Shown here: positions 1 through 64,000 of the stretch, one piece after another
Layout: each line of letters starts with the position of its first letter
How positions within the stretch are numbered: the first letter of the stretch is position 1
Program-made: the position numbers and the translations under genes
Notes under the pieces: model-generated
Seen by the model: the letters and a program-made list of their open reading frames with translations, nothing else
What the model was told of the DNA's origin: nothing
Databases searched by the model: none
Source of the DNA: Lacinutrix sp. 5H-3-7-4
GTDB taxonomy: Bacteria; Bacteroidota; Bacteroidia; Flavobacteriales; Flavobacteriaceae
Direction: 5' to 3'
DNA: 64,000 nucleotides
Assembly (NCBI RefSeq): GCF_000211855.2
Contig: NC_015638.1
Location: forward strand, 1,674,001 to 1,738,000

Positions 1-5
1 ATAAG

Positions 6-34
6 TAAGACAATTGTAAATTTATTTACCCTAC
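6..34 (-). promoter_or_regulatory. Candidate ECF-sigma promoter, leftward
   Basis: On the minus strand GTAGGGT (28-34) is followed after exactly 15 bases by TGTCTTA (6-12). The same pair with the same spacing occurs at 165-193 and 764-792. TGTCTTA resembles the CGTC-type -10 of ECF sigma factors. It would drive a gene to the left of the window, which I cannot see. Confidence 0.5.
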
Positions 35-36
35 TT

Positions 37-138
37 TTAATTTATTTGATTTATTAAAATAATAGCATAGCCTAATAAAAAGACTAATATAAATGCTAAA
101 ATAATTTCTATGGCTTCTATAATTTTAATTGGTATCAT
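37..138 (-). CDS. Possible 33-residue single-pass membrane micro-protein
   Basis: This ATG-to-TAA frame encodes 33 residues. It starts MIPIKIIEAIEII and continues with a hydrophobic stretch of about 20 residues (LAFILVFLLGYAIILI), enough for one membrane helix. A candidate ECF promoter (165-193) ends about 27 bases upstream of the ATG, giving a short leader, and another copy lies just beyond the stop. It diverges from the sigma-factor gene. No family is recognised. The ORF is short and AT-rich DNA yields such frames by chance, so the promoter position is the main support. Confidence 0.4.
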   Translation of the reverse strand: MIPIKIIEAIEIILAFILVFLLGYAIILINQIN

Positions 139-164
139 CGTCAATGGTTTTAATGTTATAATAG

Positions 165-193
165 TTAGACAATGAGAAATTGTTTTACCCTAC
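165..193 (-). promoter_or_regulatory. Candidate ECF-sigma promoter for the divergent micro-ORF
   Basis: On the minus strand GTAGGGT (187-193) and TGTCTAA (165-171) are separated by 15 bases, as in the copies at 6-34 and 764-792. A transcript would start near 158, about 20 bases before the ATG at 138. It points away from the adjacent sigma gene, so it would extend the regulon to the divergent micro-ORF. Confidence 0.5.
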
Positions 194-245
194 TTTTAAG
201 ATCACTTTTTTTTTAACTAACTTGTTTTTACTTTATTTGCAAGAG

Positions 246-758
246 ATGAAGGAACAAAAAAAACTTTGCGAAGAAACTTACTTTAATAGCTTTTATTTAA
301 AGCATGTCCAGCATGCAAGTAACTTTGCGTATTATAAATGTGGAGATAAGGATAATGCGTTAGATCTTGTACAAGATGCTTTTTCTAAAATCTGGGAGAA
401 TTGTTCTAAAATTGATTTTAGTAAAGCTAAAAGCTATTTATTTACTACAGTTAATAATCTTTTTCTAAATAAAATAAAACATGAAAAGGTTGTTATGGAA
501 TATGCAAAAGCAGCGCCTTATATAGATGTTAATAATGAAAGCCCAGAATATATTTTAGAAGAAGAACAGTTTAAAAAAAAATTACAGCACGCCATTGCCT
601 TGTTAACAGATAAACAGCGAGAAGTTTTTTTATTAAACAGAATTGAAGGAAAAAAATATAGAGAAATAGCCGAAATACTAGGTGTTTCTCAAAAAGCTGT
701 AGAAAAACGAATGTCTCTAGCATTAACTGTTCTTAGAGAAAAAATAGAAATTTTATAA
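246..758 (+). CDS. ECF RNA polymerase sigma factor, FecI-like
   Basis: A 170-residue ECF (group IV) sigma-70 factor that directs RNA polymerase to a small regulon. Region 2 spans about residues 10-75, with the core-binding helix DLVQDAFSKIWEN near 40-52. Region 4 with its helix-turn-helix is near 115-165 (LTDKQREVFLLNRIEG, then REIAEILGVSQKAVEKR). The frame is open upstream to a TTG at 180, but that adds an unconserved hydrophobic stretch; the ATG at 246 fits the family. The next genes are a FecR-type anti-sigma factor and a TonB receptor carrying an STN domain, the classic order for cell-surface signalling. A candidate ECF promoter follows the stop codon, suggesting that this sigma drives the two downstream genes. 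Confidence 0.93.
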   Translation: MKEQKKLCEETYFNSFYLKHVQHASNFAYYKCGDKDNALDLVQDAFSKIWENCSKIDFSKAKSYLFTTVNNLFLNKIKHEKVVMEYAKAAPYIDVNNESPEYILEEEQFKKKLQHAIALLTDKQREVFLLNRIEGKKYREIAEILGVSQKAVEKRMSLALTVLREKIEIL

Positions 759-763
759 AAAAA

Positions 764-792
764 GTAGGGTAAATATAAAATTAACTGTCTTA
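764..792 (+). promoter_or_regulatory. Candidate ECF-sigma promoter for fecR-like and TonB-receptor genes
   Basis: GTAGGGT (764-770), 15 bases, TGTCTTA (786-792), then the ATG of the anti-sigma gene at 812. Sequence and spacing match the two minus-strand copies at 6-34 and 165-193. Placement between sigma and anti-sigma genes is what autoregulation would require. Confidence 0.55.
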
Positions 793-811
793 GAGGTGAA
801 GCACTTATAAA

Positions 812-1717
812 ATGAAAGATGAAAATAAAATACTAAAATGGTTAAATAATGAGCTTTCTCATGAAGAAATTGACGATTTAAAAAAATCAGGAAATTTTAA
901 AGATTTAGAGAAAATAGCACATTACTCAACACAACTAGAAGCTCCAAAAGTAGATGCAGAAGCTGCATTACATGCTTTTCGATTAAAGCAAAAGCAAAAA
1001 CCAAAAGTTCGCACTTTAAACTTTAGACCTTATTTAAAATATGCTGCTATTTTAGTTATTATGCTTAGTGTGGCTTTTTTAACTTTTTTTAATAACAATA
1101 AAAGTTATAATACTACCATTGCAGAAACCGAAACCATTACATTGCCAGATAACTCTCAAGTAATGCTTAGTGCAGTTTCTAGCCTTAGTTACAATAATAA
1201 AAAATGGAAAAACGATAGGGATTTAGAACTTGATGGTGAAGCCTTTTTTAAAGTAAGTAAAGGAAAGAAGTTTACTGTAAAAACAAGCGTTGGAGAGATA
1301 CAAGTTTTAGGAACCCAATTTAATGTAAAAGAACGCGATAACTATTTTGAAGTACAATGTTACGAAGGTTTGGTAGCAGTTACTTACAATAAAAAAACTG
1401 TAAAGTTATCTAAAGGAAAATCGTTTAGAGTAGTAGATAACACAATAGAGTTAGTAGACGATTTTTCAAGTGCACAACCTTCTTGGTTAAGCCAAGAGTC
1501 AACCTTCGATAAAGTTCCACTAAAACATGTAATAGCAGATTTAGAGAATTATTACAACATTAAAGTAGAAACAAAAGCAATTGATATCGAACAGCTTTTT
1601 ACAGGAACTTTCACACACAATAATAAAAATATCGCACTACAAACTATAACAATACCTTTAAAATTAAGTTATAAAATTCAAGGCGATACCGTTACTTTCT
1701 ATAAATATGAAAATTAA
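812..1717 (+). CDS. FecR-type anti-sigma factor (FecR and DUF4974 domains)
   Basis: A 301-residue inner-membrane anti-sigma factor. Residues 1-70 are the cytoplasmic part expected to hold the sigma factor. A single membrane helix lies at about 73-92 (ILVIMLSVAFLTFF). The periplasmic FecR domain (about 100-205) begins at TITLPDNSQVMLSAVSSLSY and includes VLGTQFNVKE. A DUF4974 domain closes the protein (about 228-300). It should sense ligand occupancy of the neighbouring TonB receptor through that receptor's STN domain. The gene overlaps the receptor gene by 11 bases, so the two are probably translationally coupled. Confidence 0.93.
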   Translation: MKDENKILKWLNNELSHEEIDDLKKSGNFKDLEKIAHYSTQLEAPKVDAEAALHAFRLKQKQKPKVRTLNFRPYLKYAAILVIMLSVAFLTFFNNNKSYNTTIAETETITLPDNSQVMLSAVSSLSYNNKKWKNDRDLELDGEAFFKVSKGKKFTVKTSVGEIQVLGTQFNVKERDNYFEVQCYEGLVAVTYNKKTVKLSKGKSFRVVDNTIELVDDFSSAQPSWLSQESTFDKVPLKHVIADLENYYNIKVETKAIDIEQLFTGTFTHNNKNIALQTITIPLKLSYKIQGDTVTFYKYEN

Positions 1718-4244
1718 AAACAGGATTGTATTTTTTTTTATTTGTCTAACCACTATTTGTTTTAGCCAGCAAGAAAATCAAGATATTTCATTAGCGAAAT
1801 TTTTAGAAATAACACAAGAAAAATATAATGTCAAATTCTCTTATGCTTTTGAAGATGTTTCTAATATTACCATAAAAACTCCAAAAAACAATTTAAGTTT
1901 AGCAGATACACTAAACTATTTAAATGCTAACACGTTATTAAATTTCAAGACTTTAGATGACCGTTATATTACCGTATCTGTATTAGAAAAAAACATTACT
2001 ATTTGTGGGTTTATTGTAGACGAAAATAATGAACCGTTAATAGGTGCAACAATAAAAAGAATAAACACAACAAAAGGAGTGATTAGTAATACTAGAGGGA
2101 AATTTATATTAGAAAATGTACCTCTAGATGCTTTAATAGAAATATCTTATTTAGGTTTTAATACAATAAATGGTAAAGCAAATACTTTTTTTATAGCTAA
2201 TAATATTTGTAAAACTATTGTTTTAGCTGAAGCTGAAATTAGCTTAAATCAAGTGTATGTTACAAAGTTTTTAACCACAGGATTACAAAAAAGTTTCGAC
2301 GGAAGCACAATTTTAAATACTAAAAAATTTGGCATTCTTCCAGGATTAATAGATCCAGATATATTGCAATCTATACAAGCACTTCCAGGTGTAGAAAGTA
2401 AAAACGAAAGCATAGCAAACATAAATGTTAGAGGTGGTTCTAACGACGAAAATTTAATGCTTTGGGATGATATTAAAATGTACCACTCAGGACACTTTTT
2501 TGGTTTAATTTCTGCTTACAATCCATATTTAACTAATAAAGTCGTAGTAAGTAAAAACGGTACAAGTAGTCAATATAGTGATGGTGTTTCTAGTACTGTA
2601 AATATGCTTACCAAAAATAAAATTACAAATACATTTTCTGGTGGAGCAGGAATAAACCTTATTAGTGGTGATGCTTTTTTAGAAATCCCTTTAGCTAAAA
2701 ATTTAGAGTTACATGTATCTGGAAGACGATCTTTTACAGATGTGTTTTTAACTCCAACGTATAATAATTACTTCGATAAAAGTTTTCAAGACAGTGATTT
2801 AAATAATAATGAAACTATTTTTAATGGAGAGTCTAATTCCAATTTTTCATTTTATGATTATAGTGCAAAACTTTTGTTTGATTTAGGTGATAAACATGAA
2901 TTTAGAAGTAATATTATAATAATTGATAATAATCTTGATTATGCCGAAACAACCATAAATAACCGTGAAACAATAACAAAATCCAGTAATCTAAATCAAA
3001 GAAATATTGGATTTGGAGGGCATTGGAAAGCAAATTGGAACAATCGCTTTTCTACCAAATTAATTGGTTATTATTCTAAATACAATGTTGATGCTTCAGA
3101 TTTACGAGTTGAAACCAATCAATTATTATTTCAGTCTAACGAAGTTTTAGAAACAGGCGTAAAGCTAAATGCTAATTATAAATTAAATTCAAAATTATCA
3201 CTTTTAGCAGGCTATCAATTTAATGAAACCGGAATATTAAACGAGACTAATGTTTCTATTCCTGCATTTAACCGTACTAAAAAAGATGTATTATTAAATC
3301 ATGCCTTTTATACAGAAGCAGAATTTAAAAATGCCAACACCTATTTAAGAGCAGGAGCTAGACTTAATTATTTTCAAAAATTTAGTAAACTATTAGTAGA
3401 GCCAAGAATTAATATAAAACAAAAAATTTCAAGACAGTTTGCTTTAAACTTAAAAGGAGAATTTAAAAACCAAACTGCAACACAAAAAATAGATTTTCAA
3501 GACGATTTTTTAGGTGTGGAAAATAGACGTTGGGTTTTGGCTAATGAAAAAGATATACCTATTACAACTAGTAAACAAGCGTCGTTTGGTATAGATTATA
3601 AGCAAAACAATTTAAATATAGAAGCAACCGCTTTTTATAAATTAGTAAATGGTATTACAGCCAGCAATCAAGGGTTTTATAACAACTTTCAGTTTTTAAG
3701 TGCAACAGGAGATTACACTGCTAGAGGTGTAGAGTTTTTAATAAATAAATCTTCTAGTAACTATAGCGCGTGGTTGAGTTACACATATAGTATTAATGAT
3801 TATGATTTTGAAAGTTTTACGCCTTCAGTTTTTCCTAATAATTTAGATATTAGGCATTCTATATCATTAGCTTTTAATTATAATATATTAGAAAATTTAA
3901 AAGCATCTCTAGGAGGAGTTTGGCGTTCTGGTGTTCCTTATACAAAACCAGTAGAAGGTAACGAAACAGTACAAGATGGAAATGTAACGTTTGTGAATTA
4001 TGATTTACCTAATAACGAAACCTTAGATTCGTTTTTTAGGCTTGATGCATCTTTAGCTTATAATTTTAGTTTTTTAAATACTACTAAAGCAACTATAAAT
4101 TTAGGTGTTAGAAACGTAACTAATCAAAATAATACAATTAGTCGTTATTATGAGGTTGATACAAATAATCAAGAACAAACTATAGAAATTGATAACAAAT
4201 CGCTAAAGTTAACTCCAAATGTGAGTTTTAGAGTTCAATTTTAA
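1707..4244 (+). CDS. TonB-dependent outer-membrane receptor with STN signalling domain
   Basis: An 845-residue outer-membrane transducer. The layout is a signal peptide (1-20, ending CFSQ), an STN domain (about 28-78) that would touch the FecR partner in the periplasm, a carboxypeptidase-regulatory-like domain (about 97-175), a plug (about 205-300, with NINVRGGSNDENLMLWDD) and a beta-barrel ending in a terminal Phe (SFRVQF). Together with the two preceding genes it forms a sigma / anti-sigma / transducer unit. The substrate cannot be read from the sequence; siderophores and glycans are common for the family. No SusD-like gene follows, which weakens the polysaccharide option. The convergent next gene ends only one base away. 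Confidence 0.92.
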   Translation: MKIKNRIVFFFICLTTICFSQQENQDISLAKFLEITQEKYNVKFSYAFEDVSNITIKTPKNNLSLADTLNYLNANTLLNFKTLDDRYITVSVLEKNITICGFIVDENNEPLIGATIKRINTTKGVISNTRGKFILENVPLDALIEISYLGFNTINGKANTFFIANNICKTIVLAEAEISLNQVYVTKFLTTGLQKSFDGSTILNTKKFGILPGLIDPDILQSIQALPGVESKNESIANINVRGGSNDENLMLWDDIKMYHSGHFFGLISAYNPYLTNKVVVSKNGTSSQYSDGVSSTVNMLTKNKITNTFSGGAGINLISGDAFLEIPLAKNLELHVSGRRSFTDVFLTPTYNNYFDKSFQDSDLNNNETIFNGESNSNFSFYDYSAKLLFDLGDKHEFRSNIIIIDNNLDYAETTINNRETITKSSNLNQRNIGFGGHWKANWNNRFSTKLIGYYSKYNVDASDLRVETNQLLFQSNEVLETGVKLNANYKLNSKLSLLAGYQFNETGILNETNVSIPAFNRTKKDVLLNHAFYTEAEFKNANTYLRAGARLNYFQKFSKLLVEPRINIKQKISRQFALNLKGEFKNQTATQKIDFQDDFLGVENRRWVLANEKDIPITTSKQASFGIDYKQNNLNIEATAFYKLVNGITASNQGFYNNFQFLSATGDYTARGVEFLINKSSSNYSAWLSYTYSINDYDFESFTPSVFPNNLDIRHSISLAFNYNILENLKASLGGVWRSGVPYTKPVEGNETVQDGNVTFVNYDLPNNETLDSFFRLDASLAYNFSFLNTTKATINLGVRNVTNQNNTISRYYEVDTNNQEQTIEIDNKSLKLTPNVSFRVQF

Positions 4245-4245
4245 A

Positions 4246-6765
4246 TTAGAAATAAAACCCAAAACTACCTGTTACACCAAATTTTCTAGCATCTGGATTA
4301 AAACTTGGATCTAAATAATTACCTCTAAAGTTAAAATCTATTCTAAACACTTTAAAAATATTGCCAACGCCTATACTGTATTCGTAGTAAGCTTCTTTAT
4401 TTGGAGCAACATAAACAAATGGCGTTCCGTCTGGATTAAACGATGCATTTATATCTCTATTTTCTTGAGAGACATCTCCCATAACACCTCTAAAACCAAC
4501 AATAGCTCTAAGGTTTAGTTTTTTAAGTAATGGAATTCTAGAAAATAATCTCCCATTAAAATTATGCTCTACGTGTAATGTTGCGTATTCATCGGTTACA
4601 AACTCATAAAAATCTAACTGTGAAAAGGTGTTATAAATTGAAAAATATGATTGGTTTCCAGGAACAACACTCATTAAGGCTAATGGTATTTGCCCGTATG
4701 TTTTACCAACTTCTATAGACGTAGTTAAGCGACCAAAGCCACCAACTGCTATGGGTTGTATATACGAAAACTGAAGCTTTGTGTAATCAAAATCACTATC
4801 AAAAACACCTTTGTCTCCGCGAGTTACTTGAGCGAATAACTGTGCAAAATCACTGTTTTTTACACGACGTTCTACACCAAAACCTGTCATTTCTCGTTTT
4901 GGCATATAGCGAACAGAAAAAGCAGATTCATATTGCTTTATTTCTGATGCTGTAGTTGTTTGTGTAGCATCTGTATAATAATCTAAGCTAAAGGTTGGTG
5001 AGGCAGACTCTAAGGTTTTGTAAGTACCACTAACTCGTGTTACTAAATTTCTAACAAGTTCTGCTTCAATAGCAATTGTGCTTAGGTTTATATTGGTAAG
5101 CTTATCGTTAGTTCCTGTGCCAACTATAGAAGACGAAGCTAAACTTCTTCCTAAAACATCTGTAGATGAGGTTAAACTGGCTCCAATTTGTTCTACATCA
5201 CGCCTGTTACCACCAGAAATTATAAACCTGTTTTTTTTGTCTAATAACCATTTTCCAGAAATACCGTATTTAAACTTATTGTCTTTAAAACCGTAGGCTG
5301 TAAAACCTTCTAACCTCCAAAGGTCATTTTGTCCAAAATAGGTACGACCACCAGCACGTAAACGTAAACCTTCTACTTCGTTAAAACCAAAGGTTGAAAA
5401 TACGCTACCATAGTCTAGGTTTAGTTCATCAAATTCAATATATCCAGATGCTAATATGCTTCCTATATTATAAAGACGTTTAAATTTTTTGGTTTTCTTT
5501 AAAGAGTCTAACATGACGTAAACACCTTTTTCGTCTTTACTAAGCTTTTCCATTCTGTTTTCTTCCCAGAAAGCATCGTCTTGATTGTATAAATCTTCAT
5601 CAAAACTATAGACTTTTTCTTTGTAAAATTTCGGGTCTTTTTCAATATCAAACTTGTAATTATTATAGAGTGAAGTACGTTTACCATAAATACCTTGGGA
5701 CTTTTCCTTTTTATTAAAAGCAAAATCCGACATAAAATAATCACGTTTAATTAAAAATACAGAATCATTAAGTACCTCATATTCCTGTTCAATATATATT
5801 TCTTTTACCCAGTTTATATTTGCACTTTTAGAGGCTTGCATATTTATATCTTTAATAGCAAAAGTGGTATCTGCAACCCAAAAGTCTCCTTTAAAGGTTA
5901 ACTCGTTTTTACGTCGTGGGTAATAAATAATATTGTAACACCATTTGTTGTCTATATATGCGCTATCTGCTAGCACATAATTGTACACATTAATACCTGT
6001 TCTTGAAATAGGACTTGTAAAGCTTTTATCAAAAAACTTCAAATAGTTATCATAAACATCAAAATCGCTGTATAAGTCGTCAACAAAATCTATGATAATC
6101 TGGTTGTTACTAAAACCAGAGTTTTTATTACCTTTTAGTATTTCGCGTTTTTCGTTAATTATATTATCGCCATAAACTTCGCTAGACGATTCGTTAATAA
6201 ACATTGGTAAATAGGTTTTACCTGTTACGTTAGAGGTGTCTACCTGCTCAAAAACAAACTCCATACCTTTAAACAGTTTGCTTTTCATTGTTGCGCTGTC
6301 AATAGTATTTAAATCAAACTCTACTTTTTCGTAGCGATCGTATTGGTATTGGTTGTATTGCTTTAAACCATTACTTCTTTTGTTGGCCCATATTTTTCGT
6401 AAAATATCTATTGCTGGATTGTTTTTTTTAGGTTGCTTGCCAGAAACAATAAGTACTTCGTCTAGAGCTGCAACATCTTCTTTTAAAACAATATCAAAAT
6501 CGTAAGTTACCTTTTGTTTTAAAGGTACAGTTTGCGTGACGTAACTAATAAATGAAAAAACTACAGTGTCGTGATTGCCATCATCTTCTAGATAGTACGT
6601 TCCGTTTTCGTCTGTAATAGTTCCAATGCTTGTACCTTGAAAATAGACGTTTGCATAGGCTATAGGTTCATTACTTTCATCGTAAATGTGACCGCTAATT
6701 TTTGTTTGAGCTAAAACTGTAACACTAGCTAATAAAAACAAAAAGGATAATATTCTATATTTCAT
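4246..6765 (-). CDS. DUF5686 and carboxypeptidase-regulatory-like domain outer-membrane protein
   Basis: An 839-residue exported protein. It has a signal peptide (1-19, ending VTVLAQ), a carboxypeptidase-regulatory-like beta-sandwich (about 21-100; TKISGHIYDESNEPIAYANV) and a long DUF5686 region to the C terminus, rich in alternating aromatic beta-strands and ending GSFGFYF, as expected for an outer-membrane barrel. The family is widespread in Bacteroidota and, as far as I know, has no assigned function. It is separated from pdhB upstream by a terminator, so it is probably its own unit. Confidence 0.85.
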   Translation of the reverse strand: MKYRILSFLFLLASVTVLAQTKISGHIYDESNEPIAYANVYFQGTSIGTITDENGTYYLEDDGNHDTVVFSFISYVTQTVPLKQKVTYDFDIVLKEDVAALDEVLIVSGKQPKKNNPAIDILRKIWANKRSNGLKQYNQYQYDRYEKVEFDLNTIDSATMKSKLFKGMEFVFEQVDTSNVTGKTYLPMFINESSSEVYGDNIINEKREILKGNKNSGFSNNQIIIDFVDDLYSDFDVYDNYLKFFDKSFTSPISRTGINVYNYVLADSAYIDNKWCYNIIYYPRRKNELTFKGDFWVADTTFAIKDINMQASKSANINWVKEIYIEQEYEVLNDSVFLIKRDYFMSDFAFNKKEKSQGIYGKRTSLYNNYKFDIEKDPKFYKEKVYSFDEDLYNQDDAFWEENRMEKLSKDEKGVYVMLDSLKKTKKFKRLYNIGSILASGYIEFDELNLDYGSVFSTFGFNEVEGLRLRAGGRTYFGQNDLWRLEGFTAYGFKDNKFKYGISGKWLLDKKNRFIISGGNRRDVEQIGASLTSSTDVLGRSLASSSIVGTGTNDKLTNINLSTIAIEAELVRNLVTRVSGTYKTLESASPTFSLDYYTDATQTTTASEIKQYESAFSVRYMPKREMTGFGVERRVKNSDFAQLFAQVTRGDKGVFDSDFDYTKLQFSYIQPIAVGGFGRLTTSIEVGKTYGQIPLALMSVVPGNQSYFSIYNTFSQLDFYEFVTDEYATLHVEHNFNGRLFSRIPLLKKLNLRAIVGFRGVMGDVSQENRDINASFNPDGTPFVYVAPNKEAYYEYSIGVGNIFKVFRIDFNFRGNYLDPSFNPDARKFGVTGSFGFYF

Positions 6766-6780
6766 CTATTAGTTTTAAAT

Positions 6781-6818
6781 AAAAAAACTTCATCAACAAT
6801 CATGCTAATGAAGTTTTT
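6781..6818 (-). terminator. Intrinsic terminator after pdhB
   Basis: An 11-base stem (6783-6793 with 6808-6818, 14-base loop). On the minus strand it is followed by a T run. It lies just past the pdhB stop and before the DUF5686 gene. Confidence 0.7.
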
Positions 6819-6839
6819 ATAAAGGTAATTTTTTTTTAA

Positions 6840-7817
6840 TTACTTGTACATAACTTTTTTAACAGCTTTAATTACAGACTCATGGTTAGGTAACCACTCT
6901 TCTAATAAAACTGGAGAATAAGGTGCAGGAGTATCTGCTGTGTTAATTTTTACAACAGGAGCATCTAAATAATCAAAAGCTTCAGACTGTATAATATATG
7001 TTAGCTCAGTAGAAACGTTACCAAATGGCCAAGCTTCTTCTAAAACTACTAAACGGTTTGTTTTCTTAACAGATTCTAAAACGGCTTTTTTGTCTAATGG
7101 ACGTACAGTTCTTAAATCAATTATTTCACAAGAAATACCATCTTTTGCTAATTCATCTGCTGCTTTGTAAGCTTCTTTAATAATCTTTCCAAAAGAAACA
7201 ATAGTTACATCTGTTCCTTCTCTTTTAATATCGGCAACACCTAATGGTATAGTATATTCTCCTTCTGGTACTTCACCTTTATCACCATACATTTGCTCAC
7301 TTTCCATAAAAATAACAGGATCGTCGTCACGTATTGCAGATTTTAATAAACCTTTTGCATCGTAAGGGTTAGATGGTACAACAACTTTTAAACCAGGCGT
7401 GTTTGCAAACCAACTCTCGAAAGCTTGAGAGTGTGTAGCAGCTAATTGTCCTGCAGAAGCGGTTGGCCCACGAAAAACGATAGGACATTTAAATTGCCCA
7501 CCAGACATTTGTCTAATTTTTGCAGCGTTGTTAATAATTTGGTCAATTCCTACTAAAGAGAAATTAAATGTCATATATTCTACAATAGGTCTGTTTCCTG
7601 TCATGGTAGAACCTATAGCTATACCAGCAAATCCAAGCTCGGCAATTGGTGTGTCTATAACACGTTTAGCACCAAATTCGTCTAACATACCTTTAGATGC
7701 TTTGTAAGCACCATTATATTCTGCTACTTCTTCACCCATTAAATAAATGCTCTCATCACGGCGCATTTCTTCGCTCATGGCTTCACAAATAGCTTCTCTA
7801 AATTGAATTGTCTTCAT
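6840..7817 (-). CDS. pdhB: Pyruvate dehydrogenase E1 component, beta subunit
   Basis: A 325-residue thiamine-diphosphate-dependent E1 beta subunit that oxidatively decarboxylates pyruvate as part of the pyruvate dehydrogenase complex. It starts MKTIQFREAICEAMSEEM. The family signatures GEEVAEYNGAYKASKG, IDTPIAELGFAGIAIG and the C-terminal transketolase-C block (DLRTVRPLDKKAVLESVKKT) are present. The open frame continues 11 codons upstream, but the ATG at 7817 matches the family N terminus. E1 alpha and E2 are not adjacent in this window. A -7 box lies at 7839-7846. The gene is divergent from etfB. Confidence 0.95.
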   Translation of the reverse strand: MKTIQFREAICEAMSEEMRRDESIYLMGEEVAEYNGAYKASKGMLDEFGAKRVIDTPIAELGFAGIAIGSTMTGNRPIVEYMTFNFSLVGIDQIINNAAKIRQMSGGQFKCPIVFRGPTASAGQLAATHSQAFESWFANTPGLKVVVPSNPYDAKGLLKSAIRDDDPVIFMESEQMYGDKGEVPEGEYTIPLGVADIKREGTDVTIVSFGKIIKEAYKAADELAKDGISCEIIDLRTVRPLDKKAVLESVKKTNRLVVLEEAWPFGNVSTELTYIIQSEAFDYLDAPVVKINTADTPAPYSPVLLEEWLPNHESVIKAVKKVMYK

Positions 7818-7838
7818 AAAATTTGTAAAATTGAATAG

Positions 7839-7846
7839 CAAAAATA
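7839..7846 (-). promoter_or_regulatory. -7 promoter box for pdhB
   Basis: TATTTTTG on the minus strand matches the Bacteroidota -7 consensus TAnnTTTG and ends 21 bases before the pdhB ATG. A matching -33 TTG at the usual distance is not obvious. Confidence 0.5.
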
Positions 7847-8027
7847 ACAATTACTGTAAACTAATACTGAACAATTTATTTAAAATTTATTATGCATGCA
7901 TAGTATATTTTTGAAATAAATGAATTATCTTCGTATCCTGAAAAAGAGAAGTATTAGATGAATGTCTTACGATAACGTTATAGTTCTAAGCTTCCAAGAA
8001 AATAATCAAAAATTTAATAATAAAAAT

Positions 8028-8774
8028 ATGAAGATTTTAGTGTGTATTAGTCACGTGCCAGACACAACGTCAAAAATTAATTTTACAGACGGAGATTCTA
8101 AATTCGACACAAATGGTGTGCAATTTGTTATCAATCCAAACGATGAGTTTGGTTTAACACGTGCAATGTGGTTTAAAGAAAAGCAAGGAGCAAGTGTAGA
8201 TGTTGTAAATGTAGGTGGTGCAGAAACAGAACCAACATTACGTAAAGCATTAGCAATTGGCGCAGACAATGCAATTAGAGTAAATGCAGAAGCTAAAGAT
8301 GGTTTTCAGGTTGCTAAAGAATTAGCTAAAGTAGTACAAGATGGAGGTTACGATTTAGTAATTGCAGGTCGTGAGTCTATAGATTATAATGGAGGTATGG
8401 TACCAGGAATGTTATCTGAATTAATAGGAGCAAACTTTGTAACAAACTGTATTAACTTAGAAATAGATGGAACTAACGCTACCGCTACAAGAGAAATAGA
8501 TGGTGGTAAAGAAACCGTAACAACAGCTTTACCATTAGTTATTGCTGGTCAAAAAGGATTAGTAGAGGAAAGCGATTTACGTATTCCTAATATGAGAGGA
8601 ATCATGATGGCTAGAAAAAAACCTTTAAATGTTGTAGAAGCTGCTAATGCTGAAACTGAAACAACTTCGGTTAAATTTGAAAAGCCAGCACCAAAAGGAG
8701 CTGTAACTTTAGTAGATGCAGATAACTTAGACGAGTTAGTAAACTTACTTCATAACGAAGCAAAGGTGATTTAA
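8028..8774 (+). CDS. etfB: Electron transfer flavoprotein, beta subunit
   Basis: A 248-residue ETF beta subunit. With ETF alpha it carries electrons from acyl-CoA and other dehydrogenases to ETF:quinone oxidoreductase. The start MKILVCISHVPDTTSKI is the family N terminus. The open frame begins at 7962, but the extra 22 residues are not family-like. The ETF alpha/beta signature region is visible (VIAGRESIDYNGGMVPGMLSEL; VEESDLRIPNMRGIMMARKKP). The alpha gene follows after 103 bases that contain hairpin repeats. A TATCTTCG at 7926-7933 is a weak promoter candidate, leaving a leader of about 90 bases. Confidence 0.95.
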   Translation: MKILVCISHVPDTTSKINFTDGDSKFDTNGVQFVINPNDEFGLTRAMWFKEKQGASVDVVNVGGAETEPTLRKALAIGADNAIRVNAEAKDGFQVAKELAKVVQDGGYDLVIAGRESIDYNGGMVPGMLSELIGANFVTNCINLEIDGTNATATREIDGGKETVTTALPLVIAGQKGLVEESDLRIPNMRGIMMARKKPLNVVEAANAETETTSVKFEKPAPKGAVTLVDADNLDELVNLLHNEAKVI

Positions 8775-8787
8775 TAATAAGTTAAAT

Positions 8788-8861
8788 CATTCCGAACTTG
8801 TTTCGGAATCTTTTGAAATTAAAGTAAAGATTAACGAGTTCCTGGTATAAAGTCAGGATTT
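8788..8861 (+). repeat. Double-hairpin intergenic repeat between etfB and etfA
   Basis: The first hairpin is ATTCCGAA (8789-8796) pairing with TTCGGAAT (8802-8809). The second is TCCTG (8840-8844) with CAGGA (8854-8858). This looks like the short palindromic repeats common between flavobacterial genes. It sits inside a presumed operon and lacks a clear T run, so attenuation or mRNA stability is more likely than termination. Confidence 0.5.
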
Positions 8862-8877
8862 CAAAAAAGAAAAAATT

Positions 8878-9840
8878 ATGTCAGTTTTAGTATATACAGA
8901 ATCAGAAAACGGAAAATTTAAAAAAACAGCTCTAGAAGTAGCATCTTACGCTAAAGCCGTAGCAGACCAATTAGGAACAACGGTAACAGCAGTAGCAGTA
9001 AATGCAGATGACACTAGCGAGTTAGGAAAATATGGAGTAGATAAAGTTTTAAATGTATCAAATTCAGGATTAGATAAATTTAATGCGAAATCTTACGCTT
9101 CAGTAATTAAACAAGCAGTAGAAAAAGAAGATGCAAAAGTGGTAGTTGTTAGCCAAACAGCAGATAGTAAATATTTAGCACCAGTTTTAGCAGTAGGTTT
9201 AAATGCAGGTTACGCATCTAACGTAGTAGAGGCGCCATCAAACACAGCGCCATTTACAGTAAAACGTACAGCATTTACAAATAAAGCTTTTAATGTAACA
9301 GCAATTAATACAGATGTAAAAGTTGTAGGTGTTTCAAATAACGCTTTTGGTTTAGTTGAAAATACAGCAAGTGCAACAGCAGAAGATTTTTCTCCAACAG
9401 TTGAAGATTCTGGAGTAACAGTACAATCTGTAGATAAAGCAACAGATAAAGTAACTATTGCAGATGCAGAAATAGTAGTATCTGCAGGACGTGGATTAAA
9501 AGGTCCAGAAAATTGGGGAATGGTAGAAGAATTAGCAGAAGTTCTTGGAGCAGCAACAGCTTGTTCTAAGCCAGTTTCAGATTTAGGATGGAGACCACAC
9601 AGTGAACACGTTGGGCAAACTGGTAAGCCTGTAGCTTCAAACCTATATATTGCAATAGGTATTTCTGGAGCAATACAGCACTTAGCAGGAATCAACGCTT
9701 CTAAAGTAAAAGTTGTAGTAAATACAGATCCAGAAGCACCTTTCTTTAAGGCTGCAGATTATGGAGTTGTAGGAGACGCTTTTGAGGTTGTTCCAGCTCT
9801 AATTGAAAAATTAAAAGCATTTAAAGCGGCAAACGCTTAA
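8878..9840 (+). CDS. etfA: Electron transfer flavoprotein, alpha subunit
   Basis: A 320-residue ETF alpha subunit, the FAD-carrying partner of EtfB. The N-terminal adenine-nucleotide-hydrolase-like domain covers about residues 1-195. The C-terminal FAD domain (about 198-320) shows the family blocks EIVVSAGRGLKGPENWG, WRPHSEHVGQTGKPV, YIAIGISGAIQHLAGI and VNTDPEAPFFKAADYGVVGD. It starts at the ATG at 8878 and is followed by a strong terminator, so etfB-etfA is a two-gene unit. Confidence 0.96.
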   Translation: MSVLVYTESENGKFKKTALEVASYAKAVADQLGTTVTAVAVNADDTSELGKYGVDKVLNVSNSGLDKFNAKSYASVIKQAVEKEDAKVVVVSQTADSKYLAPVLAVGLNAGYASNVVEAPSNTAPFTVKRTAFTNKAFNVTAINTDVKVVGVSNNAFGLVENTASATAEDFSPTVEDSGVTVQSVDKATDKVTIADAEIVVSAGRGLKGPENWGMVEELAEVLGAATACSKPVSDLGWRPHSEHVGQTGKPVASNLYIAIGISGAIQHLAGINASKVKVVVNTDPEAPFFKAADYGVVGDAFEVVPALIEKLKAFKAANA

Positions 9841-9865
9841 TTTTTTATAAATTGTGCTCGTAAAG

Positions 9866-9905
9866 AAGCGGTTTAAATTCCTATTTACAATTTAAACCGC
9901 TTTTT
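9866..9905 (+). terminator. Intrinsic terminator after etfA
   Basis: A 13-base stem, AAGCGGTTTAAAT pairing with ATTTAAACCGCTT, followed by a T run (9901-9905 and beyond). Confidence 0.85.
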
Positions 9906-9921
9906 CGATTTTTTTATACTT

Positions 9922-10545
9922 ATGAGTTTAGTTCGACTAAAAATAAAAGGAATATCTTATAGCCAAACGCAAAATGGCGCCTATGCTTTAATTTTAAATG
10001 AAGTAGATGGTGAACGTAAATTACCTATAGTTATTGGTGCTTTTGAAGCGCAGTCTATAGCCATTGCACTTGAAAAAGAAATTAGACCACCAAGGCCATT
10101 AACTCACGATTTGTTTAAAAATTTTGCAGATAGGTTTGATATTGTTGTAAAACAAGTAATAATACATAAACTTGTTGATGGTGTTTTTTATTCAAGTTTA
10201 ATTTGTGAAAGAGATAAAATAGAAGAAATAATTGATGCCAGAACAAGTGATGCTATAGCATTAGCTTTACGTTTTCAAGCACCAATTTTTACTTATAAAA
10301 ATATTTTAGATAAAGCAGGAATTTATCTAAAAGTCGATCCAAGTAAAGACGAAGACGAAATAGAAGAAACCAACGATAATATATTTGTTGAAGATATTGT
10401 AAATGAAGAGCTTGAAATAACTTTGTCTCAAGATGATTATCAATCTCATACTTTAAAAGAGTTAAATAGCATGCTCGACGAAGCTGTTGCAAATGAAGAT
10501 TACGAAAAAGCAGCAAAAATTCGAGACGAGATTTCTAAACGCTAA
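9922..10545 (+). CDS. Bifunctional nuclease (DUF151) family protein with C-terminal UVR motif
   Basis: A 207-residue protein. Residues 1-130 match the BFN/DUF151 domain (AYALILNEVDGERKLPIVIGAFEAQSIA; DARTSDAIALALRFQAPIF). An acidic linker follows, then a UvrB/UvrC-type UVR motif (about 175-207; LNSMLDEAVANEDYEKAAKIRDEI), a coiled-coil contact element. DUF151 proteins have been described as having DNase and RNase activity in plants; the bacterial role is unproven. It lies three bases before the nucleoside transporter gene, so the two are probably co-transcribed. Confidence 0.88.
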   Translation: MSLVRLKIKGISYSQTQNGAYALILNEVDGERKLPIVIGAFEAQSIAIALEKEIRPPRPLTHDLFKNFADRFDIVVKQVIIHKLVDGVFYSSLICERDKIEEIIDARTSDAIALALRFQAPIFTYKNILDKAGIYLKVDPSKDEDEIEETNDNIFVEDIVNEELEITLSQDDYQSHTLKELNSMLDEAVANEDYEKAAKIRDEISKR

Positions 10546-10548
10546 CTT

Positions 10549-12309
10549 ATGATTAAAAATATACTCATAGCTGTTGCAGCTATTTTTTTTGCAACAACTT
10601 CTGTGTTTGCTCAAGACCTTGAAAAAACATGGCAAATTCAAAAAATTGAATCTCAAAACAATATTACTGTAGAAGCTAATAAATTATCTTACGATAAGTT
10701 AGTTTTAAACAAAGGAGAATTTAAACTACTTACATCTCAAGACAATGTAAGTGATAATGGAGATTATATATACCAAAATAACTTATTGGTATTTTATTAT
10801 AACGATTCTTTAAACACAACAGTTAGATATAAAATATCTAAACTAACAGACTCTATTTTAGTCTTTAAAGATAAAAATTTAGTTTATAATCTTAAAAGCG
10901 AAAAACACACTAAAGAAGCGCTTGTTGCAACCAATGATGTTGTGAAAAACGATATTATACCTAGCCAAGGTTTCTCAATCGGTAGCTTATGGCGAGGCGC
11001 TTTAGGTATGGTTTCACTTATATTTATAGCCTTTTTATTTAGTTCTAATAGAAAGAATATTAATTGGAAAACAGTAGGTTTAGGTTTAGCATTGCAATTA
11101 GTAATTGCTATAGGTGTATTAAAAATAGGATTTGTAAAAACAGTTTTCGAGTTTATAGGATTAGGCTTTATTAAAATCCTAGGTTTTACACAAGCTGGTA
11201 GTGAGTTTCTATTTGGAGGCATGTTAGATGTTACATCTTTCGGATTTATTTTTGCATTTCAAGTATTACCCACTATTATATTCTTTTCGGCATTAACCTC
11301 AGTATTATTTTATTTAGGTTTAATTCAAAAATTAGTAAAACTAATGGGATTATTGTTAACTAAAATATTAGGAATTTCTGGAGCCGAAAGTCTAAGTGTT
11401 GCAGGTAATATATTTCTAGGTCAAACGGAAGCACCTCTTTTAATTAAGGCTTATTTAGAAAAGATGAATAAATCTGAAATTCTTCTAGTTATGATTGGTG
11501 GTATGGCTACTGTAGCAGGAGCAGTATTAGCTGCATATATTGGTTTTTTAGGAGGTGAAGACGAAGCTTTAAAATTATTTTATGCTAAACATTTACTAGC
11601 TGCATCTGTAATGGCAGCGCCAGGAGCAATTGTGATTTCAAAAATATTATTTCCTCAAACCGAAGAAATTAATACCAATGTAGAAGTTTCTCAAGAAAAA
11701 ATAGGCTCTAACATACTAGAAGCTATAGCAAACGGAACAACAGAAGGTTTAAGGTTAGCTGTAAATGTAGGAGCAATGTTATTAGTATTTGTAGCTTTTA
11801 TAGCTATGATAAATGGTATACTTGGCGGTATTGCAAGTTTTGATGGTATTGTAATAGATGCATTAAATATTAAATGGCAGTTTACATCTTTAAATGAGGT
11901 TATTGCAGAAAATACACCATACGATGGTTTATCTCTAGAATTTGTTTTAGGTTATATTTTTGCGCCATTAATGTGGTTAATAGGTGTGGCAAAAGAAGAT
12001 ATGGCACTAATGGGCCAATTATTAGGCATCAAGCTAGCAGCAAGTGAGTTTATTGGCTATATACAATTAGCAGAACTTAAAAATGTAGCAAATGCAACGC
12101 ATTTAAAATTCGAGAAATCTATAATCATGGCAACTTACATGTTATGTGGTTTTGCAAATTTTGCTTCTATAGGAATACAAATTGGAGGTATTGGATCTTT
12201 AGCACCAGGACAGCGTGCTCAACTATCAAGATTTGGAATGAAAGCTTTAATTGGAGGTACAATTGCATCATTAATATCTGCAACTATTGCTGGTATGATA
12301 ATAGGGTAA
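10549..12309 (+). CDS. Concentrative nucleoside transporter (CNT/NupC) with N-terminal exported domain
   Basis: A 586-residue membrane protein. The C-terminal 440 residues are a CNT-family nucleoside transporter, with Nucleos_tra2_N, gate and C-terminal modules; SVAGNIFLGQTEAPLLIKAY and CGFANFASIGIQIGGIGSLAPGQ are diagnostic. It should import nucleosides with a cation gradient. The first 130 residues are unusual for the bacterial family: a signal-peptide-like start (ending TTSVFAQ) and a small polar domain resembling a lipocalin-like fold, then a helix from about 150. Its neighbours BFN and thyA fit nucleotide metabolism. The stop codon is one base before an inverted-repeat cassette. Confidence 0.9.
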   Translation: MIKNILIAVAAIFFATTSVFAQDLEKTWQIQKIESQNNITVEANKLSYDKLVLNKGEFKLLTSQDNVSDNGDYIYQNNLLVFYYNDSLNTTVRYKISKLTDSILVFKDKNLVYNLKSEKHTKEALVATNDVVKNDIIPSQGFSIGSLWRGALGMVSLIFIAFLFSSNRKNINWKTVGLGLALQLVIAIGVLKIGFVKTVFEFIGLGFIKILGFTQAGSEFLFGGMLDVTSFGFIFAFQVLPTIIFFSALTSVLFYLGLIQKLVKLMGLLLTKILGISGAESLSVAGNIFLGQTEAPLLIKAYLEKMNKSEILLVMIGGMATVAGAVLAAYIGFLGGEDEALKLFYAKHLLAASVMAAPGAIVISKILFPQTEEINTNVEVSQEKIGSNILEAIANGTTEGLRLAVNVGAMLLVFVAFIAMINGILGGIASFDGIVIDALNIKWQFTSLNEVIAENTPYDGLSLEFVLGYIFAPLMWLIGVAKEDMALMGQLLGIKLAASEFIGYIQLAELKNVANATHLKFEKSIIMATYMLCGFANFASIGIQIGGIGSLAPGQRAQLSRFGMKALIGGTIASLISATIAGMIIG

Positions 12310-12366
12310 ACATTCCTGCCTTCGCAGGAATCTCTTAACATAAGAGAAATAAAACATAAATAATAA

Positions 12367-12404
12367 AAGGCTCTTAATATTTTATTAAGAGCCTTCTTTT
12401 TTTT
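12367..12404 (+). terminator. Intrinsic terminator after the nucleoside transporter
   Basis: A 12-base stem (AAGGCTCTTAAT with ATTAAGAGCCTT) and a run of eight T. It separates the transporter transcript from thyA. Confidence 0.85.
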
Positions 12405-12465
12405 GAATATATTTTTTAATCAAAAATGAAGTTATAAACTCACTTCTAAGTAAATTTGTTTTAGT

Positions 12466-12473
12466 TATTTTTG
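12466..12473 (+). promoter_or_regulatory. -7 promoter box for thyA
   Basis: TATTTTTG fits TAnnTTTG. A start near 12480 would put the right-hand hairpin (12509-12527) inside the thyA leader, ending 9 bases before the ATG. Confidence 0.45.
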
Positions 12474-12536
12474 TTTAAATTACAACATTATTATTAATAA
12501 TTAAGAGATTCCTGCGAAGGCAGGAATGTGTGCACT

Positions 12537-13361
12537 ATGAAACAATACCACGAATTAGTAAAACATGTTTTAGAAAACGGAAACGAAAAAGGAGACAGAA
12601 CGGGAACAGGTACAAAAAGTGTATTTGGTTATCAAATGAGATTCGATTTAAGTGAAGGTTTTCCTATGGTTACTACTAAAAAACTTCATCTAAAATCAAT
12701 TATATATGAGTTGCTTTGGTTTTTAAAAGGCGATACCAATATTAATTATTTAACAGAGAATGGTGTTAAAATTTGGAATTCTTGGGCAGATGAAAAAGGA
12801 GATTTAGGTCCAGTTTATGGTCACCAATGGCGTAATTGGAATAGCGATGAGGTTGACCAAATTACAGAGGTAATAGAAACTCTAAAAAACAATCCAAATA
12901 GTCGTAGAATGTTGGTTTCTGCATGGAATCCTTCAGTACTTCCAGATACATCAAAATCGTTTAGTGAAAATGTAGCAAATGGAAAAGCAGCATTGCCTCC
13001 ATGTCATGCTTTTTTTCAGTTTTATGTGGCAGATGGTAAATTATCTTGCCAGTTGTACCAACGTAGTGCAGATATCTTTTTAGGTGTACCATTTAATATT
13101 GCTTCATACGCATTATTTACAATGATGATAGCTCAGGTATGCGGTTATCAAGCAGGTGAATTTATACATACATTTGGCGATGCACATATTTATAATAACC
13201 ATGTAGAGCAATTAGAGTTGCAAATGACACGGGATTGTAGACCTTTACCAAAAATGAAACTTAATCCAGAAGTAAAAGATATTTTCGAGTTTAAATTTGA
13301 AGATTTTACTTTAGAAGATTATAATCCGCATCCACATATTAAAGGAGCAGTTGCTGTATAA
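12537..13361 (+). CDS. thyA: Thymidylate synthase
   Basis: A 274-residue ThyA that methylates dUMP to dTMP with methylene-tetrahydrofolate. The start [20 protein letters not shown] is canonical; an in-frame GTG at 12528 lies within the repeat and is disfavoured. The catalytic Cys is in [11 protein letters not shown] (about residue 156), followed by the nucleotide-binding stretch [21 protein letters not shown]. Length is typical. The product dihydrofolate is reduced by the DHFR domain encoded 600 bases downstream, which makes functional sense of the cluster. Confidence 0.97.
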
Positions 13362-13365
13362 AATA

Positions 13366-13403
13366 AAATTAAAAAAGTTTTCTTAGGAAAACTTTTTTAA
13401 TTT
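13366..13403. terminator. Bidirectional terminator between convergent thyA and the CBM48 gene
   Basis: A perfect 17-base stem (13366-13382 with 13387-13403) and a TTAG loop, with A and T runs on both sides. It serves both strands and overlaps the stop codon of the minus-strand gene. Confidence 0.85.
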
Positions 13404-13698
13404 ATACATTTATTACACAATTTTCGTCTGCAGCGTAATCATTCCAGGCAAAAGCATCAGCTTCTTCTTCATTTTTCCATTGTCCATCTACTAAATATCT
13501 AAACTCATAAGATTTATCTTTTTCTAAATTAACAGTACCTTTAAAGGTTCCGTTTTTTAATTTTTTTAAAGCAGTTGCTTCAGTATTCCACTCGTTAAAA
13601 TTTCCTACAACTTTAACTTCGTTTGCATTTTCAGCAGGAACAGTAAAGGTTACTTTGCAAACAGGTTTCGATTTTAAAAATTGTTTTGTAATAGCCAT
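13402..13698 (-). CDS. Small isoamylase early-set (CBM48/AMPK-like) domain protein
   Basis: A 98-residue single-domain protein starting MAITKQFLKSKPVCKVTFTV; the ATG at 13698 is preferred over an upstream in-frame start. The core has the glycogen-binding E-set signature: VKVVGNFNEWNTEATALKKLKNGTF, then YEFRYLVDGQWKNEEEADAF. Such stand-alone domains are frequent in Bacteroidota and are inferred to bind alpha-glucans or serve as regulatory modules. No catalytic domain is attached and no glycogen gene lies nearby. Confidence 0.85.
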   Translation of the reverse strand: MAITKQFLKSKPVCKVTFTVPAENANEVKVVGNFNEWNTEATALKKLKNGTFKGTVNLEKDKSYEFRYLVDGQWKNEEEADAFAWNDYAADENCVINV

Positions 13699-13958
13699 TT
13701 TTTTATTGTTTTGTAATTCAAATTTAAATAACAATTTTATGCTAACAAACTGTTTAATAAATATTTAAAACAAAATTGTTGTTTTAGTAAAATACAATAT
13801 TGTTATTTTATAATTTTATAAAAACCAGTTGCCTTTTTTATTAAATTAACACTCGCTACTGTTGTTAATAGATTGTAAATCAAATCAAAAAGATTTCGTT
13901 TAAAATTAAAAAAAGAAATTCATATTAAAACTTTAACTTTACATTCTTAATTAAGATT

Positions 13959-14861
13959 ATGTTTAAAAAAAAGAAACAACAACCTCAAATAGATCCAGAC
14001 CAGTTAGCATTAATTGAAAATGCACAACGTCGTGTAAAACAAAAAAAGCACTTATATGCTCACTTTGTAATATTCTTAATTGGAGCTGTTTTTTTAATTA
14101 TAGCAAATGTAGGTTTAGGTATAGGAGAAGAGTTTCAAAAATTTGATCTTCCTTGGTTTGTTTTTGCTATATTAATATGGTTATTTTTCTTCTTATACCA
14201 TTTATTTAATGTATTTATAACGCATAAGTTTATGGGAAAAGATTGGGAAAAAGCCCAAATAGAAAAACTAGTAGCAAAACAAAAAGCTAAAATTGAAAAG
14301 TTAGAAGCAAACTTACCAAAATCTAAAACAGATAGTAATTTAAAATCAAGTTCAACTACGCAGATACCGCATAAAAATCTAACAATGATTGTTGCTGCTG
14401 GAGAAAATAATGAAATAGGAAAAGATAACGATTTAATCTGGCACTTAAAAGATGATTTAAAACGTTTTAAATCTTTAACCTCAGGACATCATATTATTAT
14501 GGGTCGTAAAACTTTTGAAAGTTTCCCTAAACCATTACCAAATAGAACACATGTTGTAATTTCAAGACAAAAAGATTATCAAGTGCCTGTTGGTGTTTTA
14601 GTAGTGCATTCTTTAGAAGATGCTATAGACGCGGCAAAAGGAGATACTCAGCCATTTATAATTGGAGGCGGCGAAATTTATAGACAAGCTATGCCTTTAG
14701 CGGCTAAAATTGAAATAACAAGAGTACATTCTACTTTTAATGCAGATACTTTTTTTCCGGAGATAGACACCACAGTTTGGAAAGAAACCAATAGTGTTGT
14801 TCATCCTCAAGACGAAGACCATAAATATGCATTTTCTTTTATAACTTATGAAAGAAAATAA
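13959..14861 (+). CDS. 2TM membrane domain fused to dihydrofolate reductase
   Basis: A 300-residue fusion. Residues 1-110 are a 2TM domain: a basic amphipathic lead (RRVKQKKHLYAHFVIFL), two membrane helices (about 33-52 and 66-88), then HKFMGKDWEKAQIEKL. A charged coiled-coil linker follows (about 105-135). Residues about 139-300 are a full DHFR: MIVAAGENNEIGKDNDLIWH, the active-site Asp in LKDDLKRFK, IIMGRKTFESFPKPLPNR and FIIGGGEIYRQAMPLA. It should reduce dihydrofolate with NADPH and would be tethered to the inner membrane. An ATG at about residue 142 could allow a separate soluble form. The partner enzyme ThyA is encoded just upstream. Confidence 0.9.
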   Translation: MFKKKKQQPQIDPDQLALIENAQRRVKQKKHLYAHFVIFLIGAVFLIIANVGLGIGEEFQKFDLPWFVFAILIWLFFFLYHLFNVFITHKFMGKDWEKAQIEKLVAKQKAKIEKLEANLPKSKTDSNLKSSSTTQIPHKNLTMIVAAGENNEIGKDNDLIWHLKDDLKRFKSLTSGHHIIMGRKTFESFPKPLPNRTHVVISRQKDYQVPVGVLVVHSLEDAIDAAKGDTQPFIIGGGEIYRQAMPLAAKIEITRVHSTFNADTFFPEIDTTVWKETNSVVHPQDEDHKYAFSFITYERK

Positions 14862-14875
14862 TTTTGAAACCAAAA

Positions 14876-15625
14876 ATGATAGATTTTAAAGCGGATATTC
14901 TTGAATTTTCAGATACAAATTATCCAGCATTTACTGAAAACGATTTTCCTTTAGATTGGTCTATGACTCGTAACGAACGTTATGGGTTTCTTTATTTACT
15001 TCAAAAAATAAAACCTAAAGTCGCTATAGAAATTGGTACATTTAATGGTGGTAGTTTACAGGTTATTAGTAAATATGCAGATAAAGTTTATGCCATTGAC
15101 ACAGATAAAACTATCGTTGAGCGTTTAGGAAATCAATTTTCAAACGTCGAGTTTTTAATTGGAGATTCTAAAGAAATACTACCTAAACTTATTAAGCAAA
15201 TTCAAGACAATGGAGAACAGCTAGAGTTTGCTTTAATAGATGGTGATCACAGTACAAAAGGTGTTGCTACAGATATTAAAAACTTAATAAAATACAAACC
15301 ACAAAGTAACTTTAGTATTGTATTACACGATAGCTTTAATCCTAATTGCCGAAAAGGTATGAAGTTGGTAGATTATAACGCCAATAAACACGTTCATTAC
15401 GTAGAACTAGATTTTATTTCTGGTGTGTTTGCTCCAGATAATTTAAGGCATGAAATGTGGGGAGGTTTAGCACATATTATCTTGTTGTTAGAAGAAAGAA
15501 TAGATGAATTGATAATAAACGAAAGTCAAAAAAAACTTTTCAATATCGCTTATTACCGTTCAATACATTTTGTAAAAGATACTTTGTTTTTTTTAAAACC
15601 AATAAAACGTTTATTTAAAAAATAG
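14876..15625 (+). CDS. Class I SAM-dependent methyltransferase, CmcI-like
   Basis: A 249-residue protein with a Rossmann-type methyltransferase core: VAIEIGTFNGGSLQVISKYA (motif I), VYAIDTDKTIVERLG and FALIDGDHSTKGVATDI. The pattern resembles CmcI/Methyltransf_24 proteins, which often modify sugars or lipids. The substrate is unknown. The start is uncertain: TTG at 14864 or ATG at 14876, and I chose the ATG. The C terminus is basic (IKRLFKK) after a hydrophobic patch, so membrane association is possible. It follows the DHFR fusion by 14 bases. Confidence 0.78.
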   Translation: MIDFKADILEFSDTNYPAFTENDFPLDWSMTRNERYGFLYLLQKIKPKVAIEIGTFNGGSLQVISKYADKVYAIDTDKTIVERLGNQFSNVEFLIGDSKEILPKLIKQIQDNGEQLEFALIDGDHSTKGVATDIKNLIKYKPQSNFSIVLHDSFNPNCRKGMKLVDYNANKHVHYVELDFISGVFAPDNLRHEMWGGLAHIILLLEERIDELIINESQKKLFNIAYYRSIHFVKDTLFFLKPIKRLFKK

Positions 15626-15651
15626 CATTTTATTTTCCATAACTTCGCAGC

Positions 15652-17208
15652 ATGGTAGAAAAACTTCAATTAAGAGTTACTTTAAAAGAAGAGGAATTTC
15701 AAGATATTTTGTTGGTAAAAGCAGCAAAGTGGTTAAATATTCCTAAAGAAGAAATTACGAGTATTAAAATACTTCGTAAATCTATAGATGCAAGAAAACC
15801 AAAAATAATTTTTAATTATAAAGTTGAAGTTTATATACGTGAAGTTGCGCCAAAAACGTCAGCATATCAATTTGAATATAAAGATGTATCTAAAGCCAAA
15901 CCAGTTCACATTATTGGTTTTGGTCCAGCAGGTATGTATGCAGCATTACGTTGTATAGAGTTAGGCTTTAAGCCTATTGTTTTAGAGCGTGGTGCAAACG
16001 TAAAAGACAGACGTCGCGATTTAAAAGCAATAAACCAAGATCATCATGTAAATGAAGACTCTAATTACTGTTTTGGTGAAGGTGGCGCAGGAACTTATAG
16101 TGATGGTAAATTATACACAAGAAGTTTAAAGCGCGGTGATGTAAAACGTATTTTTGAAAACTTAGTTTTTCATGGCGCTACAGACCAAATTTTAGTAGAC
16201 GCACACCCACATATAGGTACAAATAAACTGCCAAAAGTAGTTCAAAATATTAGAGAAACTATTTTAAATTATGGTGGCGAAGTACATTTTAATACACGAG
16301 TTACAGACTTTTCAATAAAAAATAATAAAATTAAAGCCATTCAATTGCAAAATGGAGATGAACTTATTACAGAAAAAGTAATATTAGCAACAGGTCATTC
16401 TGCAAGAGATATTTTTAATTTGTTACATAATAAAGATATTGCAATAGAAGCAAAATCTTTTGCAATGGGTGTACGTGCAGAACATCCTCAACATATTATA
16501 GACTCTATTCAATACCATTGCGAAGGTCCAAGACCAGAATTATTACCCGCAGCATCCTATAGTTTAGTGCAGCAGGTAAACGGTCGTGGTGTTTATAGTT
16601 TTTGTATGTGTCCTGGAGGTTTTATTGTGCCTGCAGCTACAGCAAATGGAGAAGTGGTTGTAAATGGTATGTCACCATCAAGACGAAATAATAAATTTGC
16701 AAACTCTGGAATAGTTGTAGAAATTAATGCTGAAAGAGATTTAAAAAAATACGAAAAATTTGGACCATTAAAAGCTTTAGAGTTTCAAAAAGATTTAGAA
16801 CGCTTAGCTTTTACAGCTGGTGGAAGAAGTCAAGTTGCACCTGCACAACGTATGACGGATTTTGTAGAAGGCATTTTATCTAACACTTTAAATGAAACCT
16901 CTTATCAACCCGGTTTAAAAAGCGCACCTTTGCATAGTTTATTTCCAAAATTAATAGGAAGTTCTTTGAGAAAAGGATTTAAAGCATTTGGAGATAAAAT
17001 GAAAGGGTATTATACAGAAGAAGCTAATATTATTGGAGTAGAATCCAGAACATCATCACCAGTAAGTATACCAAGAACCGATACTTTAGAGCATCCAGAA
17101 ATAACAAATTTATATCCATGTGGTGAAGGTGGTGGTTATGCTGGCGGAATTATAAGTGCAGCAATGGATGGCGAACGTTGTGCTGAGGCTGCTACAGCTA
17201 CTTTGTAA
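15652..17208 (+). CDS. FAD-dependent dehydrogenase of the COG2509 type
   Basis: A 518-residue flavoprotein. A small N-terminal domain (about 1-80) precedes the dinucleotide-binding motif IIGFGPAGMYAALRCIELG (about 88-106). Other flavoprotein blocks are VLERGANVKDRRRDLKA, FGEGGAGTYSDGKLYTR, ILATGHSARDIF and a C-terminal YPCGEGGGYAGGIISAAMDG that closes the FAD site. The family is uncharacterised; the substrate cannot be inferred from context. TAACTTCG at 15640-15647 is a near-match to the -7 box, five bases before the ATG. Confidence 0.88.
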   Translation: MVEKLQLRVTLKEEEFQDILLVKAAKWLNIPKEEITSIKILRKSIDARKPKIIFNYKVEVYIREVAPKTSAYQFEYKDVSKAKPVHIIGFGPAGMYAALRCIELGFKPIVLERGANVKDRRRDLKAINQDHHVNEDSNYCFGEGGAGTYSDGKLYTRSLKRGDVKRIFENLVFHGATDQILVDAHPHIGTNKLPKVVQNIRETILNYGGEVHFNTRVTDFSIKNNKIKAIQLQNGDELITEKVILATGHSARDIFNLLHNKDIAIEAKSFAMGVRAEHPQHIIDSIQYHCEGPRPELLPAASYSLVQQVNGRGVYSFCMCPGGFIVPAATANGEVVVNGMSPSRRNNKFANSGIVVEINAERDLKKYEKFGPLKALEFQKDLERLAFTAGGRSQVAPAQRMTDFVEGILSNTLNETSYQPGLKSAPLHSLFPKLIGSSLRKGFKAFGDKMKGYYTEEANIIGVESRTSSPVSIPRTDTLEHPEITNLYPCGEGGGYAGGIISAAMDGERCAEAATATL

Positions 17209-17250
17209 TATACAGGAAGATAACGCCATACTTTTTAAAGAATTTATTCC

Positions 17251-17258
17251 TATTTTTG
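17251..17258 (+). promoter_or_regulatory. -7 promoter box for fabD
   Basis: TATTTTTG fits TAnnTTTG. It ends 18 bases before the ATG at 17277 and 9 before the alternative ATG at 17268, which favours the 17277 start. Confidence 0.5.
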
Positions 17259-17276
17259 CCTTTCAAAATGAAACAG

Positions 17277-18170
17277 ATGAAAGCATATATATTTCCAGGT
17301 CAAGGCGCTCAATTCTCAGGAATGGGTTTAGATTTATACGAAAACTCTCCAGAAGCACAACATTTATTTGAAGATGCTAATAGTATTTTAGGTTTTAATA
17401 TTACAGATGTAATGTTTGAAGGTACTGCTGAAGCTTTAAAACAAACCAAAGTAACACAACCAGCAATATTTTTACACTCAGTAATTTTAGCAAAAACATT
17501 AGGAGAGAATTTTAAGCCAGATATGGTTGCAGGTCACTCTTTAGGTGAATTCTCTGCATTAGTAGCTAACGGAGCTTTAACATTTCAAGATGGTTTACGT
17601 TTAGTGTCACAACGTGCTTTAGCAATGCAAAAAGCTTGTGAGATACAGCCAAGTACAATGGCGGCAGTTTTAGGTTTAGAAGATAGCGTGGTTGAAAATA
17701 TTTGTGCAGAAACTGAAGGCGTTGTAGTAGCGGCAAACTATAATTGTCCAGGACAACTAGTTATTTCTGGTGAAATTGAAGCTATAAATAAAGCATGTGA
17801 AAGCATGAAGGCAGCAGGAGCAAGGCGTGGATTAGTATTGCCAGTTGGTGGCGCTTTTCACTCACCAATGATGGAGCCTGCTCGCGAAGAATTAGCAGCA
17901 GCTATAGAAAACACAACATTTAGTAAGCCTAATTGCCCAATATACCAAAACGTAACAGCAAACGCTGTTATTAATGAATCTGAAATTAAGGCTAATTTAA
18001 TTTCGCAATTAACAGCTCCTGTGCGTTGGACACAATCTGTAGAACAAATGATTACAGACGGTGCAACTTTATTTACAGAAGTTGGTCCAGGAAAAGTATT
18101 ACAAGGTTTAGTAAAGAAAATTAATAGAGCATCTGAAACGGCTTCTGCAACCTTTGAAAGCGCTTCATAA
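17277..18170 (+). CDS. fabD: Malonyl-CoA:ACP transacylase
   Basis: A 298-residue FabD that loads malonyl groups onto acyl carrier protein for fatty-acid synthesis. MKAYIFPGQGAQFSGMGLDL is the standard N terminus. The nucleophilic Ser is in VAGHSLGEFSAL (about residue 88). The catalytic His is expected in GGAFHSPMMEPA (about residue 198). The C terminus has EVGPGKVLQGLVKK. ATG at 17268 is an alternative start adding three residues. lspA follows after two bases, so the two are co-transcribed. Confidence 0.96.
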   Translation: MKAYIFPGQGAQFSGMGLDLYENSPEAQHLFEDANSILGFNITDVMFEGTAEALKQTKVTQPAIFLHSVILAKTLGENFKPDMVAGHSLGEFSALVANGALTFQDGLRLVSQRALAMQKACEIQPSTMAAVLGLEDSVVENICAETEGVVVAANYNCPGQLVISGEIEAINKACESMKAAGARRGLVLPVGGAFHSPMMEPAREELAAAIENTTFSKPNCPIYQNVTANAVINESEIKANLISQLTAPVRWTQSVEQMITDGATLFTEVGPGKVLQGLVKKINRASETASATFESAS

Positions 18171-18172
18171 TT

Positions 18173-18658
18173 ATGAAAAACAATAGAACGCTTTTTATTA
18201 CAATTTTAATTGTTGTTAACATTGCTTTAGATCAAATTTCTAAATTTTGGGTGAGAGCTAATATTCCTGCGGGTAGTAGATCTGAGATTTTAGGTGAGTA
18301 TTTTACACTTCATAATGTTGAAAATACAGGAGCCTTTTTAGGTTTAGGGAGTGATTTTAATCCTGTTTTAAAAATAATTTTACTCAACGTACTTCCTGTT
18401 GTGGTGCTAACATTAGTACTCTTTCATATATTTAGAGACAAAACCTTAGATAAATTTTCGTTAATTGGTTTTTGCTGTATAATTGGTGGTGGTATAGCTA
18501 ATTTATACGACAGAATTCTTTATGGACAAGTAACCGACTTTTGGCATATAGATTTAGGAGGTGTATTTAGAACCGGTATTTTTAATATTGCAGATGTTTC
18601 TGTAATGGTTGGAATGGGACTACTAATTCTTGGAAATTTTAAAAAGAAGAAAGCATAA
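18173..18658 (+). CDS. lspA: Lipoprotein signal peptidase
   Basis: A 161-residue inner-membrane aspartyl protease that cleaves signal peptides of prolipoproteins. It has four membrane helices. The two catalytic Asp regions are GGGIANLYDRILYG (about 103-116) and FNIADVSVMVGM (about 139-150); the conserved NTGAFLGLG stretch is near 50. Substrates in this window include the lipobox proteins at 24.1, 42.3 and 51.9 kb. A terminator follows immediately. Confidence 0.96.
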   Translation: MKNNRTLFITILIVVNIALDQISKFWVRANIPAGSRSEILGEYFTLHNVENTGAFLGLGSDFNPVLKIILLNVLPVVVLTLVLFHIFRDKTLDKFSLIGFCCIIGGGIANLYDRILYGQVTDFWHIDLGGVFRTGIFNIADVSVMVGMGLLILGNFKKKKA

Positions 18659-18690
18659 AAAAACCGCGATATAATTATCGCGGTTTTTTT
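18657..18690. terminator. Bidirectional terminator after lspA
   Basis: A stem of about 15 bases centred on CCGCGATA/TATCGCGG with A and T runs on either side. It serves lspA on the plus strand and the small minus-strand gene that ends at 18693. Confidence 0.85.
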
Positions 18691-18692
18691 AT

Positions 18693-18884
18693 TTATTTGG
18701 CTAAAATACAGTCTTCACAGTCTTTTATTTCGCCGTAATATGTTTCTCTATATTTGTGAATTGTTTTAATGGGAATGCCGAAAAAATGTTTCTTTACATA
18801 GGTTACATTGGCTTTTAATTCTCCCATTTTGGGTGCAAATCTGTTCTCTAATTTTGTTTTTCTTCTTACGCTAATCAGTTTCAT
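18693..18884 (-). CDS. Small basic protein of unknown function
   Basis: A 63-residue ATG-started frame, strongly basic in the first half (KLISVRRKTKLENRF) and ending with a CxxC pair (CEDCILAK). No signal peptide or membrane helix is evident. I do not recognise a named family. A shared terminator abuts its stop codon and codon use looks normal for the region, which argues for a real gene. The CxxC could bind metal, but two cysteines alone do not make a complete zinc site. Confidence 0.6.
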   Translation of the reverse strand: MKLISVRRKTKLENRFAPKMGELKANVTYVKKHFFGIPIKTIHKYRETYYGEIKDCEDCILAK

Positions 18885-19048
18885 AATATCTATTTCATTA
18901 AGTACAAAGTAATGAAGATATTAAACCAATCGCAAAATATAAATGTTAAGTATTTATTAATCAGCTATTTAATTTAAATATGATATTTATAAGTACATAT
19001 TTTTAAGAATATGCCAATTAGAGTGGGCTTAGATTATCAAATCAATAA

Positions 19049-20326
19049 CTAGTTTTTGTAAATTTTTCCTTCTTTCATTACAAAAACAACTGTTTCCATA
19101 GTGTTTATGTTTTCTACAGGATTATCATTAGTAGCAACAATATCTGCAATAAATCCTGCTTTAAGTTGTCCTAATTGGTTTTCCATTTTTAATATCATAG
19201 CGTTTGTTATAGTTGCACTTTGTATAGCTTCTATTGCAGGCATTCCTGCTTCTACCATATAGCCAAACTCTTTTGCATTATCACCATGATAAAAAACAGC
19301 AGCATCTGTGCCAAAGGCAATGCCTACACCAGCTTTGTAAGCGCGACCAAACATGTCTTGTATTTTTGGGCCAATATCTAAAGCTTTAGGTACTATAATT
19401 TCTGGATAATAATTTTTAATTTTTGCTTTATCTGAAACAAATTTACCAGCTGTAATAGTAGGCACTAAATAAACATCATGTTTTTTCATAAGTTCCATAG
19501 TCTCCTTACTCATTAAAGTACCGTGCTCTATAGTTTTAACGCCTCCTAAAACGGCACGTTGTATGCCTTCATCACCATGTGCGTGTGCAGCAACATGAAA
19601 GCCATAGTCTTTAGCGGTTTCACAAATAGCCTTGATTTCTTCTATGGTAAATTGTGGATTAGAGCCATTCTTAGCAACACTTAATACGCCACCTGTAGCG
19701 GTTATTTTTATTAAATCGGCACCATTTTTATAACGTTGTCGTACTGCTTTTTTTGCATCTTCAACACTATTTACTACGCCTTCTTTTGGTCCAGGATTTC
19801 CTGCTAAATCTCTACGGTAACCATTTGTTGGATCTGCGTGGCCACCAGTTGTAGCTAAAGATTTTTCAGCAGTAAAAATTCTTGGTCCAACAATTTTCCC
19901 TGATGCTATTGCTTTTTTTAAAGCTACATTTACACCAGAGCCACCTAAATCTCTTACGGTTGTAAAACCACTCATTAATGATGTTTTAGCGTAATTGGTT
20001 GATGTAAATGCTACATCTGCTTCATTTTGAGTAAAAACTTCTAGGTATTTTTTTGGGTTTGTTTCAGACTCTATGTGCACATGCATATCTATTAAGCCAG
20101 GCATTACCGTTTTAGTTTTTAAATCTATTATGGTATCGTTTGTATTTTCAGTTTTAATATAACCATCTACTATTGCTTTTATTTTTTGGCCAGATACAAT
20201 TATAGTTTTTTGGGTTAAAACTTTTCCAGATTTAGTGTCTATTATTTTTCCGCAATGTAAATAGGTGTCTTGTGCAAAAGTTAAAGTAGAAAATAATAAT
20301 GTAAAAATTAAAGCTAGTGTTTTCAT
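19049..20326 (-). CDS. Secreted amidohydrolase family protein
   Basis: A 425-residue metal-dependent hydrolase with a signal peptide (1-18, ending LTFAQ). The amidohydrolase fold shows the metal-binding HxH in MPGLIDMHVHIE (about 74-85), a Lys-containing strand DLIKITATGGVLS, His ligands in HVAAHAHGDEGIQ and IEHGTL, and the catalytic Asp in AFGTDAAVFYHG. It resembles imidazolonepropionase-like and Xaa-Pro-dipeptidase-type amidohydrolases of the periplasm; the substrate is unknown. The gene starts three bases after galE ends, so they are co-transcribed although no functional link is obvious. Confidence 0.88.
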   Translation of the reverse strand: MKTLALIFTLLFSTLTFAQDTYLHCGKIIDTKSGKVLTQKTIIVSGQKIKAIVDGYIKTENTNDTIIDLKTKTVMPGLIDMHVHIESETNPKKYLEVFTQNEADVAFTSTNYAKTSLMSGFTTVRDLGGSGVNVALKKAIASGKIVGPRIFTAEKSLATTGGHADPTNGYRRDLAGNPGPKEGVVNSVEDAKKAVRQRYKNGADLIKITATGGVLSVAKNGSNPQFTIEEIKAICETAKDYGFHVAAHAHGDEGIQRAVLGGVKTIEHGTLMSKETMELMKKHDVYLVPTITAGKFVSDKAKIKNYYPEIIVPKALDIGPKIQDMFGRAYKAGVGIAFGTDAAVFYHGDNAKEFGYMVEAGMPAIEAIQSATITNAMILKMENQLGQLKAGFIADIVATNDNPVENINTMETVVFVMKEGKIYKN

Positions 20327-20329
20327 AAT

Positions 20330-21343
20330 TTATAGAGTTTGTTCCCATTTCCAGGCAGAAAGCATAGCATCATCTAATGACAGTTTAGCTTTCCATCCTA
20401 AAACGGTATTTGCTTTTGTTGTATTGGCATAGGCTTCGACAACATCACCGTCACGCCTGTCTACGATTTTGTAATTTAATTTTTGGTTAGATACACGCTC
20501 GAAGGATTGTATGACTTCTAATACTGAACTTCCTTTACCAGTTCCTAAGTTAAAAATTTCAAAATTAGTATCGTTTTTATTTTCTAGTAGTCGCTGCAAT
20601 GCAATTACATGTGCTTTTGCTAAGTCTACTACATGTATGTAATCTCTTATACAAGTTCCATCTGGTGTTGGATAATTGTCTCCAAATACCGAAAGTTGTT
20701 CTCGTTTTCCTGCTGCTGTTTGTGTAATGTAAGGTACTAAATTTAAAGGAACACCTATTGGTAACTCGCCAATTTTAGAGCTTTGGTGGGCGCCAATTGG
20801 ATTAAAATAACGTAAGGCAATGGCTTTAAAATTAGCATTGGATTTTGTTAAATCTTCTATAATAGCTTCGCCTATTTTTTTTGTATTACCATATGGTGAT
20901 TCTGCAGGTTTTGTAGGTGCTAATTCTGTAATTGGCATACTATCTGCTTGACCGTAAACCGTGCATGAAGAGCTAAATATAAAATGAGATACTGCTTTTT
21001 TATTTAATTCTTGTAAAACGTAAACTAAACTATTAACATTGTTTTCGTAATAGGTTAATGGGCTTTTTACACTTTCTCCAACAGCTTTATATGCCGCAAA
21101 ATGTATTACACCTACTATGTCTTGATGTTTTTTAAAAAAAGTTTTTGTTTGTTCTTTATTTTTTAAATCTAAATTTTCAAATTCTGGTGTGATACTAGTA
21201 ATAGCAGTTATACCATTTAAAACATTTTCTGTAGCGTTAGATAAATTATCTATAATTATAACTTTGAATCCTGCATTTTGAAGTTCTACTACTGTATGTG
21301 AACCAATAAACCCTAATCCTCCGGTTACTAATATTTTTGACAT
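20330..21343 (-). CDS. galE: UDP-glucose 4-epimerase
   Basis: A 337-residue extended short-chain dehydrogenase that interconverts UDP-glucose and UDP-galactose using bound NAD. The Rossmann motif is VTGGLGFIGSHTVVEL (5-20). SSSCTVYG and the catalytic Tyr/Lys in ESPYGNTKKIGE (about 150) follow, then RYFNPIGAHQSSKIGE and CIRDYIHVVDLA. Length is typical. It belongs with the neighbouring DegT aminotransferase and Kdo transferase to an envelope-sugar region. A hairpin repeat separates it from the DegT gene. Confidence 0.96.
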   Translation of the reverse strand: MSKILVTGGLGFIGSHTVVELQNAGFKVIIIDNLSNATENVLNGITAITSITPEFENLDLKNKEQTKTFFKKHQDIVGVIHFAAYKAVGESVKSPLTYYENNVNSLVYVLQELNKKAVSHFIFSSSCTVYGQADSMPITELAPTKPAESPYGNTKKIGEAIIEDLTKSNANFKAIALRYFNPIGAHQSSKIGELPIGVPLNLVPYITQTAAGKREQLSVFGDNYPTPDGTCIRDYIHVVDLAKAHVIALQRLLENKNDTNFEIFNLGTGKGSSVLEVIQSFERVSNQKLNYKIVDRRDGDVVEAYANTTKANTVLGWKAKLSLDDAMLSAWKWEQTL

Positions 21344-21380
21344 GTTTTAAATTAAATCTTTGAATTAAATTAAATGTTTT

Positions 21381-21503
21381 GAGTTTGCGAGAAGGATGGA
21401 AACGGCATCCTTTTTTTAGCACTATTTTTTATGAAAAAATAGTGCTAAAAAAAGATATAGTGTACAGCCTGACTTTTGGCCGCTAAAAGCCAAAAGACTC
21501 GCC
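21381..21503 (-). repeat. Complex three-hairpin intergenic repeat (GGGCG...GGCTGTA family)
   Basis: Read on the minus strand it opens GGGCGAGTC, has a CTTTTGGC/GCCAAAAG-type hairpin, the core GGCTGTACACTATATC, then a 14-base perfect stem (TAGCACTATTTTTT and its complement around a 3-base loop at 21417-21447), and ends with AAGGATG/CATCCTT and TCGCAAAC. The element at 50248-50323 has the same opening and closing pattern. It fills the DegT-galE gap and touches the DegT stop codon. Confidence 0.65.
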
Positions 21504-22661
21504 CTAATTATTATCTAAAAAATCGATAATTGTTTTAGTTATAAATGCTATTTGATCTGGCTCTAACTCTGTATGCATTGGTAACGAGATTACTTCTTTT
21601 ACCAATTGGTTTGTTACTGTAAAATTTGCTTCATTATACCTTGAATCTAAATATGCTTTTTGTTTGTGCAATGGTATTGGATAGTAGACACCGCAAGGTA
21701 TATTTTTGTTTTGTAAATGCTGTACTAAAGCGTCTCTGTCTGCATTTTTTATTTTTAATGTATACTGGTGAAAGACATGGCAGTCGCAAGTATCACAAAC
21801 ATAGTCGCAATTATTTACTGTTTTTGGTGTTATAATATTTGGGTGGTTTTGTAATGCTTTTGTGTATGCTCTGGCAGCGTCACGGCGTTTGTTGTTATAA
21901 ATGTCTAAATGCGGTAGTTTTGCATTTAAGACTGCTGCTTGTATAGAGTCTAGTCTAGAGTTTACTCCAACGACATCATGGTGGTAACGTTTGTACATAC
22001 CATGATTTACAATGCCTCGAATAATATGTGCTAGATCGTCGTTATTAGTAAAAATAGCGCCACCATCACCATAACAACCTAAGTTTTTTGATGGAAAAAA
22101 TGAAGTTGAAGCAACATCTCCAATAGTTCCAGACATTACTTTCTCACCTTTAGAGTTTGTGTATTTTGCTCCAATGGCTTGAGCATTATCTTCTATTACA
22201 TAGAGATTATGCTCTTTTGCAATTTGCATTATAGCTTCCATATTTGCACATTGCCCAAATAAATGTACTGGTACAATTGCTTTAGTTTTAGGAGTAATTG
22301 CTTTTTTTATTGCTTCTATATCTATATTAAAATTGTCTGGATCTACATCAACAAGAACTGGTGTTAAATTTAATAATGCAATAACTTCTACTGTTGCGGC
22401 AAATGTGAAATCTGCAGTTATAACTTCGTCACCAGGTTTTAAACCTAAACCCATCATGGCTATTTGTAAAGCATCTGTACCATTTGCACATGGTATTACA
22501 TGTTTTACACCTAAATATTTTTCTAAATTTTCTTGAAATTCATGAACCTTTGGTCCATTTACAAAGGCAGTTGTTTCTAAAACTTCTTGAATAGAATCGT
22601 TAACCTCTTTTTTTATTTCTGCGTATTGACCTTTTAAGTCAACCATCTGTATTTTCTTCAT
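21504..22661 (-). CDS. DegT/DnrJ/EryC1/StrS-family sugar aminotransferase
   Basis: A 385-residue PLP-dependent aminotransferase that would transfer an amino group to a nucleotide-linked keto-sugar for surface glycans. Family blocks are HVIPCANGTDALQIAM, GDEVITADFTFAATVEVI and VIEDNAQAIGAKY, with the PLP Lys in FFPSKNLGCYGDGGAI (about residue 187) and then GVNSRLDSIQAAVL. An unusual cysteine cluster, CDYVCDTCDCH, sits at about 283-294, just before the conserved HQYTLKI strand. The nucleotide sugar is unknown. A -7 box lies at 22674-22681. Confidence 0.92.
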   Translation of the reverse strand: MKKIQMVDLKGQYAEIKKEVNDSIQEVLETTAFVNGPKVHEFQENLEKYLGVKHVIPCANGTDALQIAMMGLGLKPGDEVITADFTFAATVEVIALLNLTPVLVDVDPDNFNIDIEAIKKAITPKTKAIVPVHLFGQCANMEAIMQIAKEHNLYVIEDNAQAIGAKYTNSKGEKVMSGTIGDVASTSFFPSKNLGCYGDGGAIFTNNDDLAHIIRGIVNHGMYKRYHHDVVGVNSRLDSIQAAVLNAKLPHLDIYNNKRRDAARAYTKALQNHPNIITPKTVNNCDYVCDTCDCHVFHQYTLKIKNADRDALVQHLQNKNIPCGVYYPIPLHKQKAYLDSRYNEANFTVTNQLVKEVISLPMHTELEPDQIAFITKTIIDFLDNN

Positions 22662-22673
22662 AAAACGAATTTA

Positions 22674-22681
22674 CAAAATTA
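22674..22681 (-). promoter_or_regulatory. -7 promoter box for the DegT gene
   Basis: TAATTTTG on the minus strand matches TAnnTTTG, 12 bases before the ATG at 22661. It lies in the divergent region shared with waaA. Confidence 0.5.
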
Positions 22682-22730
22682 GCTAATGCTATACAATGAA
22701 TTATGTATTTTAGCACAAAGCATTTTTAAG

Positions 22731-23966
22731 TTGAATTTATTTTATACAATACTAATATACTTAGCCGATTTTGCACTAAAAGTTATAGCCTTTTTTAATA
22801 AAAAAATTAAACTAGGTATTGTTGGCCGTAAAGAAACGTTTAAATTATTAAAACATAATATTAAAGATACAGATGGAACTTTATGGTTTCATTGCGCGTC
22901 TTTAGGTGAATACGAACAAGGTTTGCCAATTTTTACTGAGCTAAGAAAAAACTATCCAAAGCATAAAATTGTGCTTTCGTTTTTTTCTCCGTCTGGCTAT
23001 GAAATTAGAAAAAATGCACCTTTTGCAGATGTTGTAGTGTATTTACCTCTAGATACTATAAGTAATGCAAAACGTTTTTTAAATATTGTAAATCCAGAGT
23101 TAACTGTTTTTGTTAAGTATGAGATTTGGCCAAATTTTTTAAATGAACTTAAAAGAAGAAATCATAGAGCAATTTTAATTTCGGCTGTATTTAGAGAAAA
23201 TCAGTCGTTTTTTAAATGGTATGGTAAGCATACAAGAAAGGCTTTATTTGCTTTTGAGCATATTTTTACTCAAAACGAAAAGTCTAAAAAACTTTTAGAA
23301 TTAATTAATTATAATACTGTAACGGTTTCTGGAGATACACGTTTTGATCGGGTGTTTAACCAACTAGAGCAAGATAATATTGTAGATTTTGTTTCTAAAT
23401 TTAAAGGAGATAATTTATGTGTGGTTGTAGGTAGTTCGTGGCCTGAGGATGAAAAACTTTTGGTTGATTATATAAATAATCATGCTAATAAAAGTACAAA
23501 GTTTATTATTGCACCACATAATATTAAAACAACACAAATTGAAAGTTTAAAACAAAGCATTACCAAAAGTTGTGTGTTGTTTACAGAGAAAAAAGACAAT
23601 ACTATAGAAAATTACCAAGTGCTAATTTTAAATACCATTGGTTTACTAACAAAAATATATAGTTATGCAGATATTGCATATGTAGGTGGAGCAATGGGTA
23701 CAACAGGTTTGCATAATACATTAGAAGCCGCAGTTTTTGGTGTGCCAATTATTATTGGAAAAAATCATGAAAAGTTTCCAGAAGCTCAAGCCATGATTAA
23801 TATAGAAGGTCTTGTGTCTATAACAGATAAAGAAAGTTTAAAGTATTATTTAAATCTTTTTATTAAAAATGAAACAAAACGTAGGCAATATGGAGATAAC
23901 AATAAGGATTTTATAAAAAATAATAAAGGAGCCGTAGTCCAAATATTAGATTATTTACGTATTTAA
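22731..23966 (+). CDS. waaA: 3-deoxy-D-manno-octulosonic acid (Kdo) transferase
   Basis: A 411-residue GT30 glycosyltransferase that adds Kdo from CMP-Kdo to lipid A at the inner membrane. An N-terminal membrane anchor (LFYTILIYLADFALKVIAFF) precedes the catalytic SLGEYEQGLPI (Glu as base), PSGYEIRKNAPFADVVVYLPLDT, the KYEIWPNFL block and the nucleotide-binding VGGAMGTTGLHNTLEAAVFGVPI. The start is uncertain. I prefer TTG at 22731, which gives the usual family N terminus; an in-frame ATG at 22686 would add 15 atypical residues and overlap a TATTTTAG box at 22706-22713. Confidence 0.92.
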   Translation: MNLFYTILIYLADFALKVIAFFNKKIKLGIVGRKETFKLLKHNIKDTDGTLWFHCASLGEYEQGLPIFTELRKNYPKHKIVLSFFSPSGYEIRKNAPFADVVVYLPLDTISNAKRFLNIVNPELTVFVKYEIWPNFLNELKRRNHRAILISAVFRENQSFFKWYGKHTRKALFAFEHIFTQNEKSKKLLELINYNTVTVSGDTRFDRVFNQLEQDNIVDFVSKFKGDNLCVVVGSSWPEDEKLLVDYINNHANKSTKFIIAPHNIKTTQIESLKQSITKSCVLFTEKKDNTIENYQVLILNTIGLLTKIYSYADIAYVGGAMGTTGLHNTLEAAVFGVPIIIGKNHEKFPEAQAMINIEGLVSITDKESLKYYLNLFIKNETKRRQYGDNNKDFIKNNKGAVVQILDYLRI

Positions 23967-24034
23967 ACTAAAACATAAAAGTCGAAAATAAATTTAAAAT
24001 GTTAATTTTTTTTATTTTATATGAATCAAAATGT

Positions 24035-24042
24035 TAAATTTG
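24035..24042 (+). promoter_or_regulatory. -7 promoter box for the acidic lipoprotein gene
   Basis: TAAATTTG matches TAnnTTTG, 31 bases before the ATG at 24074. Confidence 0.45.
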
Positions 24043-24073
24043 TTTCGATTAATAACTTAAACTTAAAAAACCA

Positions 24074-24343
24074 ATGAAAAAATTAGTATTAAGCTCAGCT
24101 TTATTATTAGCATTAGCAGTTTCTTTTACATCTTGTAGAGAAGAAAATAAAAATGATGCAGAAGATGCAATGGAAAATGCAGAACAAACAATTGAAAATG
24201 CAGCTGAAGAAACAGAAGAAGCAGTAGAAGATGGATTTGAAGCAGCAGGAGAAGCTATTGATAATGCAGTAGAAGAAACTGAAGAAGCAGGAGAAGCTGT
24301 TGAAGAGGCTGTTGAAGAAGCAACTGATGATGACAACAACTAA
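24074..24343 (+). CDS. Small glutamate-rich lipoprotein
   Basis: An 89-residue exported protein. The lipoprotein signal peptide ends with lipobox SFTSC (Cys about residue 21). The mature part is a run of acidic heptad-like units (repeated A-x-E-x-A-E-E-T-E-E-A and A-[VI]-[ED]-[ND] patterns), probably a highly negative alpha-helix, ending DDDNN. The enzyme LspA encoded at 18.2 kb would process it. Own promoter and terminator make it a single-gene unit. Function is unknown; cation binding or a charged periplasmic spacer is a guess. A long reverse-strand frame here is an artefact of the repeat. Confidence 0.75.
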   Translation: MKKLVLSSALLLALAVSFTSCREENKNDAEDAMENAEQTIENAAEETEEAVEDGFEAAGEAIDNAVEETEEAGEAVEEAVEEATDDDNN

Positions 24344-24364
24344 TTAGAATTTTCTAATAGATTT

Positions 24365-24395
24365 AAAAAGCCCAATCAAGAGATTGGGCTTTTTT
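24365..24395 (+). terminator. Intrinsic terminator after the acidic lipoprotein gene
   Basis: A 13-base stem, AAAAAGCCCAATC with GATTGGGCTTTTT, and a 4-base loop; the T run is part of the stem. Confidence 0.85.
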
Positions 24396-24416
24396 ATTTA
24401 TATTGACATTTTAAAT

Positions 24417-25226
24417 ATGTCTAAAAAAACAACATACTCCATTTTAACAGCATTAATTTTAATTGCTGTTTACTCATTTAATTTATATTCTGAGAAACAA
24501 GCACAACAAGAAGTTGTAAACACAGGTAAAAAAGTAAAATCGAATACTAATGAATATTTTTTGCCAACAAGTACAACAGGACAAGTGGTGCATCATGATG
24601 GGTATTCATTATCTTATAGTGAGCTTCACGAACAGGCTGAATGGGTTGCTTACGAATTAAAAAAATCACATTTAAGTAACACAAATTTTAAACGTCCTTA
24701 TTTTGAAATAGATAATGCTGTAAAAACAAAAGCAGCACATTGGAGAAATTATAAAAAATCGGGTTACGACCGCGGACACCTTTGTCCTGCTGGTGATAGA
24801 AAATATAGTAAAGCTGCACATGATGAAACATTTTTAACAAGTAATATTTCACCACAAAAGCATAATTTTAATGCAGGTGTTTGGAATAGGCTAGAACAAA
24901 AAGTACGTTATTGGGCGAGTAAATATAATGGAGTATTTGTGGTCTCTGGAGGAATTTTAAAAGGAAAAATGAAAACTATTGGAGATGAAAAAGTTGCGGT
25001 GCCTAATCAATTTTATAAAATAGTTATCGATAATAATAATGGTAAAACAAAAATGTTGGCGTTTTTAATGAATCATGAAGCTTCAAATTTACCATTGTAT
25101 AAATTTGTTGTTCCTGTTGATACTATAGAAAAATTAACTGGTATAGATTTTTTTGCAGAATTAGACGATAATATAGAAAATAGTCTGGAAGCTTCAGGTA
25201 GTTTTAAAAACTGGAGTTTTAAATAA
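24417..25226 (+). CDS. Exported DNA/RNA non-specific endonuclease
   Basis: A 269-residue beta-beta-alpha-metal (NUC1 / Serratia-type) nuclease that degrades DNA and RNA with Mg2+. An N-terminal hydrophobic segment (about 7-22) directs export or anchors it. The catalytic motif is YDRGHLCPAGDRK (general-base His about residue 121), with the metal-binding Asn in TSNISPQKHNFNAGVWNRLEQKVR. The ATG at 24417 is chosen because the upstream start lies in the preceding terminator region. It converges with the GT2 gene with a seven-base gap. It is likely used for nutrient or biofilm DNA. Confidence 0.93.
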   Translation: MSKKTTYSILTALILIAVYSFNLYSEKQAQQEVVNTGKKVKSNTNEYFLPTSTTGQVVHHDGYSLSYSELHEQAEWVAYELKKSHLSNTNFKRPYFEIDNAVKTKAAHWRNYKKSGYDRGHLCPAGDRKYSKAAHDETFLTSNISPQKHNFNAGVWNRLEQKVRYWASKYNGVFVVSGGILKGKMKTIGDEKVAVPNQFYKIVIDNNNGKTKMLAFLMNHEASNLPLYKFVVPVDTIEKLTGIDFFAELDDNIENSLEASGSFKNWSFK

Positions 25227-25233
25227 TTTAAAC

Positions 25234-26085
25234 TTATAGTCCTAGTTTGTTTTTTACACCATTCCAACGTAAGTTTCTTATAAATACGCCTTGATCTTCT
25301 GTAACCAAAGGTTGTGTGTTATTCTGTTTAGCTTTTAAATATCCTAAAACTGTATTTTTAAAATAAGAAAAACTACGTTTGCTAATGGCACTTTTTAAGG
25401 CAGAAAGTATGGTTAATGCAATTCCAAAACGCATTTTGTATAATGCTTCACCTTGCAAATATTTACTGCTTTTGTGGTAGGTTTTTCCAGTAGGTTTTAA
25501 ATGTTTTACGTGTAGAGATTTATCTGTTTTAATAGTCCATCCATAATATTGAGCTAGCAAAACATCCATTGTGTCCCAACCAATACTTTGTTTTAAGCCA
25601 CCAATAGCATTAAAGCAAGCTTTTTTATAAGCTTTAAAAGGACCACGAACGTGGTTTTTAGACGCGATAGTCTCGTATACCCATTGATTATTTTTTTCTA
25701 TATATGCTAGTCCACCAGCAATACCAACCTTACTATTAGATTTAAAAAGAGAAATTATAGATTCTAAATAGTTCTCTGGTAAAATAATATCTGCATCAAA
25801 CTTGCAAACAACATCGTAAGCATCATCTAATGTTTCTAAACCTTTGTAAAATGCATTTATTACTTTGCTTCCTGGGATATGTTGACTTGAAGATTTAATT
25901 TTAATAGATTGAATCCATTTGTTTTGTGCTGAAAAATCATCAATTATTTCATCTGTTTTGTCTGTAGAATTATCATTTACTACCACGACCTTTTCAGGTA
26001 AAACAGTTTGATTAACTAAAGAGTTAAGCATTAAGCCAATGCAATCTTCTTCGTTATGTGCAGGTATTACAATGTAAATTTTCAT
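25234..26085 (-). CDS. Family 2 glycosyltransferase
   Basis: A 283-residue GT-A enzyme. YIVIPAHNEEDCIGLMLNSL (2-21) opens the nucleotide-sugar fold. VVVVNDNSTDKTDEIID follows, and CKFDADIILPENYLE carries the DxD metal motif (about 93-95). RGPFKAYKKACFNAIGGL and GWDTMDVLL fit the acceptor side. There is no membrane helix, so it is cytoplasmic or peripheral. It is last in an operon with an FkbM methyltransferase (six-base gap) and a ketosynthase III, suggesting a modified glycan or glycolipid. Donor and acceptor are unknown. Confidence 0.9.
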   Translation of the reverse strand: MKIYIVIPAHNEEDCIGLMLNSLVNQTVLPEKVVVVNDNSTDKTDEIIDDFSAQNKWIQSIKIKSSSQHIPGSKVINAFYKGLETLDDAYDVVCKFDADIILPENYLESIISLFKSNSKVGIAGGLAYIEKNNQWVYETIASKNHVRGPFKAYKKACFNAIGGLKQSIGWDTMDVLLAQYYGWTIKTDKSLHVKHLKPTGKTYHKSSKYLQGEALYKMRFGIALTILSALKSAISKRSFSYFKNTVLGYLKAKQNNTQPLVTEDQGVFIRNLRWNGVKNKLGL

Positions 26086-26091
26086 TTGATT

Positions 26092-26997
26092 TTAAATCAC
26101 AAATTTCTCTATTAAATTTACTTTTGAAGGCGGAACAAAAAAGCAATTTCTAATGCCATTATCTTTTGTTCTTTTAATTGAGTTAACTTTTATCAATCCC
26201 TTTTTACTATGGTTGTAAAATGAATAATTTAAACTTGAAAATAAATTATTTAATTCAGTTTCGGTTGTGTTAAAAAGTGTTTCGCAAATAATTATGGGTT
26301 GATGTTTTTTTATGCTGTCTAAACCAGATTTTAAAATATCTGTCTCTGTACCTTCGGTATCTAGTTTAATTAAATCTACAGTGTTTAAATGTTTTAACTT
26401 AATAAAGTTGTCTAAAGTATCTGCAGAAACACTGTTTTTTATAAAGTTTCGTGATGTTTTTTTTGTGCCTGCATTGCCTTCTCCAGCTAGATTATATTTT
26501 AAATATTTGTATTTCAAGCTCTCAACTTCATAAAAATCAATATTACCTTTTGTATTGGATAATGCTAAATCTACTGCAGAGATTTGATTTTTAAAATTAT
26601 TAATTTTAATATTTTTATTTAAATAAAACTTTGGGCCATAAGCTGGCTCAAAAGCATAAACATTAATTTTTGGGTTTACTTTTGCTGCTAATAAAGAGTA
26701 AAAACCAATGTTTGCACCAATGTCTAAAAAACTATTAGTTTCTTTTGCTAAGGTTTCAAATATTTGAGCATATTCAAAATTTTTATAACCATTCCAATAA
26801 AGTAATTGTGTTATAAAACTGGTTTGATTTGTTGCTAATTTTAATTTTCCAGCTGTTGTGTTTAAAGTAATTATTCCGCTTGGAGGTATTTTAATTTTAG
26901 ATTTAAAAATGGTATTAAAAGCATAATTAAAATTTCTTAAAATATAATTTATGCCACTGTTATAAATTGTTTTGTAAATAATTTGTGCTAACGTCAT
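26092..26997 (-). CDS. FkbM family methyltransferase
   Basis: A 301-residue SAM-dependent methyltransferase. The SAM site is FLDIGANIGFYSLLAAKVNP (about 94-113), then VYAFEPAYGPKFYLNKNIKIN, an acidic post-motif in VDLIKLDTEGTETDIL and the closing strand HQPIIICETLF. FkbM-type enzymes usually O-methylate sugars or polyketides. The N-terminal 80 residues are not strongly conserved. It sits between a GT2 and a ketosynthase III gene, so the target may be a surface glycan or lipid made by this cluster. Confidence 0.88.
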   Translation of the reverse strand: MTLAQIIYKTIYNSGINYILRNFNYAFNTIFKSKIKIPPSGIITLNTTAGKLKLATNQTSFITQLLYWNGYKNFEYAQIFETLAKETNSFLDIGANIGFYSLLAAKVNPKINVYAFEPAYGPKFYLNKNIKINNFKNQISAVDLALSNTKGNIDFYEVESLKYKYLKYNLAGEGNAGTKKTSRNFIKNSVSADTLDNFIKLKHLNTVDLIKLDTEGTETDILKSGLDSIKKHQPIIICETLFNTTETELNNLFSSLNYSFYNHSKKGLIKVNSIKRTKDNGIRNCFFVPPSKVNLIEKFVI

Positions 26998-27034
26998 TAC
27001 TTGAAATTACTTTATAACTATAGTGACTCTAAAA

Positions 27035-28093
27035 TTAATACTTATAAATTATGCAATTAATATGCATGCCGCTACCAACACTAGCTAGAATTATAATGTC
27101 ACCTTTTTCTATTTTCTGATTTTCTAATTTATTATTTCTAATTAAATCTAGAAGTGTAGGTACAGTTGCTACAGAGCTGTTGCCAAGTTTATGAATACTC
27201 ATTGGCATTACACCTTTTGGAACAGGTGTTTTGTATAGTCTATAAAAACGGTTTATAATGGCTTCATCCATTTTTTCATTAGCTTGATGTATTAATATTT
27301 TCTTTACATCTTTTATGTTTATACCGCTTTTGTCTAAGCAGTTTTTCATTGCGTTAGGAACATTAGTTAAGGCAAATTCGTAAATTTTTCGACCTAACAT
27401 TTTTATATAACGCGTGTCTTTATCTAGTTCTTGATTGTTAGATTTTCCAAAGAATAAATAATATGCTTCGTCGTAAGTGTAGCTTGCTGTTTCATGAGCT
27501 AAAATACCGCCGTTATCATCAGTGCTTTCTATAATTGTAGCTCCAGCACCATCGCTATAAATCATAGAATCTCGATCGTGTTTATCCACTACTCTAGAAA
27601 GTGTTTCGCTTCCTATTACTAAACATTTTTTAGCAATTCCAGATTTTATAAAAGCATTAGCTTGTATAACGCCTTCAATCCATCCTGGGCACCCAAATAA
27701 AATATCGTAAGCGACACATTTTGGGTTTTTAATACGTAAACTGTGTTTTACTCTTGAGGCTAAACATGGTAAAACATCGGTTTGAATAGTGTCATGTTTT
27801 ACGTCTCCAAAATTATGAGCAACAATAATATAGTCTAAAGTTTCTGGATCTATATTGGCATCTGCAATTGCTTTTTGAGCAGCTAAAAAAGCCAAATCTG
27901 AAGAGTCTAGATTAGGCTCTGCATATCGTCTTTCGGCAATACCAGTAATAGCTTTAAATTTTTCGACTATAACCTCGTTTGGATGCTCTATAATTGAGCC
28001 ATCTACATTTAAAAATGTATGTTGATGAAAATTTTCGTTTTTTTCTATAGTATCAGGAATATAACTTCCTGTTCCTGTAATTTTTATTGCCAT
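27035..28093 (-). CDS. 3-oxoacyl-ACP synthase III family protein
   Basis: A 352-residue thiolase-fold ketosynthase resembling FabH. The catalytic triad appears complete: Cys in FGCPGWIEGVIQA (about 133), His in ILIHQANEKMDEAI (about 268) and Asn in HKLGNSSVATVP (about 300). It starts MAIKITGTGSYIPDTIEKNE. Clustering with FkbM and GT2 genes rather than fab genes suggests a specialised lipid, such as an aryl polyene or glycolipid precursor, but this is inference. It could also be a housekeeping FabH paralogue. Confidence 0.88.
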   Translation of the reverse strand: MAIKITGTGSYIPDTIEKNENFHQHTFLNVDGSIIEHPNEVIVEKFKAITGIAERRYAEPNLDSSDLAFLAAQKAIADANIDPETLDYIIVAHNFGDVKHDTIQTDVLPCLASRVKHSLRIKNPKCVAYDILFGCPGWIEGVIQANAFIKSGIAKKCLVIGSETLSRVVDKHDRDSMIYSDGAGATIIESTDDNGGILAHETASYTYDEAYYLFFGKSNNQELDKDTRYIKMLGRKIYEFALTNVPNAMKNCLDKSGINIKDVKKILIHQANEKMDEAIINRFYRLYKTPVPKGVMPMSIHKLGNSSVATVPTLLDLIRNNKLENQKIEKGDIIILASVGSGMHINCIIYKY

Positions 28094-28223
28094 GATAGGT
28101 TGCTATTTATCAATATCTGTTGCTAAACTAATTAATTATAGAGTAGAGTAGTGTTTGATTTTGATATAATTGTGTTTTTTTAGTCGTTTTTCTTTAAAAA
28201 AGGCTCTAAATTTAACTAAAAAT

Positions 28224-28262
28224 AAAAAAGTCTTTACCAAAATAACGATAAAGACTTTTTTT
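28224..28262 (-). terminator. Intrinsic terminator after gcvP
   Basis: A 13-base stem (28224-28236 with 28250-28262) built on AAAGAC/GTCTTT with A and T flanks. It lies 24 bases past the gcvP stop on the minus strand. Confidence 0.8.
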
Positions 28263-28286
28263 AAGTATACTATTTTTTAATATATA

Positions 28287-31130
28287 TTACATATAATCTT
28301 CAATAGGAGCACAAGTGCAAATTAAATTTCTATCACCATAAGCATCGTCTACACGACGAACGCTAGGCCAAAATTTAGAATCTTTAACGTATTCTAACGG
28401 AAAAGCCGCTGCTTCTCTTGAGTATGGTAAACTCCACTCATCACTTGTTACCATAGCCATTGTATGTGGCGCATTTTTTAAAATATTGTTAGGCTCATCT
28501 TTATCTGCGGCATCAATTTCTTTTCTAATAGAAATCATGGCATCACAAAAACGATCCATTTCTGCTTTGCTTTCACTTTCTGTAGGCTCAATCATCATGG
28601 TTCCTGCAACTGGAAATGAAACTGTTGGTGCGTGAAAGCCATAGTCCATTAAACGTTTTGCAATATCTACAACCTCAATGCCTTTAGCTTTAAAGTCACG
28701 ACAATCAATAATCATTTCGTGAGCAGCTCTACCTTTTTCTCCAGAATATAAAGTAGAATATGACCCTTTTAAACGCTCTTTAATATAGTTTGCGTTTAAA
28801 ATAGCTACTTCTGTTGCTTTTTTAAGTCCTTTAGATCCTAGCATTTTAATGTAGCCATAAGAAATTAAGCAAGCTAAAGCAGAACCATAAGGTGCAGCAG
28901 ATATAGCCGAAATGGCTTGGTGTCCTCCAGTTTTTATTATTGGACTTCCAGGTAAAAAAGGTACTAATTGCTCTGCAACGCAAATTGGTCCAACTCCTGG
29001 TCCGCCACCGCCATGAGGAATAGCGAATGTTTTATGTAAGTTTAAATGGCAAACATCTGCTCCAATATTTCCAGGGTTAGTTAAGCCAACCTGAGCATTC
29101 ATATTTGCTCCATCCATATAAACTTGGCCACCATTATCATGTATAATTTTTGTGATGTCTTTTATTGCAGATTCATAAACACCATGAGTAGATGGATATG
29201 TTACCATTAAGGCAGATAAATTATCTTTATGTAATTCTGCTTTTTTTCTTAAATCATCAACATCAATATTTCCATTTTCTGAAGCTTTAGTAACTACAAC
29301 CTTCATTCCTGCCATTACAGCACTCGCAGGATTTGTACCGTGAGCAGATGATGGTATTAAACAAATGTTTCTATGGTGATCTCCTCGAGATTCATGATAT
29401 GCTTTTATTACCATTAATCCTGCAAATTCTCCTTGAGCACCAGAGTTTGGTTGTAATGATGTTGCTGCAAAACCAGTAATTTCTGTAAGTTGATTTTCAA
29501 GAGCGTTTAACATCAATTTGTAGCCTCTAGGTTGATTTTGTGGTACAAATGGATGAATACTTCCCCAATTTGTTGAACTTAATGGAAGCATTTCGGCAGC
29601 AGCATTAAGTTTCATTGTACAAGAACCTAAAGAAATCATAGAGTGATTTAATGCTAAATCTTTGCGTTCTAAATTTTTAATGTAACGCATTAATTCAGTT
29701 TCAGAATGGTAGGTGTTAAAAACATCTACTTTTAAGAAATCTGATTCTCTTTTTAAGTGATTAGGAATGGTTTTATTAGATTCTAAAACTTCAATTTTAT
29801 CTGTTGTATTTTCTGTAACCGTTTCAAAAATTGAAATAATTTCATTTAAATCTGAAATTGAAGTAGTTTCATTTATAGAAATAGTGACAGTGTTAGTATC
29901 CGGGTAATGGAAATTTACTTCTTTCTTTTCAGCTTCAAATTTAATTTTAACAGCATCAGCTTTTATTTGAATTGTATCAAAATAATGCGTGTTTGTTTGT
30001 TCTAAGCCTAAATTTTCTAATGCTTTTGCTAAAGTAGACGCTGCATTTTTAATTTTATCTGCAATAAAAGTTAAGCCTTTTGGGCCATGATATACAGCAT
30101 ACATACCAGCCATAACAGCTAAAAGTACTTGAGCAGTACAAATGTTAGATGTAGCTTTGTCACGTTTAATATGTTGCTCGCGTGTTTGTAATGCCATACG
30201 TAAAGCTCTGTTACCGTTAACATCTTTAGTCACACCAATAATACGACCAGGGACATCACGCTTATAAGCTTCTTTAGTTGCAAAATAAGCCGCATGTGGT
30301 CCACCAAATCCCATTGGTATTCCAAAACGTTGTGTTGTACCAACTACAACATCTGCACCAAATTTTCCTGGAGCTTCAAGTTTTGCTAAGCTTAAAATAT
30401 CTGCAGCAACTGCCACTTTTATATTTTTTTCGTTTGCTTTTTCTATAAAAGATTTAATATCTGTTATTTGTCCGTTTTTACCAGGGTATTGAAGTAAAGC
30501 ACCAAAATATTCATTAGATAAATTGTAATCTGCTTCATTACCAATTGTTAATTCTATTCCAATTGGGTTGGCTCTAGTTTCTAATAAATCTATAGTTTGT
30601 GGTAATACTAAATCTGAAACAAAAAACTTATTAACTTTAGCTTTCTTTTGTTCGCGGCTTCTAAGTGCAAATAGCATTCCCATAGCTTCTGCAGCAGCAG
30701 TACTTTCGTCTAATAAAGATGCGTTTGCAATTTCCATACCTGTTAAATCAATAACCATGGTCTGGAAATTTAATAAAGCTTCTAAGCGACCTTGAGCAAT
30801 TTCTGCTTGATATGGAGTGTAAGCTGTATACCAACCTGGATTTTCTAGTATGTTACGTTGTATAACAGCAGGTAAAATAGTTGGGTGATACCCTAAACCT
30901 ATGTAGGTTTTATATATTTTATTTAGTTTAGATAACTCGTTTATATGAGAAGAATATTCAAACTCGCTCATAGCAGCATCTAAATCTAAGTCATTTTTTA
31001 ATCGAATATCATCTGGAACAGTCTCGTTTATAAGTTGCTCTATAGAATCTACACCAATAGTTTTTAGCATTTGGTTTTGATCGTTTTCTCTTGGCCCAAT
31101 ATGGCGCAATGCAAAAGAGGTTGTATTCAT
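28287..31130 (-). CDS. gcvP: Glycine dehydrogenase (aminomethyl-transferring), P-protein
   Basis: A 947-residue fused P-protein of the glycine cleavage system, which decarboxylates glycine and passes the aminomethyl group to the H-protein lipoyl arm. It has two homologous halves as in the long form. MNTTSFALRHIGPRENDQNQ is a standard start. The PLP Lys is in HLNLHKTFAIPHGGGGPGVG (about residue 700). The C terminus holds the usual WSVGRVDD-like block (FWPSVRRVDDAYGDRNLIC). The T- and H-protein genes are not in this window, so gcvP is dispersed as is common in Bacteroidota. Confidence 0.97.
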   Translation of the reverse strand: MNTTSFALRHIGPRENDQNQMLKTIGVDSIEQLINETVPDDIRLKNDLDLDAAMSEFEYSSHINELSKLNKIYKTYIGLGYHPTILPAVIQRNILENPGWYTAYTPYQAEIAQGRLEALLNFQTMVIDLTGMEIANASLLDESTAAAEAMGMLFALRSREQKKAKVNKFFVSDLVLPQTIDLLETRANPIGIELTIGNEADYNLSNEYFGALLQYPGKNGQITDIKSFIEKANEKNIKVAVAADILSLAKLEAPGKFGADVVVGTTQRFGIPMGFGGPHAAYFATKEAYKRDVPGRIIGVTKDVNGNRALRMALQTREQHIKRDKATSNICTAQVLLAVMAGMYAVYHGPKGLTFIADKIKNAASTLAKALENLGLEQTNTHYFDTIQIKADAVKIKFEAEKKEVNFHYPDTNTVTISINETTSISDLNEIISIFETVTENTTDKIEVLESNKTIPNHLKRESDFLKVDVFNTYHSETELMRYIKNLERKDLALNHSMISLGSCTMKLNAAAEMLPLSSTNWGSIHPFVPQNQPRGYKLMLNALENQLTEITGFAATSLQPNSGAQGEFAGLMVIKAYHESRGDHHRNICLIPSSAHGTNPASAVMAGMKVVVTKASENGNIDVDDLRKKAELHKDNLSALMVTYPSTHGVYESAIKDITKIIHDNGGQVYMDGANMNAQVGLTNPGNIGADVCHLNLHKTFAIPHGGGGPGVGPICVAEQLVPFLPGSPIIKTGGHQAISAISAAPYGSALACLISYGYIKMLGSKGLKKATEVAILNANYIKERLKGSYSTLYSGEKGRAAHEMIIDCRDFKAKGIEVVDIAKRLMDYGFHAPTVSFPVAGTMMIEPTESESKAEMDRFCDAMISIRKEIDAADKDEPNNILKNAPHTMAMVTSDEWSLPYSREAAAFPLEYVKDSKFWPSVRRVDDAYGDRNLICTCAPIEDYM

Positions 31131-31156
31131 GTATAAATTAGTTGTGTTTATTTTTG

Positions 31157-31164
31157 CAAAAATA
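31157..31164 (-). promoter_or_regulatory. -7 promoter box for gcvP
   Basis: TATTTTTG on the minus strand matches TAnnTTTG, 26 bases before the gcvP ATG. Confidence 0.5.
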
Positions 31165-31238
31165 CTGAAAACTTAAAGTATAATTATTTAAAAAAATGAA
31201 AGTTTTTAACCAAATTATATGGTTATGAACAGTTTGCT

Positions 31239-31246
31239 TAACTTTG
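31239..31246 (+). promoter_or_regulatory. -7 promoter box immediately before the UbiA-like gene
   Basis: TAACTTTG matches TAnnTTTG and stands only four bases before the ATG at 31251, so the transcript could start at or next to the start codon. No good -33 element is visible. Confidence 0.45.
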
Positions 31247-31250
31247 TTTA

Positions 31251-32081
31251 ATGCGAATAATTAAACAGCTTTTTGATTTTTACTTAAACAGTAGTATTCA
31301 CGTGGCTTTAGCTGTTTGTGCTTTAAGTTGGATTAGCTTGATAGAGTTCAACATTATTTATGATGAAACTATACTACATTTTAACTTTTTTGCTACAATA
31401 ACAGGTTACAATTTTGTAAAGTATTTTGGTGTTGCTAAATTTCACCATAGAAGTTTAACTAAAGCATTAAAAAAAATTCAAATTTTTTCGTTTTTAAGCT
31501 TTGTAATGTTATGCTTTTTTGCTGTAAAATTACCTTTAAAAACACTTGTCTATATTTTAATATTTGGTGTTATTACCTTTTTATATGCTATACCGTTTAT
31601 ACCTAAAAATCTATATTTAGATAGCCAGCAAAACTTAAGAGATATTAGCGGTGTAAAAGTTTATATAATTGCTATGGTGTGGGTTGGTGTAACTGTTTTT
31701 ATTCCGTTTTTAAATAACGAAGTTAATTTAACCACAGATGTTTATATAGGTGCTGTACAGCGTTTTTTATTTGTTGTAGTTTTAATGTTGCCGTTTGAAA
31801 TTAGAGACTTAAAGTTTGATAGTTTAAGGTTGGCAACTATACCACAAAAAATAGGAGTGAAGTATACTAAAATACTTGGTTTGTTTCTTTTATTGTTATT
31901 TTTTATTTTAAATTATTTTAAAGATTTTATAGATGTAAAATCTTTGTTTATTTATGGAGTTGTAAGTATTTTGACTTTGTTTTTTTTAATAGCCTCTAAT
32001 AAAAAAAGGAGCTATTATTTTAGCTCCTTTTGGGTTGAAAGTATACCGATAATTTGGTTACTAATTATTTTGTTTAGCTAA
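31251..32081 (+). CDS. Polytopic membrane protein, possibly UbiA-prenyltransferase-like
   Basis: A 276-residue protein with about eight hydrophobic helices spread over its length. The organisation recalls UbiA-type prenyltransferases, but I do not see the two Asp-rich motifs in canonical form; the closest is FEIRDLKFDSLRLATIPQKIG (about 182-202), which resembles the second motif loop. It may be a divergent UbiA homologue or a Bacteroidota-specific membrane protein. Its 3' end overlaps the convergent anti-sigma gene by 21 bases and contains that operon's terminator hairpin. Confidence 0.7.
   Translation: MRIIKQLFDFYLNSSIHVALAVCALSWISLIEFNIIYDETILHFNFFATITGYNFVKYFGVAKFHHRSLTKALKKIQIFSFLSFVMLCFFAVKLPLKTLVYILIFGVITFLYAIPFIPKNLYLDSQQNLRDISGVKVYIIAMVWVGVTVFIPFLNNEVNLTTDVYIGAVQRFLFVVVLMLPFEIRDLKFDSLRLATIPQKIGVKYTKILGLFLLLLFFILNYFKDFIDVKSLFIYGVVSILTLFFLIASNKKRSYYFSSFWVESIPIIWLLIILFS
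32001..32031 (-). terminator. Terminator of the second ECF operon, inside the opposite gene
   Basis: A perfect 11-base stem (32004-32014 with 32021-32031, core GGAGCTA/TAGCTCC) followed on the minus strand by seven T. It lies 30 bases past the anti-sigma stop and within codons of the plus-strand membrane-protein gene. Confidence 0.7.
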
Positions 32082-32315
32082 TTCTTTTTCGAAAGTAGCT
32101 TGTATTTTTGATTTTTCTGATGCTTGTAACTTTACATTTTTCTTTTTAAATAATTTTGTGAGTTTAGCATTTTTTTTAGTGTATTTTCTACATGCTGCAC
32201 AAAAAATTAAATGGAGGTTTAATTTAATTTTATCTAAAAAAGTAGCTTCTTTATACTGCGATTTGTCGCAAGTATGGTTTGCCTCTTCACAACTTAAAAA
32301 TAATTTATTACTCAT
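32061..32315 (-). CDS. Small zinc-type anti-sigma factor
   Basis: An 84-residue protein starting MSNKLFLSCEEANHTCDKSQ. It contains HLIFCAACRKY, an exact H-x3-C-x2-C signature of ZAS-type anti-sigma domains, with a further upstream Cys/His pair. It has no membrane helix, so it would be a soluble anti-sigma factor. It starts one base after the stop of the ECF sigma gene, and an in-frame ATG at 32336 would overlap that gene. The role as antagonist of the adjacent sigma is inferred from the motif and operon order. Confidence 0.75.
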   Translation of the reverse strand: MSNKLFLSCEEANHTCDKSQYKEATFLDKIKLNLHLIFCAACRKYTKKNAKLTKLFKKKNVKLQASEKSKIQATFEKELAKQNN

Positions 32316-32316
32316 T

Positions 32317-32871
32317 TTAAAACCAATTTTTTTCAAGACAACCAGCCATAGCAGTTCGTGCTCTGTGAATGATTACCCATAGGTTAGACGCAGTAATATT
32401 CAATTCATTACAAATAGCTTCGGTGTCATAATTTAATATAGTTTTCATTTCGAAAACCTGAGCTTGTTTTGCTGGCAATTTTTCTAAACAGTTATTTATA
32501 GCAATGCCTAATTCTGAGTTTTCTATAGAGTCTTCAGCTGTTTTATCAAAAGGATCTGCTACACGTTCTTCTAGCCAATCACCTTCAGTTTCTGTATCGT
32601 TATTGTAAGTCATTCTAACTTCGGCTTTGCCTTTATTAGAATTAATTTTTCGATAGTAATCTATAATTTTTCGTTTTAAAATTGAAATTAGCCACGTACG
32701 TTCGCTAGCTTCACCTTTAAAGTTTTTCATAGATTTTAATCCTGCTAAAAACGTTTCGGACACTAAATCTTGTGCCATATCTCTATCGCTTACTCGAGAA
32801 ACTGTATAGTTAAATAAGTAATCACTGTATAAAGTAATCCATTGATTTGGATCTATTTTGTGATTTGGCAT
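32317..32871 (-). CDS. ECF RNA polymerase sigma factor, second copy
   Basis: A 184-residue group IV sigma factor. Region 2 has YLFNYTVSRVSDRDMAQDLV and the core-binding ETFLAGLKSMKNFKG (about 38-52). Region 4 (about 122-175) has CLEKLPAKQAQVFEMKTILN and a helix-turn-helix ending ITASNLWVIIHRARTAM. It differs from the FecI-like sigma at 0.2 kb: its partner is a small soluble zinc protein rather than FecR, and no TonB receptor follows. This suggests a cytoplasmic, possibly redox, signal. A -7 box at 32888-32895 indicates housekeeping transcription. Confidence 0.92.
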   Translation of the reverse strand: MPNHKIDPNQWITLYSDYLFNYTVSRVSDRDMAQDLVSETFLAGLKSMKNFKGEASERTWLISILKRKIIDYYRKINSNKGKAEVRMTYNNDTETEGDWLEERVADPFDKTAEDSIENSELGIAINNCLEKLPAKQAQVFEMKTILNYDTEAICNELNITASNLWVIIHRARTAMAGCLEKNWF

Positions 32872-32887
32872 TAGTTAGAATTTTTTT

Positions 32888-32895
32888 CAAAAGTA
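32888..32895 (-). promoter_or_regulatory. -7 promoter box for the second ECF sigma gene
   Basis: TACTTTTG on the minus strand matches TAnnTTTG, 16 bases before the ATG at 32871. It separates this operon from the membrane-protein gene upstream. Confidence 0.5.
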
Positions 32896-32916
32896 AATAA
32901 AATTATTTTTAATTAA

Positions 32917-33312
32917 CTATTTAAAGAATATCATTAAAAATATTGTACTAAAGTAAAGCCATACAAAAGAGAAGAATATATGTACTATTGTTTCAAACAT
33001 TTTGCCTTTCCATAGTTTTACTGAATAAACAAAAAATTGCATGAATGCTCTAATACTCCAAAAAACACCTAATCCTAACGCTAATTTGTTTCCTAGTTTG
33101 GTTTCAATTATTTCTACTCCAGAGGTAAGGCATAGTAAACCCATTAAAAAAACGGTTAATGCAATAAAAAATGTATGCACGGTTACCATTTGTCTATTTA
33201 TTAAACTCAAAGGCTTTAATTCTACTTTCCAATTAAAATATCTTGGAAATATTATATGGACTAATGCAAGTGCAATTAAAATTAAACCGATTATTTTTAA
33301 ATGTAGTAACAT
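32917..33312 (-). CDS. Four-helix membrane protein of unknown function
   Basis: A 131-residue protein with four predicted membrane helices (about 5-23, 45-65, 75-95, 107-129) and few polar residues. No family is recognised with confidence; size and topology recall small DoxX-like or DUF-type membrane proteins. It is the last gene of an operon that runs DoxX-like, DUF2071, methyltransferase, this gene, with a five-base gap to the methyltransferase gene. Its job is probably tied to theirs. Confidence 0.75.
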   Translation of the reverse strand: MLLHLKIIGLILIALALVHIIFPRYFNWKVELKPLSLINRQMVTVHTFFIALTVFLMGLLCLTSGVEIIETKLGNKLALGLGVFWSIRAFMQFFVYSVKLWKGKMFETIVHIFFSFVWLYFSTIFLMIFFK

Positions 33313-33317
33313 AATAT

Positions 33318-34070
33318 TTAGTTTTTAAATGAAAAAATCGACATAAATGGTGTGAACTTATCTTCTAATACATTATTAAATCCAGCTTTTTTAAAAACGT
33401 TAACCCATGTTTTTTTGGAGAAAAAATGTGTGAAACCAATTGAGAAAGCGAAAAAGTTTGGTATATCTCTTAAGTGCTCAACTAAAATTACTTTTCCGTT
33501 TGTTTTACAAACACGATGGCACTCTTTTAAAAATTGAATTTTTTCTGAATTTTTTCTAATTTCATGAGCTGCTGAGAGTAAAAAAATAATATCAACACAA
33601 TTGTCTTTTAATGGAATTTTAGAGGTAACTATTTGTTTTGTATTTGGGAATTGGTTGGTAACCTTTCTTGCTCTAACAATTGCAGGTTCTGTGTGTTTTA
33701 TTGGATTGTAAAAATCGTATACCTGAAATTTTGAAAGTGGAAATTTTTCTTTTAAAGAAAAACTCGTTTCATCAAAACCTGCATTAATATTTAGTATTAG
33801 TTGGTTTTCTTTGTCTTTTAAATTTTTATTTTTTAGCCAATTAAAGTTATAGTATCCTGCATAATCATATACGTAAGCAGATATTATAAGAGGTATTAAT
33901 AATCCATAAGAAAAAGCTAGTACTATAAGCTTAAGCATTAATAATGACCATTGAAAGTATATAAATAAAGTAATTATTAGCACTAAAACTAATAAACCAT
34001 AAATGTAAAAGTGCCTGTTAAAACTTAAAATATTTAATACACCTTGAAATTTTTTTCTTTTTAATTCCAT
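33318..34070 (-). CDS. Membrane-anchored class I SAM-dependent methyltransferase
   Basis: About 250 residues. Two hydrophobic segments near the N terminus (about 20-40 and 44-64) anchor it. The methyltransferase core follows: LILNINAGFDETSFSLKEKF in the SAM-site position, a DIIFLLSAAHEIRKNSEKI block and HRVCKTNGKVILVEHLRD, like UbiE-type folds. Motif I lacks the usual GxGxG (NINAGFDE), so SAM binding should be tested. The frame extends to an ATG at 34094; I chose 34070, overlapping DUF2071 by 10 bases. The substrate is probably a lipid or quinone-like molecule, by inference from the anchor. Confidence 0.78.
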   Translation of the reverse strand: MELKRKKFQGVLNILSFNRHFYIYGLLVLVLIITLFIYFQWSLLMLKLIVLAFSYGLLIPLIISAYVYDYAGYYNFNWLKNKNLKDKENQLILNINAGFDETSFSLKEKFPLSKFQVYDFYNPIKHTEPAIVRARKVTNQFPNTKQIVTSKIPLKDNCVDIIFLLSAAHEIRKNSEKIQFLKECHRVCKTNGKVILVEHLRDIPNFFAFSIGFTHFFSKKTWVNVFKKAGFNNVLEDKFTPFMSIFSFKN

Positions 34071-34798
34071 AATTCTATCTCTCCTTTTTTCCAATAATAT
34101 GGTATGTTTTCTATAATAAATGCGTTTGCTAATACGTGATTTTTTAATTGTAATTTTTTAAAAAAATCAACACTGTAGTGTTCTATTTCAATTGGTTTTG
34201 GTTTCCAATATTGTCTTACTCCTTGAATTATTAACATTTCTTTCTTTTTGTTGTTATATGTAAAAGTAAAAGGTAATGGTCCTGCAAAACGTCTGGCTTC
34301 TTTCCAGTTTAAAAATGGAGAGTTGTTTGGTAAATTAATAGCGTTTTTACTGTTATTAATTGTAATACTAAAGTTTGATTGTTTAGATGCTATTTCGGTT
34401 TTGTTTTTTGTAATAGTTTGTTTTACATCTGTTGACGTGTAGTTGTAATGTGTAAAAGTATTACCCAATATTGCCATTTTCTTTTTATCGGTTTCAGATT
34501 TTATTATATATAAACCACGCAAACGTTTTCCTTTTTTATTGGTGTAGCGCACAAATATGCGATAACCGATTAAGAAAAAATCATTTCCTAAAAATTTGGG
34601 AAAACCTTTTGGTCTTAAATCCTTAGTCTGAACCATTGCAACAGCAACAAATGCCCATTTATCTTTGAAAGTGTCTAATGTTAAACAATCTGGAATTAGG
34701 GTTTGCAGTTGCTCTTTTGGTACAGCAAAAGTTAATACTGTTGAGTTTTTAAAAAAAGCTTCAACTGCAAAAGGATGATTTTTAAGTGATATAAACAT
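34061..34798 (-). CDS. DUF2071 family protein (COG3361-like)
   Basis: A 245-residue soluble protein starting MFISLKNHPFAVEAFFKNST. It fits the DUF2071 family, with an acetoacetate-decarboxylase-like fold by published family descriptions: YRIFVRYTNKKGKRLRGLYIIKSET-type strands and an RFAGPLPFTF motif. No enzymatic activity has been established for the family, to my knowledge. It overlaps the methyltransferase gene downstream and the DoxX-like gene upstream (17 bases), so translation is probably coupled. Confidence 0.78.
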   Translation of the reverse strand: MFISLKNHPFAVEAFFKNSTVLTFAVPKEQLQTLIPDCLTLDTFKDKWAFVAVAMVQTKDLRPKGFPKFLGNDFFLIGYRIFVRYTNKKGKRLRGLYIIKSETDKKKMAILGNTFTHYNYTSTDVKQTITKNKTEIASKQSNFSITINNSKNAINLPNNSPFLNWKEARRFAGPLPFTFTYNNKKKEMLIIQGVRQYWKPKPIEIEHYSVDFFKKLQLKNHVLANAFIIENIPYYWKKGEIELWN

Positions 34799-35177
34799 GG
34801 TCTTTTTTTAAATTAAAATGATAGCTGTTTAAGTAGATTAATATGCAAAATAAAAAGGCAAAAATGATATTGTATTTATGCCATAATAGTAAGTTTGAAG
34901 CCATTATAAATTCTATACAGTTCATTAATAATATTATTATAATCTGTAATACTGCATTGCATTTTTGTTTGTAGTGGCTAAGTATCCATATAGCCATACA
35001 TATTTCTAAGAAACCTATTATTATAATTAATAGTCTTGAGTGTGCTGTGTTTATTATTTGTGCAACAATAGCTTCATGTCTTGGTACCTGGTTTAGTATT
35101 TTGCAGTACAAACCATTTACAAGCCAAACTAGAGCAATAATAATTGTAATTATTCTATTTAAAAATATATTTTTCAT
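34782..35177 (-). CDS. DoxX-like small membrane protein
   Basis: A 131-residue protein with four membrane helices starting MKNIFLNRIITIIIALVWLVNGLYCKIL. The early VNGLYCKILNQVPRHEAIVA resembles the DoxX-like (DoxX_3) family, which often accompanies oxidoreductases or methyltransferases. It is the first gene of a four-gene operon. A 22-base inverted repeat (35187-35208) lies 9 bases before its ATG and matches the palindrome before the adjacent regulator gene, so the operon is probably controlled by that regulator. Confidence 0.78.
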   Translation of the reverse strand: MKNIFLNRIITIIIALVWLVNGLYCKILNQVPRHEAIVAQIINTAHSRLLIIIIGFLEICMAIWILSHYKQKCNAVLQIIIILLMNCIEFIMASNLLLWHKYNIIFAFLFCILIYLNSYHFNLKKDHVYIT

Positions 35178-35186
35178 ACATATTAA

Positions 35187-35208
35187 ACTTTCAGAAAAAA
35201 TTGAAAGT
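35187..35208. promoter_or_regulatory. Candidate operator for the GbsR/MarR-type regulator, operon side
   Basis: ACTTTCA-N8-TGAAAGT, identical in half-sites and spacing to the operator at 35753-35774. It stands between the DoxX-like ATG and the regulator stop codon, overlapping the expected promoter of the four-gene operon. Confidence 0.65.
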
Positions 35209-35223
35209 AGTGTTTAAATTTTT

Positions 35224-35727
35224 TTATTTAAAGAATTTTAAAACAGACTTTGTAATCCAGTTTTGTTTCTGGTTAACTAATTTATTTATAACAGCATCCA
35301 TGGTTTCTGTTAGTTCATGTAATGCTTTTGTTTGTTTTATAAGTTCTTTTGTTTTTTCACTACCGTCGTCTTTAATAGATGAGACTTCATCAAGAATTTT
35401 TATTACTGGCTGTATTTCACGTCTGCTTCTTTCTTTAGCTACAATTCTAGCTAATTCTTGCACATCTTTTTCGGTAGTAAAAAACTCTTTTCTTTCTCCT
35501 GCGATTATTGTTTTGCTTACAATTCCCCAATCTATTAATTGGCGTAAATTCATAGATGTATTTCCACGAGAGATTTTAAGTTCGTCCATAATCTCTTCCA
35601 TAGATAATGGTTTTGTAGAAATAAAAAGTAAGGCTTGAATTTGTGCCATTGCTTTGTTAATTCCCCAAAGAGAGCCTAAACTTCCCCAAGTACTAATAAA
35701 TTTATCTTTTGCTTCTTGATATTGCAT
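35224..35727 (-). CDS. GbsR/MarR-type winged-helix transcriptional regulator
   Basis: A 167-residue DNA-binding protein. The winged helix-turn-helix covers about 25-95: SMEEIMDELKISRGNTSMNLRQL for helices 2 and 3 and IVSKTIIAGERKEFFTTEKDV for the wing. A C-terminal helical part (about 97-150) is suited to dimerisation. The family matches GbsR (COG1510). A perfect 26-base palindrome overlaps its promoter, and a copy of the core stands before the next operon, so autoregulation plus control of DoxX-DUF2071-methyltransferase genes is likely. The ligand is unknown. Confidence 0.85.
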   Translation of the reverse strand: MQYQEAKDKFISTWGSLGSLWGINKAMAQIQALLFISTKPLSMEEIMDELKISRGNTSMNLRQLIDWGIVSKTIIAGERKEFFTTEKDVQELARIVAKERSRREIQPVIKILDEVSSIKDDGSEKTKELIKQTKALHELTETMDAVINKLVNQKQNWITKSVLKFFK

Positions 35728-35731
35728 GATT

Positions 35732-35739
35732 CAAATATA
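35732..35739 (-). promoter_or_regulatory. -7 promoter box for the GbsR/MarR-type regulator gene
   Basis: TATATTTG on the minus strand matches TAnnTTTG. A TTG on that strand lies 18 bases further upstream, inside the palindrome (35758-35760), a good -33/-7 pair. Bound regulator would block it. Confidence 0.6.
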
Positions 35740-35750
35740 TAATAATTTTT

Positions 35751-35776
35751 AAACTTTCAATAATTATTGAAAGTTT
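35751..35776. promoter_or_regulatory. 26-base perfect palindromic operator before the regulator gene
   Basis: A perfect palindrome built on AAACTTTCA half-sites, containing ACTTTCA-N8-TGAAAGT at 35753-35774. It covers the -33 position of the regulator promoter and is 24 bases from the ATG. Confidence 0.75.
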
Positions 35777-35784
35777 ATTTTTTA

Positions 35785-35817
35785 AAAAAAGACCAACTGC
35801 GCTAGCTGGTCTTTTTT
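35785..35817 (-). terminator. Intrinsic terminator after the M3 peptidase gene
   Basis: Stem AAAAAAGACCA with TGGTCTTTTTT and a short internal loop. On the minus strand the T run follows. It lies 8 bases past the dcp stop and insulates it from the regulator promoter. Confidence 0.8.
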
Positions 35818-35825
35818 GTGAAAAG

Positions 35826-37859
35826 TTATTTTATTAAGCCTGCTCTTTTTAATAAGGCTTCTGGTTTAGGTTCTTGACCTCTAAAGCGTTTATATAAAGT
35901 CATTGGATTTTCAGTACCTCCTTGAGATAATACATTGTCTTTAAATTTGTTTGCAATTTCCTTGTTAAAAATACCGTTTTGTTTAAAATAATCGAAAGCA
36001 TCTGCATCTAATACTTCTGCCCATTTGTAACTGTAATAACCAGAACTGTAACCGCCTTGGAATATGTGAGCAAAAGCTGTGCTCATACAGTTTTCTTCTA
36101 CATCTGGATATAGTTTTGTGTCTTGAAAAGCTTTGTTTTCAAAGGTTTTTACATTTTTAATAGATTCTGGAGATTCGCCGCCATGCCATGACATGTCTAG
36201 TAGTCCAAAACTAATTTGCCTTAAGGTTTGCATGCCTTCATGAAATGTTGCAGACTCTTTAATTTTGTTTATTAAATCCATTGGTATTACTTCACCTGTT
36301 TCATAATGTTTTGCAAACAGTTCTAAAGCTTCTTTTTCGTAACACCAGTTTTCCATAACTTGACTTGGTAATTCTACAAAATCCCAATATACGCTAGTTC
36401 CAGATAAACTTGGGTAAATTGTATTTGCAAGCATACCGTGTAATGCATGACCAAATTCATGAAATAGAGTAGTAACTTCGTTAAACGTTAATAATGATGG
36501 TTTGCTTTTTGTTGGCTTAGTAAAATTACAAACTATAGACACGTGAGGTCTTTCTTGGTTGCCATCTTTTACAAATTGAGGTTTGTAACTTGTCATCCAG
36601 GCACCGTTTCTTTTGCCTTTTCTAGGAAAGAAATCTGCATAGAATATGGAGATTAATTCACCATTGGTATTTGTTACTTTGTAGGTTAAAACATCTTCAT
36701 GATATTTATCGATGTCATTTATTATTTCAAAATGAAGTCCAAATAATTTTTTAGCTATTGTAAATGCACCATCAATTACATTTTCTAATTTAAAATATGG
36801 TTTTAATTGCTCATCGTCTAAATTAAATAGTTTTTGTTTTAGCTTTTCGGCATAGTAAGCAGAGTCCCATTTTTGTAATTGGTCTATATTATCTAATTCT
36901 TTAGCAAAGTTTTCTAAAGTTTTAAATTCATTTTTTGCAGCAGGTTTAGCTTTAGAAAGTAAATCGTTTAAAAAAGTAAGTACTTTTTCTGGTGTTTGTG
37001 CCATGCGCTCTTCTAAAACAAAATTAGCATGTGTTTTATAACCTAAAATGTTTGCGCGTTTATAGCGTAGGTTTGCAATTTCTAAAACAATATTTTGGTT
37101 GTCTAAATCATCTCCTTTAAAAGCTTTGCTTCCAGCTGCTTTAGATAATTCTTCTCTAAGTTCTCGATTATCTGCATAAGTCATAAACGGTATATAGCTT
37201 GGGTAGTCAAGCGTAATAATGTAGCCGTCTTTGTTTTTACTTTCTGCAAGTTGTTTTGCTGCTTCTTTGGCGCCATCTGGCAATCCAGAGACATCACTTT
37301 CTTTTGTTAAGTGTAATTCGTATTTATTAGTTTCTGCTAAAACATTTTCTCCAAATTTAAGTTTTAACTGTGCTAGTTTTTTGTCTATGTCACGCAGTTT
37401 AGCTTTGTTTTCTTCGTTTAAATTAGCACCGTTTCTAGAAAAGCTTTTGTATTTTTTATCTAATAACGTTTTTTGCTCTGTTGTTAAATCTAAAGCTTCT
37501 TTTTGCTCGTAAACTGCTTTTACTCGTTTAAATAAATTTTCGTTTAAGGTAATATCATTTCCAAATTCTGTAAGTAAAGGAGAAATTTCTTGTGCTATTT
37601 TTTGAATTTCATCATTTGTTTCGGCAGAGTTTAAATTAAAAAATATACTGGTAACGCGATCTAGTTGTTGACCAGAAAACTCTAAAGCTTCTATAGTGTT
37701 TTTAAAAGTTGGAGTATCGGTATTATCTGTTATTACTTCAATTTCTTTTTTAGCTTTTTCAATTAAAGTTGAAATAGCAGGCTTATAGTCACTGTTTTTA
37801 ATAATATTAAATGGTGCAGTAGTATATTTTGTAGAAAATTTTTGTTCTAATATGTTCAT
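35826..37859 (-). CDS. dcp: M3 family metallopeptidase, peptidyl-dipeptidase Dcp-like
   Basis: A 677-residue thimet-oligopeptidase-type zinc peptidase. The HExxH site is in TTLFHEFGHALHGMLA (about 463-478), with the third ligand Glu expected about 25 residues on in DFVELPSQVMENW. SMAHGG-like and YSYKWAEVLDADAF segments fit the family C terminus. The dipeptidyl carboxypeptidase (Dcp) branch is the best match by length, versus oligopeptidase A. No signal peptide is seen, so it would be cytoplasmic and trim peptides left by other proteases. Confidence 0.9.
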   Translation of the reverse strand: MNILEQKFSTKYTTAPFNIIKNSDYKPAISTLIEKAKKEIEVITDNTDTPTFKNTIEALEFSGQQLDRVTSIFFNLNSAETNDEIQKIAQEISPLLTEFGNDITLNENLFKRVKAVYEQKEALDLTTEQKTLLDKKYKSFSRNGANLNEENKAKLRDIDKKLAQLKLKFGENVLAETNKYELHLTKESDVSGLPDGAKEAAKQLAESKNKDGYIITLDYPSYIPFMTYADNRELREELSKAAGSKAFKGDDLDNQNIVLEIANLRYKRANILGYKTHANFVLEERMAQTPEKVLTFLNDLLSKAKPAAKNEFKTLENFAKELDNIDQLQKWDSAYYAEKLKQKLFNLDDEQLKPYFKLENVIDGAFTIAKKLFGLHFEIINDIDKYHEDVLTYKVTNTNGELISIFYADFFPRKGKRNGAWMTSYKPQFVKDGNQERPHVSIVCNFTKPTKSKPSLLTFNEVTTLFHEFGHALHGMLANTIYPSLSGTSVYWDFVELPSQVMENWCYEKEALELFAKHYETGEVIPMDLINKIKESATFHEGMQTLRQISFGLLDMSWHGGESPESIKNVKTFENKAFQDTKLYPDVEENCMSTAFAHIFQGGYSSGYYSYKWAEVLDADAFDYFKQNGIFNKEIANKFKDNVLSQGGTENPMTLYKRFRGQEPKPEALLKRAGLIK

Positions 37860-37934
37860 TTTTAGCTATTTAATTGTTTTTTTGAATAAAAGTTATAAAA
37901 ATACTTGTAAAAAATCGAAACATGTAGTTAATTT

Positions 37935-38026
37935 GTCCAGATTTTTTCTCGAGAGTTGGTTACTCTCTTAAAAATTATTGATTAATAGCGATGAAAAGCC
38001 TCAAATTTATTTGGGGCTTTTTTTTA
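37935..38026 (+). ncRNA. Candidate small RNA, copy 1 of a tandem pair
   Basis: In order: a hairpin (GAGAG-N7-CTCTC, 37951-37967), an A/T linker, the box TTAATAGCGA (37982-37991), and an intrinsic terminator (stem 37996-38019, then eight T). Copy 2 at 38145-38236 repeats this order with different stem sequences, a sign of conserved structure. The T run fits only the plus strand, opposite to both flanking genes. No ORF is present. Flavo-1 RNA (Rfam) is a family to test; I cannot confirm it. The 5' end is approximate. Confidence 0.4.
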
Positions 38027-38144
38027 TGCCTAACATTTTTAAAAAAATTAACAAAAATCAGCTTTTAATCGGGTTTTTATAGCACTTAATCTAAAAAAGG
38101 TTAAAAATAAATTTCAATTCTTTGATTTGTAATGATTTATTGAC

Positions 38145-38236
38145 TTTTGCTATAAGTTTTTTTGATGATGAGTAATACACTCATAATATAGAAAGATTAA
38201 TAGCGAAAGAAAGCCTGGGTAACCAGGCTTTTTTAT
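38145..38236 (+). ncRNA. Candidate small RNA, copy 2 of a tandem pair
   Basis: A hairpin (ATGAGT-N5-ACTCAT, 38168-38184), a linker, TTAATAGCGA (38197-38206), then a terminator stem AAGCCTGG/CCAGGCTT (38211-38230) and six T. The arrangement equals copy 1 at 37935-38026. A possible -7-like TAAGTTTT lies at about 38153-38160. With copy 1 it accounts for most of the 384-base gap 37860-38243 between dcp and purE; the rest is AT-rich with nothing recognisable. The 5' end is approximate. Confidence 0.4.
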
Positions 38237-38243
38237 GTTTTAA

Positions 38244-38726
38244 CTATTTTATGTTTTTTGAAGCAGTTTCTACTTTAAGTTTTAGCTCCTCTTTATAAGT
38301 TATTATTTTATTAAGTATGCTTTGGTCGCTGGCACCAATAATTTGTGCAGCTAAAATTCCAGCATTTTTTGCTCCGTTTAAAGCTACGGTAGCCACAGGA
38401 ACACCACCAGGCATTTGTAAAATAGATAAAATAGAATCCCATCCATCTATAGAGTTTCTGCTTTTTACAGGAACACCAATAACAGGTAAAGGTGATAATG
38501 AAGCTACCATTCCTGGTAAATGCGCAGCACCACCAGCTCCTGCTATAATAACTTTAATATTCCTTGTGTGTGCGTTTTTACTGTAATCAAATAACTTTTC
38601 GGGTGTTCTGTGTGCAGAAACGATATCTACTTCAACATCAATTTTAAAAGCTTTTAATATATCTATTGCTTCTTGCATAACAGGAAGATCACTATCGCTT
38701 CCCATAATAACGCCTACTTTACTCAT
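38244..38726 (-). CDS. purE: N5-carboxyaminoimidazole ribonucleotide mutase
   Basis: A 160-residue class I PurE that converts N5-CAIR to CAIR in purine synthesis. The start MSKVGVIMGSDSDLPVMQEA holds the phosphate-binding SDSDLP. VSAHRTPEKLFDY contains the catalytic His (about residue 44). AGAGGAAHLPGMVASLSPLPVIGVP and the GVPVATVALN strand complete the fold. Its partner purK is immediately upstream with a two-base gap, so N5-CAIR is produced and consumed by one operon. Confidence 0.97.
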   Translation of the reverse strand: MSKVGVIMGSDSDLPVMQEAIDILKAFKIDVEVDIVSAHRTPEKLFDYSKNAHTRNIKVIIAGAGGAAHLPGMVASLSPLPVIGVPVKSRNSIDGWDSILSILQMPGGVPVATVALNGAKNAGILAAQIIGASDQSILNKIITYKEELKLKVETASKNIK

Positions 38727-38728
38727 AA

Positions 38729-39883
38729 TTATTTACTTATTACTTTAATTGTGTTTTTTACTTTTTCAGCAACTTGTCTTGCAACATTTAAATCTTTATT
38801 TACAATAGTTACATGTCCCATTTTACGAAATGGTCGCGTTTGTTTTTTACCATAAATATGTGGTGTTACGCCGTCCATTTCCATGATGTCTGCAATGTTT
38901 TTATAAACAACGTCACCTGTGTAATTTTCGGCTCCAACTAAATTTACCATAATACCACCAAGTTTACTGTCTGTATTTCCTAATGGTAGATTTAATATGG
39001 CGCGAATATGCTGTTCAAATTGAGAGGTGTAACTAGCCTCAATAGTTTGGTGACCAGAATTGTGAGGTCTTGGAGCCACTTCGTTTATTAATATATTATC
39101 GTCTTTAGTTAAAAACATTTCGACAGCTAATAAACCAACATGATTATAAGCTTTAGAAACTTTTAAAGCAACTTCTTGTGCTTTTTTAGCAATATCTATT
39201 GGTATTCTTGCTGGACAAATTACGTATTCTACCTGGTTAGCTTCTGGATGAAACTCCATTTCTACAACAGGATAAGTTTTAATATCACCATCTGGATTTC
39301 TGGCAACAATTACAGCTAATTCATTTTTAAAATCAATAAGTTCTTCTGTAATACATTCACCTTTAGGTAAATCTTTTAAATCCTCTAAACTGCGTACAAC
39401 TTTTACGCCAGTGCCATCATACCCAAATTGAGCACTTTTCCATACAAAAGGAAACTTTAAACCACCGTTTAAAATAGCATCTTCTATTTCTGATGCATAT
39501 GCAAATCGCGAAAATTGAGATGTAGGTAAATTATGATCTAAATAAAATAATTTTTGCTTAGCTTTATTTTGAATAGTTCTTAGATTTTTAGAGCTTGGAT
39601 ATACTTTTACACCTTCATTTTCAAGCTTTTCAAGCGCATCTACATTAACATTTTCTATTTCAAAAGTTAAAATATCTACTTGTTTTCCAAAATTATAAAC
39701 GGTATCAAAATCCATTAAATCTCCTTGAGTAAAAGCATTGCATGCTAATTTACAAGGTGCTTGATCGCTAGGATCTAAAACAAAGGTTGTAATGTCAAAT
39801 TTTCTTGTGTCGTAAAGCATCATTTTGCCCAATTGTCCGCCACCAAGAATACCTAATTTAAAATTTGAAGAAAAGTAATTCAT
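38729..39883 (-). CDS. purK: N5-carboxyaminoimidazole ribonucleotide synthase
   Basis: A 384-residue ATP-grasp enzyme that makes N5-CAIR from AIR, bicarbonate and ATP. It starts MNYFSSNFKLGILGGGQLGKMM; a start 8 codons upstream is open but precedes the family N terminus and overlaps the promoter box. Seen: FVWKSAQFGYDGTGVKVV (ATP-grasp lid), EELIDFKNELAVIVARN, and metal ligands in LAVEMFLTKDDNILINEVAPRPHNSGH. Operon with purE. A -7 box lies at 39905-39912. Confidence 0.96.
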   Translation of the reverse strand: MNYFSSNFKLGILGGGQLGKMMLYDTRKFDITTFVLDPSDQAPCKLACNAFTQGDLMDFDTVYNFGKQVDILTFEIENVNVDALEKLENEGVKVYPSSKNLRTIQNKAKQKLFYLDHNLPTSQFSRFAYASEIEDAILNGGLKFPFVWKSAQFGYDGTGVKVVRSLEDLKDLPKGECITEELIDFKNELAVIVARNPDGDIKTYPVVEMEFHPEANQVEYVICPARIPIDIAKKAQEVALKVSKAYNHVGLLAVEMFLTKDDNILINEVAPRPHNSGHQTIEASYTSQFEQHIRAILNLPLGNTDSKLGGIMVNLVGAENYTGDVVYKNIADIMEMDGVTPHIYGKKQTRPFRKMGHVTIVNKDLNVARQVAEKVKNTIKVISK

Positions 39884-39904
39884 TTTATTGCCAAAAATTT
39901 TACA

Positions 39905-39912
39905 CAAAAATA
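39905..39912 (-). promoter_or_regulatory. -7 promoter box for purK-purE
   Basis: TATTTTTG on the minus strand matches TAnnTTTG, 21 bases before the purK ATG. It diverges from the hpt-adk promoter. Confidence 0.5.
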
Positions 39913-39976
39913 CAGTTTATAATGAAAAGATAACCAATAAAACCGTGTCAAAATGGTATAACGATTAACAAAATTG

Positions 39977-39984
39977 TATCTTTG
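39977..39984 (+). promoter_or_regulatory. -7 promoter box for the hpt-adk fusion
   Basis: TATCTTTG matches TAnnTTTG, 22 bases before the ATG at 40007. Confidence 0.5.
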
Positions 39985-40006
39985 CCTCTTTCTTAAAATT
40001 AAGACA

Positions 40007-41116
40007 ATGATAAAGTTACATGACAAATATTTTAAGCCATACATTTCAGCAGAAGAAATTGACGATGCTGTTACTAAAATGGCACAAGATATTGCAGACG
40101 ATTTAGGCGACGAAGTACCAGTTTTTATTGGCATTTTAAACGGTTCGTTTATGTTAGTAAGTGATTTTGTAAAAAAATACCCAAAAGCTTGCGAAGTAAC
40201 ATTTATTAAATTGGCCTCTTATGAAGGTGTTAAATCTACCGAAGACATACAGCGTCTTATTGGTTTAACACAAGATTTAACAGGAAGAACAGTTGTAATT
40301 CTTGAAGATATTATAGATACAGGTAATACGCTTCACGAAGTACATAGAATTTTTAATAACGAAGGCGTAAAGCAACTACTAATTGCTACACTGTTTTACA
40401 AGCCAGAAGCATATAAAAAAGATTTTAAAATTCATTATATAGGTAAAGATATCCCTAATAAATTTATAGTTGGTTACGGCTTAGATTATGATGGGTTAGG
40501 AAGAGATTTACCTCAAGTATATCAATTAAAAACAACACAACACATGACTAATCTAGTATTATTTGGTCCTCCGGGAGCAGGTAAAGGTACACAAGCTAAC
40601 TTTTTAAAAGAAAAATATAATTTAGTACACATTTCTACAGGAGATGTATTTAGATATAATATTAAAAACGAAACTGCTTTAGGGAATTTAGCAAAATCGT
40701 ATATAGATAAAGGCGCATTGGTACCAGATCAAGTAACTATTGATATGCTGGAAGCCGAAGTTGAAAAAAATGCAGATGCAAAAGGTTTTATTTTTGATGG
40801 TTTTCCAAGAAATGTAACACAAGCAGAAGCTTTAGATAAAATTTTAGAAAACAAAGACTCTAAAGTAAATGCTATGGTAGCTTTAGAAGTTGAAGATGAA
40901 GTTTTAGTAAAACGCCTATTAGAACGAGGGAAAACTAGCGGAAGAAAAGACGACTCAGACGAGAGTATAATTAGAAACCGTATTAAAGTATACTATAACG
41001 AAACCGCCATTTTAAAAGATTATTACTCTGCACAAGACAAATATTTTGGTGTTGATGGAGTTGGTAATATTGAAGATATTACAGAACGTTTGTGCAATAC
41101 AATAGATAAATTGTAA
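40007..41116 (+). CDS. adk: Hypoxanthine phosphoribosyltransferase fused to adenylate kinase
   Basis: A 369-residue bifunctional protein. Residues 1-175 are HPRT: VPVFIGILNGSFMLVSDFVK and the PRPP-binding loop VVILEDIIDTGNTLHEVHRI. Residues about 179-369 are adenylate kinase: P-loop LVLFGPPGAGKGTQANFLKE (about 182-201), HISTGDVFRYNI, FIFDGFPRNVTQAEALD and LLERGKTSGRKDDSDESIIRNRI. It salvages hypoxanthine or guanine to IMP/GMP and balances AMP/ADP/ATP. The ATG at 40007 opens the HPRT family N terminus. Such fusions are known in Flavobacteriaceae. It faces purK-purE, another purine operon. Confidence 0.93.
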   Translation: MIKLHDKYFKPYISAEEIDDAVTKMAQDIADDLGDEVPVFIGILNGSFMLVSDFVKKYPKACEVTFIKLASYEGVKSTEDIQRLIGLTQDLTGRTVVILEDIIDTGNTLHEVHRIFNNEGVKQLLIATLFYKPEAYKKDFKIHYIGKDIPNKFIVGYGLDYDGLGRDLPQVYQLKTTQHMTNLVLFGPPGAGKGTQANFLKEKYNLVHISTGDVFRYNIKNETALGNLAKSYIDKGALVPDQVTIDMLEAEVEKNADAKGFIFDGFPRNVTQAEALDKILENKDSKVNAMVALEVEDEVLVKRLLERGKTSGRKDDSDESIIRNRIKVYYNETAILKDYYSAQDKYFGVDGVGNIEDITERLCNTIDKL

Positions 41117-41217
41117 ATTATACATTTACAATAAACCAGGATTTCAATTAAAATTATTAGCTAGAAAAGTATAAAAGAATAACTTTTAATTTTCAAGCTA
41201 CACTTATAACTTAGACA

Positions 41218-42213
41218 ATGACAGAAGGAAATTTCGTTGATTACGTAAAAATGCATGTAACCTCAGGAAAAGGAGGAAAAGGATCTACACACTTACACCG
41301 TGAAAAATATATCGCAAAAGGTGGACCAGATGGTGGTGATGGCGGTCGTGGAGGTCATATAATTTTAAAAGGAAACTCTAATCTTTGGACCTTATTACAC
41401 TTAAAATTTAAACGTCATATTCGTGCAGGACATGGCGAACATGGTAGTAGTGGCAGAAGCACAGGAGCAGATGGTGAAGATATGTATGTTGAAGTGCCAT
41501 TGGGAACTGTAGTTCGTGATACCGAAACAAATGAAATTCTTTTTGAAATAACAAAAGATGGTGAAGAACGTATAGTTGCTGAAGGTGGAAAAGGTGGTCG
41601 CGGAAACTGGCACTTTAAAAGTTCTACAAACCAAACACCACGTTATGCGCAACCTGGTATTCCTCAAGAGGAAAAAGACATTACTTTAGAGTTAAAAGTA
41701 TTGGCAGATGTAGGATTGGTTGGTTTTCCAAATGCAGGAAAATCTACACTATTATCTGTAGTAACCTCTGCAAAACCAAAAATTGCAGACTACGAGTTTA
41801 CAACACTTAAACCCAATTTAGGTATTGTAAAATATCGTGATTACCAAACATTTGTAATGGCAGATATACCAGGAATTATTGAAGGTGCTGCCGAAGGTAA
41901 AGGTCTTGGTTATTACTTTTTACGCCATATAGAACGTAATTCTATTTTATTATTTTTAATACCTGCAGATGCACCAGATATTAAAAAACAATACGATGTT
42001 TTGTTAGACGAGTTACGCCGTTATAATCCAGAAATGTTAGACAAAGAAAGACTAATTGCAATTTCTAAAAGTGATATGTTGGATGACGAGTTAAAAGCAG
42101 AAATGAAAGTAGAATTGGATAACGAATTACCAATTCCTTATTTATTTATCTCATCGGTAGCACAACAAGGTTTAACAGAGCTAAAAGATATGCTTTGGAA
42201 ATCTTTAAACTAG
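41218..42213 (+). CDS. obgE: Obg-family GTPase
   Basis: A 331-residue GTPase linked to 50S ribosome assembly and stringent response. The glycine-rich Obg fold covers about 1-158 ([34 protein letters not shown]). The G domain has G1 [12 protein letters not shown] (about 166-177), the switch region [12 protein letters not shown]3 [16 protein letters not shown] and G4 ISKSDML (NKxD-like, S replacing N). There is no C-terminal OCT domain, as expected for Bacteroidota. It follows the hpt-adk gene by 101 bases. Confidence 0.96.
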
Positions 42214-42255
42214 TTTAGGAATAATTTTTGCTTACATTTAAATAAAATTGAAGCA

Positions 42256-42783
42256 ATGAAATATCTTAAAATTCTACTCTTATTATTGTGTGTCGCTTCT
42301 TGCGCACCAATTTATGTAAATCACGATTACGAAAAATCTGTTGATTTCTCAGAGTATAAAACCTATAACTTTTTTACAGATATAAATTCTGGCTTAAGTG
42401 TATTAGACGAACAACGTTTAATAGCTGCTTTAGATGCTAAACTAACGGCTATGGGTTTTCAAAAAACCGAAAACGCAAGTTTTTTAATAGACATTAAAAG
42501 TGATGAGTTTCAGGAGAATTCTAGAAACACTGTTGGTGTAGGTCTTGGTGGTGGTAATCGAGGTATTGGCGGAGGCATATCTATTGGTATTCCAATTGGT
42601 CAAGCCAACGTTAATAAAAGAATTGTTGTTGAATTTGTAGATGATTCTAAAATGGGATTGTTTTGGCAAGCAACTAGCGAAAGCGGTTTTAAGCCTAACG
42701 AGAAACCTGAAAAAAGAGAAGCTAAGTTTGCTGCAATTGTAGAGAAAATGCTTGAAAATTTTCCGCCAGAAACTAATAAATAA
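42256..42783 (+). CDS. DUF4136 family lipoprotein
   Basis: A 175-residue lipoprotein. The signal peptide ends with lipobox CVASC (Cys about 16), preceded by LLLLLC. The mature chain matches DUF4136: VDFSEYKTYNFFTDINS, then AALDAKLTAMGFQKTENA, a Gly-rich turn (GVGLGGGNRGIGGGISIGIPIG) and a final helix KREAKFAAIVEKMLENFPP. Function of the family is unknown; it is probably anchored in the outer membrane facing the periplasm. It lies 42 bases after obgE and before a terminator. Confidence 0.82.
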   Translation: MKYLKILLLLLCVASCAPIYVNHDYEKSVDFSEYKTYNFFTDINSGLSVLDEQRLIAALDAKLTAMGFQKTENASFLIDIKSDEFQENSRNTVGVGLGGGNRGIGGGISIGIPIGQANVNKRIVVEFVDDSKMGLFWQATSESGFKPNEKPEKREAKFAAIVEKMLENFPPETNK

Positions 42784-42805
42784 ATATGGAGTGATTAATA
42801 AATAT

Positions 42806-42835
42806 AAAGACCTGATATAAAATATCAGGTCTTTT
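42806..42835. terminator. Terminator between the DUF4136 gene and the convergent macroglobulin gene
   Basis: A 13-base stem, AAAGACCTGATAT with ATATCAGGTCTTT and a short loop, followed on the plus strand by a T-rich tract. It probably stops both strands. Confidence 0.75.
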
Positions 42836-42850
42836 CTTTTTTATAATTTG

Positions 42851-45800
42851 TTATTCTACATTTATACGAGAGCCTTCACTATGGCTATTAAATTCTGGTG
42901 CATACATACTTTGTATGGTTGTAATTCCATTACTCATGTTTCCAGCATTGCTTACCCGTAAATCGTATTCAAATACGTAAACACCTTTTGGTAAATAGTC
43001 GAAAAAGAAATTAGTTGAAGCATCTTTGGTTGCTTCATAATAACCTAAACCATCTTGGTATTTGTATTGTGACAATACATTAATAGGTTCTAGTCCTGCA
43101 GCGCGCATATCTTTCATGTGTACAAACTCCATGGCACGATCACTTCGTAATTCTATTCTAACACTTACTAAATCACCAACTTCTAATTTGGTGTTTTTAG
43201 TAATATCTGTAAGCACTTCACCTTTATCTGTATTTGTTTTTTTGAAGAGTTTTTTCTTCAATTTTAAAGGTGTTTCAGCTGAGGTTATTTTATCTAAATC
43301 TTCAAAATATTGCCAGTACATACTTCCCCAAGCAATACCATTTCCTTTTTTAGAAATTTTTACTTCGGCCATTTCTGGCTTAATTTCATTACCAGACCAA
43401 CTGGTTTTATAATAACCGGTTCCTGCTTCTACTTTAACTGCTTCTAATTTTGATGGCGATATAGGTTGGTTTCCTACAATAACCTCTACCATATCTGTTA
43501 CGCTTAACCAATTGTTGCCTTGTAATAATAATGCATAAACAGCTTCAGTAGTTGCTTTAGTGGTTTTCCAACGGTTAGTTTGTTTGTTTTTAAGTAACCA
43601 AATTTTAAGTTCGTCTATGGTAGCAATATTTTCAGCTTCGGTTTGAATTGTTGTTCCTGCTTCAGAGAATGCTTCAATCATTAAAGCTTGTGTTTCAATA
43701 GGTGCTTGATACCAATGCCATGAACTAGTATTTGCTTTCCAATACATGCCTAATTCTTCCGAAGTTATACTTGTTTCTTTTAATGAGTTTAAAATCTTTT
43801 TAGAGGTTACTTCATCTTTATTTCTGTGTGTTACTAAAGCCATCATTCCTTTTGCATACAATGGTCTTTTTAGCCAATAGTTTTTAATTTGAGAATGATA
43901 ATAGTCCATAATCTCACTAACTTCTTTATTTGGTTTATTATTTGGAAAGAAGCTTCGCATATATAGGTAATGTAATTGTGTGTAGCTTAATCTATCTATA
44001 TTTAAATCGGCATCCTTATCGTATTTTCTAATGTCTTTATATTCTTGTATAAATTCTGCATCAAGGTAGTTTAAAGCCTTATCAATCATTTTAGACGTCT
44101 CGACTGCGCTCGACGAGACATCGAGTTTTTTAAGATGTCCAAAACCTGCAATTATATGTTGGGTGATGTAACGATTTGCACGATAATCTCCAAACCAAGA
44201 CCAGGCACCATTAGACATTTGGTTTTGCTCAAGTTTTCTTTTGGTTCGAGATAATTCGTTATTCATTTTATTTAAATCGAATAGCAAAGCAATGCGTTTT
44301 TTCTGTTCGGTTTCGCTTTGCGCATCTCGTAACCAAGGTGTTTCTTGAATTAAAATAGATTTTAATTCTTGATTCTTTTCTAAGTTACTTAATAAAGCAT
44401 CTGTATTTTTCCATTGGTTAAATACCTCTTGAATTCTTGGGTTTGAATTTGCAATATGGCTTGCCAATGCGTTAGCATAATATCTTGAGAATGTTTGCTC
44501 GTTACACTCGTAAGGATATTCCATTAAATAAGGTAACGCTTGTACTGCATACCAAGCAGGATTACTAGTCATTTCTAGAGTTAACTTATGGTTTTTAAGT
44601 GTTGTTGAGGTGTTGTTTTTAAGCTTATCTAAAGTGAATGTTTTTGTTTGGTTACTACGAATCCACATAGGTAAACTTTCTGTTACTAACATTCTATTGG
44701 TTAAAACAGGTAATGCATTTTGTTCGCCATCACTATAATCACCAGATTTTGCTATTATTTTATATTGAATGGCTTGCACATTATCTGTTATATTTAAATT
44801 CCAAGTCACACTTGTATTGCCTTTTGCATCGACTGTAAAGTTTTTATTGTTATTTACATTAGATAATTCTGAATCTATAGATTTTCCTGTTAAAGCATCA
44901 AACAATTGAAGCACTGTAATACCATTTAAATCTTTATTTGTAAGATTAGAAATTTTAGTAGAAATACTAATTTTATCACCTTGACGTAAAAAACGTGGCA
45001 CATTAGGTAATACCATTAATTCTTTTTGAGTAACAGTTGCTAGTGATGTTGTAGCGTGTTCTAATGTTTTAGTATGTGCTAATAATTGTAATTTCCATTT
45101 GGTTAAAGCTTCAGGAGTGGTAAAGCTAAAAGACACTTCACCTTTTTCATTTGTTTGTAATTGCGGAAAAAAGAATGCTGTTTCTTTTAGGTTTTTACGT
45201 ATTTGCACCTTATCAAAATTAGCATTAGGATTGTTTTTGGTAGTAATAATTACAACACCGTTTTTTCCTCTATTTCCATAGGCTGCAGTAGCTTCATCAC
45301 CTTTTATTACATTTATAGAAAGAATGTCTTTTGGATTTAAAGCTCTAAAATTTTCTTCATCCACAGGAACACCATCTATAATAAATAAGGGTTCGATATT
45401 TGCAATTAAAGAAGAAACACCTCTTAAGTTAATTTCAGTTTCTGCTCCTGGTTGTCCACTTCCGGTACTAATATTTAGTCCTGAAACTTGACCTTGTAAT
45501 GTTTGAACAAAATCTGCATTTACTTCAGCTTCAGCTGGAGCAGACATCTCTAAAATATCTTCATTATATATATTGTTTTTTAATGAGCGTCTCAAGTACC
45601 TACTATTTCCAAAATAAAACCCAAACCAGTTTAATTGGTCGAAATTTTGGTAAGTATAACTATACTTAAAATTAGTATCTCTATTAACATTAAAATTAGT
45701 ATTACCAAAACTTCTGTGTGCATTTACTCTAAATCTTGAGTGGTACATACTACGATAAATAGGGTTAAAACTCCAATTATGAGTTTTAAACTCGTCTAAA

Positions 45801-48800
45801 GAAGCATCATACATACTTGCTAAAAGTTCTGCAGAAACTTTATCGCCTTTTGGGCCTTTAATTTTAAATTTCCAAGTTTCATCTGTTCCAGGTTGCAGTT
45901 TATCTCTAAAAGTTAAAGTTTCAATTTCTAAATCTGTTTTTGGATATGGAACATTTATAGTTAGAGAACCACTTTTAAATTCATTAAAAGCAGCAAAGCT
46001 ATAGTGTACAGCAAAGCCACCAATATCTTTAGAAGATACAGGAACTTCTATCGTTTTTTTATTTTGGTTTAAAGCAACAATATATGTATTTGTAATTTTT
46101 TGGTTTTTTTCAATTTCTACGGTAACTAAAATATTTTTAGCCGCAGTAGCAAGCGTTATTTCTGCTGTATCGTTAATAGCATATTGTTCTTTATTTGTAG
46201 TTATTTGAAACAATTGATTATCTTCTAGAACTTTATCTTTTTCGCTAAAAACACGTGTTTTAGCTTCGTCTTTAACGGCTTGACCAAATTTATCTTTAGT
46301 TTCTAAAACAATACTATATTGTCCAGATTCCCATTTTTTAATGTTTTTTAAAGTGATAGTTTTAGACTTTTCTGTATCAAACGTTTCATTAAAAACAAGT
46401 TCGTCTTTTTTCCAGTGTTCCGGATTATGTTCCTTTTTATAAGCCTCATGAGGGAATAAGGTTTTAAATTCCTCTTTTGTGAAATTTTGATAGTCTGGTG
46501 CTTGCCAAGGTCGTGTTCTTAAAACATGTTCTGGAGCTTTTAATTTGTAAATTTTAAGTGTGCCTTGCGCAGCAACAAACTCGCCATTTAAATTTTTTGT
46601 ATCTATTATAATTTCATGATTTTTTTTAGCTTTATCTAAATCACTATTTATACTTATTGATGCTGTTAATGCATGATACCCAACATTAACTGTTGTGGTG
46701 GTGCTTCGTGTTTCTCCATTTATATCTGTAACGTCTGCAGTCACTTCATATTTAAAAATAGGTAGTCCTTTTTTATCTACGCTTTCGTCTGGTATGGCTT
46801 TAAAAACAACTTTGTAGTTTCCGTCACTATCGGTTGTAGTTTCACCATGTGTGATTTCTTGGCCTTGGTCTTGAAACATTGGACGACTCCAAGCGTACCA
46901 ACGTGGGTACTGTACGTTACGTTTAACGCGATAAACAACTTTAGCGTTACTAATTTTAGAGCCTGCAAAGGCTAATGCTTCACCGTTTACGGTAACACTG
47001 TCGTTAACCTTTATTGTTTCGGTTATTGGTTTAAAGTTAGTTTCAAATTTTGGTCGCTTATATTCTTCAACCGAAAAATTAGTATGACCTCGTAAGTTGT
47101 TTTTTCCGTTTATTTCAATTTCAAAATCACCTGTTAGTCCATTATTTGGTAAAATAAATTCTCCTGAAACAGAGCCAAATTCATTTGTTTTTAAATGTAA
47201 TGTTTTTACTGTTTCACCATTAACATTATGCAAAGTTAGATCTACAGGACTTTTTTCTAAAACAGAAGATTTTTCATCTTTCGTTTTCATAGCAATAGCT
47301 TTAAAATAGACTGTTTGTCCAGGTCTGTAAATACTCCTATCTGTAAATAAAAATGCGTTATACCTTGTAGTATTTTTATTATTATTAGAACTGTAATAAC
47401 TATTTATGTAAAGGTTGTTGAAATAAGCAACATCTCCAGAATTAGTTATTTTTATATTAGCATTATTACGTTTGTTTCGAGCTTTATTAATTGTTATTTT
47501 TCCAAACTCATTGGTAGTTTTTGTAGTAGATTCTGTTAATTTATTTCTATAATAATATTCTATTTCAACTTTAGCATTAGTAATAGGTTTACCATTATTT
47601 CTGTCTATAAATTGTATGTGTTTTTTTTGAGAATCGTCATACTCTGTAATAGCAATGTATGTAACTAGAATAGTAGTATGTGCAGTGAAATTTTCGTTTA
47701 ACTCATTAGATTTAGCATAAATTAAATAGCGACCATTATTAAGTTTGGGTATTAAAACCTCGGTAGTATGTGTTTGGTAATCTTGTTCGTTTTTAAGTGT
47801 TACTTCCCAGTTTTTTGTAGCTTTTAGTTTAGCTATAAAGTCTTCTTTTTCGTTTTGTCTATAAATTTTAGAAAACGTTTTGTGCTGTTTTTCGGTTAGC
47901 TTAAATATTGAAAATTCTAAATTATTTAGGTCTTTGTAAGTAACTAATATGCGAGTGTTTGTATTAATAGGTAAAAAGCCTTCAGTAGTTAACTGTAAGC
48001 TTGGGTTTTCTATTTGTTGTTTTAAAACTTGGCACATTTGGGCACCTTTGCTATTTGGGAATTTAGCAATTGTAGAATCACAAATTGCAATAGCATCTTT
48101 GATTTTCCATCTTACTTTAGTATTAGTTTCAGGATTATATTCATTACCCTGAGCATTATATATAGAAGCTAAGTTATAATTGTATAAAGCAGAAACTTCG
48201 TGAGTTTTGTTTTTTTTAATTTCAGTTTTAAGTGTATTAATGTAAATAGAATCCTTATCTATAAAAGTGGCATGATTATGTGCAAAATTTAAACGGTCAA
48301 TATTTACATTGGTCAAAGCAAAAGGTTCTGTATCTTTTAAATGAAATTTTATAAGTTCTTGATATAGTTTTAATGCATTTAGAGTAAGTGAACTTGAGTC
48401 TTTAGAGGTTATGTTTAAATTCGCAAATGTATTTGCTGGAGCTAAATAATTAGTGTCATCAACAATAAATTTGTAAGCAGGTTTGGCAATGCTGTTTTCT
48501 TGATGCTTATAAAAATCTAGGGCATTGTGTGCTAATAAATCAAATACAGTAGGTCTGTAAATTTTAGAGTCTTTTTGTTTAGTTAAAATAACATCAAAAT
48601 CTTTTAAATCTGTTTGCTGTAATATTAAACCATTAGCCAGTGAGTTTTTGTAGTGTAAATTAATTTCTTGAAATAAAGTTTCTAAATCCCAGGTTCTAAA
48701 ATCTTCGGTTTCAACTTTTTCGTTGGTTTTTGTACGGTTATAAAACTTCCAACGGTTTTGTTTAAAATACTGCCAGTACAAAGTGGCTAATATATTTTCT

Positions 48801-49111
48801 AGTACATTTTTAGTGGGAACCTTACTTGTTTTTATTTCGGTTTTAAAATTGTTAATAATGTTAAGTTGGGCTTCTTCTTCAAGCACTAACATAAACTTAC
48901 TTTTAAAAAGTAGCGTTTTAATTACCTGTGGCGAATTGCTTTCTGCCTTAGCTTTACTTTCAATAGTTTCAACAACTTTTAATGCCGATTTTGGTAAACC
49001 TTCAATCTCTAACTTTTCTACATCTTTCCATAGTTTGGAATAGGTATCACTCTGTGAAAAAGAAGTGTTAGCAAAAAGTATAACCATTATTAAAGTGATG
49101 ATTTTGTTCAT
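42851..49111 (-). CDS. Giant alpha-2-macroglobulin family protein with embedded TonB-plug-like domain
   Basis: A 2086-residue exported protein with a signal peptide (1-19, ending FSQ). It has a helical N-terminal part to about 350, MG-type beta domains including MG2 near 590-690 (RSIYRPGQTVYFKAIAMK), and an embedded plug-like domain at about 1205-1295 (SGLNISTGSGQPG, IEPLFIIDGVPVDEENF, NVIKGDEATAAYG). The A2M domain follows (about 1313-1400), then a thioester CNEQ (about 1533) and an alpha-alpha toroid. Bacterial A2Ms trap proteases in the periplasm; the CxEQ thioester is intact. The plug block copies part of SusC-type receptors and may be a protein-contact module. A short genomic repeat is read in frame at about residue 1667. 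Confidence 0.9.
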   Translation of the reverse strand: MNKIITLIMVILFANTSFSQSDTYSKLWKDVEKLEIEGLPKSALKVVETIESKAKAESNSPQVIKTLLFKSKFMLVLEEEAQLNIINNFKTEIKTSKVPTKNVLENILATLYWQYFKQNRWKFYNRTKTNEKVETEDFRTWDLETLFQEINLHYKNSLANGLILQQTDLKDFDVILTKQKDSKIYRPTVFDLLAHNALDFYKHQENSIAKPAYKFIVDDTNYLAPANTFANLNITSKDSSSLTLNALKLYQELIKFHLKDTEPFALTNVNIDRLNFAHNHATFIDKDSIYINTLKTEIKKNKTHEVSALYNYNLASIYNAQGNEYNPETNTKVRWKIKDAIAICDSTIAKFPNSKGAQMCQVLKQQIENPSLQLTTEGFLPINTNTRILVTYKDLNNLEFSIFKLTEKQHKTFSKIYRQNEKEDFIAKLKATKNWEVTLKNEQDYQTHTTEVLIPKLNNGRYLIYAKSNELNENFTAHTTILVTYIAITEYDDSQKKHIQFIDRNNGKPITNAKVEIEYYYRNKLTESTTKTTNEFGKITINKARNKRNNANIKITNSGDVAYFNNLYINSYYSSNNNKNTTRYNAFLFTDRSIYRPGQTVYFKAIAMKTKDEKSSVLEKSPVDLTLHNVNGETVKTLHLKTNEFGSVSGEFILPNNGLTGDFEIEINGKNNLRGHTNFSVEEYKRPKFETNFKPITETIKVNDSVTVNGEALAFAGSKISNAKVVYRVKRNVQYPRWYAWSRPMFQDQGQEITHGETTTDSDGNYKVVFKAIPDESVDKKGLPIFKYEVTADVTDINGETRSTTTTVNVGYHALTASISINSDLDKAKKNHEIIIDTKNLNGEFVAAQGTLKIYKLKAPEHVLRTRPWQAPDYQNFTKEEFKTLFPHEAYKKEHNPEHWKKDELVFNETFDTEKSKTITLKNIKKWESGQYSIVLETKDKFGQAVKDEAKTRVFSEKDKVLEDNQLFQITTNKEQYAINDTAEITLATAAKNILVTVEIEKNQKITNTYIVALNQNKKTIEVPVSSKDIGGFAVHYSFAAFNEFKSGSLTINVPYPKTDLEIETLTFRDKLQPGTDETWKFKIKGPKGDKVSAELLASMYDASLDEFKTHNWSFNPIYRSMYHSRFRVNAHRSFGNTNFNVNRDTNFKYSYTYQNFDQLNWFGFYFGNSRYLRRSLKNNIYNEDILEMSAPAEAEVNADFVQTLQGQVSGLNISTGSGQPGAETEINLRGVSSLIANIEPLFIIDGVPVDEENFRALNPKDILSINVIKGDEATAAYGNRGKNGVVIITTKNNPNANFDKVQIRKNLKETAFFFPQLQTNEKGEVSFSFTTPEALTKWKLQLLAHTKTLEHATTSLATVTQKELMVLPNVPRFLRQGDKISISTKISNLTNKDLNGITVLQLFDALTGKSIDSELSNVNNNKNFTVDAKGNTSVTWNLNITDNVQAIQYKIIAKSGDYSDGEQNALPVLTNRMLVTESLPMWIRSNQTKTFTLDKLKNNTSTTLKNHKLTLEMTSNPAWYAVQALPYLMEYPYECNEQTFSRYYANALASHIANSNPRIQEVFNQWKNTDALLSNLEKNQELKSILIQETPWLRDAQSETEQKKRIALLFDLNKMNNELSRTKRKLEQNQMSNGAWSWFGDYRANRYITQHIIAGFGHLKKLDVSSSAVETSKMIDKALNYLDAEFIQEYKDIRKYDKDADLNIDRLSYTQLHYLYMRSFFPNNKPNKEVSEIMDYYHSQIKNYWLKRPLYAKGMMALVTHRNKDEVTSKKILNSLKETSITSEELGMYWKANTSSWHWYQAPIETQALMIEAFSEAGTTIQTEAENIATIDELKIWLLKNKQTNRWKTTKATTEAVYALLLQGNNWLSVTDMVEVIVGNQPISPSKLEAVKVEAGTGYYKTSWSGNEIKPEMAEVKISKKGNGIAWGSMYWQYFEDLDKITSAETPLKLKKKLFKKTNTDKGEVLTDITKNTKLEVGDLVSVRIELRSDRAMEFVHMKDMRAAGLEPINVLSQYKYQDGLGYYEATKDASTNFFFDYLPKGVYVFEYDLRVSNAGNMSNGITTIQSMYAPEFNSHSEGSRINVE
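44094..44126 (-). repeat. Palindromic repeat inside the macroglobulin coding sequence
   Basis: GTCTCGACTGCGCTCGACGA with its complement-like flank forms a short hairpin (GTCTCG/CGAGAC). It is GC-rich against AT-rich surroundings and resembles flavobacterial TCTCGACTGCGCTCGA intergenic repeats. On the coding strand it reads in frame as DVSSSAVETS. Confidence 0.6.
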
Positions 49112-49260
49112 ATTATAATTTTTTCAAGCAATATAATTGTATCGTTCAAGCAATAAAACACTAAATGTGTCACATAGGCGTTTTAATGAGTAAACTGTAT
49201 TAATTTAAAAGTAAAGCTTTTATTTTTCAAAAGAAAATCAAAAACAATACCATAGATTAT

Positions 49261-49268
49261 TATTTTTG
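49261..49268 (+). promoter_or_regulatory. -7 promoter box for the TPR gene
   Basis: TATTTTTG matches TAnnTTTG, 17 bases before the ATG at 49286. Confidence 0.5.
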
Positions 49269-49285
49269 CTCTAAGTTATAAAAAC

Positions 49286-50242
49286 ATGAAACGCCTCCTA
49301 TTCCTTTTAATATTATTTCCATTTTTTACAATTGCACAATCACTTGTTAGCAAGGCAGAGTTGATGATAGATAACAAGCAATTTACTAAAGCCGAAACGA
49401 CCTTAATACCATTTGTAAAACAAAATCCAGAAAATTTAAAGGCTATAGAGTTGCTAGGAGACGCACTAGGTCATCAAAAAAAATGGGATGATGCTGCGGC
49501 CCAATTTAAAAAATTAATAGAGCAAAAACCAAATACAGCAAATTACCATTATAAATACGGCGGCGCATTAGGTATGAAAGCCTTAACAGTTAGTAAAATT
49601 TCTGCCTTAATGATTATTGGCGATATAAAATCTTCATTTTTAAAAGCAGTACAATTAGACCCAAAACATATAGATGCACATTGGGCATTAGTGGAATTAT
49701 ATATACAATTACCAGGAATAGTTGGAGGCAGCAAAAGCAAAAGTTTAAAGTATGCAAATGCATTACAAAATATTTCTAAAGTCGATGGTTATTTAGCAAA
49801 AGGCTATATTTATGAGTACGATAACGAACCAGAGTTAGCCGAGGAGTTTTACAAAAAAGCAATACAAACCGGAGGCTCTGTAACTTGTTACGATAAGCTT
49901 ACAAAGCTTTACGAAAAAGAAGGAAAAACAAACCTGGCAATATCTAATTTAGAAGCTGCAAACCTTAAACATAAACGCAACGCTATGCATTATCAAATAG
50001 GCAAGGTATGCGCAGATTATAACGTGCAACTCGAAAAGGGAGAATTTTGTTTAAAAATATATTTAAAAAATTATAGTGCTAAAGATGGTGTCCCAAAAGC
50101 TTGGGCTTACTATAGGTTGGCTCAAATTTACAAGCATAAAAATAATAAAACCGAAGCTTTAAAATGGATAGATAAAGCCATTGTAAATTTACCTAAAATA
50201 GAAGTTTTTAAAACCGAAAAACAAAAAATAAATATGCTTTAA
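49286..50242 (+). CDS. Periplasmic tetratricopeptide repeat protein
   Basis: A 318-residue exported protein with a signal peptide (1-17, ending FTIAQ) and several TPR units: about 20-90 (KAIELLGDALGHQKKWDDAAAQ, TANYHYKYGGALGMKAL), about 115-150, about 190-240 and a last unit about 275-305 (AWAYYRLAQIYKHKNNKTEAL). TPR arrays are protein-protein scaffolds. It diverges from the A2M gene across a 174-base region, and a link to it is possible but unproven. A hairpin repeat follows its stop codon. Confidence 0.85.
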   Translation: MKRLLFLLILFPFFTIAQSLVSKAELMIDNKQFTKAETTLIPFVKQNPENLKAIELLGDALGHQKKWDDAAAQFKKLIEQKPNTANYHYKYGGALGMKALTVSKISALMIIGDIKSSFLKAVQLDPKHIDAHWALVELYIQLPGIVGGSKSKSLKYANALQNISKVDGYLAKGYIYEYDNEPELAEEFYKKAIQTGGSVTCYDKLTKLYEKEGKTNLAISNLEAANLKHKRNAMHYQIGKVCADYNVQLEKGEFCLKIYLKNYSAKDGVPKAWAYYRLAQIYKHKNNKTEALKWIDKAIVNLPKIEVFKTEKQKINML

Positions 50243-50247
50243 ATCTT

Positions 50248-50323
50248 GGGCGTTACCTAAAGGTCGCGCTCGCGCAAGTCGCTATCAAAGATGAGCTCCA
50301 ACAATTGCTTGATCCCTAACGCA
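50248..50323 (+). repeat. Intergenic repeat of the GGGCG...CTAACGC family
   Basis: It starts GGGCGTTACC, continues with a GC-rich CGCGCTCGCGC core and ends GATCCCTAACGC. The opening and closing parts match the minus-strand reading of the repeat at 21381-21503 in order. It is more GC-rich than the surrounding DNA. It lacks the long internal stem of the other copy. Confidence 0.55.
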
Positions 50324-50362
50324 TAAATCTTAAATCCATATAAAAAATAGTATTACAATTAC

Positions 50363-50370
50363 TATCTTTG
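50363..50370 (+). promoter_or_regulatory. -7 promoter box for mpl
   Basis: TATCTTTG matches TAnnTTTG, 19 bases before the ATG at 50390. Confidence 0.5.
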
Positions 50371-50389
50371 ACTACTTCAAAAAAAAACC

Positions 50390-51745
50390 ATGAACGTACA
50401 TTTTATAGCTATTGGCGGTAGTGCAATGCATAATCTAGCATTAGCCTTACACAATAAAGGATATCAAGTAACAGGAAGCGACGACACTATTTTCGAACCT
50501 TCAAAATCAAGATTGAAAGCAAAAGGATTACTACCAGAAAACTTTGGTTGGTTTCCAGAAAAAGTAACTTCAAACTTAGATGCAATTGTTTTAGGCATGC
50601 ATGCTAAAGCAGACAATCCAGAGTTATTAAAAGCACAAGAGTTAGGTTTAAAAATATACAGTTATCCAGAGTTTTTATTCGAGCAATCTAAACACAAAAC
50701 AAGAGTTGTAATAGGAGGAAGTCATGGTAAAACAACAATAACCTCTATGATTTTGCATGTTATGCATTACCATGATCGTGATGTCGATTACATGGTTGGC
50801 GCTCAACTAGAAGGTTTTGATGTTATGGTAAAACTAACCGAAGACAATGACTTTATTGTTTTAGAAGGCGATGAGTATTTAAGCTCACCAATAGATCGCA
50901 GGCCAAAGTTTCATTTATACAAGCCAAATATTGCGTTATTAAGTGGTATTGCTTGGGATCATATAAATGTGTTTCCAACCTACGAGAATTATGTAGAACA
51001 GTTTAAAATATTTGTAGATTCTATAGTTCAAGGCGGAAGTATTAACTATAACGAAGAAGATGCCGAAGTAAAAAAAGTAGTAGAAGCAAGCGAAAACCCT
51101 ATAAGAAAAATTGCATACCAAACACCAGAATATACTGTAGAAAATGGTGAAACCTTATTAGAAACACCAGAAGGACCTTTGCCAATAGAAATTTTTGGGC
51201 AACATAATCTTAATAACTTAGCAGGAGCAAAGTGGATTTGTCAACATATGGGAATCGATGAGGATGATTTTTACGAAGCCATTTCAAGTTTTAACGGCGC
51301 AAGTAAAAGACTTGAAAAAATTGCAGAAAGTAATAACAGTGTAGCTTATAAAGATTTTGCACATTCACCAAGTAAAGTAGAAGCTACAACAAAAGCAGTA
51401 AAAGAACAGTATAGTAACAAAACTTTAGTAGCCTGCTTAGAGTTGCATACTTATAGTAGTTTAAATGCCGAATTTTTAAAAGAATATAAAGGCGCTTTAG
51501 ATGCAGCAGATGTTGCCGTTGTATTTTATTCTCCACATGCTGTAGAAATTAAAAAACTTGATGCCGTTTCGCATGAGCAAATAGCTAACGCTTTTGAGAG
51601 AGATGATTTAATTATTTATACCAATCCAGAGGAGTTTAAAAACTTTTTATTCTCACAAAAATTTAATGATAAAGCATTACTATTAATGAGTTCTGGAAAT
51701 TATGGAGGTTTAGATTTCGATGAGGTTAAAAAGTTAATTCATTAA
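50390..51745 (+). CDS. mpl: Murein peptide ligase (Mpl)-type Mur ligase
   Basis: A 451-residue ATP-dependent ligase. MNVHFIAIGGSAMHNLALAL opens the UDP-binding domain. The P-loop is VVIGGSHGKTTITSMILH (about 107-124), ALLSGIAWDHINVFPTYE is the central-domain signature and FGQHNLNNLAGAKW begins the third domain. DFAHSPSKVEATTKA carries the C-terminal catalytic segment. Mpl joins recycled tripeptide to UDP-MurNAc; MurC is the main alternative, but the missing MurC-like N terminus and the IGGSAMH opening favour Mpl. It supports the cell-wall genes at 52.6-58.1 kb. Confidence 0.88.
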   Translation: MNVHFIAIGGSAMHNLALALHNKGYQVTGSDDTIFEPSKSRLKAKGLLPENFGWFPEKVTSNLDAIVLGMHAKADNPELLKAQELGLKIYSYPEFLFEQSKHKTRVVIGGSHGKTTITSMILHVMHYHDRDVDYMVGAQLEGFDVMVKLTEDNDFIVLEGDEYLSSPIDRRPKFHLYKPNIALLSGIAWDHINVFPTYENYVEQFKIFVDSIVQGGSINYNEEDAEVKKVVEASENPIRKIAYQTPEYTVENGETLLETPEGPLPIEIFGQHNLNNLAGAKWICQHMGIDEDDFYEAISSFNGASKRLEKIAESNNSVAYKDFAHSPSKVEATTKAVKEQYSNKTLVACLELHTYSSLNAEFLKEYKGALDAADVAVVFYSPHAVEIKKLDAVSHEQIANAFERDDLIIYTNPEEFKNFLFSQKFNDKALLLMSSGNYGGLDFDEVKKLIH

Positions 51746-51877
51746 ATTTTCTGTTTCTAATTTAGGTTTTAGATTATACAATAAAAATTTTAGTGTAACG
51801 TTTTAAGGTTGAGTAACTTTAAAGCTTATTTTTTTTGTAAAAAATTACGTTCTATTAATCAATTAAAACCAATTTTT

Positions 51878-52528
51878 ATGAAACGTATTATTTTTTCATT
51901 ATGCATTGTTGCATTCTTATTTTCTTGTGCTTCAGACGATAACACTCAACAAGCAACACAACAACCACCAGTTTCTAATTTTTATGCATTAACCGTAGGT
52001 AATACTTGGGTGTATAAAAGTTTTGAGTATAACAGTAATACAATGGAGTATGAAGATTCGGGTATTGTAGATACAGTGACAATTATTGATACAGAAATGC
52101 TTAATGGAGAAACGTATTTTAAATTTAAAACAGTAACAACTGGTAACGACTCACAAAACCCTCATTTTAATCAAAATGGAGAACAATTTAGTTTATATCG
52201 TGAAACAGAAGGCGATTTAGTTAATGATACAGGAGATACAGTGTATACAAATAATAACTATCAAGAACGGTTAGTTGCTACAAATACTTGGGGAAACATT
52301 TACGATAAACTTAAAGAAAACACAACAACTATTACTGTTAATGCAGGTGTTTTTACATGTTTAGACATGGAACGTTATGCAAAATCGCCAGATAACTCAG
52401 AGGTTTTTCCAGGTTTAGACCATATTTATTATTCAGATGGAATAGGTTTAATATCAGAATCAATATCGTTTGTATCTCAAAATTATCCAATAGGAATAAG
52501 ACAATTAGAATCTTATAACTTACAATAA
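51878..52528 (+). CDS. Predicted lipoprotein of unknown function
   Basis: A 216-residue protein starting MKRIIFSLCIVAFLFSCASD. The lipobox LFSC puts the acylated Cys near residue 17; the open frame upstream to 51809 is discounted because it would bury the signal peptide. The mature part is beta-rich (FYALTVGNTWVYKSFEYNSN, TITVNAGVFTCLDMERYAKS, YYSDGIGLISESI), a pattern common in Bacteroidota lipoproteins whose role is undefined. A terminator follows 3 bases past the stop. Confidence 0.8.
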   Translation: MKRIIFSLCIVAFLFSCASDDNTQQATQQPPVSNFYALTVGNTWVYKSFEYNSNTMEYEDSGIVDTVTIIDTEMLNGETYFKFKTVTTGNDSQNPHFNQNGEQFSLYRETEGDLVNDTGDTVYTNNNYQERLVATNTWGNIYDKLKENTTTITVNAGVFTCLDMERYAKSPDNSEVFPGLDHIYYSDGIGLISESISFVSQNYPIGIRQLESYNLQ

Positions 52529-52530
52529 CT

Positions 52531-52564
52531 AAAAAAAGCTTCTATTAATTTAGGAGCTTTTTTT
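52531..52564. terminator. Bidirectional terminator between the lipoprotein gene and rodA
   Basis: AAAAAAAGCTTC pairs with GGAGCTTTTTTT (one G-U), with A and T runs on both sides. It serves both convergent genes. Confidence 0.8.
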
Positions 52565-52577
52565 AATTAAACACTAA

Positions 52578-53852
52578 CTACCATTCATTAATTCTATTAC
52601 TATCTAGCTTTATAAATATAAACAGTAAAATAGTAAATCCCCAAAGCCCAGAACCACCATAACTAAAAAAGGGTAATGGTATTCCAATAGTGGGAATTAA
52701 ACCCATAACCATACCAATATTAATCATGAAATGAAAAAAGAATATAGCAGCTACGCTATAACCATATACACGACTAAATTGTGATTTTTGAAGTTCGGCA
52801 AGATGTAGAATTCGTATAATTAAAATTACAAATACAAGAACAACTGCAAAACTTCCTAAAAATCCCCATTCTTCACCAACAGTTGTAAAAATATAATCGG
52901 TGTCTTGTTCTGGTACAAATTTCCCAGTTGTTCTGGTGCCTTCCAAAAACCCTTTTCCTTTTAATCCGCCAGAACTAATTGCTTTTTCAGACTCATTAAG
53001 GTTATAGGCGAATGTTTTTTTCATTCGTTCTAATTTTTCAGGATCTTTTTCTAAGCGTAACCAAAGGCTAATACGATCTTGTTGGTGTGGTTGTAAAATA
53101 TTATTATAAAAGAATTTTACACTAAAAGACAATGCTAAACAAAGTAATAATAAACCAATAGGTAGCGATATTTTAACCTTTTTTCGCTTAAAAAAGTAAA
53201 ACCCAAATAGTAAAATAGTGACTACTAATATTGTTGGTAATACATTAAATTTTAATGCTGAAATAGATACAACAGCAATAAATATAATAATCCATAAATA
53301 GTACTTAGGTAAACCTTCTCGATATAAAACAAAGAAAAATGCACCATAAACTAACATACTTCCAGTGTCATTTTGTAATAAAATTAATAGGGCAGGAATA
53401 GCTATTATTAGTATGGTTCTAAGTTGGTCTTTAAGTTTTGCAATATCTGTATTTAAATCACTTATATATTTAGCTACGGCAAGTGCTGTTGCAGCTTTTA
53501 CAAATTCACTGGGTTGCAACGTCATTGGTCCAATAGCATACCAAGATGTTGCACCATTAATTGTTTTACCAAAAAGTAAAACACCAACTAATAATGCCAA
53601 TCCTATAATGTATATTATACTGGAAAAACGTTCGTAAAATTTAGAATCAATTGCTAAAATTAATAAAATAAGTAGGCAGGTTAACCCAATAAAAACTAAT
53701 TGCTTTCCGTAGGAAGTTGTAAAGTTTAGTATTGTAATTTCGTCACCGTTTTGAGATGCAGAAAGTATATTTAACCATCCAAAACCAACTAATAAAAAAA
53801 ATAGAAATATAGTAAGCCAGTCAAATTTAAAATGTCTATCAGTTTGTCTCAT
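52578..53852 (-). CDS. rodA: Rod-shape peptidoglycan glycosyltransferase RodA
   Basis: A 424-residue SEDS protein that polymerises glycan strands with PBP2. It has about ten membrane helices. SEDS hallmarks are MTLQPSEFVKAATALAVAKY, LILLQNDTGSMLVYGAFFF and the C-terminal MGLIPTIGIPLPFFSYGGSGLW. The long extracytoplasmic loop with EKAISSGGLKGKGFLEGT and PEQDTDYIFTTVGEEWGFLG is intact. It is the last gene of the mreB-mreC-mreD-mrdA-rodA operon, seven bases after mrdA. Confidence 0.97.
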   Translation of the reverse strand: MRQTDRHFKFDWLTIFLFFLLVGFGWLNILSASQNGDEITILNFTTSYGKQLVFIGLTCLLILLILAIDSKFYERFSSIIYIIGLALLVGVLLFGKTINGATSWYAIGPMTLQPSEFVKAATALAVAKYISDLNTDIAKLKDQLRTILIIAIPALLILLQNDTGSMLVYGAFFFVLYREGLPKYYLWIIIFIAVVSISALKFNVLPTILVVTILLFGFYFFKRKKVKISLPIGLLLLCLALSFSVKFFYNNILQPHQQDRISLWLRLEKDPEKLERMKKTFAYNLNESEKAISSGGLKGKGFLEGTRTTGKFVPEQDTDYIFTTVGEEWGFLGSFAVVLVFVILIIRILHLAELQKSQFSRVYGYSVAAIFFFHFMINIGMVMGLIPTIGIPLPFFSYGGSGLWGFTILLFIFIKLDSNRINEW

Positions 53853-53859
53853 TTAAATT

Positions 53860-55782
53860 TTACTTTGGAGTAGCATTATCTGGTAGTGGTTTTACCTCTT
53901 CCATTGGAATTATTTGATATTGTGTTTCTCTATTTATTTTAAAAGGTTCTCCAGAGTATGGTTTAGCATATTCATTTTCAAGACTGTGTGTTAACAACCA
54001 TTTTTCTAAATCTTTACGTGTAATTTTGTTATTAACGTATTTTTCAATCATTAAACTGGCAATTTTTCCGGCAAACCTACTTCCAAAGTAACCATTTTCT
54101 ACAAAAACCGCTAAAGCAATTTTAGGATTATCTTTAGGTGCGAAAGCAACAAAAATGGAGTGATCTGTTAATTGTGTTTTTACACTATCTATTATTGCAA
54201 AGTTTTCTACAGTACCAGTTTTTCCGCATATTTCAAGTCCTTTAACTTGTAAACCACTAGCAGTTCCTTTTTTATAAACATTTAGCATGCCTTCAATAAC
54301 AGGTTCAAAGTGTTTTTTATCTATGGTTGTATATTTAGGTGTTGTAAATTTTTTAGGTAAAGTTTCACCTTCTATAGCTTTTACAATATGTGGCGTATAA
54401 TAATAACCTCTATTTGCAATTGCTGCAACCATATTAGCAAGTTGTATTGGTGTTGTTGCAACTTCACCTTGACCAATAGCATTAGAAATAGTATATGTAG
54501 AATAAAAACGCTCTGGATATGCTTTTTGGTAGTATGCTTTATCTGGAATACGCCCTTTTTGGCCAACATATAAATCGTTATTTAAAAAGTTGCCTAAGCC
54601 AAAGCTTTTAGCATGATTACTCCATAACTCAATTCCATCTCTCGCATTTCCTGGTTTTTCTAAAATTCTACGATATGTAGTAGCAAAATATGCATTACAA
54701 GATTCTTGAATACCTCTACTAACATCGTTTCTTGCACCATAATGGCAGTGACATTTCATAAACCTATTTCCGTATTTATAGCCTGAATAACAGGTTATTT
54801 TTTCATCAGTGGTAATTACATTTTCTTGTAAACCAATTAAAGCATTCATTAATTTAAAAGGAGATCCAGGCTCATAGACACCTTGTAAACTTCTATTAAA
54901 TAAAGGTTTTGCTATAGAGTCGTTAAATAGTTTTGTGTAGTTTTTAGAGCGCTTCCTACCTACTAAATCGTTAGGATTATATGTTGGTGCGGCAATCATA
55001 GCTAAAATCTCTCCAGAACTTGGCTCTATGGCAATTACGCCGCCACGTTTATTTTGCATTAACCATTCGCCATAAGCCTGAAGCTCATAATCTATTGTAA
55101 TTTTTATATCCTTACCAGATTTAGGTAACGTGTCTAAAGTTCCATCTTTGTATGGACCAATGTTTCTATTAAATCTATCTTTTTGAATAAATTTAATGCC
55201 TTTTCTACCACGTAAGGTGTTCTCGTAAGAAGCTTCAACACCAGCTTTACCAATTAAATCACCGCGTTTGTAATAAGCGTCACTTTCAATATTACGATTG
55301 TTTACTTCACCAATATCTCCTAAAACATTGGCTCCAATTGTGGTTTCGTATTTTCTTAAAGAACGCTTTTGTATGTAGAAACCATCATATTTTCGCATTT
55401 TTTCCTGAAGAATAGCATAATCTTCTTTAGATAAACTGGATACCATTACAGATGGTAATCGCCAAGAGTAATTTTTTGCTTTTTCAATTTGTTTTATAAA
55501 GCGTGTTTTATCTATTTTTAAAAGATTGCAAAATTCTAAAGTGTCTAAAGGTTCAATTTCACGAGGTATAACCATAACATCGTAAGATGGTTGGTTGGCA
55601 ACTAAAAGTTTTCCATTCCTATCGTAAACAAAACCACGTTTTGGGTAGTCGTATACTTTTCTAATAGCATTATCTTCAAAAATACTATCGTTATTAGATT
55701 TGTAAACTTGTAAATAAAAAAGCCTCGCAGTAAATACGATACCTACTATTATAACAGAAATAAAGAGTAGAAATTGTCTCAT
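53860..55782 (-). CDS. mrdA: Penicillin-binding protein 2
   Basis: A 640-residue class B PBP that cross-links peptidoglycan during elongation. An N-terminal membrane helix (about 5-23) precedes a pedestal domain; NQPSYDVMVIPREIEPLD fits the dimerisation module. The transpeptidase domain shows the active-site SxxK in YEPGSPFKLMNALIG (about 315), an SxN-type ESCNAYFATTYR, and KTGT in GLEICGKTGTVENF (about 525). Overlap of four bases with mreD upstream indicates coupling. Its partner is RodA. Confidence 0.97.
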   Translation of the reverse strand: MRQFLLFISVIIVGIVFTARLFYLQVYKSNNDSIFEDNAIRKVYDYPKRGFVYDRNGKLLVANQPSYDVMVIPREIEPLDTLEFCNLLKIDKTRFIKQIEKAKNYSWRLPSVMVSSLSKEDYAILQEKMRKYDGFYIQKRSLRKYETTIGANVLGDIGEVNNRNIESDAYYKRGDLIGKAGVEASYENTLRGRKGIKFIQKDRFNRNIGPYKDGTLDTLPKSGKDIKITIDYELQAYGEWLMQNKRGGVIAIEPSSGEILAMIAAPTYNPNDLVGRKRSKNYTKLFNDSIAKPLFNRSLQGVYEPGSPFKLMNALIGLQENVITTDEKITCYSGYKYGNRFMKCHCHYGARNDVSRGIQESCNAYFATTYRRILEKPGNARDGIELWSNHAKSFGLGNFLNNDLYVGQKGRIPDKAYYQKAYPERFYSTYTISNAIGQGEVATTPIQLANMVAAIANRGYYYTPHIVKAIEGETLPKKFTTPKYTTIDKKHFEPVIEGMLNVYKKGTASGLQVKGLEICGKTGTVENFAIIDSVKTQLTDHSIFVAFAPKDNPKIALAVFVENGYFGSRFAGKIASLMIEKYVNNKITRKDLEKWLLTHSLENEYAKPYSGEPFKINRETQYQIIPMEEVKPLPDNATPK

Positions 55783-56288
55783 TTTTTTTCGTTTCGACTA
55801 AAAATAATGGTTACTAAAACACATAAGATAATTGTAAAAATACTCGAGTATAACGTGTTTTTTAGTATTAAAATTATCTTCGAAAAGTTAAAAAAGTCTA
55901 ATAAAAATAAAACAAAGTGATGTATAATTGTTAAAATGGTAAAATAGCTAAGTCTTTGCCCAAAATCTGTATTACTAAACTTAACGGCTTGATGCTCATA
56001 AATGGCACCAAAACTAAATTTTAATGCTGCAGGACGTATAAAAGCTATAGTTACTGCTGCAGCTGCATGCATACCACCAGAATCTAAAAACATATCTATA
56101 AATAAACCAAGTAAAAAACTTATTAGAATAAAAAGCATTCTATTGTTTTTAATAGGATACAAAGCAATAAATAAAATATATAAATAAGGATTTATGTAAC
56201 CCATAAAATTAACATGACTCAACACCAATACTTGTAAAAGTAAAAGTAAAATAAACCTAACAGTATGTATTGAAAAAAGACTAGTCAT
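55779..56288 (-). CDS. mreD: Rod shape-determining protein MreD
   Basis: A 169-residue inner-membrane protein with five or six hydrophobic helices, matching MreD size and hydrophobicity. INPYLYILFIALYPIKNNRML and LLGLFIDMFLDSGGMHAAAAV (with the typical GLFID-D stretch near 58-68) are the best indicators. It overlaps mreC by eight bases and mrdA by four, the usual tight rod operon packing. Sequence conservation in MreD is low, so position in the operon is an important part of the call. Confidence 0.93.
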   Translation of the reverse strand: MTSLFSIHTVRFILLLLLQVLVLSHVNFMGYINPYLYILFIALYPIKNNRMLFILISFLLGLFIDMFLDSGGMHAAAAVTIAFIRPAALKFSFGAIYEHQAVKFSNTDFGQRLSYFTILTIIHHFVLFLLDFFNFSKIILILKNTLYSSIFTIILCVLVTIIFSRNEKK

Positions 56289-57102
56289 TAGTAGTGTTTA
56301 ATAATGTATTAATAGCTTCACTGTCTTTATTTTCAATTATATATACATGTTCAATATTTGTCATGTCGTTAAAAAGCTTCACATTTATCTCGTAATAATT
56401 CTCAGCATTATCCAATTTAAAATTTGAAACTACACCAATAGGAACACCTTTAGGAAATATTGCCGATCTTCCCGATGTAATAATTGTATCTCCTTTTTGC
56501 ACAGGAGCTATTTTAGGTATTTCTGTTAATTGTATTTCACTTGGTGAAGCTGTATTCCAACTTAATGATCCAAAATGATCAGTTTTTTTAAGTTGCGCAC
56601 TAATACGACTTGTTGTATTTAAAATAGATAATACCGTTGCGTATTTAGAGCTTGTGCTTTCAATAATTCCTAAAATACCTTTAGAGGTTATAACACCAAA
56701 ATCTTGTTTAATACTGTCCTTTTTACCTCTATTAACAAGCAGGATATTGTTAGAAGTAGCATATGTGTTTCTAATAACTTTTGCAGGAGTAAACTTGTAT
56801 TTTTTAGAAAACGTAGTGGTATCTATATAGGCATTGTTTAATTTGTTATTGGTATTAAAAAGTATAGATTTTAATATATTGTTTTCTTCTTGCAATAAAT
56901 TATTTTGCTCTTTTAAACCAAAATAAGAACCAACAGAGTTAGAGGTATTATAAAAACCACCACTTAAAAAATTAGCCGAACTTATAAATCTACTTCTATG
57001 GTAACTATGCGACTGTACAGTAAGCATTACAGAAATAAACAATAGCAACGCAAACAGTAGAAACGTTTTGTTTCTAAGTATAAAATTTACTATTTGTTGC
57101 AT
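56281..57102 (-). CDS. mreC: Rod shape-determining protein MreC
   Basis: A 273-residue bitopic inner-membrane protein. Helix about 12-30 is followed by a periplasmic coiled-coil (about 60-90; NNLLQEENNILKSILFN) and a two-lobed beta domain: GVITSKGILGIIESTSSKYATVLSILNTTSRISAQLKK and KGDTIITSGRSAIFPKGVPIG-type motifs. It connects cytoplasmic MreB with PBP2/RodA in the periplasm. The start MQQIVNFILRNKTF is typical of Bacteroidota MreC. It lies 11 bases after mreB. Confidence 0.95.
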   Translation of the reverse strand: MQQIVNFILRNKTFLLFALLLFISVMLTVQSHSYHRSRFISSANFLSGGFYNTSNSVGSYFGLKEQNNLLQEENNILKSILFNTNNKLNNAYIDTTTFSKKYKFTPAKVIRNTYATSNNILLVNRGKKDSIKQDFGVITSKGILGIIESTSSKYATVLSILNTTSRISAQLKKTDHFGSLSWNTASPSEIQLTEIPKIAPVQKGDTIITSGRSAIFPKGVPIGVVSNFKLDNAENYYEINVKLFNDMTNIEHVYIIENKDSEAINTLLNTTND

Positions 57103-57113
57103 TTAGGCTTTGT

Positions 57114-58142
57114 TTATTTAATCAATACACTTTTGTATTTAGGTAAGTTTTTAAGGGTAATACCTGTACCACGAACTACAGCACGTAACGGATCTTCAGC
57201 AATGTAAACAGGTAAATCTGTTTTTTGAGATAAACGTTTATCTAAACCACGTAGCATAGAACCTCCACCGGCTAAATAAATACCAGTGTTATAAATATCG
57301 GCAGCTAATTCTGGAGGTGTTTGAGACAATGTTTCCATAACAGCATCTTCAACACGTAAAATAGATTTATCTAAAGCTTTTGCAATTTCACGGTAAGAGA
57401 TTTGAACTTGCTTTGGTTTACCGGTTAATAAATCACGTCCTTGAACACTCATGTCTTCTGGTGGTAAATCTAAATCCTCTGTAGCAGCACCAATTTGAAT
57501 TTTAATTTTTTCGGCAGTACGTTCTCCAACATATAAGTTGTGCTGTGTACGCATGTAATAAATAATATCGTTTGTAAAAACATCACCAGCAATTTTAACA
57601 GATTTGTCGCAAACAATACCACCAAGAGCAATTACAGCAATCTCGGTTGTTCCTCCACCTATATCTACAATCATGTTTCCTTTAGGTTGCATAATATCTA
57701 CACCAATACCAATTGCAGCAGCCATAGGTTCGTGAATTAAGTAAACCTCTTTACCGTTAACACGCTCGGCACTTTCTTTTACTGCTCGCATTTCTACTTC
57801 TGTAATTCCAGAAGGAATACAAATAACCATACGTAGCGCAGGAGTAAATAACTTCTTTTTTAAAGCAGGTATATTTTTAATAAACATACTAATCATTTGC
57901 TCAGACGCATCAAAATCTGCAATTACACCATCTTTAAGAGGTCTAATAGTTTTAATATTTTCGTGAGTTTTACCTTGCATCATGTTGGCTTCTTGACCAA
58001 CTGCAATTATTTTTCCCGAAATACGATCTCTCGCAACAATGGAAGGAGCATCTACAACAACCTTGTCGTTATGAATAATTAATGTGTTTGCAGTTCCTAA
58101 ATCTATTGCGATTTCTTCTGTTAGGAAGTCAAAAAATCCCAT
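57114..58142 (-). CDS. mreB: Rod shape-determining protein MreB
   Basis: A 342-residue bacterial actin. MGFFDFLTEEIAIDLGTANT holds phosphate loop 1 (about 12-20). NMIVDIGGGTTEIAVIALGG is phosphate loop 2 (about 158-177), GIYLAGGGSMLRGLDKRL the adenosine loop. EPMAAAIGIGVDI is the conserved connect motif. It polymerises under the inner membrane and positions the elongation machinery. It is first in the rod operon; purH lies upstream on the same strand but behind a terminator. Confidence 0.98.
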   Translation of the reverse strand: MGFFDFLTEEIAIDLGTANTLIIHNDKVVVDAPSIVARDRISGKIIAVGQEANMMQGKTHENIKTIRPLKDGVIADFDASEQMISMFIKNIPALKKKLFTPALRMVICIPSGITEVEMRAVKESAERVNGKEVYLIHEPMAAAIGIGVDIMQPKGNMIVDIGGGTTEIAVIALGGIVCDKSVKIAGDVFTNDIIYYMRTQHNLYVGERTAEKIKIQIGAATEDLDLPPEDMSVQGRDLLTGKPKQVQISYREIAKALDKSILRVEDAVMETLSQTPPELAADIYNTGIYLAGGGSMLRGLDKRLSQKTDLPVYIAEDPLRAVVRGTGITLKNLPKYKSVLIK

Positions 58143-58503
58143 GCGTTAAGTAGTAATTTATGAAGTTATTATTGAATTGCCGTAAAAGTAATAAAACTAA
58201 GCAAAATAACAGCGTTTATTATAGATTGTTGTAATATAAATTTTTAGTGCTTAATGTTTTATAAAACTTCTAAAAAAAGATATACGCATGAAGTCTAATT
58301 TTAGACGTTTATTCTTTTTTAGTTTTTCGCTGTCGCGGAAAGGCTTTGTAGGTTATTTTTTACTTCTGCTTCTAACATGATTACGCTTAAGTAATTAGCC
58401 TTTTTTTAATTTTGGTTTATATTGAAACTACCCATAAAAAAAACCAGCAACATTAAAAATGCTACTGGTTTATATTAAAGCTATTCCTTAGAAAGAATGC
58501 TGT
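58143..58503. other. 361-base gene-free region between purH and mreB
   Basis: It holds the purH terminator (58434-58472), a small palindrome (GTCTAA-TT-TTAGAC, 58292-58305) and a GC-rich patch near 58326-58345 (TTCGCTGTCGCGGAAAGGC) that resembles flavobacterial short repeats. A 19-codon minus-strand frame ends there, too short to call. The mreB promoter must lie in the right-hand 100 bases of mreB's leader, but I see no clear TAnnTTTG box. Confidence 0.5.
58434..58472 (-). terminator. Intrinsic terminator after purH
   Basis: An imperfect stem, ACCAG...CATT with AATG...CTGGT, around a short A loop; on the minus strand the T run (58434-58442) follows. It lies 32 bases past the purH stop. Confidence 0.7.
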
Positions 58504-60036
58504 TTAATGTTTAAAATGACGTGTTCCTGTAAATACCATGGCAACATCATTAGCATTACAATAATCGATACTTAATTGGTCTTTTATAGAACCTCCAGGT
58601 TGAATAACGGCAGAAATACCTGCTTTATCTGCAATTTCTACACAGTCTGGAAATGGAAAAAAAGCATCACTAGCCATTACACTTCCTTTTAAATTAAAAT
58701 TAAAAGATTGTGCTTTGTGTATTGCTTGGTTTAAAGCATCTACACGACTGGTTTGTCCTGTTCCACTAGCGCATAATTGTTTGTCTCTTACTAAAACAAT
58801 AGTGTTAGATTTTGTGTGCTTACATATTTTAGAAGCAAAAATTAAATCGTCTAACTCGGCAGTTGTTGGTGCTTTTGTAGTTGCGTTTTTAACGTCTTCT
58901 TTTTTATCTGTTACGTTATTTCTGTCTTGAACTAACACACCGTTTAAACACGTTCTAACAGTGGTTTGTGCAAGTTCTGCATCTTTTAACACTAAAAGAA
59001 TACGGTTTTTCTTCCCTTTTAATATTGTTTCAGCTTCAGCAGAAAAAGAAGGTGCAATTACAACTTCGCAAAAAAGTTTATGTATTTCTTCTGCAGTTGC
59101 TGTGTCTATTTCGGTATTAGAAATTAATACACCGCCAAAAGCAGAAACTGGATCTCCAGCTAAAGCATCTGTATAAGCTTGGTGTAAAGTATCGCGTTGT
59201 GCTAAACCGCAAGCATTATTATGTTTTAAAATGGCAAAAGTTGGTGCATCGTTTTTAAACTCGTCCATTAAATTCACGGCAGCATCAACATCTAAAAGGT
59301 TGTTATAGCTTAATTCTTTACCGTGAAGTTGAGTGAATATATCGTCAAAATTTCCAAAGAAAAAACCACGTTGGTGTGGGTTTTCACCGTAGCGTAAAAC
59401 TTTCCCGTTAGTTTCAGACATTTTTAAAGCAGCAATATTATGGTCTGCATTAAAGTAATTAAATATTGCCGAATCGTAGTGAGAAGATACATTAAAGGCT
59501 TTAGCAGCAAAAGCTTTTCTATCATCTTCAGATAGGTTTCCTTTTTTATCTGTAATTAAATCTAAGAACTCTGCATAATCATTAACTGAAGATACACAAA
59601 TAACATCTGCATAATTCTTTGCAGCGGCACGAATTAGAGAAATGCCTCCAATATCAATTTTTTCAATTATATCTTGATTTGAAGCTCCAGATGCTACTGT
59701 TTTTTCAAAAGGATATAAATCTACTATAACAACATCTATTTGTGGAATGTCAAAGTCTTTCATTTCTTTAACATCACCATCGTGATTTTGTCTGTTTAAA
59801 ATACCGCCAAATACTTTTGGGTGTAATGTTTTAACGCGGCCTCCAAGAATTGAAGGATACGATGTTATATCCTCAACAGGTACCACTTTAATACCTAAGT
59901 CATTAATAAATTTTTCTGTACCACCAGTAGAATAAATGGTAACACCTTGGTTGTCTAGTTCTTTAACAATAGGTTCTAAACCTTCTTTGCTAAATACCGA
60001 GATTAATGCAGATTTAATTGTTTTGTTGTTGCTCAT
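58504..60036 (-). CDS. purH: Bifunctional AICAR formyltransferase / IMP cyclohydrolase
   Basis: A 510-residue enzyme for the last two steps of IMP synthesis. The N-terminal cyclohydrolase (about 1-200) has SALISVFSKEGLEPIVKEL, YSTGGTEKFIND and the strand GGRVKTLHPKVFGGIL. The C-terminal formyltransferase has the KH-containing ILKHNNACGLAQRD and FPFPDCVEIADKAGISAVIQPGGSI. The sequence ends RHFKH, typical for PurH. With purE, purK and hpt-adk it gives a purine theme to the window. A -7 box is at 60060-60067. Confidence 0.97.
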   Translation of the reverse strand: MSNNKTIKSALISVFSKEGLEPIVKELDNQGVTIYSTGGTEKFINDLGIKVVPVEDITSYPSILGGRVKTLHPKVFGGILNRQNHDGDVKEMKDFDIPQIDVVIVDLYPFEKTVASGASNQDIIEKIDIGGISLIRAAAKNYADVICVSSVNDYAEFLDLITDKKGNLSEDDRKAFAAKAFNVSSHYDSAIFNYFNADHNIAALKMSETNGKVLRYGENPHQRGFFFGNFDDIFTQLHGKELSYNNLLDVDAAVNLMDEFKNDAPTFAILKHNNACGLAQRDTLHQAYTDALAGDPVSAFGGVLISNTEIDTATAEEIHKLFCEVVIAPSFSAEAETILKGKKNRILLVLKDAELAQTTVRTCLNGVLVQDRNNVTDKKEDVKNATTKAPTTAELDDLIFASKICKHTKSNTIVLVRDKQLCASGTGQTSRVDALNQAIHKAQSFNFNLKGSVMASDAFFPFPDCVEIADKAGISAVIQPGGSIKDQLSIDYCNANDVAMVFTGTRHFKH

Positions 60037-60059
60037 TAGTAGTTGTGTTAATAAGCATG

Positions 60060-60067
60060 CAAATTTA
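60060..60067 (-). promoter_or_regulatory. -7 promoter box for purH
   Basis: TAAATTTG on the minus strand matches TAnnTTTG, 23 bases before the purH ATG. Confidence 0.45.
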
Positions 60068-60139
60068 CGAAAAAACGAGTTTACTTTAAGCTAAAAAAAA
60101 CGAGTCTTTTTTTAACTAAATTAAAGTAGTTGTTAACAA

Positions 60140-60595
60140 CTAAAGTATTTTTGCAACTTTAGCACAAACAAATTCTAAAAAGCGTTCGTCTTCTTCTGTA
60201 AAAGGATCTGGTGTATTAGAGTCTATGTCTATTTGCCCAACATTTTCTCCATTTACAAAAATAGGAATTACAATTTCGGCCTTAACCGTAATACTACATG
60301 CTATGTAATTATCTTGTGCAGCAACATCTGGCACCACAAAATTTTCATTACTTACAGCAACTTGACCACAAATGCCTTTGCCAAATGGAATTATAGTATG
60401 GTCTGTTGGTTCGCCAACGTAAGGTCCAAGTTTTAATTCATTTTTATCTCCGTTTTTAAAATAAAAACCCACCCAATTATAATATTCTATATTGGCTTCA
60501 AGTACTTCGCAAATGTTTAATAATTGCTCATCTTTAGATTTGTTATTATCTAAAAGTATAGTTTCAATTTCTGTTTTTAATTTTTCAAAAATCAT
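60140..60595 (-). CDS. GAF domain protein resembling free-methionine-(R)-sulfoxide reductase
   Basis: A 151-residue single GAF domain starting MIFEKLKTEIETILLDNNKS; the upstream start at 60658 adds 21 unlikely residues. The body YNWVGFYFKNGDKNELKLGP, FGKGICGQVAVSNENFVVPDV, YIACSITVKAEIVIPIFVNG and VGQIDIDSNTPDPF follows the fRMsr family, which reduces free methionine-(R)-sulfoxide. Two of the three family cysteines are present (GICG and YIAC); the first one, expected before IIPFGKG, is replaced (EPTDHT). Activity may therefore differ. It follows purH upstream on the same strand after 103 bases in reverse order, and is probably separate. Confidence 0.85.
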   Translation of the reverse strand: MIFEKLKTEIETILLDNNKSKDEQLLNICEVLEANIEYYNWVGFYFKNGDKNELKLGPYVGEPTDHTIIPFGKGICGQVAVSNENFVVPDVAAQDNYIACSITVKAEIVIPIFVNGENVGQIDIDSNTPDPFTEEDERFLEFVCAKVAKIL

Positions 60596-60677
60596 AGTAA
60601 GATAAAAATTTTGGTAAAAGTATTTAAAAAGACGTAATTTCAGCCTTTTAAAAACCATAAATTTTTCTAAAATTAAG

Positions 60678-61229
60678 TTGAAATCGCTTTTTGTAAAATA
60701 TAAGTCTGTTATAAAATTTATCCTTACATTTTTGTTGGTTTATATTGCGCTTTCCTATGCTTATAAATTATATTTAGATAATTCTAATAGTCCCGTTTAT
60801 TATCCAGATTATGTAACACATCAAGTCGCTAAACAAACCAATGATTTGGTAAGTTTTTTTGGTTACGATTCTCAAGTTGTTAAGCACCCAAACGAACCAT
60901 CTATGAAAATGATTATTAACGGTAATTACTTAGCGCGAGTAATAGAAGGTTGTAATGCATTAAGCGTGATTATTTTATTTGTTGCATTTATAGTTGCATT
61001 TAAAGGCAAATTAAAAACAACAGTTTTATATATACTTTTTGGTATTCTAATAATCTATATAACTAATATTATTAGAATAGCTTTATTGTCTATTGGTATT
61101 TATCACTATCCAGAATATACAACAATATTACATTCTGTTATTTTTCCAACTATAATTTATGGTTTGGTATTTTTACTTTGGATGCTTTGGGTAAACAAAT
61201 TTTCTAATATTGGTAAAAATAATGGCTAA
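60678..61229 (+). CDS. xrtF: Exosortase family protein XrtF
   Basis: A 183-residue inner-membrane cysteine transpeptidase of the exosortase/archaeosortase superfamily, the Flavobacteriaceae XrtF type. It starts with TTG (KSLFVKYKSVIKF). The catalytic residues are visible: Cys in VIEGCNALSVIILF (about 96), Arg in YITNIIRIALLSIGIY (about 135) and His in ILHSVIFPTIIYG (about 155). It should cut and attach a C-terminal sorting signal, but no such target protein is encoded in the window. Its partner gene starts within its last codons. Confidence 0.9.
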   Translation: MKSLFVKYKSVIKFILTFLLVYIALSYAYKLYLDNSNSPVYYPDYVTHQVAKQTNDLVSFFGYDSQVVKHPNEPSMKMIINGNYLARVIEGCNALSVIILFVAFIVAFKGKLKTTVLYILFGILIIYITNIIRIALLSIGIYHYPEYTTILHSVIFPTIIYGLVFLLWMLWVNKFSNIGKNNG

Positions 61230-61653
61230 GCAGAGTAAATATATAGTGTTGTTTTTCCTTTTTGGACTTTTGGTACTAATACGCTTGTTTGAAAATGAAA
61301 TTTTCTACGATCCTTACTTGCAATTTTTTAACAATGATTACTTGTATATTGATTCACCTCGATTTGAATTACTAAAACTTACAGCATCAACAAGTATTAG
61401 ATTTTTACTAAATACACTTATTTCTTTAGCTATTTTATATGTGTTTTTTAAAGATAAAAGTATCGTTAAATTCGCTTCAATAATTTATGTTTTAAGTTAC
61501 TTTATATTATTACTACTATTTTTATATTTTGTAATTAACCCAAAACAAGAAGATTATTTGGTGTTTTTTAATATTAGACGTTTTTTAATTCAGCCCATTC
61601 TTTTATTACTCTTACTTCCAGCTTTTTATTACCAAAGAAAAGGAGCAAAGTAA
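61222..61653 (+). CDS. Exosortase F system-associated membrane protein
   Basis: A 143-residue protein with four membrane helices (about 6-24, 55-75, 85-105, 118-138). FENEIFYDPYLQFFNNDYLYID is a conserved front part and RRFLIQPILLLLLLPAFYYQ ends the chain. The family occurs next to XrtF in Flavobacteriaceae. It is assumed to assist or anchor the sortase. ATG at 61222 overlaps xrtF by eight bases; an in-frame TTG at 61210 is an alternative. Confidence 0.85.
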   Translation: MAKQSKYIVLFFLFGLLVLIRLFENEIFYDPYLQFFNNDYLYIDSPRFELLKLTASTSIRFLLNTLISLAILYVFFKDKSIVKFASIIYVLSYFILLLLFLYFVINPKQEDYLVFFNIRRFLIQPILLLLLLPAFYYQRKGAK

Positions 61654-61699
61654 AACGTTAAAATAGTAATAACACATATAGAGACCTGCTTAAATTTTG

Positions 61700-61707
61700 T
61701 AACTTTG
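61700..61707 (+). promoter_or_regulatory. -7 promoter box immediately before the HYC_CC_PP gene
   Basis: TAACTTTG matches TAnnTTTG and stands four bases before the GTG start at 61712, as at the UbiA-like gene (31239-31246). The transcript may be nearly leaderless. No good -33 element is seen. Confidence 0.45.
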
Positions 61708-61711
61708 CATT

Positions 61712-62116
61712 GTGAAAACAAATTTTTTACATATTATCTTTGCTCCACTAATGTCACTTTTGGTGTTGTTTTCAACATTGTCTTTTACTGTTGAATCTCA
61801 TTATTGTGGTGATTTTTTAATAGATACAGCTATTTTTACCGAAGCTCAAGGATGCGGTATGAATGCTAAAGAAGAAGCAAAAATTAAAAAGAATTGCTGT
61901 AAAGATGAAGTTGTTATAATTCAAGGTCAAGATGAATTAAAGTTTAGCGCTTTTGATGATTTAGATTTTAATGCTCAATTTGTTTTAACGGCTTATGCAT
62001 ATTCTTATAATGCATTATTTAAAGCCTTACCTAAACAAATAATTCCTCATAAGGATTATACTCCTCCCAAACTCATTTATGACATACAAGTAATAAATGA
62101 TACTTTTTTAATTTGA
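61712..62116 (+). CDS. HYC_CC_PP family exported protein
   Basis: A 134-residue protein with a GTG start. It has a signal-anchor (about 8-27), the motif SHYCGDFLID (His-Tyr-Cys, about 30-39), a Cys pair NCCKDEVV (about 61-68) and a late Pro pair in YTPPKLIYD. This defines the HYC_CC_PP family, found beside heavy-metal uptake genes. The Cys/His set could bind copper or a similar metal in the periplasm. The next genes encode an HMA/MauE protein and a TonB receptor, a metal-handling context. Confidence 0.85.
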   Translation: MKTNFLHIIFAPLMSLLVLFSTLSFTVESHYCGDFLIDTAIFTEAQGCGMNAKEEAKIKKNCCKDEVVIIQGQDELKFSAFDDLDFNAQFVLTAYAYSYNALFKALPKQIIPHKDYTPPKLIYDIQVINDTFLI

Positions 62117-62198
62117 TTTAATTTTTTATGCTCTTTAAAGCTGTTAAATAATAGTTTTAAGAAGTAAACTAAAAGAATTATACATCAAATATATTACA

Positions 62199-62918
62199 AT
62201 GAAACATACTTATATGGTTACAGGTATGACCTGTAATGGCTGTAAAGCATCTGTTGAAAAACATTTAAATGCTTTGCCAGAAATTAGCAATGCAATAGTA
62301 AATCTTGATAAAAAAGAAGTTGTTGTAGAAATGTCTCAACACCTGCCAACTAATGCGTTACAAGAAGTACTACCAGGAAAATTTTTAATTAAAGAAAAAA
62401 CAGAAACTAATGTTTTTTCGGCTTCTACAAAAGAAGAAAATAAAAGTATTTTAAAGCAATTATATCCTTTGTTTTTAATATTTCTATTTATCACTGGTGC
62501 AGCAGTTTTATTAAATTTTAAATCAAAAAATTTAACTGGTTTCATGTTAGATTTTATGGGTTTGTTTTATATAGTGTTTAGCTTTTTTAAGTTTTTAGAT
62601 TTAAAAGGCTTTTCAAATTCATTTAAAATGTACGATCCATTAGCTGGTAAAATTTCAGTATATGGATTAGTTTATCCTTTTATAGAGTTAGCATTAGGTT
62701 TATTTTTTTTAATGAGATTTCAAATACCTATAGCTCTAGTAATAACAATTATAATTCTTGGTATAACAACTATTGGTGTAACACAAACACTAATAAATAA
62801 AAAATCAATTCAATGTGCTTGTCTAGGTTCGGTTTTAAAACTACCAATGACTAAAGCCACGTTTATTGAAAATTCTGTAATGATTATTATGGCAATAATC
62901 ATGTTAATATCAAATTAA
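62199..62918 (+). CDS. HMA domain fused to MauE-like redox membrane protein
   Basis: A 239-residue fusion. Residues 1-68 are a heavy-metal-associated domain with CxxC in GMTCNGCKASVEKHL (about 8-22). The rest has four membrane helices and looks like MauE/DoxX redox proteins, including a CAC pair in IQCACLGSVLKLPMTKATFIEN near the C terminus. The HMA part would pass Cu+ or similar ions to the membrane part. It lies between the HYC_CC_PP gene and a TonB receptor gene five bases on, so they form one module. Confidence 0.88.
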   Translation: MKHTYMVTGMTCNGCKASVEKHLNALPEISNAIVNLDKKEVVVEMSQHLPTNALQEVLPGKFLIKEKTETNVFSASTKEENKSILKQLYPLFLIFLFITGAAVLLNFKSKNLTGFMLDFMGLFYIVFSFFKFLDLKGFSNSFKMYDPLAGKISVYGLVYPFIELALGLFFLMRFQIPIALVITIIILGITTIGVTQTLINKKSIQCACLGSVLKLPMTKATFIENSVMIIMAIIMLISN

Positions 62919-62923
62919 AATTA

Positions 62924-64000
62924 ATGAAAAAAATTATATATATATTAATGCTTTTACCTGTTTTTACAATAGCACAATCTCAACTAGAAGGTGTTGTTTT
63001 TGAAAACGGTAATAGTAAAACACCTCTTGCAGGTGCCAATGTACATTGGGCAAATACAAAAGTTGGAACAGTAACCAATTTTGATGGCGAATTTACAGTG
63101 CCATATAAACAGGAATATTCGCAATTAGTAATAAGTTATGTGGGTTTTAAAACCGATACAATTACTGTAAAAAACCTAAACAGAATAGAACATTCTTTAA
63201 AAGCTACAAGTGATTTAGAAGAAGTTAATATTTCTTCTAGAAAAGCAGCCACTTCAAAGTCCTATTTACAGTCACAAAATATTATAACAGTAAACAGTGA
63301 TGAGTTATTAAAGGCAGCGTGTTGTAATTTATCTGAAAGTTTTGAAACCAACCCATCTATAGATGTAAATTTTGCAGATGCCGTAACAGGAACTAGGCAA
63401 ATTAAAATGTTAGGCCTAACAAGCCCGTATTTACTAATAGCAACAGAAAATATACCATCAATTCGAGGTGCATCTCAAGCGTTTGGTTTAAGCTTTATTC
63501 CTGGTACTTGGGTAGAAAGTATACAAATAACAAAAGGAGCAGGTAGTGTAGTTAATGGTTTTGAGAGTATTGCTGGGCAAATAAATGCCGAACTTGTAAA
63601 ACCAACTACAGATGATAAATTGTTTGTAAACCTATATGGAGCAAGTAATACACGTTTAGAGCTAAATACACACTTTAATACTAAAGTGAGCGATAAATGG
63701 GATACAGGTATTTATTTACACGGTAATACTCATCAAAAAAAACACGATGTAAACCACGATGGTTTTCTAGATATGCCTTTATATAAACAATTTAATGTTA
63801 TGAATCGCTGGCAATATACTAATCCAGAAAAAGGCTTTGTGAGTTTTATTAATTTAAAATATTTAACAGATGAAAAGCAAGCAGGAGAATTAGATTTTAA
63901 TCAAGATACCGATAAATTAACAACAAACAATTGGGGTAGTGAAATAGATACAGAGCGTTATGAGGTTTCTGCCAAATTGGGTTATGTAAACCCAGAAATT
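62924..64000 (+). CDS. TonB-dependent receptor of the metal module, cut by the window end
   Basis: The first 359 codons of an outer-membrane receptor. A signal peptide (1-18, ending FTIAQS) precedes a carboxypeptidase-regulatory-like domain (about 20-100; KTPLAGANVHWANTKVGT). A plug domain (about 115-225) has LLKAACCNLSESFETNPSID, TRQIKMLGLTSPYLLIA and IQITKGAGSVVNGFESIAGQ; then barrel strands begin. The Cys pair in the plug and the CopZ-like neighbours suggest copper or another metal as substrate. The stop codon lies beyond 64000. Confidence 0.88.
   Translation, partial: MKKIIYILMLLPVFTIAQSQLEGVVFENGNSKTPLAGANVHWANTKVGTVTNFDGEFTVPYKQEYSQLVISYVGFKTDTITVKNLNRIEHSLKATSDLEEVNISSRKAATSKSYLQSQNIITVNSDELLKAACCNLSESFETNPSIDVNFADAVTGTRQIKMLGLTSPYLLIATENIPSIRGASQAFGLSFIPGTWVESIQITKGAGSVVNGFESIAGQINAELVKPTTDDKLFVNLYGASNTRLELNTHFNTKVSDKWDTGIYLHGNTHQKKHDVNHDGFLDMPLYKQFNVMNRWQYTNPEKGFVSFINLKYLTDEKQAGELDFNQDTDKLTTNNWGSEIDTERYEVSAKLGYVNPEI

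Follow-up and report, generated by a model that had tools for sequence, protein, structure and literature searches.

A conserved GbsR-type regulator with two matching operators and a variable set of apparently controlled membrane-protein genes in Bacteroidota

Introduction

CydE of Alishewanella sp. WH16-1 is a GbsR-type repressor of cydEAB that answers to sulfate, as described in excerpts of PMC6096048. In Bacillus subtilis, GbsR and OpcR are MarR-type repressors whose targets are A/T-rich inverted repeats; the −35 region is covered in the case of OpcR, and GbsR works by a roadblock (PMC7396694, in excerpt). Up to 2018, four GbsR-type regulators had been studied, all of them repressors, and the aromatic cage for choline is absent outside the osmostress group, according to the excerpted text of PMC6207618. 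In the same excerpts, the gene neighbourhoods of a Bacteroidetes group of GbsR-type proteins gave “no consistent picture”. The regulator described here, from Lacinutrix sp. 5H-3-7-4, presumably belongs to that group. No account of a GbsR operon in flavobacteria was found in the open-licence literature, and a search there for GbsR with a methyltransferase in Bacteroidetes gave one off-topic listing.

The features of the locus are as follows, with positions counted in the window, that is, the whole stretch of 64,000 nucleotides analysed.

35750 to 35777, no strand: operator 1, a perfect palindrome of 28 bp that lies across the predicted −33 box of gbsR; the motif copy is 35753–35774
35732 to 35760, minus strand: predicted gbsR promoter, TTG (35760–35758), an 18-nt spacer and TATATTTG (35739–35732); element coordinates derived by hand from the sequence
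35224 to 35727, minus strand: gbsR, GbsR/MarR-type regulator, 167 aa (Pfam MarR_2; match to PDB 1ku9, MJ223)
35187 to 35208, no strand: operator 2, in the gap between gbsR and cassette gene 1, 15 nt past the stop codon of the former and 9 nt short of the latter
34782 to 35177, minus strand: cassette gene 1, DoxX_3 family membrane protein, 131 aa (Pfam; alignment of 12)
34061 to 34798, minus strand: cassette gene 2, DUF2071 protein, 245 aa (Pfam; alignment of 14)
33318 to 34070, minus strand: cassette gene 3, protein of 250 aa with a methyltransferase fold, two membrane helices at its N terminus and the invariant AGFDETS
32917 to 33312, minus strand: cassette gene 4, small protein predicted to form four long helices (4TM), 131 aa

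The Regulator and Its Operator Pair

GbsR matches Pfam MarR_2 at 33.9 bits (cut-off 27) and HTH_5 at 32.1 bits (cut-off 22), as a protein with an N-terminal winged helix-turn-helix does, and its residues 4–147 match PDB 1ku9 (MJ223) with an E value of 6.1e-20, which places it among the relatives of GbsR. We infer that it is a dimer that would bind an A/T-rich inverted repeat and repress. A regulator of a type already described, acting on cytochrome bd as CydE does or in choline/betaine metabolism, is disfavoured and very improbable. The NCBIfam CudC equivalog model gives a weak match, at 51.9 bits where the cut-off is 218, so that identity with the osmostress GbsR/CudC proteins was rejected. 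CydE-like control of cytochrome bd was likewise discarded, since the cydB homologue lies far away, at 3,109,343, with the nearest motif (≤2 mismatches) more than 50 kb off. What does speak for a known type is the operator core, which is that of CydE site 1 (PMC6096048, in excerpt).

The motif ACTTTCA-N8-TGAAAGT occurs in just two exact copies in the whole genome of 3,296,168 bases, flanking gbsR on both sides and spaced 566 nt apart; the same scan found no site with exactly one mismatch. With up to two mismatches, there are 45 sites, the two exact ones included, against 46 for a reversed control pattern, and with up to three mismatches the 64-kb window alone holds 8 sites against 11.1 expected. 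Since these tolerant matches are at chance level, the signal resides in the two exact copies. A wider regulon in this genome was rejected, as it has no further exact or one-mismatch sites.

An earlier sequence-only reading of this DNA had placed motif copies beside the regulator and the adjoining operon, the latter 9 bases before the first operon gene, and both the copies (35753–35774 and 35187–35208) and the 9-nt distance are confirmed. It had given the palindrome before the regulator as 26 bases; the palindrome is indeed perfect, and its length is 28 bases. Its position over a −33 element is borne out by the TTG that lies inside operator 1. The operators, called identical, are so in their 7-base arms, and differ in that the inner 8 bases of operator 2 are not palindromic. 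In the genome search proposed there, the exact motif is found at these two places only. The small regulon that it suggested, with an operator pair linked to the regulator, is supported by the distribution in relatives, where the motif is found in 25 of 29 GbsR-positive and in 0 of 29 GbsR-negative genomes, and by the identity of the core with a footprinted GbsR-type site.

Conservation of the Operators

The tie between motif and regulator is seen in the relatives, where 36 of 38 sites stand at the gbsR locus. Over 61 gbsR loci, the sites keep their places and the core is invariant: TTTCA-N8-TGAAA is found before gbsR in 60 (operator 1, ≤2 mismatches) and behind it in 58 (operator 2, ≤3 mismatches, in the 220 nt that follow gbsR). 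Exact copies are present in 42/61 loci for operator 1 and 33/61 for operator 2, the latter being less well kept. The 80 named loci of the cassette were also scanned over the 2 kb upstream of gene 1: an operator (≤2 mismatches) is present there in 27 of the 29 loci with GbsR, against 4 of the 51 without. Judged from these sequences, the conserved sites are very probably GbsR operators.

Comparison with CydE points the same way. Site 1 of CydE, identified by DNase footprinting, holds TTTCA-N8-TGAAA, and 20 of its 22 letters are also those of the closest Bacteroidota operator (PMC6096048, in excerpt). On a matrix built from the Bacteroidota sites, which themselves score 13.2–34.5, CydE site 1 scores 21.7, a value reached by 0 of 1,000,000 random 22-mers. 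The two systems are also alike in having a GbsR-type repressor co-transcribed with the genes behind it, as the excerpted text reports for CydE and as co-transcription and repression are predicted here. They differ in that the second footprinted CydE site lacks the TTTCA-N8-TGAAA core (same excerpts), and in the genes controlled: cytochrome bd in the case of CydE, apparently other membrane genes here.

Promoter Layout and Proposed Mode of Action

Of the 58 gbsR loci that have a TAnnTTTG box, 57 show a TTG or CTG 18–20 nt ahead of it that is overlapped by operator 1. This layout is found from Flavobacteriaceae to Pedobacter and Chryseobacterium. In Lacinutrix, the TATATTTG box ends 4 nt before the gbsR ATG; therefore, the mRNA is predicted to be leaderless. 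In 58 of the 61 loci, the stretch that begins 250 nt before operator 2 and ends 60 nt behind it is free of TAnnTTTG. A sigma-A promoter proper to the genes behind gbsR, which we call the load, was rejected in a scan of the TAnnTTTG type only: such a box lies near operator 2 in 3/61 loci and has a correctly spaced TTG in 1. An RNA-hairpin reading of the motif was also dropped, since operator 1 is upstream of the predicted start site and yet shares its core with operator 2.

We consider it probable, with good confidence, that a GbsR-type repressor regulates itself here together with a load that can be exchanged, with a roadblock at operator 2 and, in this genome, a four-gene membrane cassette as the load. 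A GbsR dimer would bind TTTCA-N8-TGAAA. At operator 1 it would cover the −33 box and keep transcription from starting at the gbsR promoter, which is probably a leaderless one. gbsR and the load apparently form one transcription unit, with operator 2 between them and no second sigma-A promoter; at operator 2, GbsR would most likely block the moving polymerase, like B. subtilis GbsR at gbsAB and opuB. An inducer would relieve both blocks. In this genome, the load would be a mobile cassette; that its products act jointly on a hydrophobic substrate is probable, and is the last step and the weakest. In B. subtilis, the two modes of repression are split over two proteins (PMC7396694, in excerpt), whereas here one regulator would use both. 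The half-sites of B. subtilis GbsR are separated by 4 bp (same excerpts) as against 8 bp here, and, unlike with B. subtilis GbsR and OpcR, no osmolyte genes are among the loads seen.

The operator pair might instead serve autoregulation only, with operator 2 auxiliary to the gbsR promoter, for example through looping, and the genes behind as passengers. The nearly fixed length of gbsR, and with it a nearly fixed operator spacing, would suit such an arrangement, as would a load that varies among genomes. Three observations make it unlikely. The four cassette loci that have an operator without an adjoining gbsR all belong to Chryseobacterium genomes carrying GbsR elsewhere; two loci (L063 and L099) hold an additional operator farther down the load; and in L137 an exact operator precedes a DUF2071 gene upstream of gbsR, with none directly before gbsR. 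Against the preferred reading, four genomes in which the cassette and GbsR lie far apart lack an operator before the cassette; the poorer conservation of operator 2 and the second CydE site, with no such core, also speak against it.

It is even less probable that GbsR activates the load, with operator 2 as part of a promoter that has gone unrecognised right before gene 1. Activators exist among MarR-type regulators (PMC6207618, in excerpt), and the promoter scan covered TAnnTTTG only; alternative-sigma promoters near operator 2 are possible. Against activation, operator 1 covers the −33 box, operator 2, so close to gene 1, is downstream of the position that polymerase would need to occupy, and the GbsR-type proteins studied are repressors (same excerpts).

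The Exchangeable Load and the Four-Gene Cassette

In a genome of the same genus, both operators are kept and other genes form the load. The cassette is complete in 75 of the 80 named loci, and so it is a unit; GbsR is present in 29 of the 80 cassette stretches, the cassette being mostly elsewhere, without GbsR. Neither the variation of the load nor the frequent occurrence of the cassette without the regulator was within reach of the first reading, made from this sequence alone. In a tree of gene 3 (79 rows), gbsR adjacency needs 11 changes against a mean of 23.8 in shuffled data (0/500 as low), and 4 of the 11 are forced by well-supported branches. Because row L116 is on an aberrant long branch, probably from a wrong frame, and the bootstrap is unsettled, the tree gives just a hint of repeated gain and loss. 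In the open-licence literature, nothing was found on TIGR01777 paired with SRPBCC or with photolyase, nor any description of a fixed four-gene unit or of DUF2071 together with DoxX; DUF2071 is treated there for its fold.

The operon had been described as overlapping, which holds for genes 1/2 (17 nt) and 2/3 (10 nt); genes 3 and 4 are spaced by 5 nt. Compared with the Pfam families, genes 1–3 fall within DoxX_3, DUF2071 and the class I methyltransferases, and gene 4 is without a family. Gene 1 scores 66.2 bits against DoxX_3 (cut-off 25) and gene 2 scores 62.9 bits against DUF2071 (cut-off 27). Regulons of this type include another DUF2071 protein, with which gene 2 shares only 19% identity, and the DUF2071 profile gave two weak matches among PDB sequences. 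Gene 4 reached no Pfam cut-off; Foldseek gave it 4 matches up to E 10, the best at 6.5, none of them a solved relative.

Gene 3 and the Altered SAM Loop

Gene 3 scores 31.7 bits against Pfam Methyltransf_11, above the cut-off, and its AlphaFold2 model (pLDDT 87.4) has 3dh0 (E 1.5e-9) and yeast Coq5 with SAM (E 3.2e-9) among its best fold matches. The nearest structures come from various sorts of class I methyltransferase, Coq5 included, and gene 3 is thus predicted to have a class I SAM methyltransferase fold. The usual motif I SAM loop is glycine-rich. In gene 3 that loop is not found: NINAGFD aligns with the DVGGGNG loop of 2qyo, and AGFDETS at the SAM-loop position is invariant (50/50). The membrane-anchored methyltransferase with an altered SAM motif that had been proposed from the sequence is, therefore, upheld, with two predicted membrane helices and AGFDETS in place of the glycine loop.

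These data bear on the possibility that the cassette encodes a pathway in which a quinone or lipid is methylated with SAM, which competes with the preferred reading in its last and weakest step only. We regard that pathway as a tentative proposal, less likely to be right than wrong. The passed Methyltransf_11 cut-off, a UbiE/COQ5 Pfam score barely over its own (21.9 against 20.1 bits), the Coq5 fold, the membrane anchor and D119, the acid ending strand 2 and invariant in 50/50, all favour methylation. The substituted SAM loop argues against it, as does the NCBIfam UbiE/MenG subfamily model, with a score (31.5 bits) far below the cut-off of 158.35. From the sequences, a lipid or quinone is a possible product of the cassette.

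Significance

The regulator and its two matching operators are, by sequence comparison, well conserved in many Bacteroidota, and the membrane-protein genes that they apparently control vary by genome. We tentatively suggest, while thinking it doubtful, that gbsR with its two operators serves as a conserved regulatory dock. It would consist of a fixed promoter that represses itself and a roadblock site farther downstream, behind which membrane- and lipid-type modules are swapped by horizontal transfer; the cassette would be one such module and would form a new enzyme complex of the membrane, its methyltransferase fold having been recruited for a reaction different from ordinary SAM methylation. 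The sequences also suggest an operator core common to a gammaproteobacterium and Bacteroidota. The Bacteroidetes GbsR-type regulators, which had no consistent target in the excerpted text of PMC6207618, gain a now defined operator, a promoter layout and a short list of recurrent targets, and a well-conserved, mobile four-gene membrane unit of uncharacterised chemistry is singled out.

Organization of the gbsR Locus

The window spans bases 1,674,001-1,738,000 of a 3.30 Mb single-contig genome. It carries gbsR, encoding a GbsR-type regulator, followed by a cassette of four genes, with a copy of the predicted GbsR operator, ACTTTCA-N8-TGAAAGT, before gbsR (operator 1) and another between gbsR and gene 1 (operator 2). 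In minus-strand order, the features are as follows.

35750-35777, operator 1
35727-35224, minus strand, gbsR
35208-35187, operator 2
35177-34782, minus strand, gene 1, DoxX_3
34798-34061, minus strand, gene 2, DUF2071
34070-33318, minus strand, gene 3, methyltransferase-fold protein
33312-32917, minus strand, gene 4, four long predicted helices

Nearby, at 31251-32081, is the gene for a 276-residue protein that is kept beside gcvP in many related loci and matches neither a Pfam nor an NCBIfam family at E values up to 0.1.

The Predicted Operator and Its Association with GbsR

The sequence-only reading had taken the two identical operators to define a small regulon, and a genome-wide search agrees: exact copies number two, both at the gbsR/cassette locus, and no copy with one mismatch occurs in the 3.30 Mb genome. 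With up to two mismatches allowed, there are 45 sites in all versus 46 for the reversed control motif. Of 149 genomes of the family, 29 encode a homologue of GbsR (E up to 1e-20), and 25 of these 29 contain the exact motif; 36 of their 38 exact sites are at the gbsR locus. The two remote sites, in G033 (contig 45, 145968-145989) and G144 (contig 14, 101018-101039), may be chance occurrences or further targets. Of the 120 genomes negative for GbsR, 29 were searched, among them the five that have the cassette, and none contains the exact motif. The reversed control gave no sites in the 29 GbsR-positive genomes and three in the 29 GbsR-negative ones.

Conservation was assessed at 61 gbsR loci (67 tblastn matches, less one too near a contig end and five duplicates), an uneven sample because part of it was obtained via the cassette. 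The GbsR proteins encoded there are as little as 43% identical to that of the window. Operator 1, sought within 80 nt of gbsR, has no mismatch in 42 loci, one in 13 and two in 5, and is missing from a single locus, L137. Operator 2, sought within 220 nt behind gbsR, has zero, one, two and three mismatches in 33, 10, 10 and 5 loci, respectively, and is missing from three. By chance, sites with up to three mismatches are expected 11.1 times per 64 kb, or in about 3% of searches of operator-2 length. TTTCA and TGAAA are invariant in the accepted sites, and every mismatch falls in the two outermost letters of an arm.

A published footprint supports the identity of the operator. CydE, a GbsR-type repressor of Alishewanella, is described as protecting TATTTCAGAAATTTCTGAAAGTTCA from DNase I (PMC6096048). 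The first 22 letters of this site contain the core, TTTCA-N8-TGAAA, and share 20 letters with the closest operator collected here. The site scores 21.7 on a matrix built from the Bacteroidota sites, which themselves score 13.2-34.5; none of 1,000,000 random 22-mers reached its score. The second CydE site given in that report lacks the core.

Predicted Promoter and Proposed Mode of Control

The promoter box TAnnTTTG is found upstream of gbsR in 58 of the 61 loci, and in 57 of these 58 it is preceded at 18-20 nt by TTG or CTG within operator 1. The box ends 4 nt before the gbsR ATG in 47 of the 58 (as in the window, 35725-35739), 3 nt before it in two and 10-25 nt before it in nine. Since the σA box of F. 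psychrophilum is placed at −12 to −5 (PMC9723704), the gbsR start site is expected at the A of the ATG, and the gbsR mRNA is predicted to be leaderless; in that flavobacterial map, leaderless mRNAs are rare, at 5.5% of those examined (PMC9723704). Around operator 2, from −250 to +60 nt, three of the 61 loci have TAnnTTTG, one of them with a TTG 17-21 nt before the box. Because the box lies before gbsR and is scarce around operator 2, we propose that gbsR and its load, meaning whatever genes follow gbsR and operator 2, would form one transcription unit, with operator 1 serving to block initiation and operator 2 to block elongation. In the B. subtilis system as described (PMC7396694), in contrast, the two blocks belong to two proteins, OpcR for initiation and GbsR for elongation.

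A Variable Load behind gbsR

Gene 3 occurs in 14 of the 149 family genomes, nine of them among the 29 with GbsR (P = 1.3e-4 for the overlap), and in all nine the two are side by side. The 20 genomes with GbsR only have varied mixes behind gbsR, in which families assigned on representatives include small membrane proteins, a CMAS-like methyltransferase, TIGR01777 oxidoreductases, and SRPBCC, another DUF2071, DCC1-like and fatty-acid desaturase proteins. Of the 61 loci, 51 extend for 4.5 kb or more behind gbsR; in this set, which is enriched for the cassette, 33 have the cassette, 19 TIGR01777 and 18 a CMAS-like protein. In two genomes, the genes downstream of gbsR and operator 2 include one for a fatty-acid desaturase (L068, 6714-7613; L075, 9123-9905). 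Other GbsR loads include a relative of gene 4 (in a single comparison, 30% identity over 104 columns and E 2e-7).

In G091, a genome of the same genus, GbsR is 99% identical to that of the window and both operators are letter-identical; its load is a small membrane protein and a CMAS-like methyltransferase (L061, 7063-7392 and 6160-7035), with no cassette. Since the two loads occur together in other Lacinutrix loci, a swap and the loss of part of a longer load are equally likely.

The Cassette as a Probably Mobile Unit

In the phylum draw, gene 3 was found in 10 of 296 genomes. Named genomes gave 351 stretches encoding a relative, the best 80 of which were analysed; the nearest gene 3 among these is that of a Lacinutrix MAG (78% identity), so that the window probably comes from Lacinutrix or a close neighbour of it. 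The order DoxX-DUF2071-gene 3-gene 4 is complete in 75 of these best 80, and three of the five incomplete cassettes start near a contig end. In a rough gene 3 tree, families are intermixed, with Flavobacterium, Sphingobacterium and Fluviicola in one well-supported set, for example; this is the pattern that horizontal transfer would give. In L023, from a genome without GbsR, a gene resembling an IS110-type transposase by eye (4714-5679) is found upstream of the cassette at a distance of about 0.5 kb and is a possible means of its spread.

Of the best 80 loci, 29 encode GbsR in the stretch analysed, which reaches up to 6 kb to either side. In 27 of them, the 2 kb upstream of gene 1 contain an operator with at most two mismatches; of the 51 loci without GbsR in that stretch, 4 have such an operator. 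The four are from Chryseobacterium (L121, L157 and L160, one mismatch each; L156, two), and in all four genomes gbsR is located elsewhere, its own operators having drifted in the same outer letters, which would fit control at a distance. Ten further cassette genomes speak against such control: GbsR is encoded elsewhere in four (two Pedobacter, Niastella, Aquimarina) and absent from six, and no operator precedes the cassette in any of the ten. Cassette and GbsR are therefore often linked, but not in general. In Pedobacter loci L102, L106, L127 and L128, the cassette begins 7 nt behind a gene resembling a short-chain dehydrogenase by eye, an enoyl-CoA-hydratase-like gene adjoins, and L102 and L106 have no operator near the cassette; this is a different regulatory setting.

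The Cassette Proteins

The AlphaFold2 model of gene 3 (pLDDT 87.4, from 50 sequences) has helices at 19-39 and 43-70 that are likely a membrane anchor. Its best Foldseek match is 3dh0 (E 1.5e-9), and yeast Coq5 with SAM is matched at E 3.2e-9. Where 2qyo has the loop DVGGGNG, gene 3 has NINAGFD in the alignment, and all of 50 gene 3 sequences share an invariant AGFDETS. DUF2071 is described as related to the acetoacetate-decarboxylase fold and as being without its Schiff-base lysine (PMC4520260). Gene 4 is modelled (pLDDT 92.8) as long helices at 2-25, 37-63, 72-94 and 105-130, with no match in the PDB. Its residues H19, H46, R88 and H111, invariant in 48 of 48 sequences, could lie near one face, judging by their places in the helices.

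Three of the four proteins are predicted to lie in the membrane or to be anchored to it, and the alternative loads include some lipid-type enzymes (the desaturase and CMAS-like proteins). For these two reasons, the likeliest reading, an inference, is that the cassette forms a unit bound to the membrane that would act on a hydrophobic substrate. For the regulatory part, computation and the published CydE footprint together give good support, and the GbsR-type regulators of the Bacteroidota thereby gain a defined small regulon.
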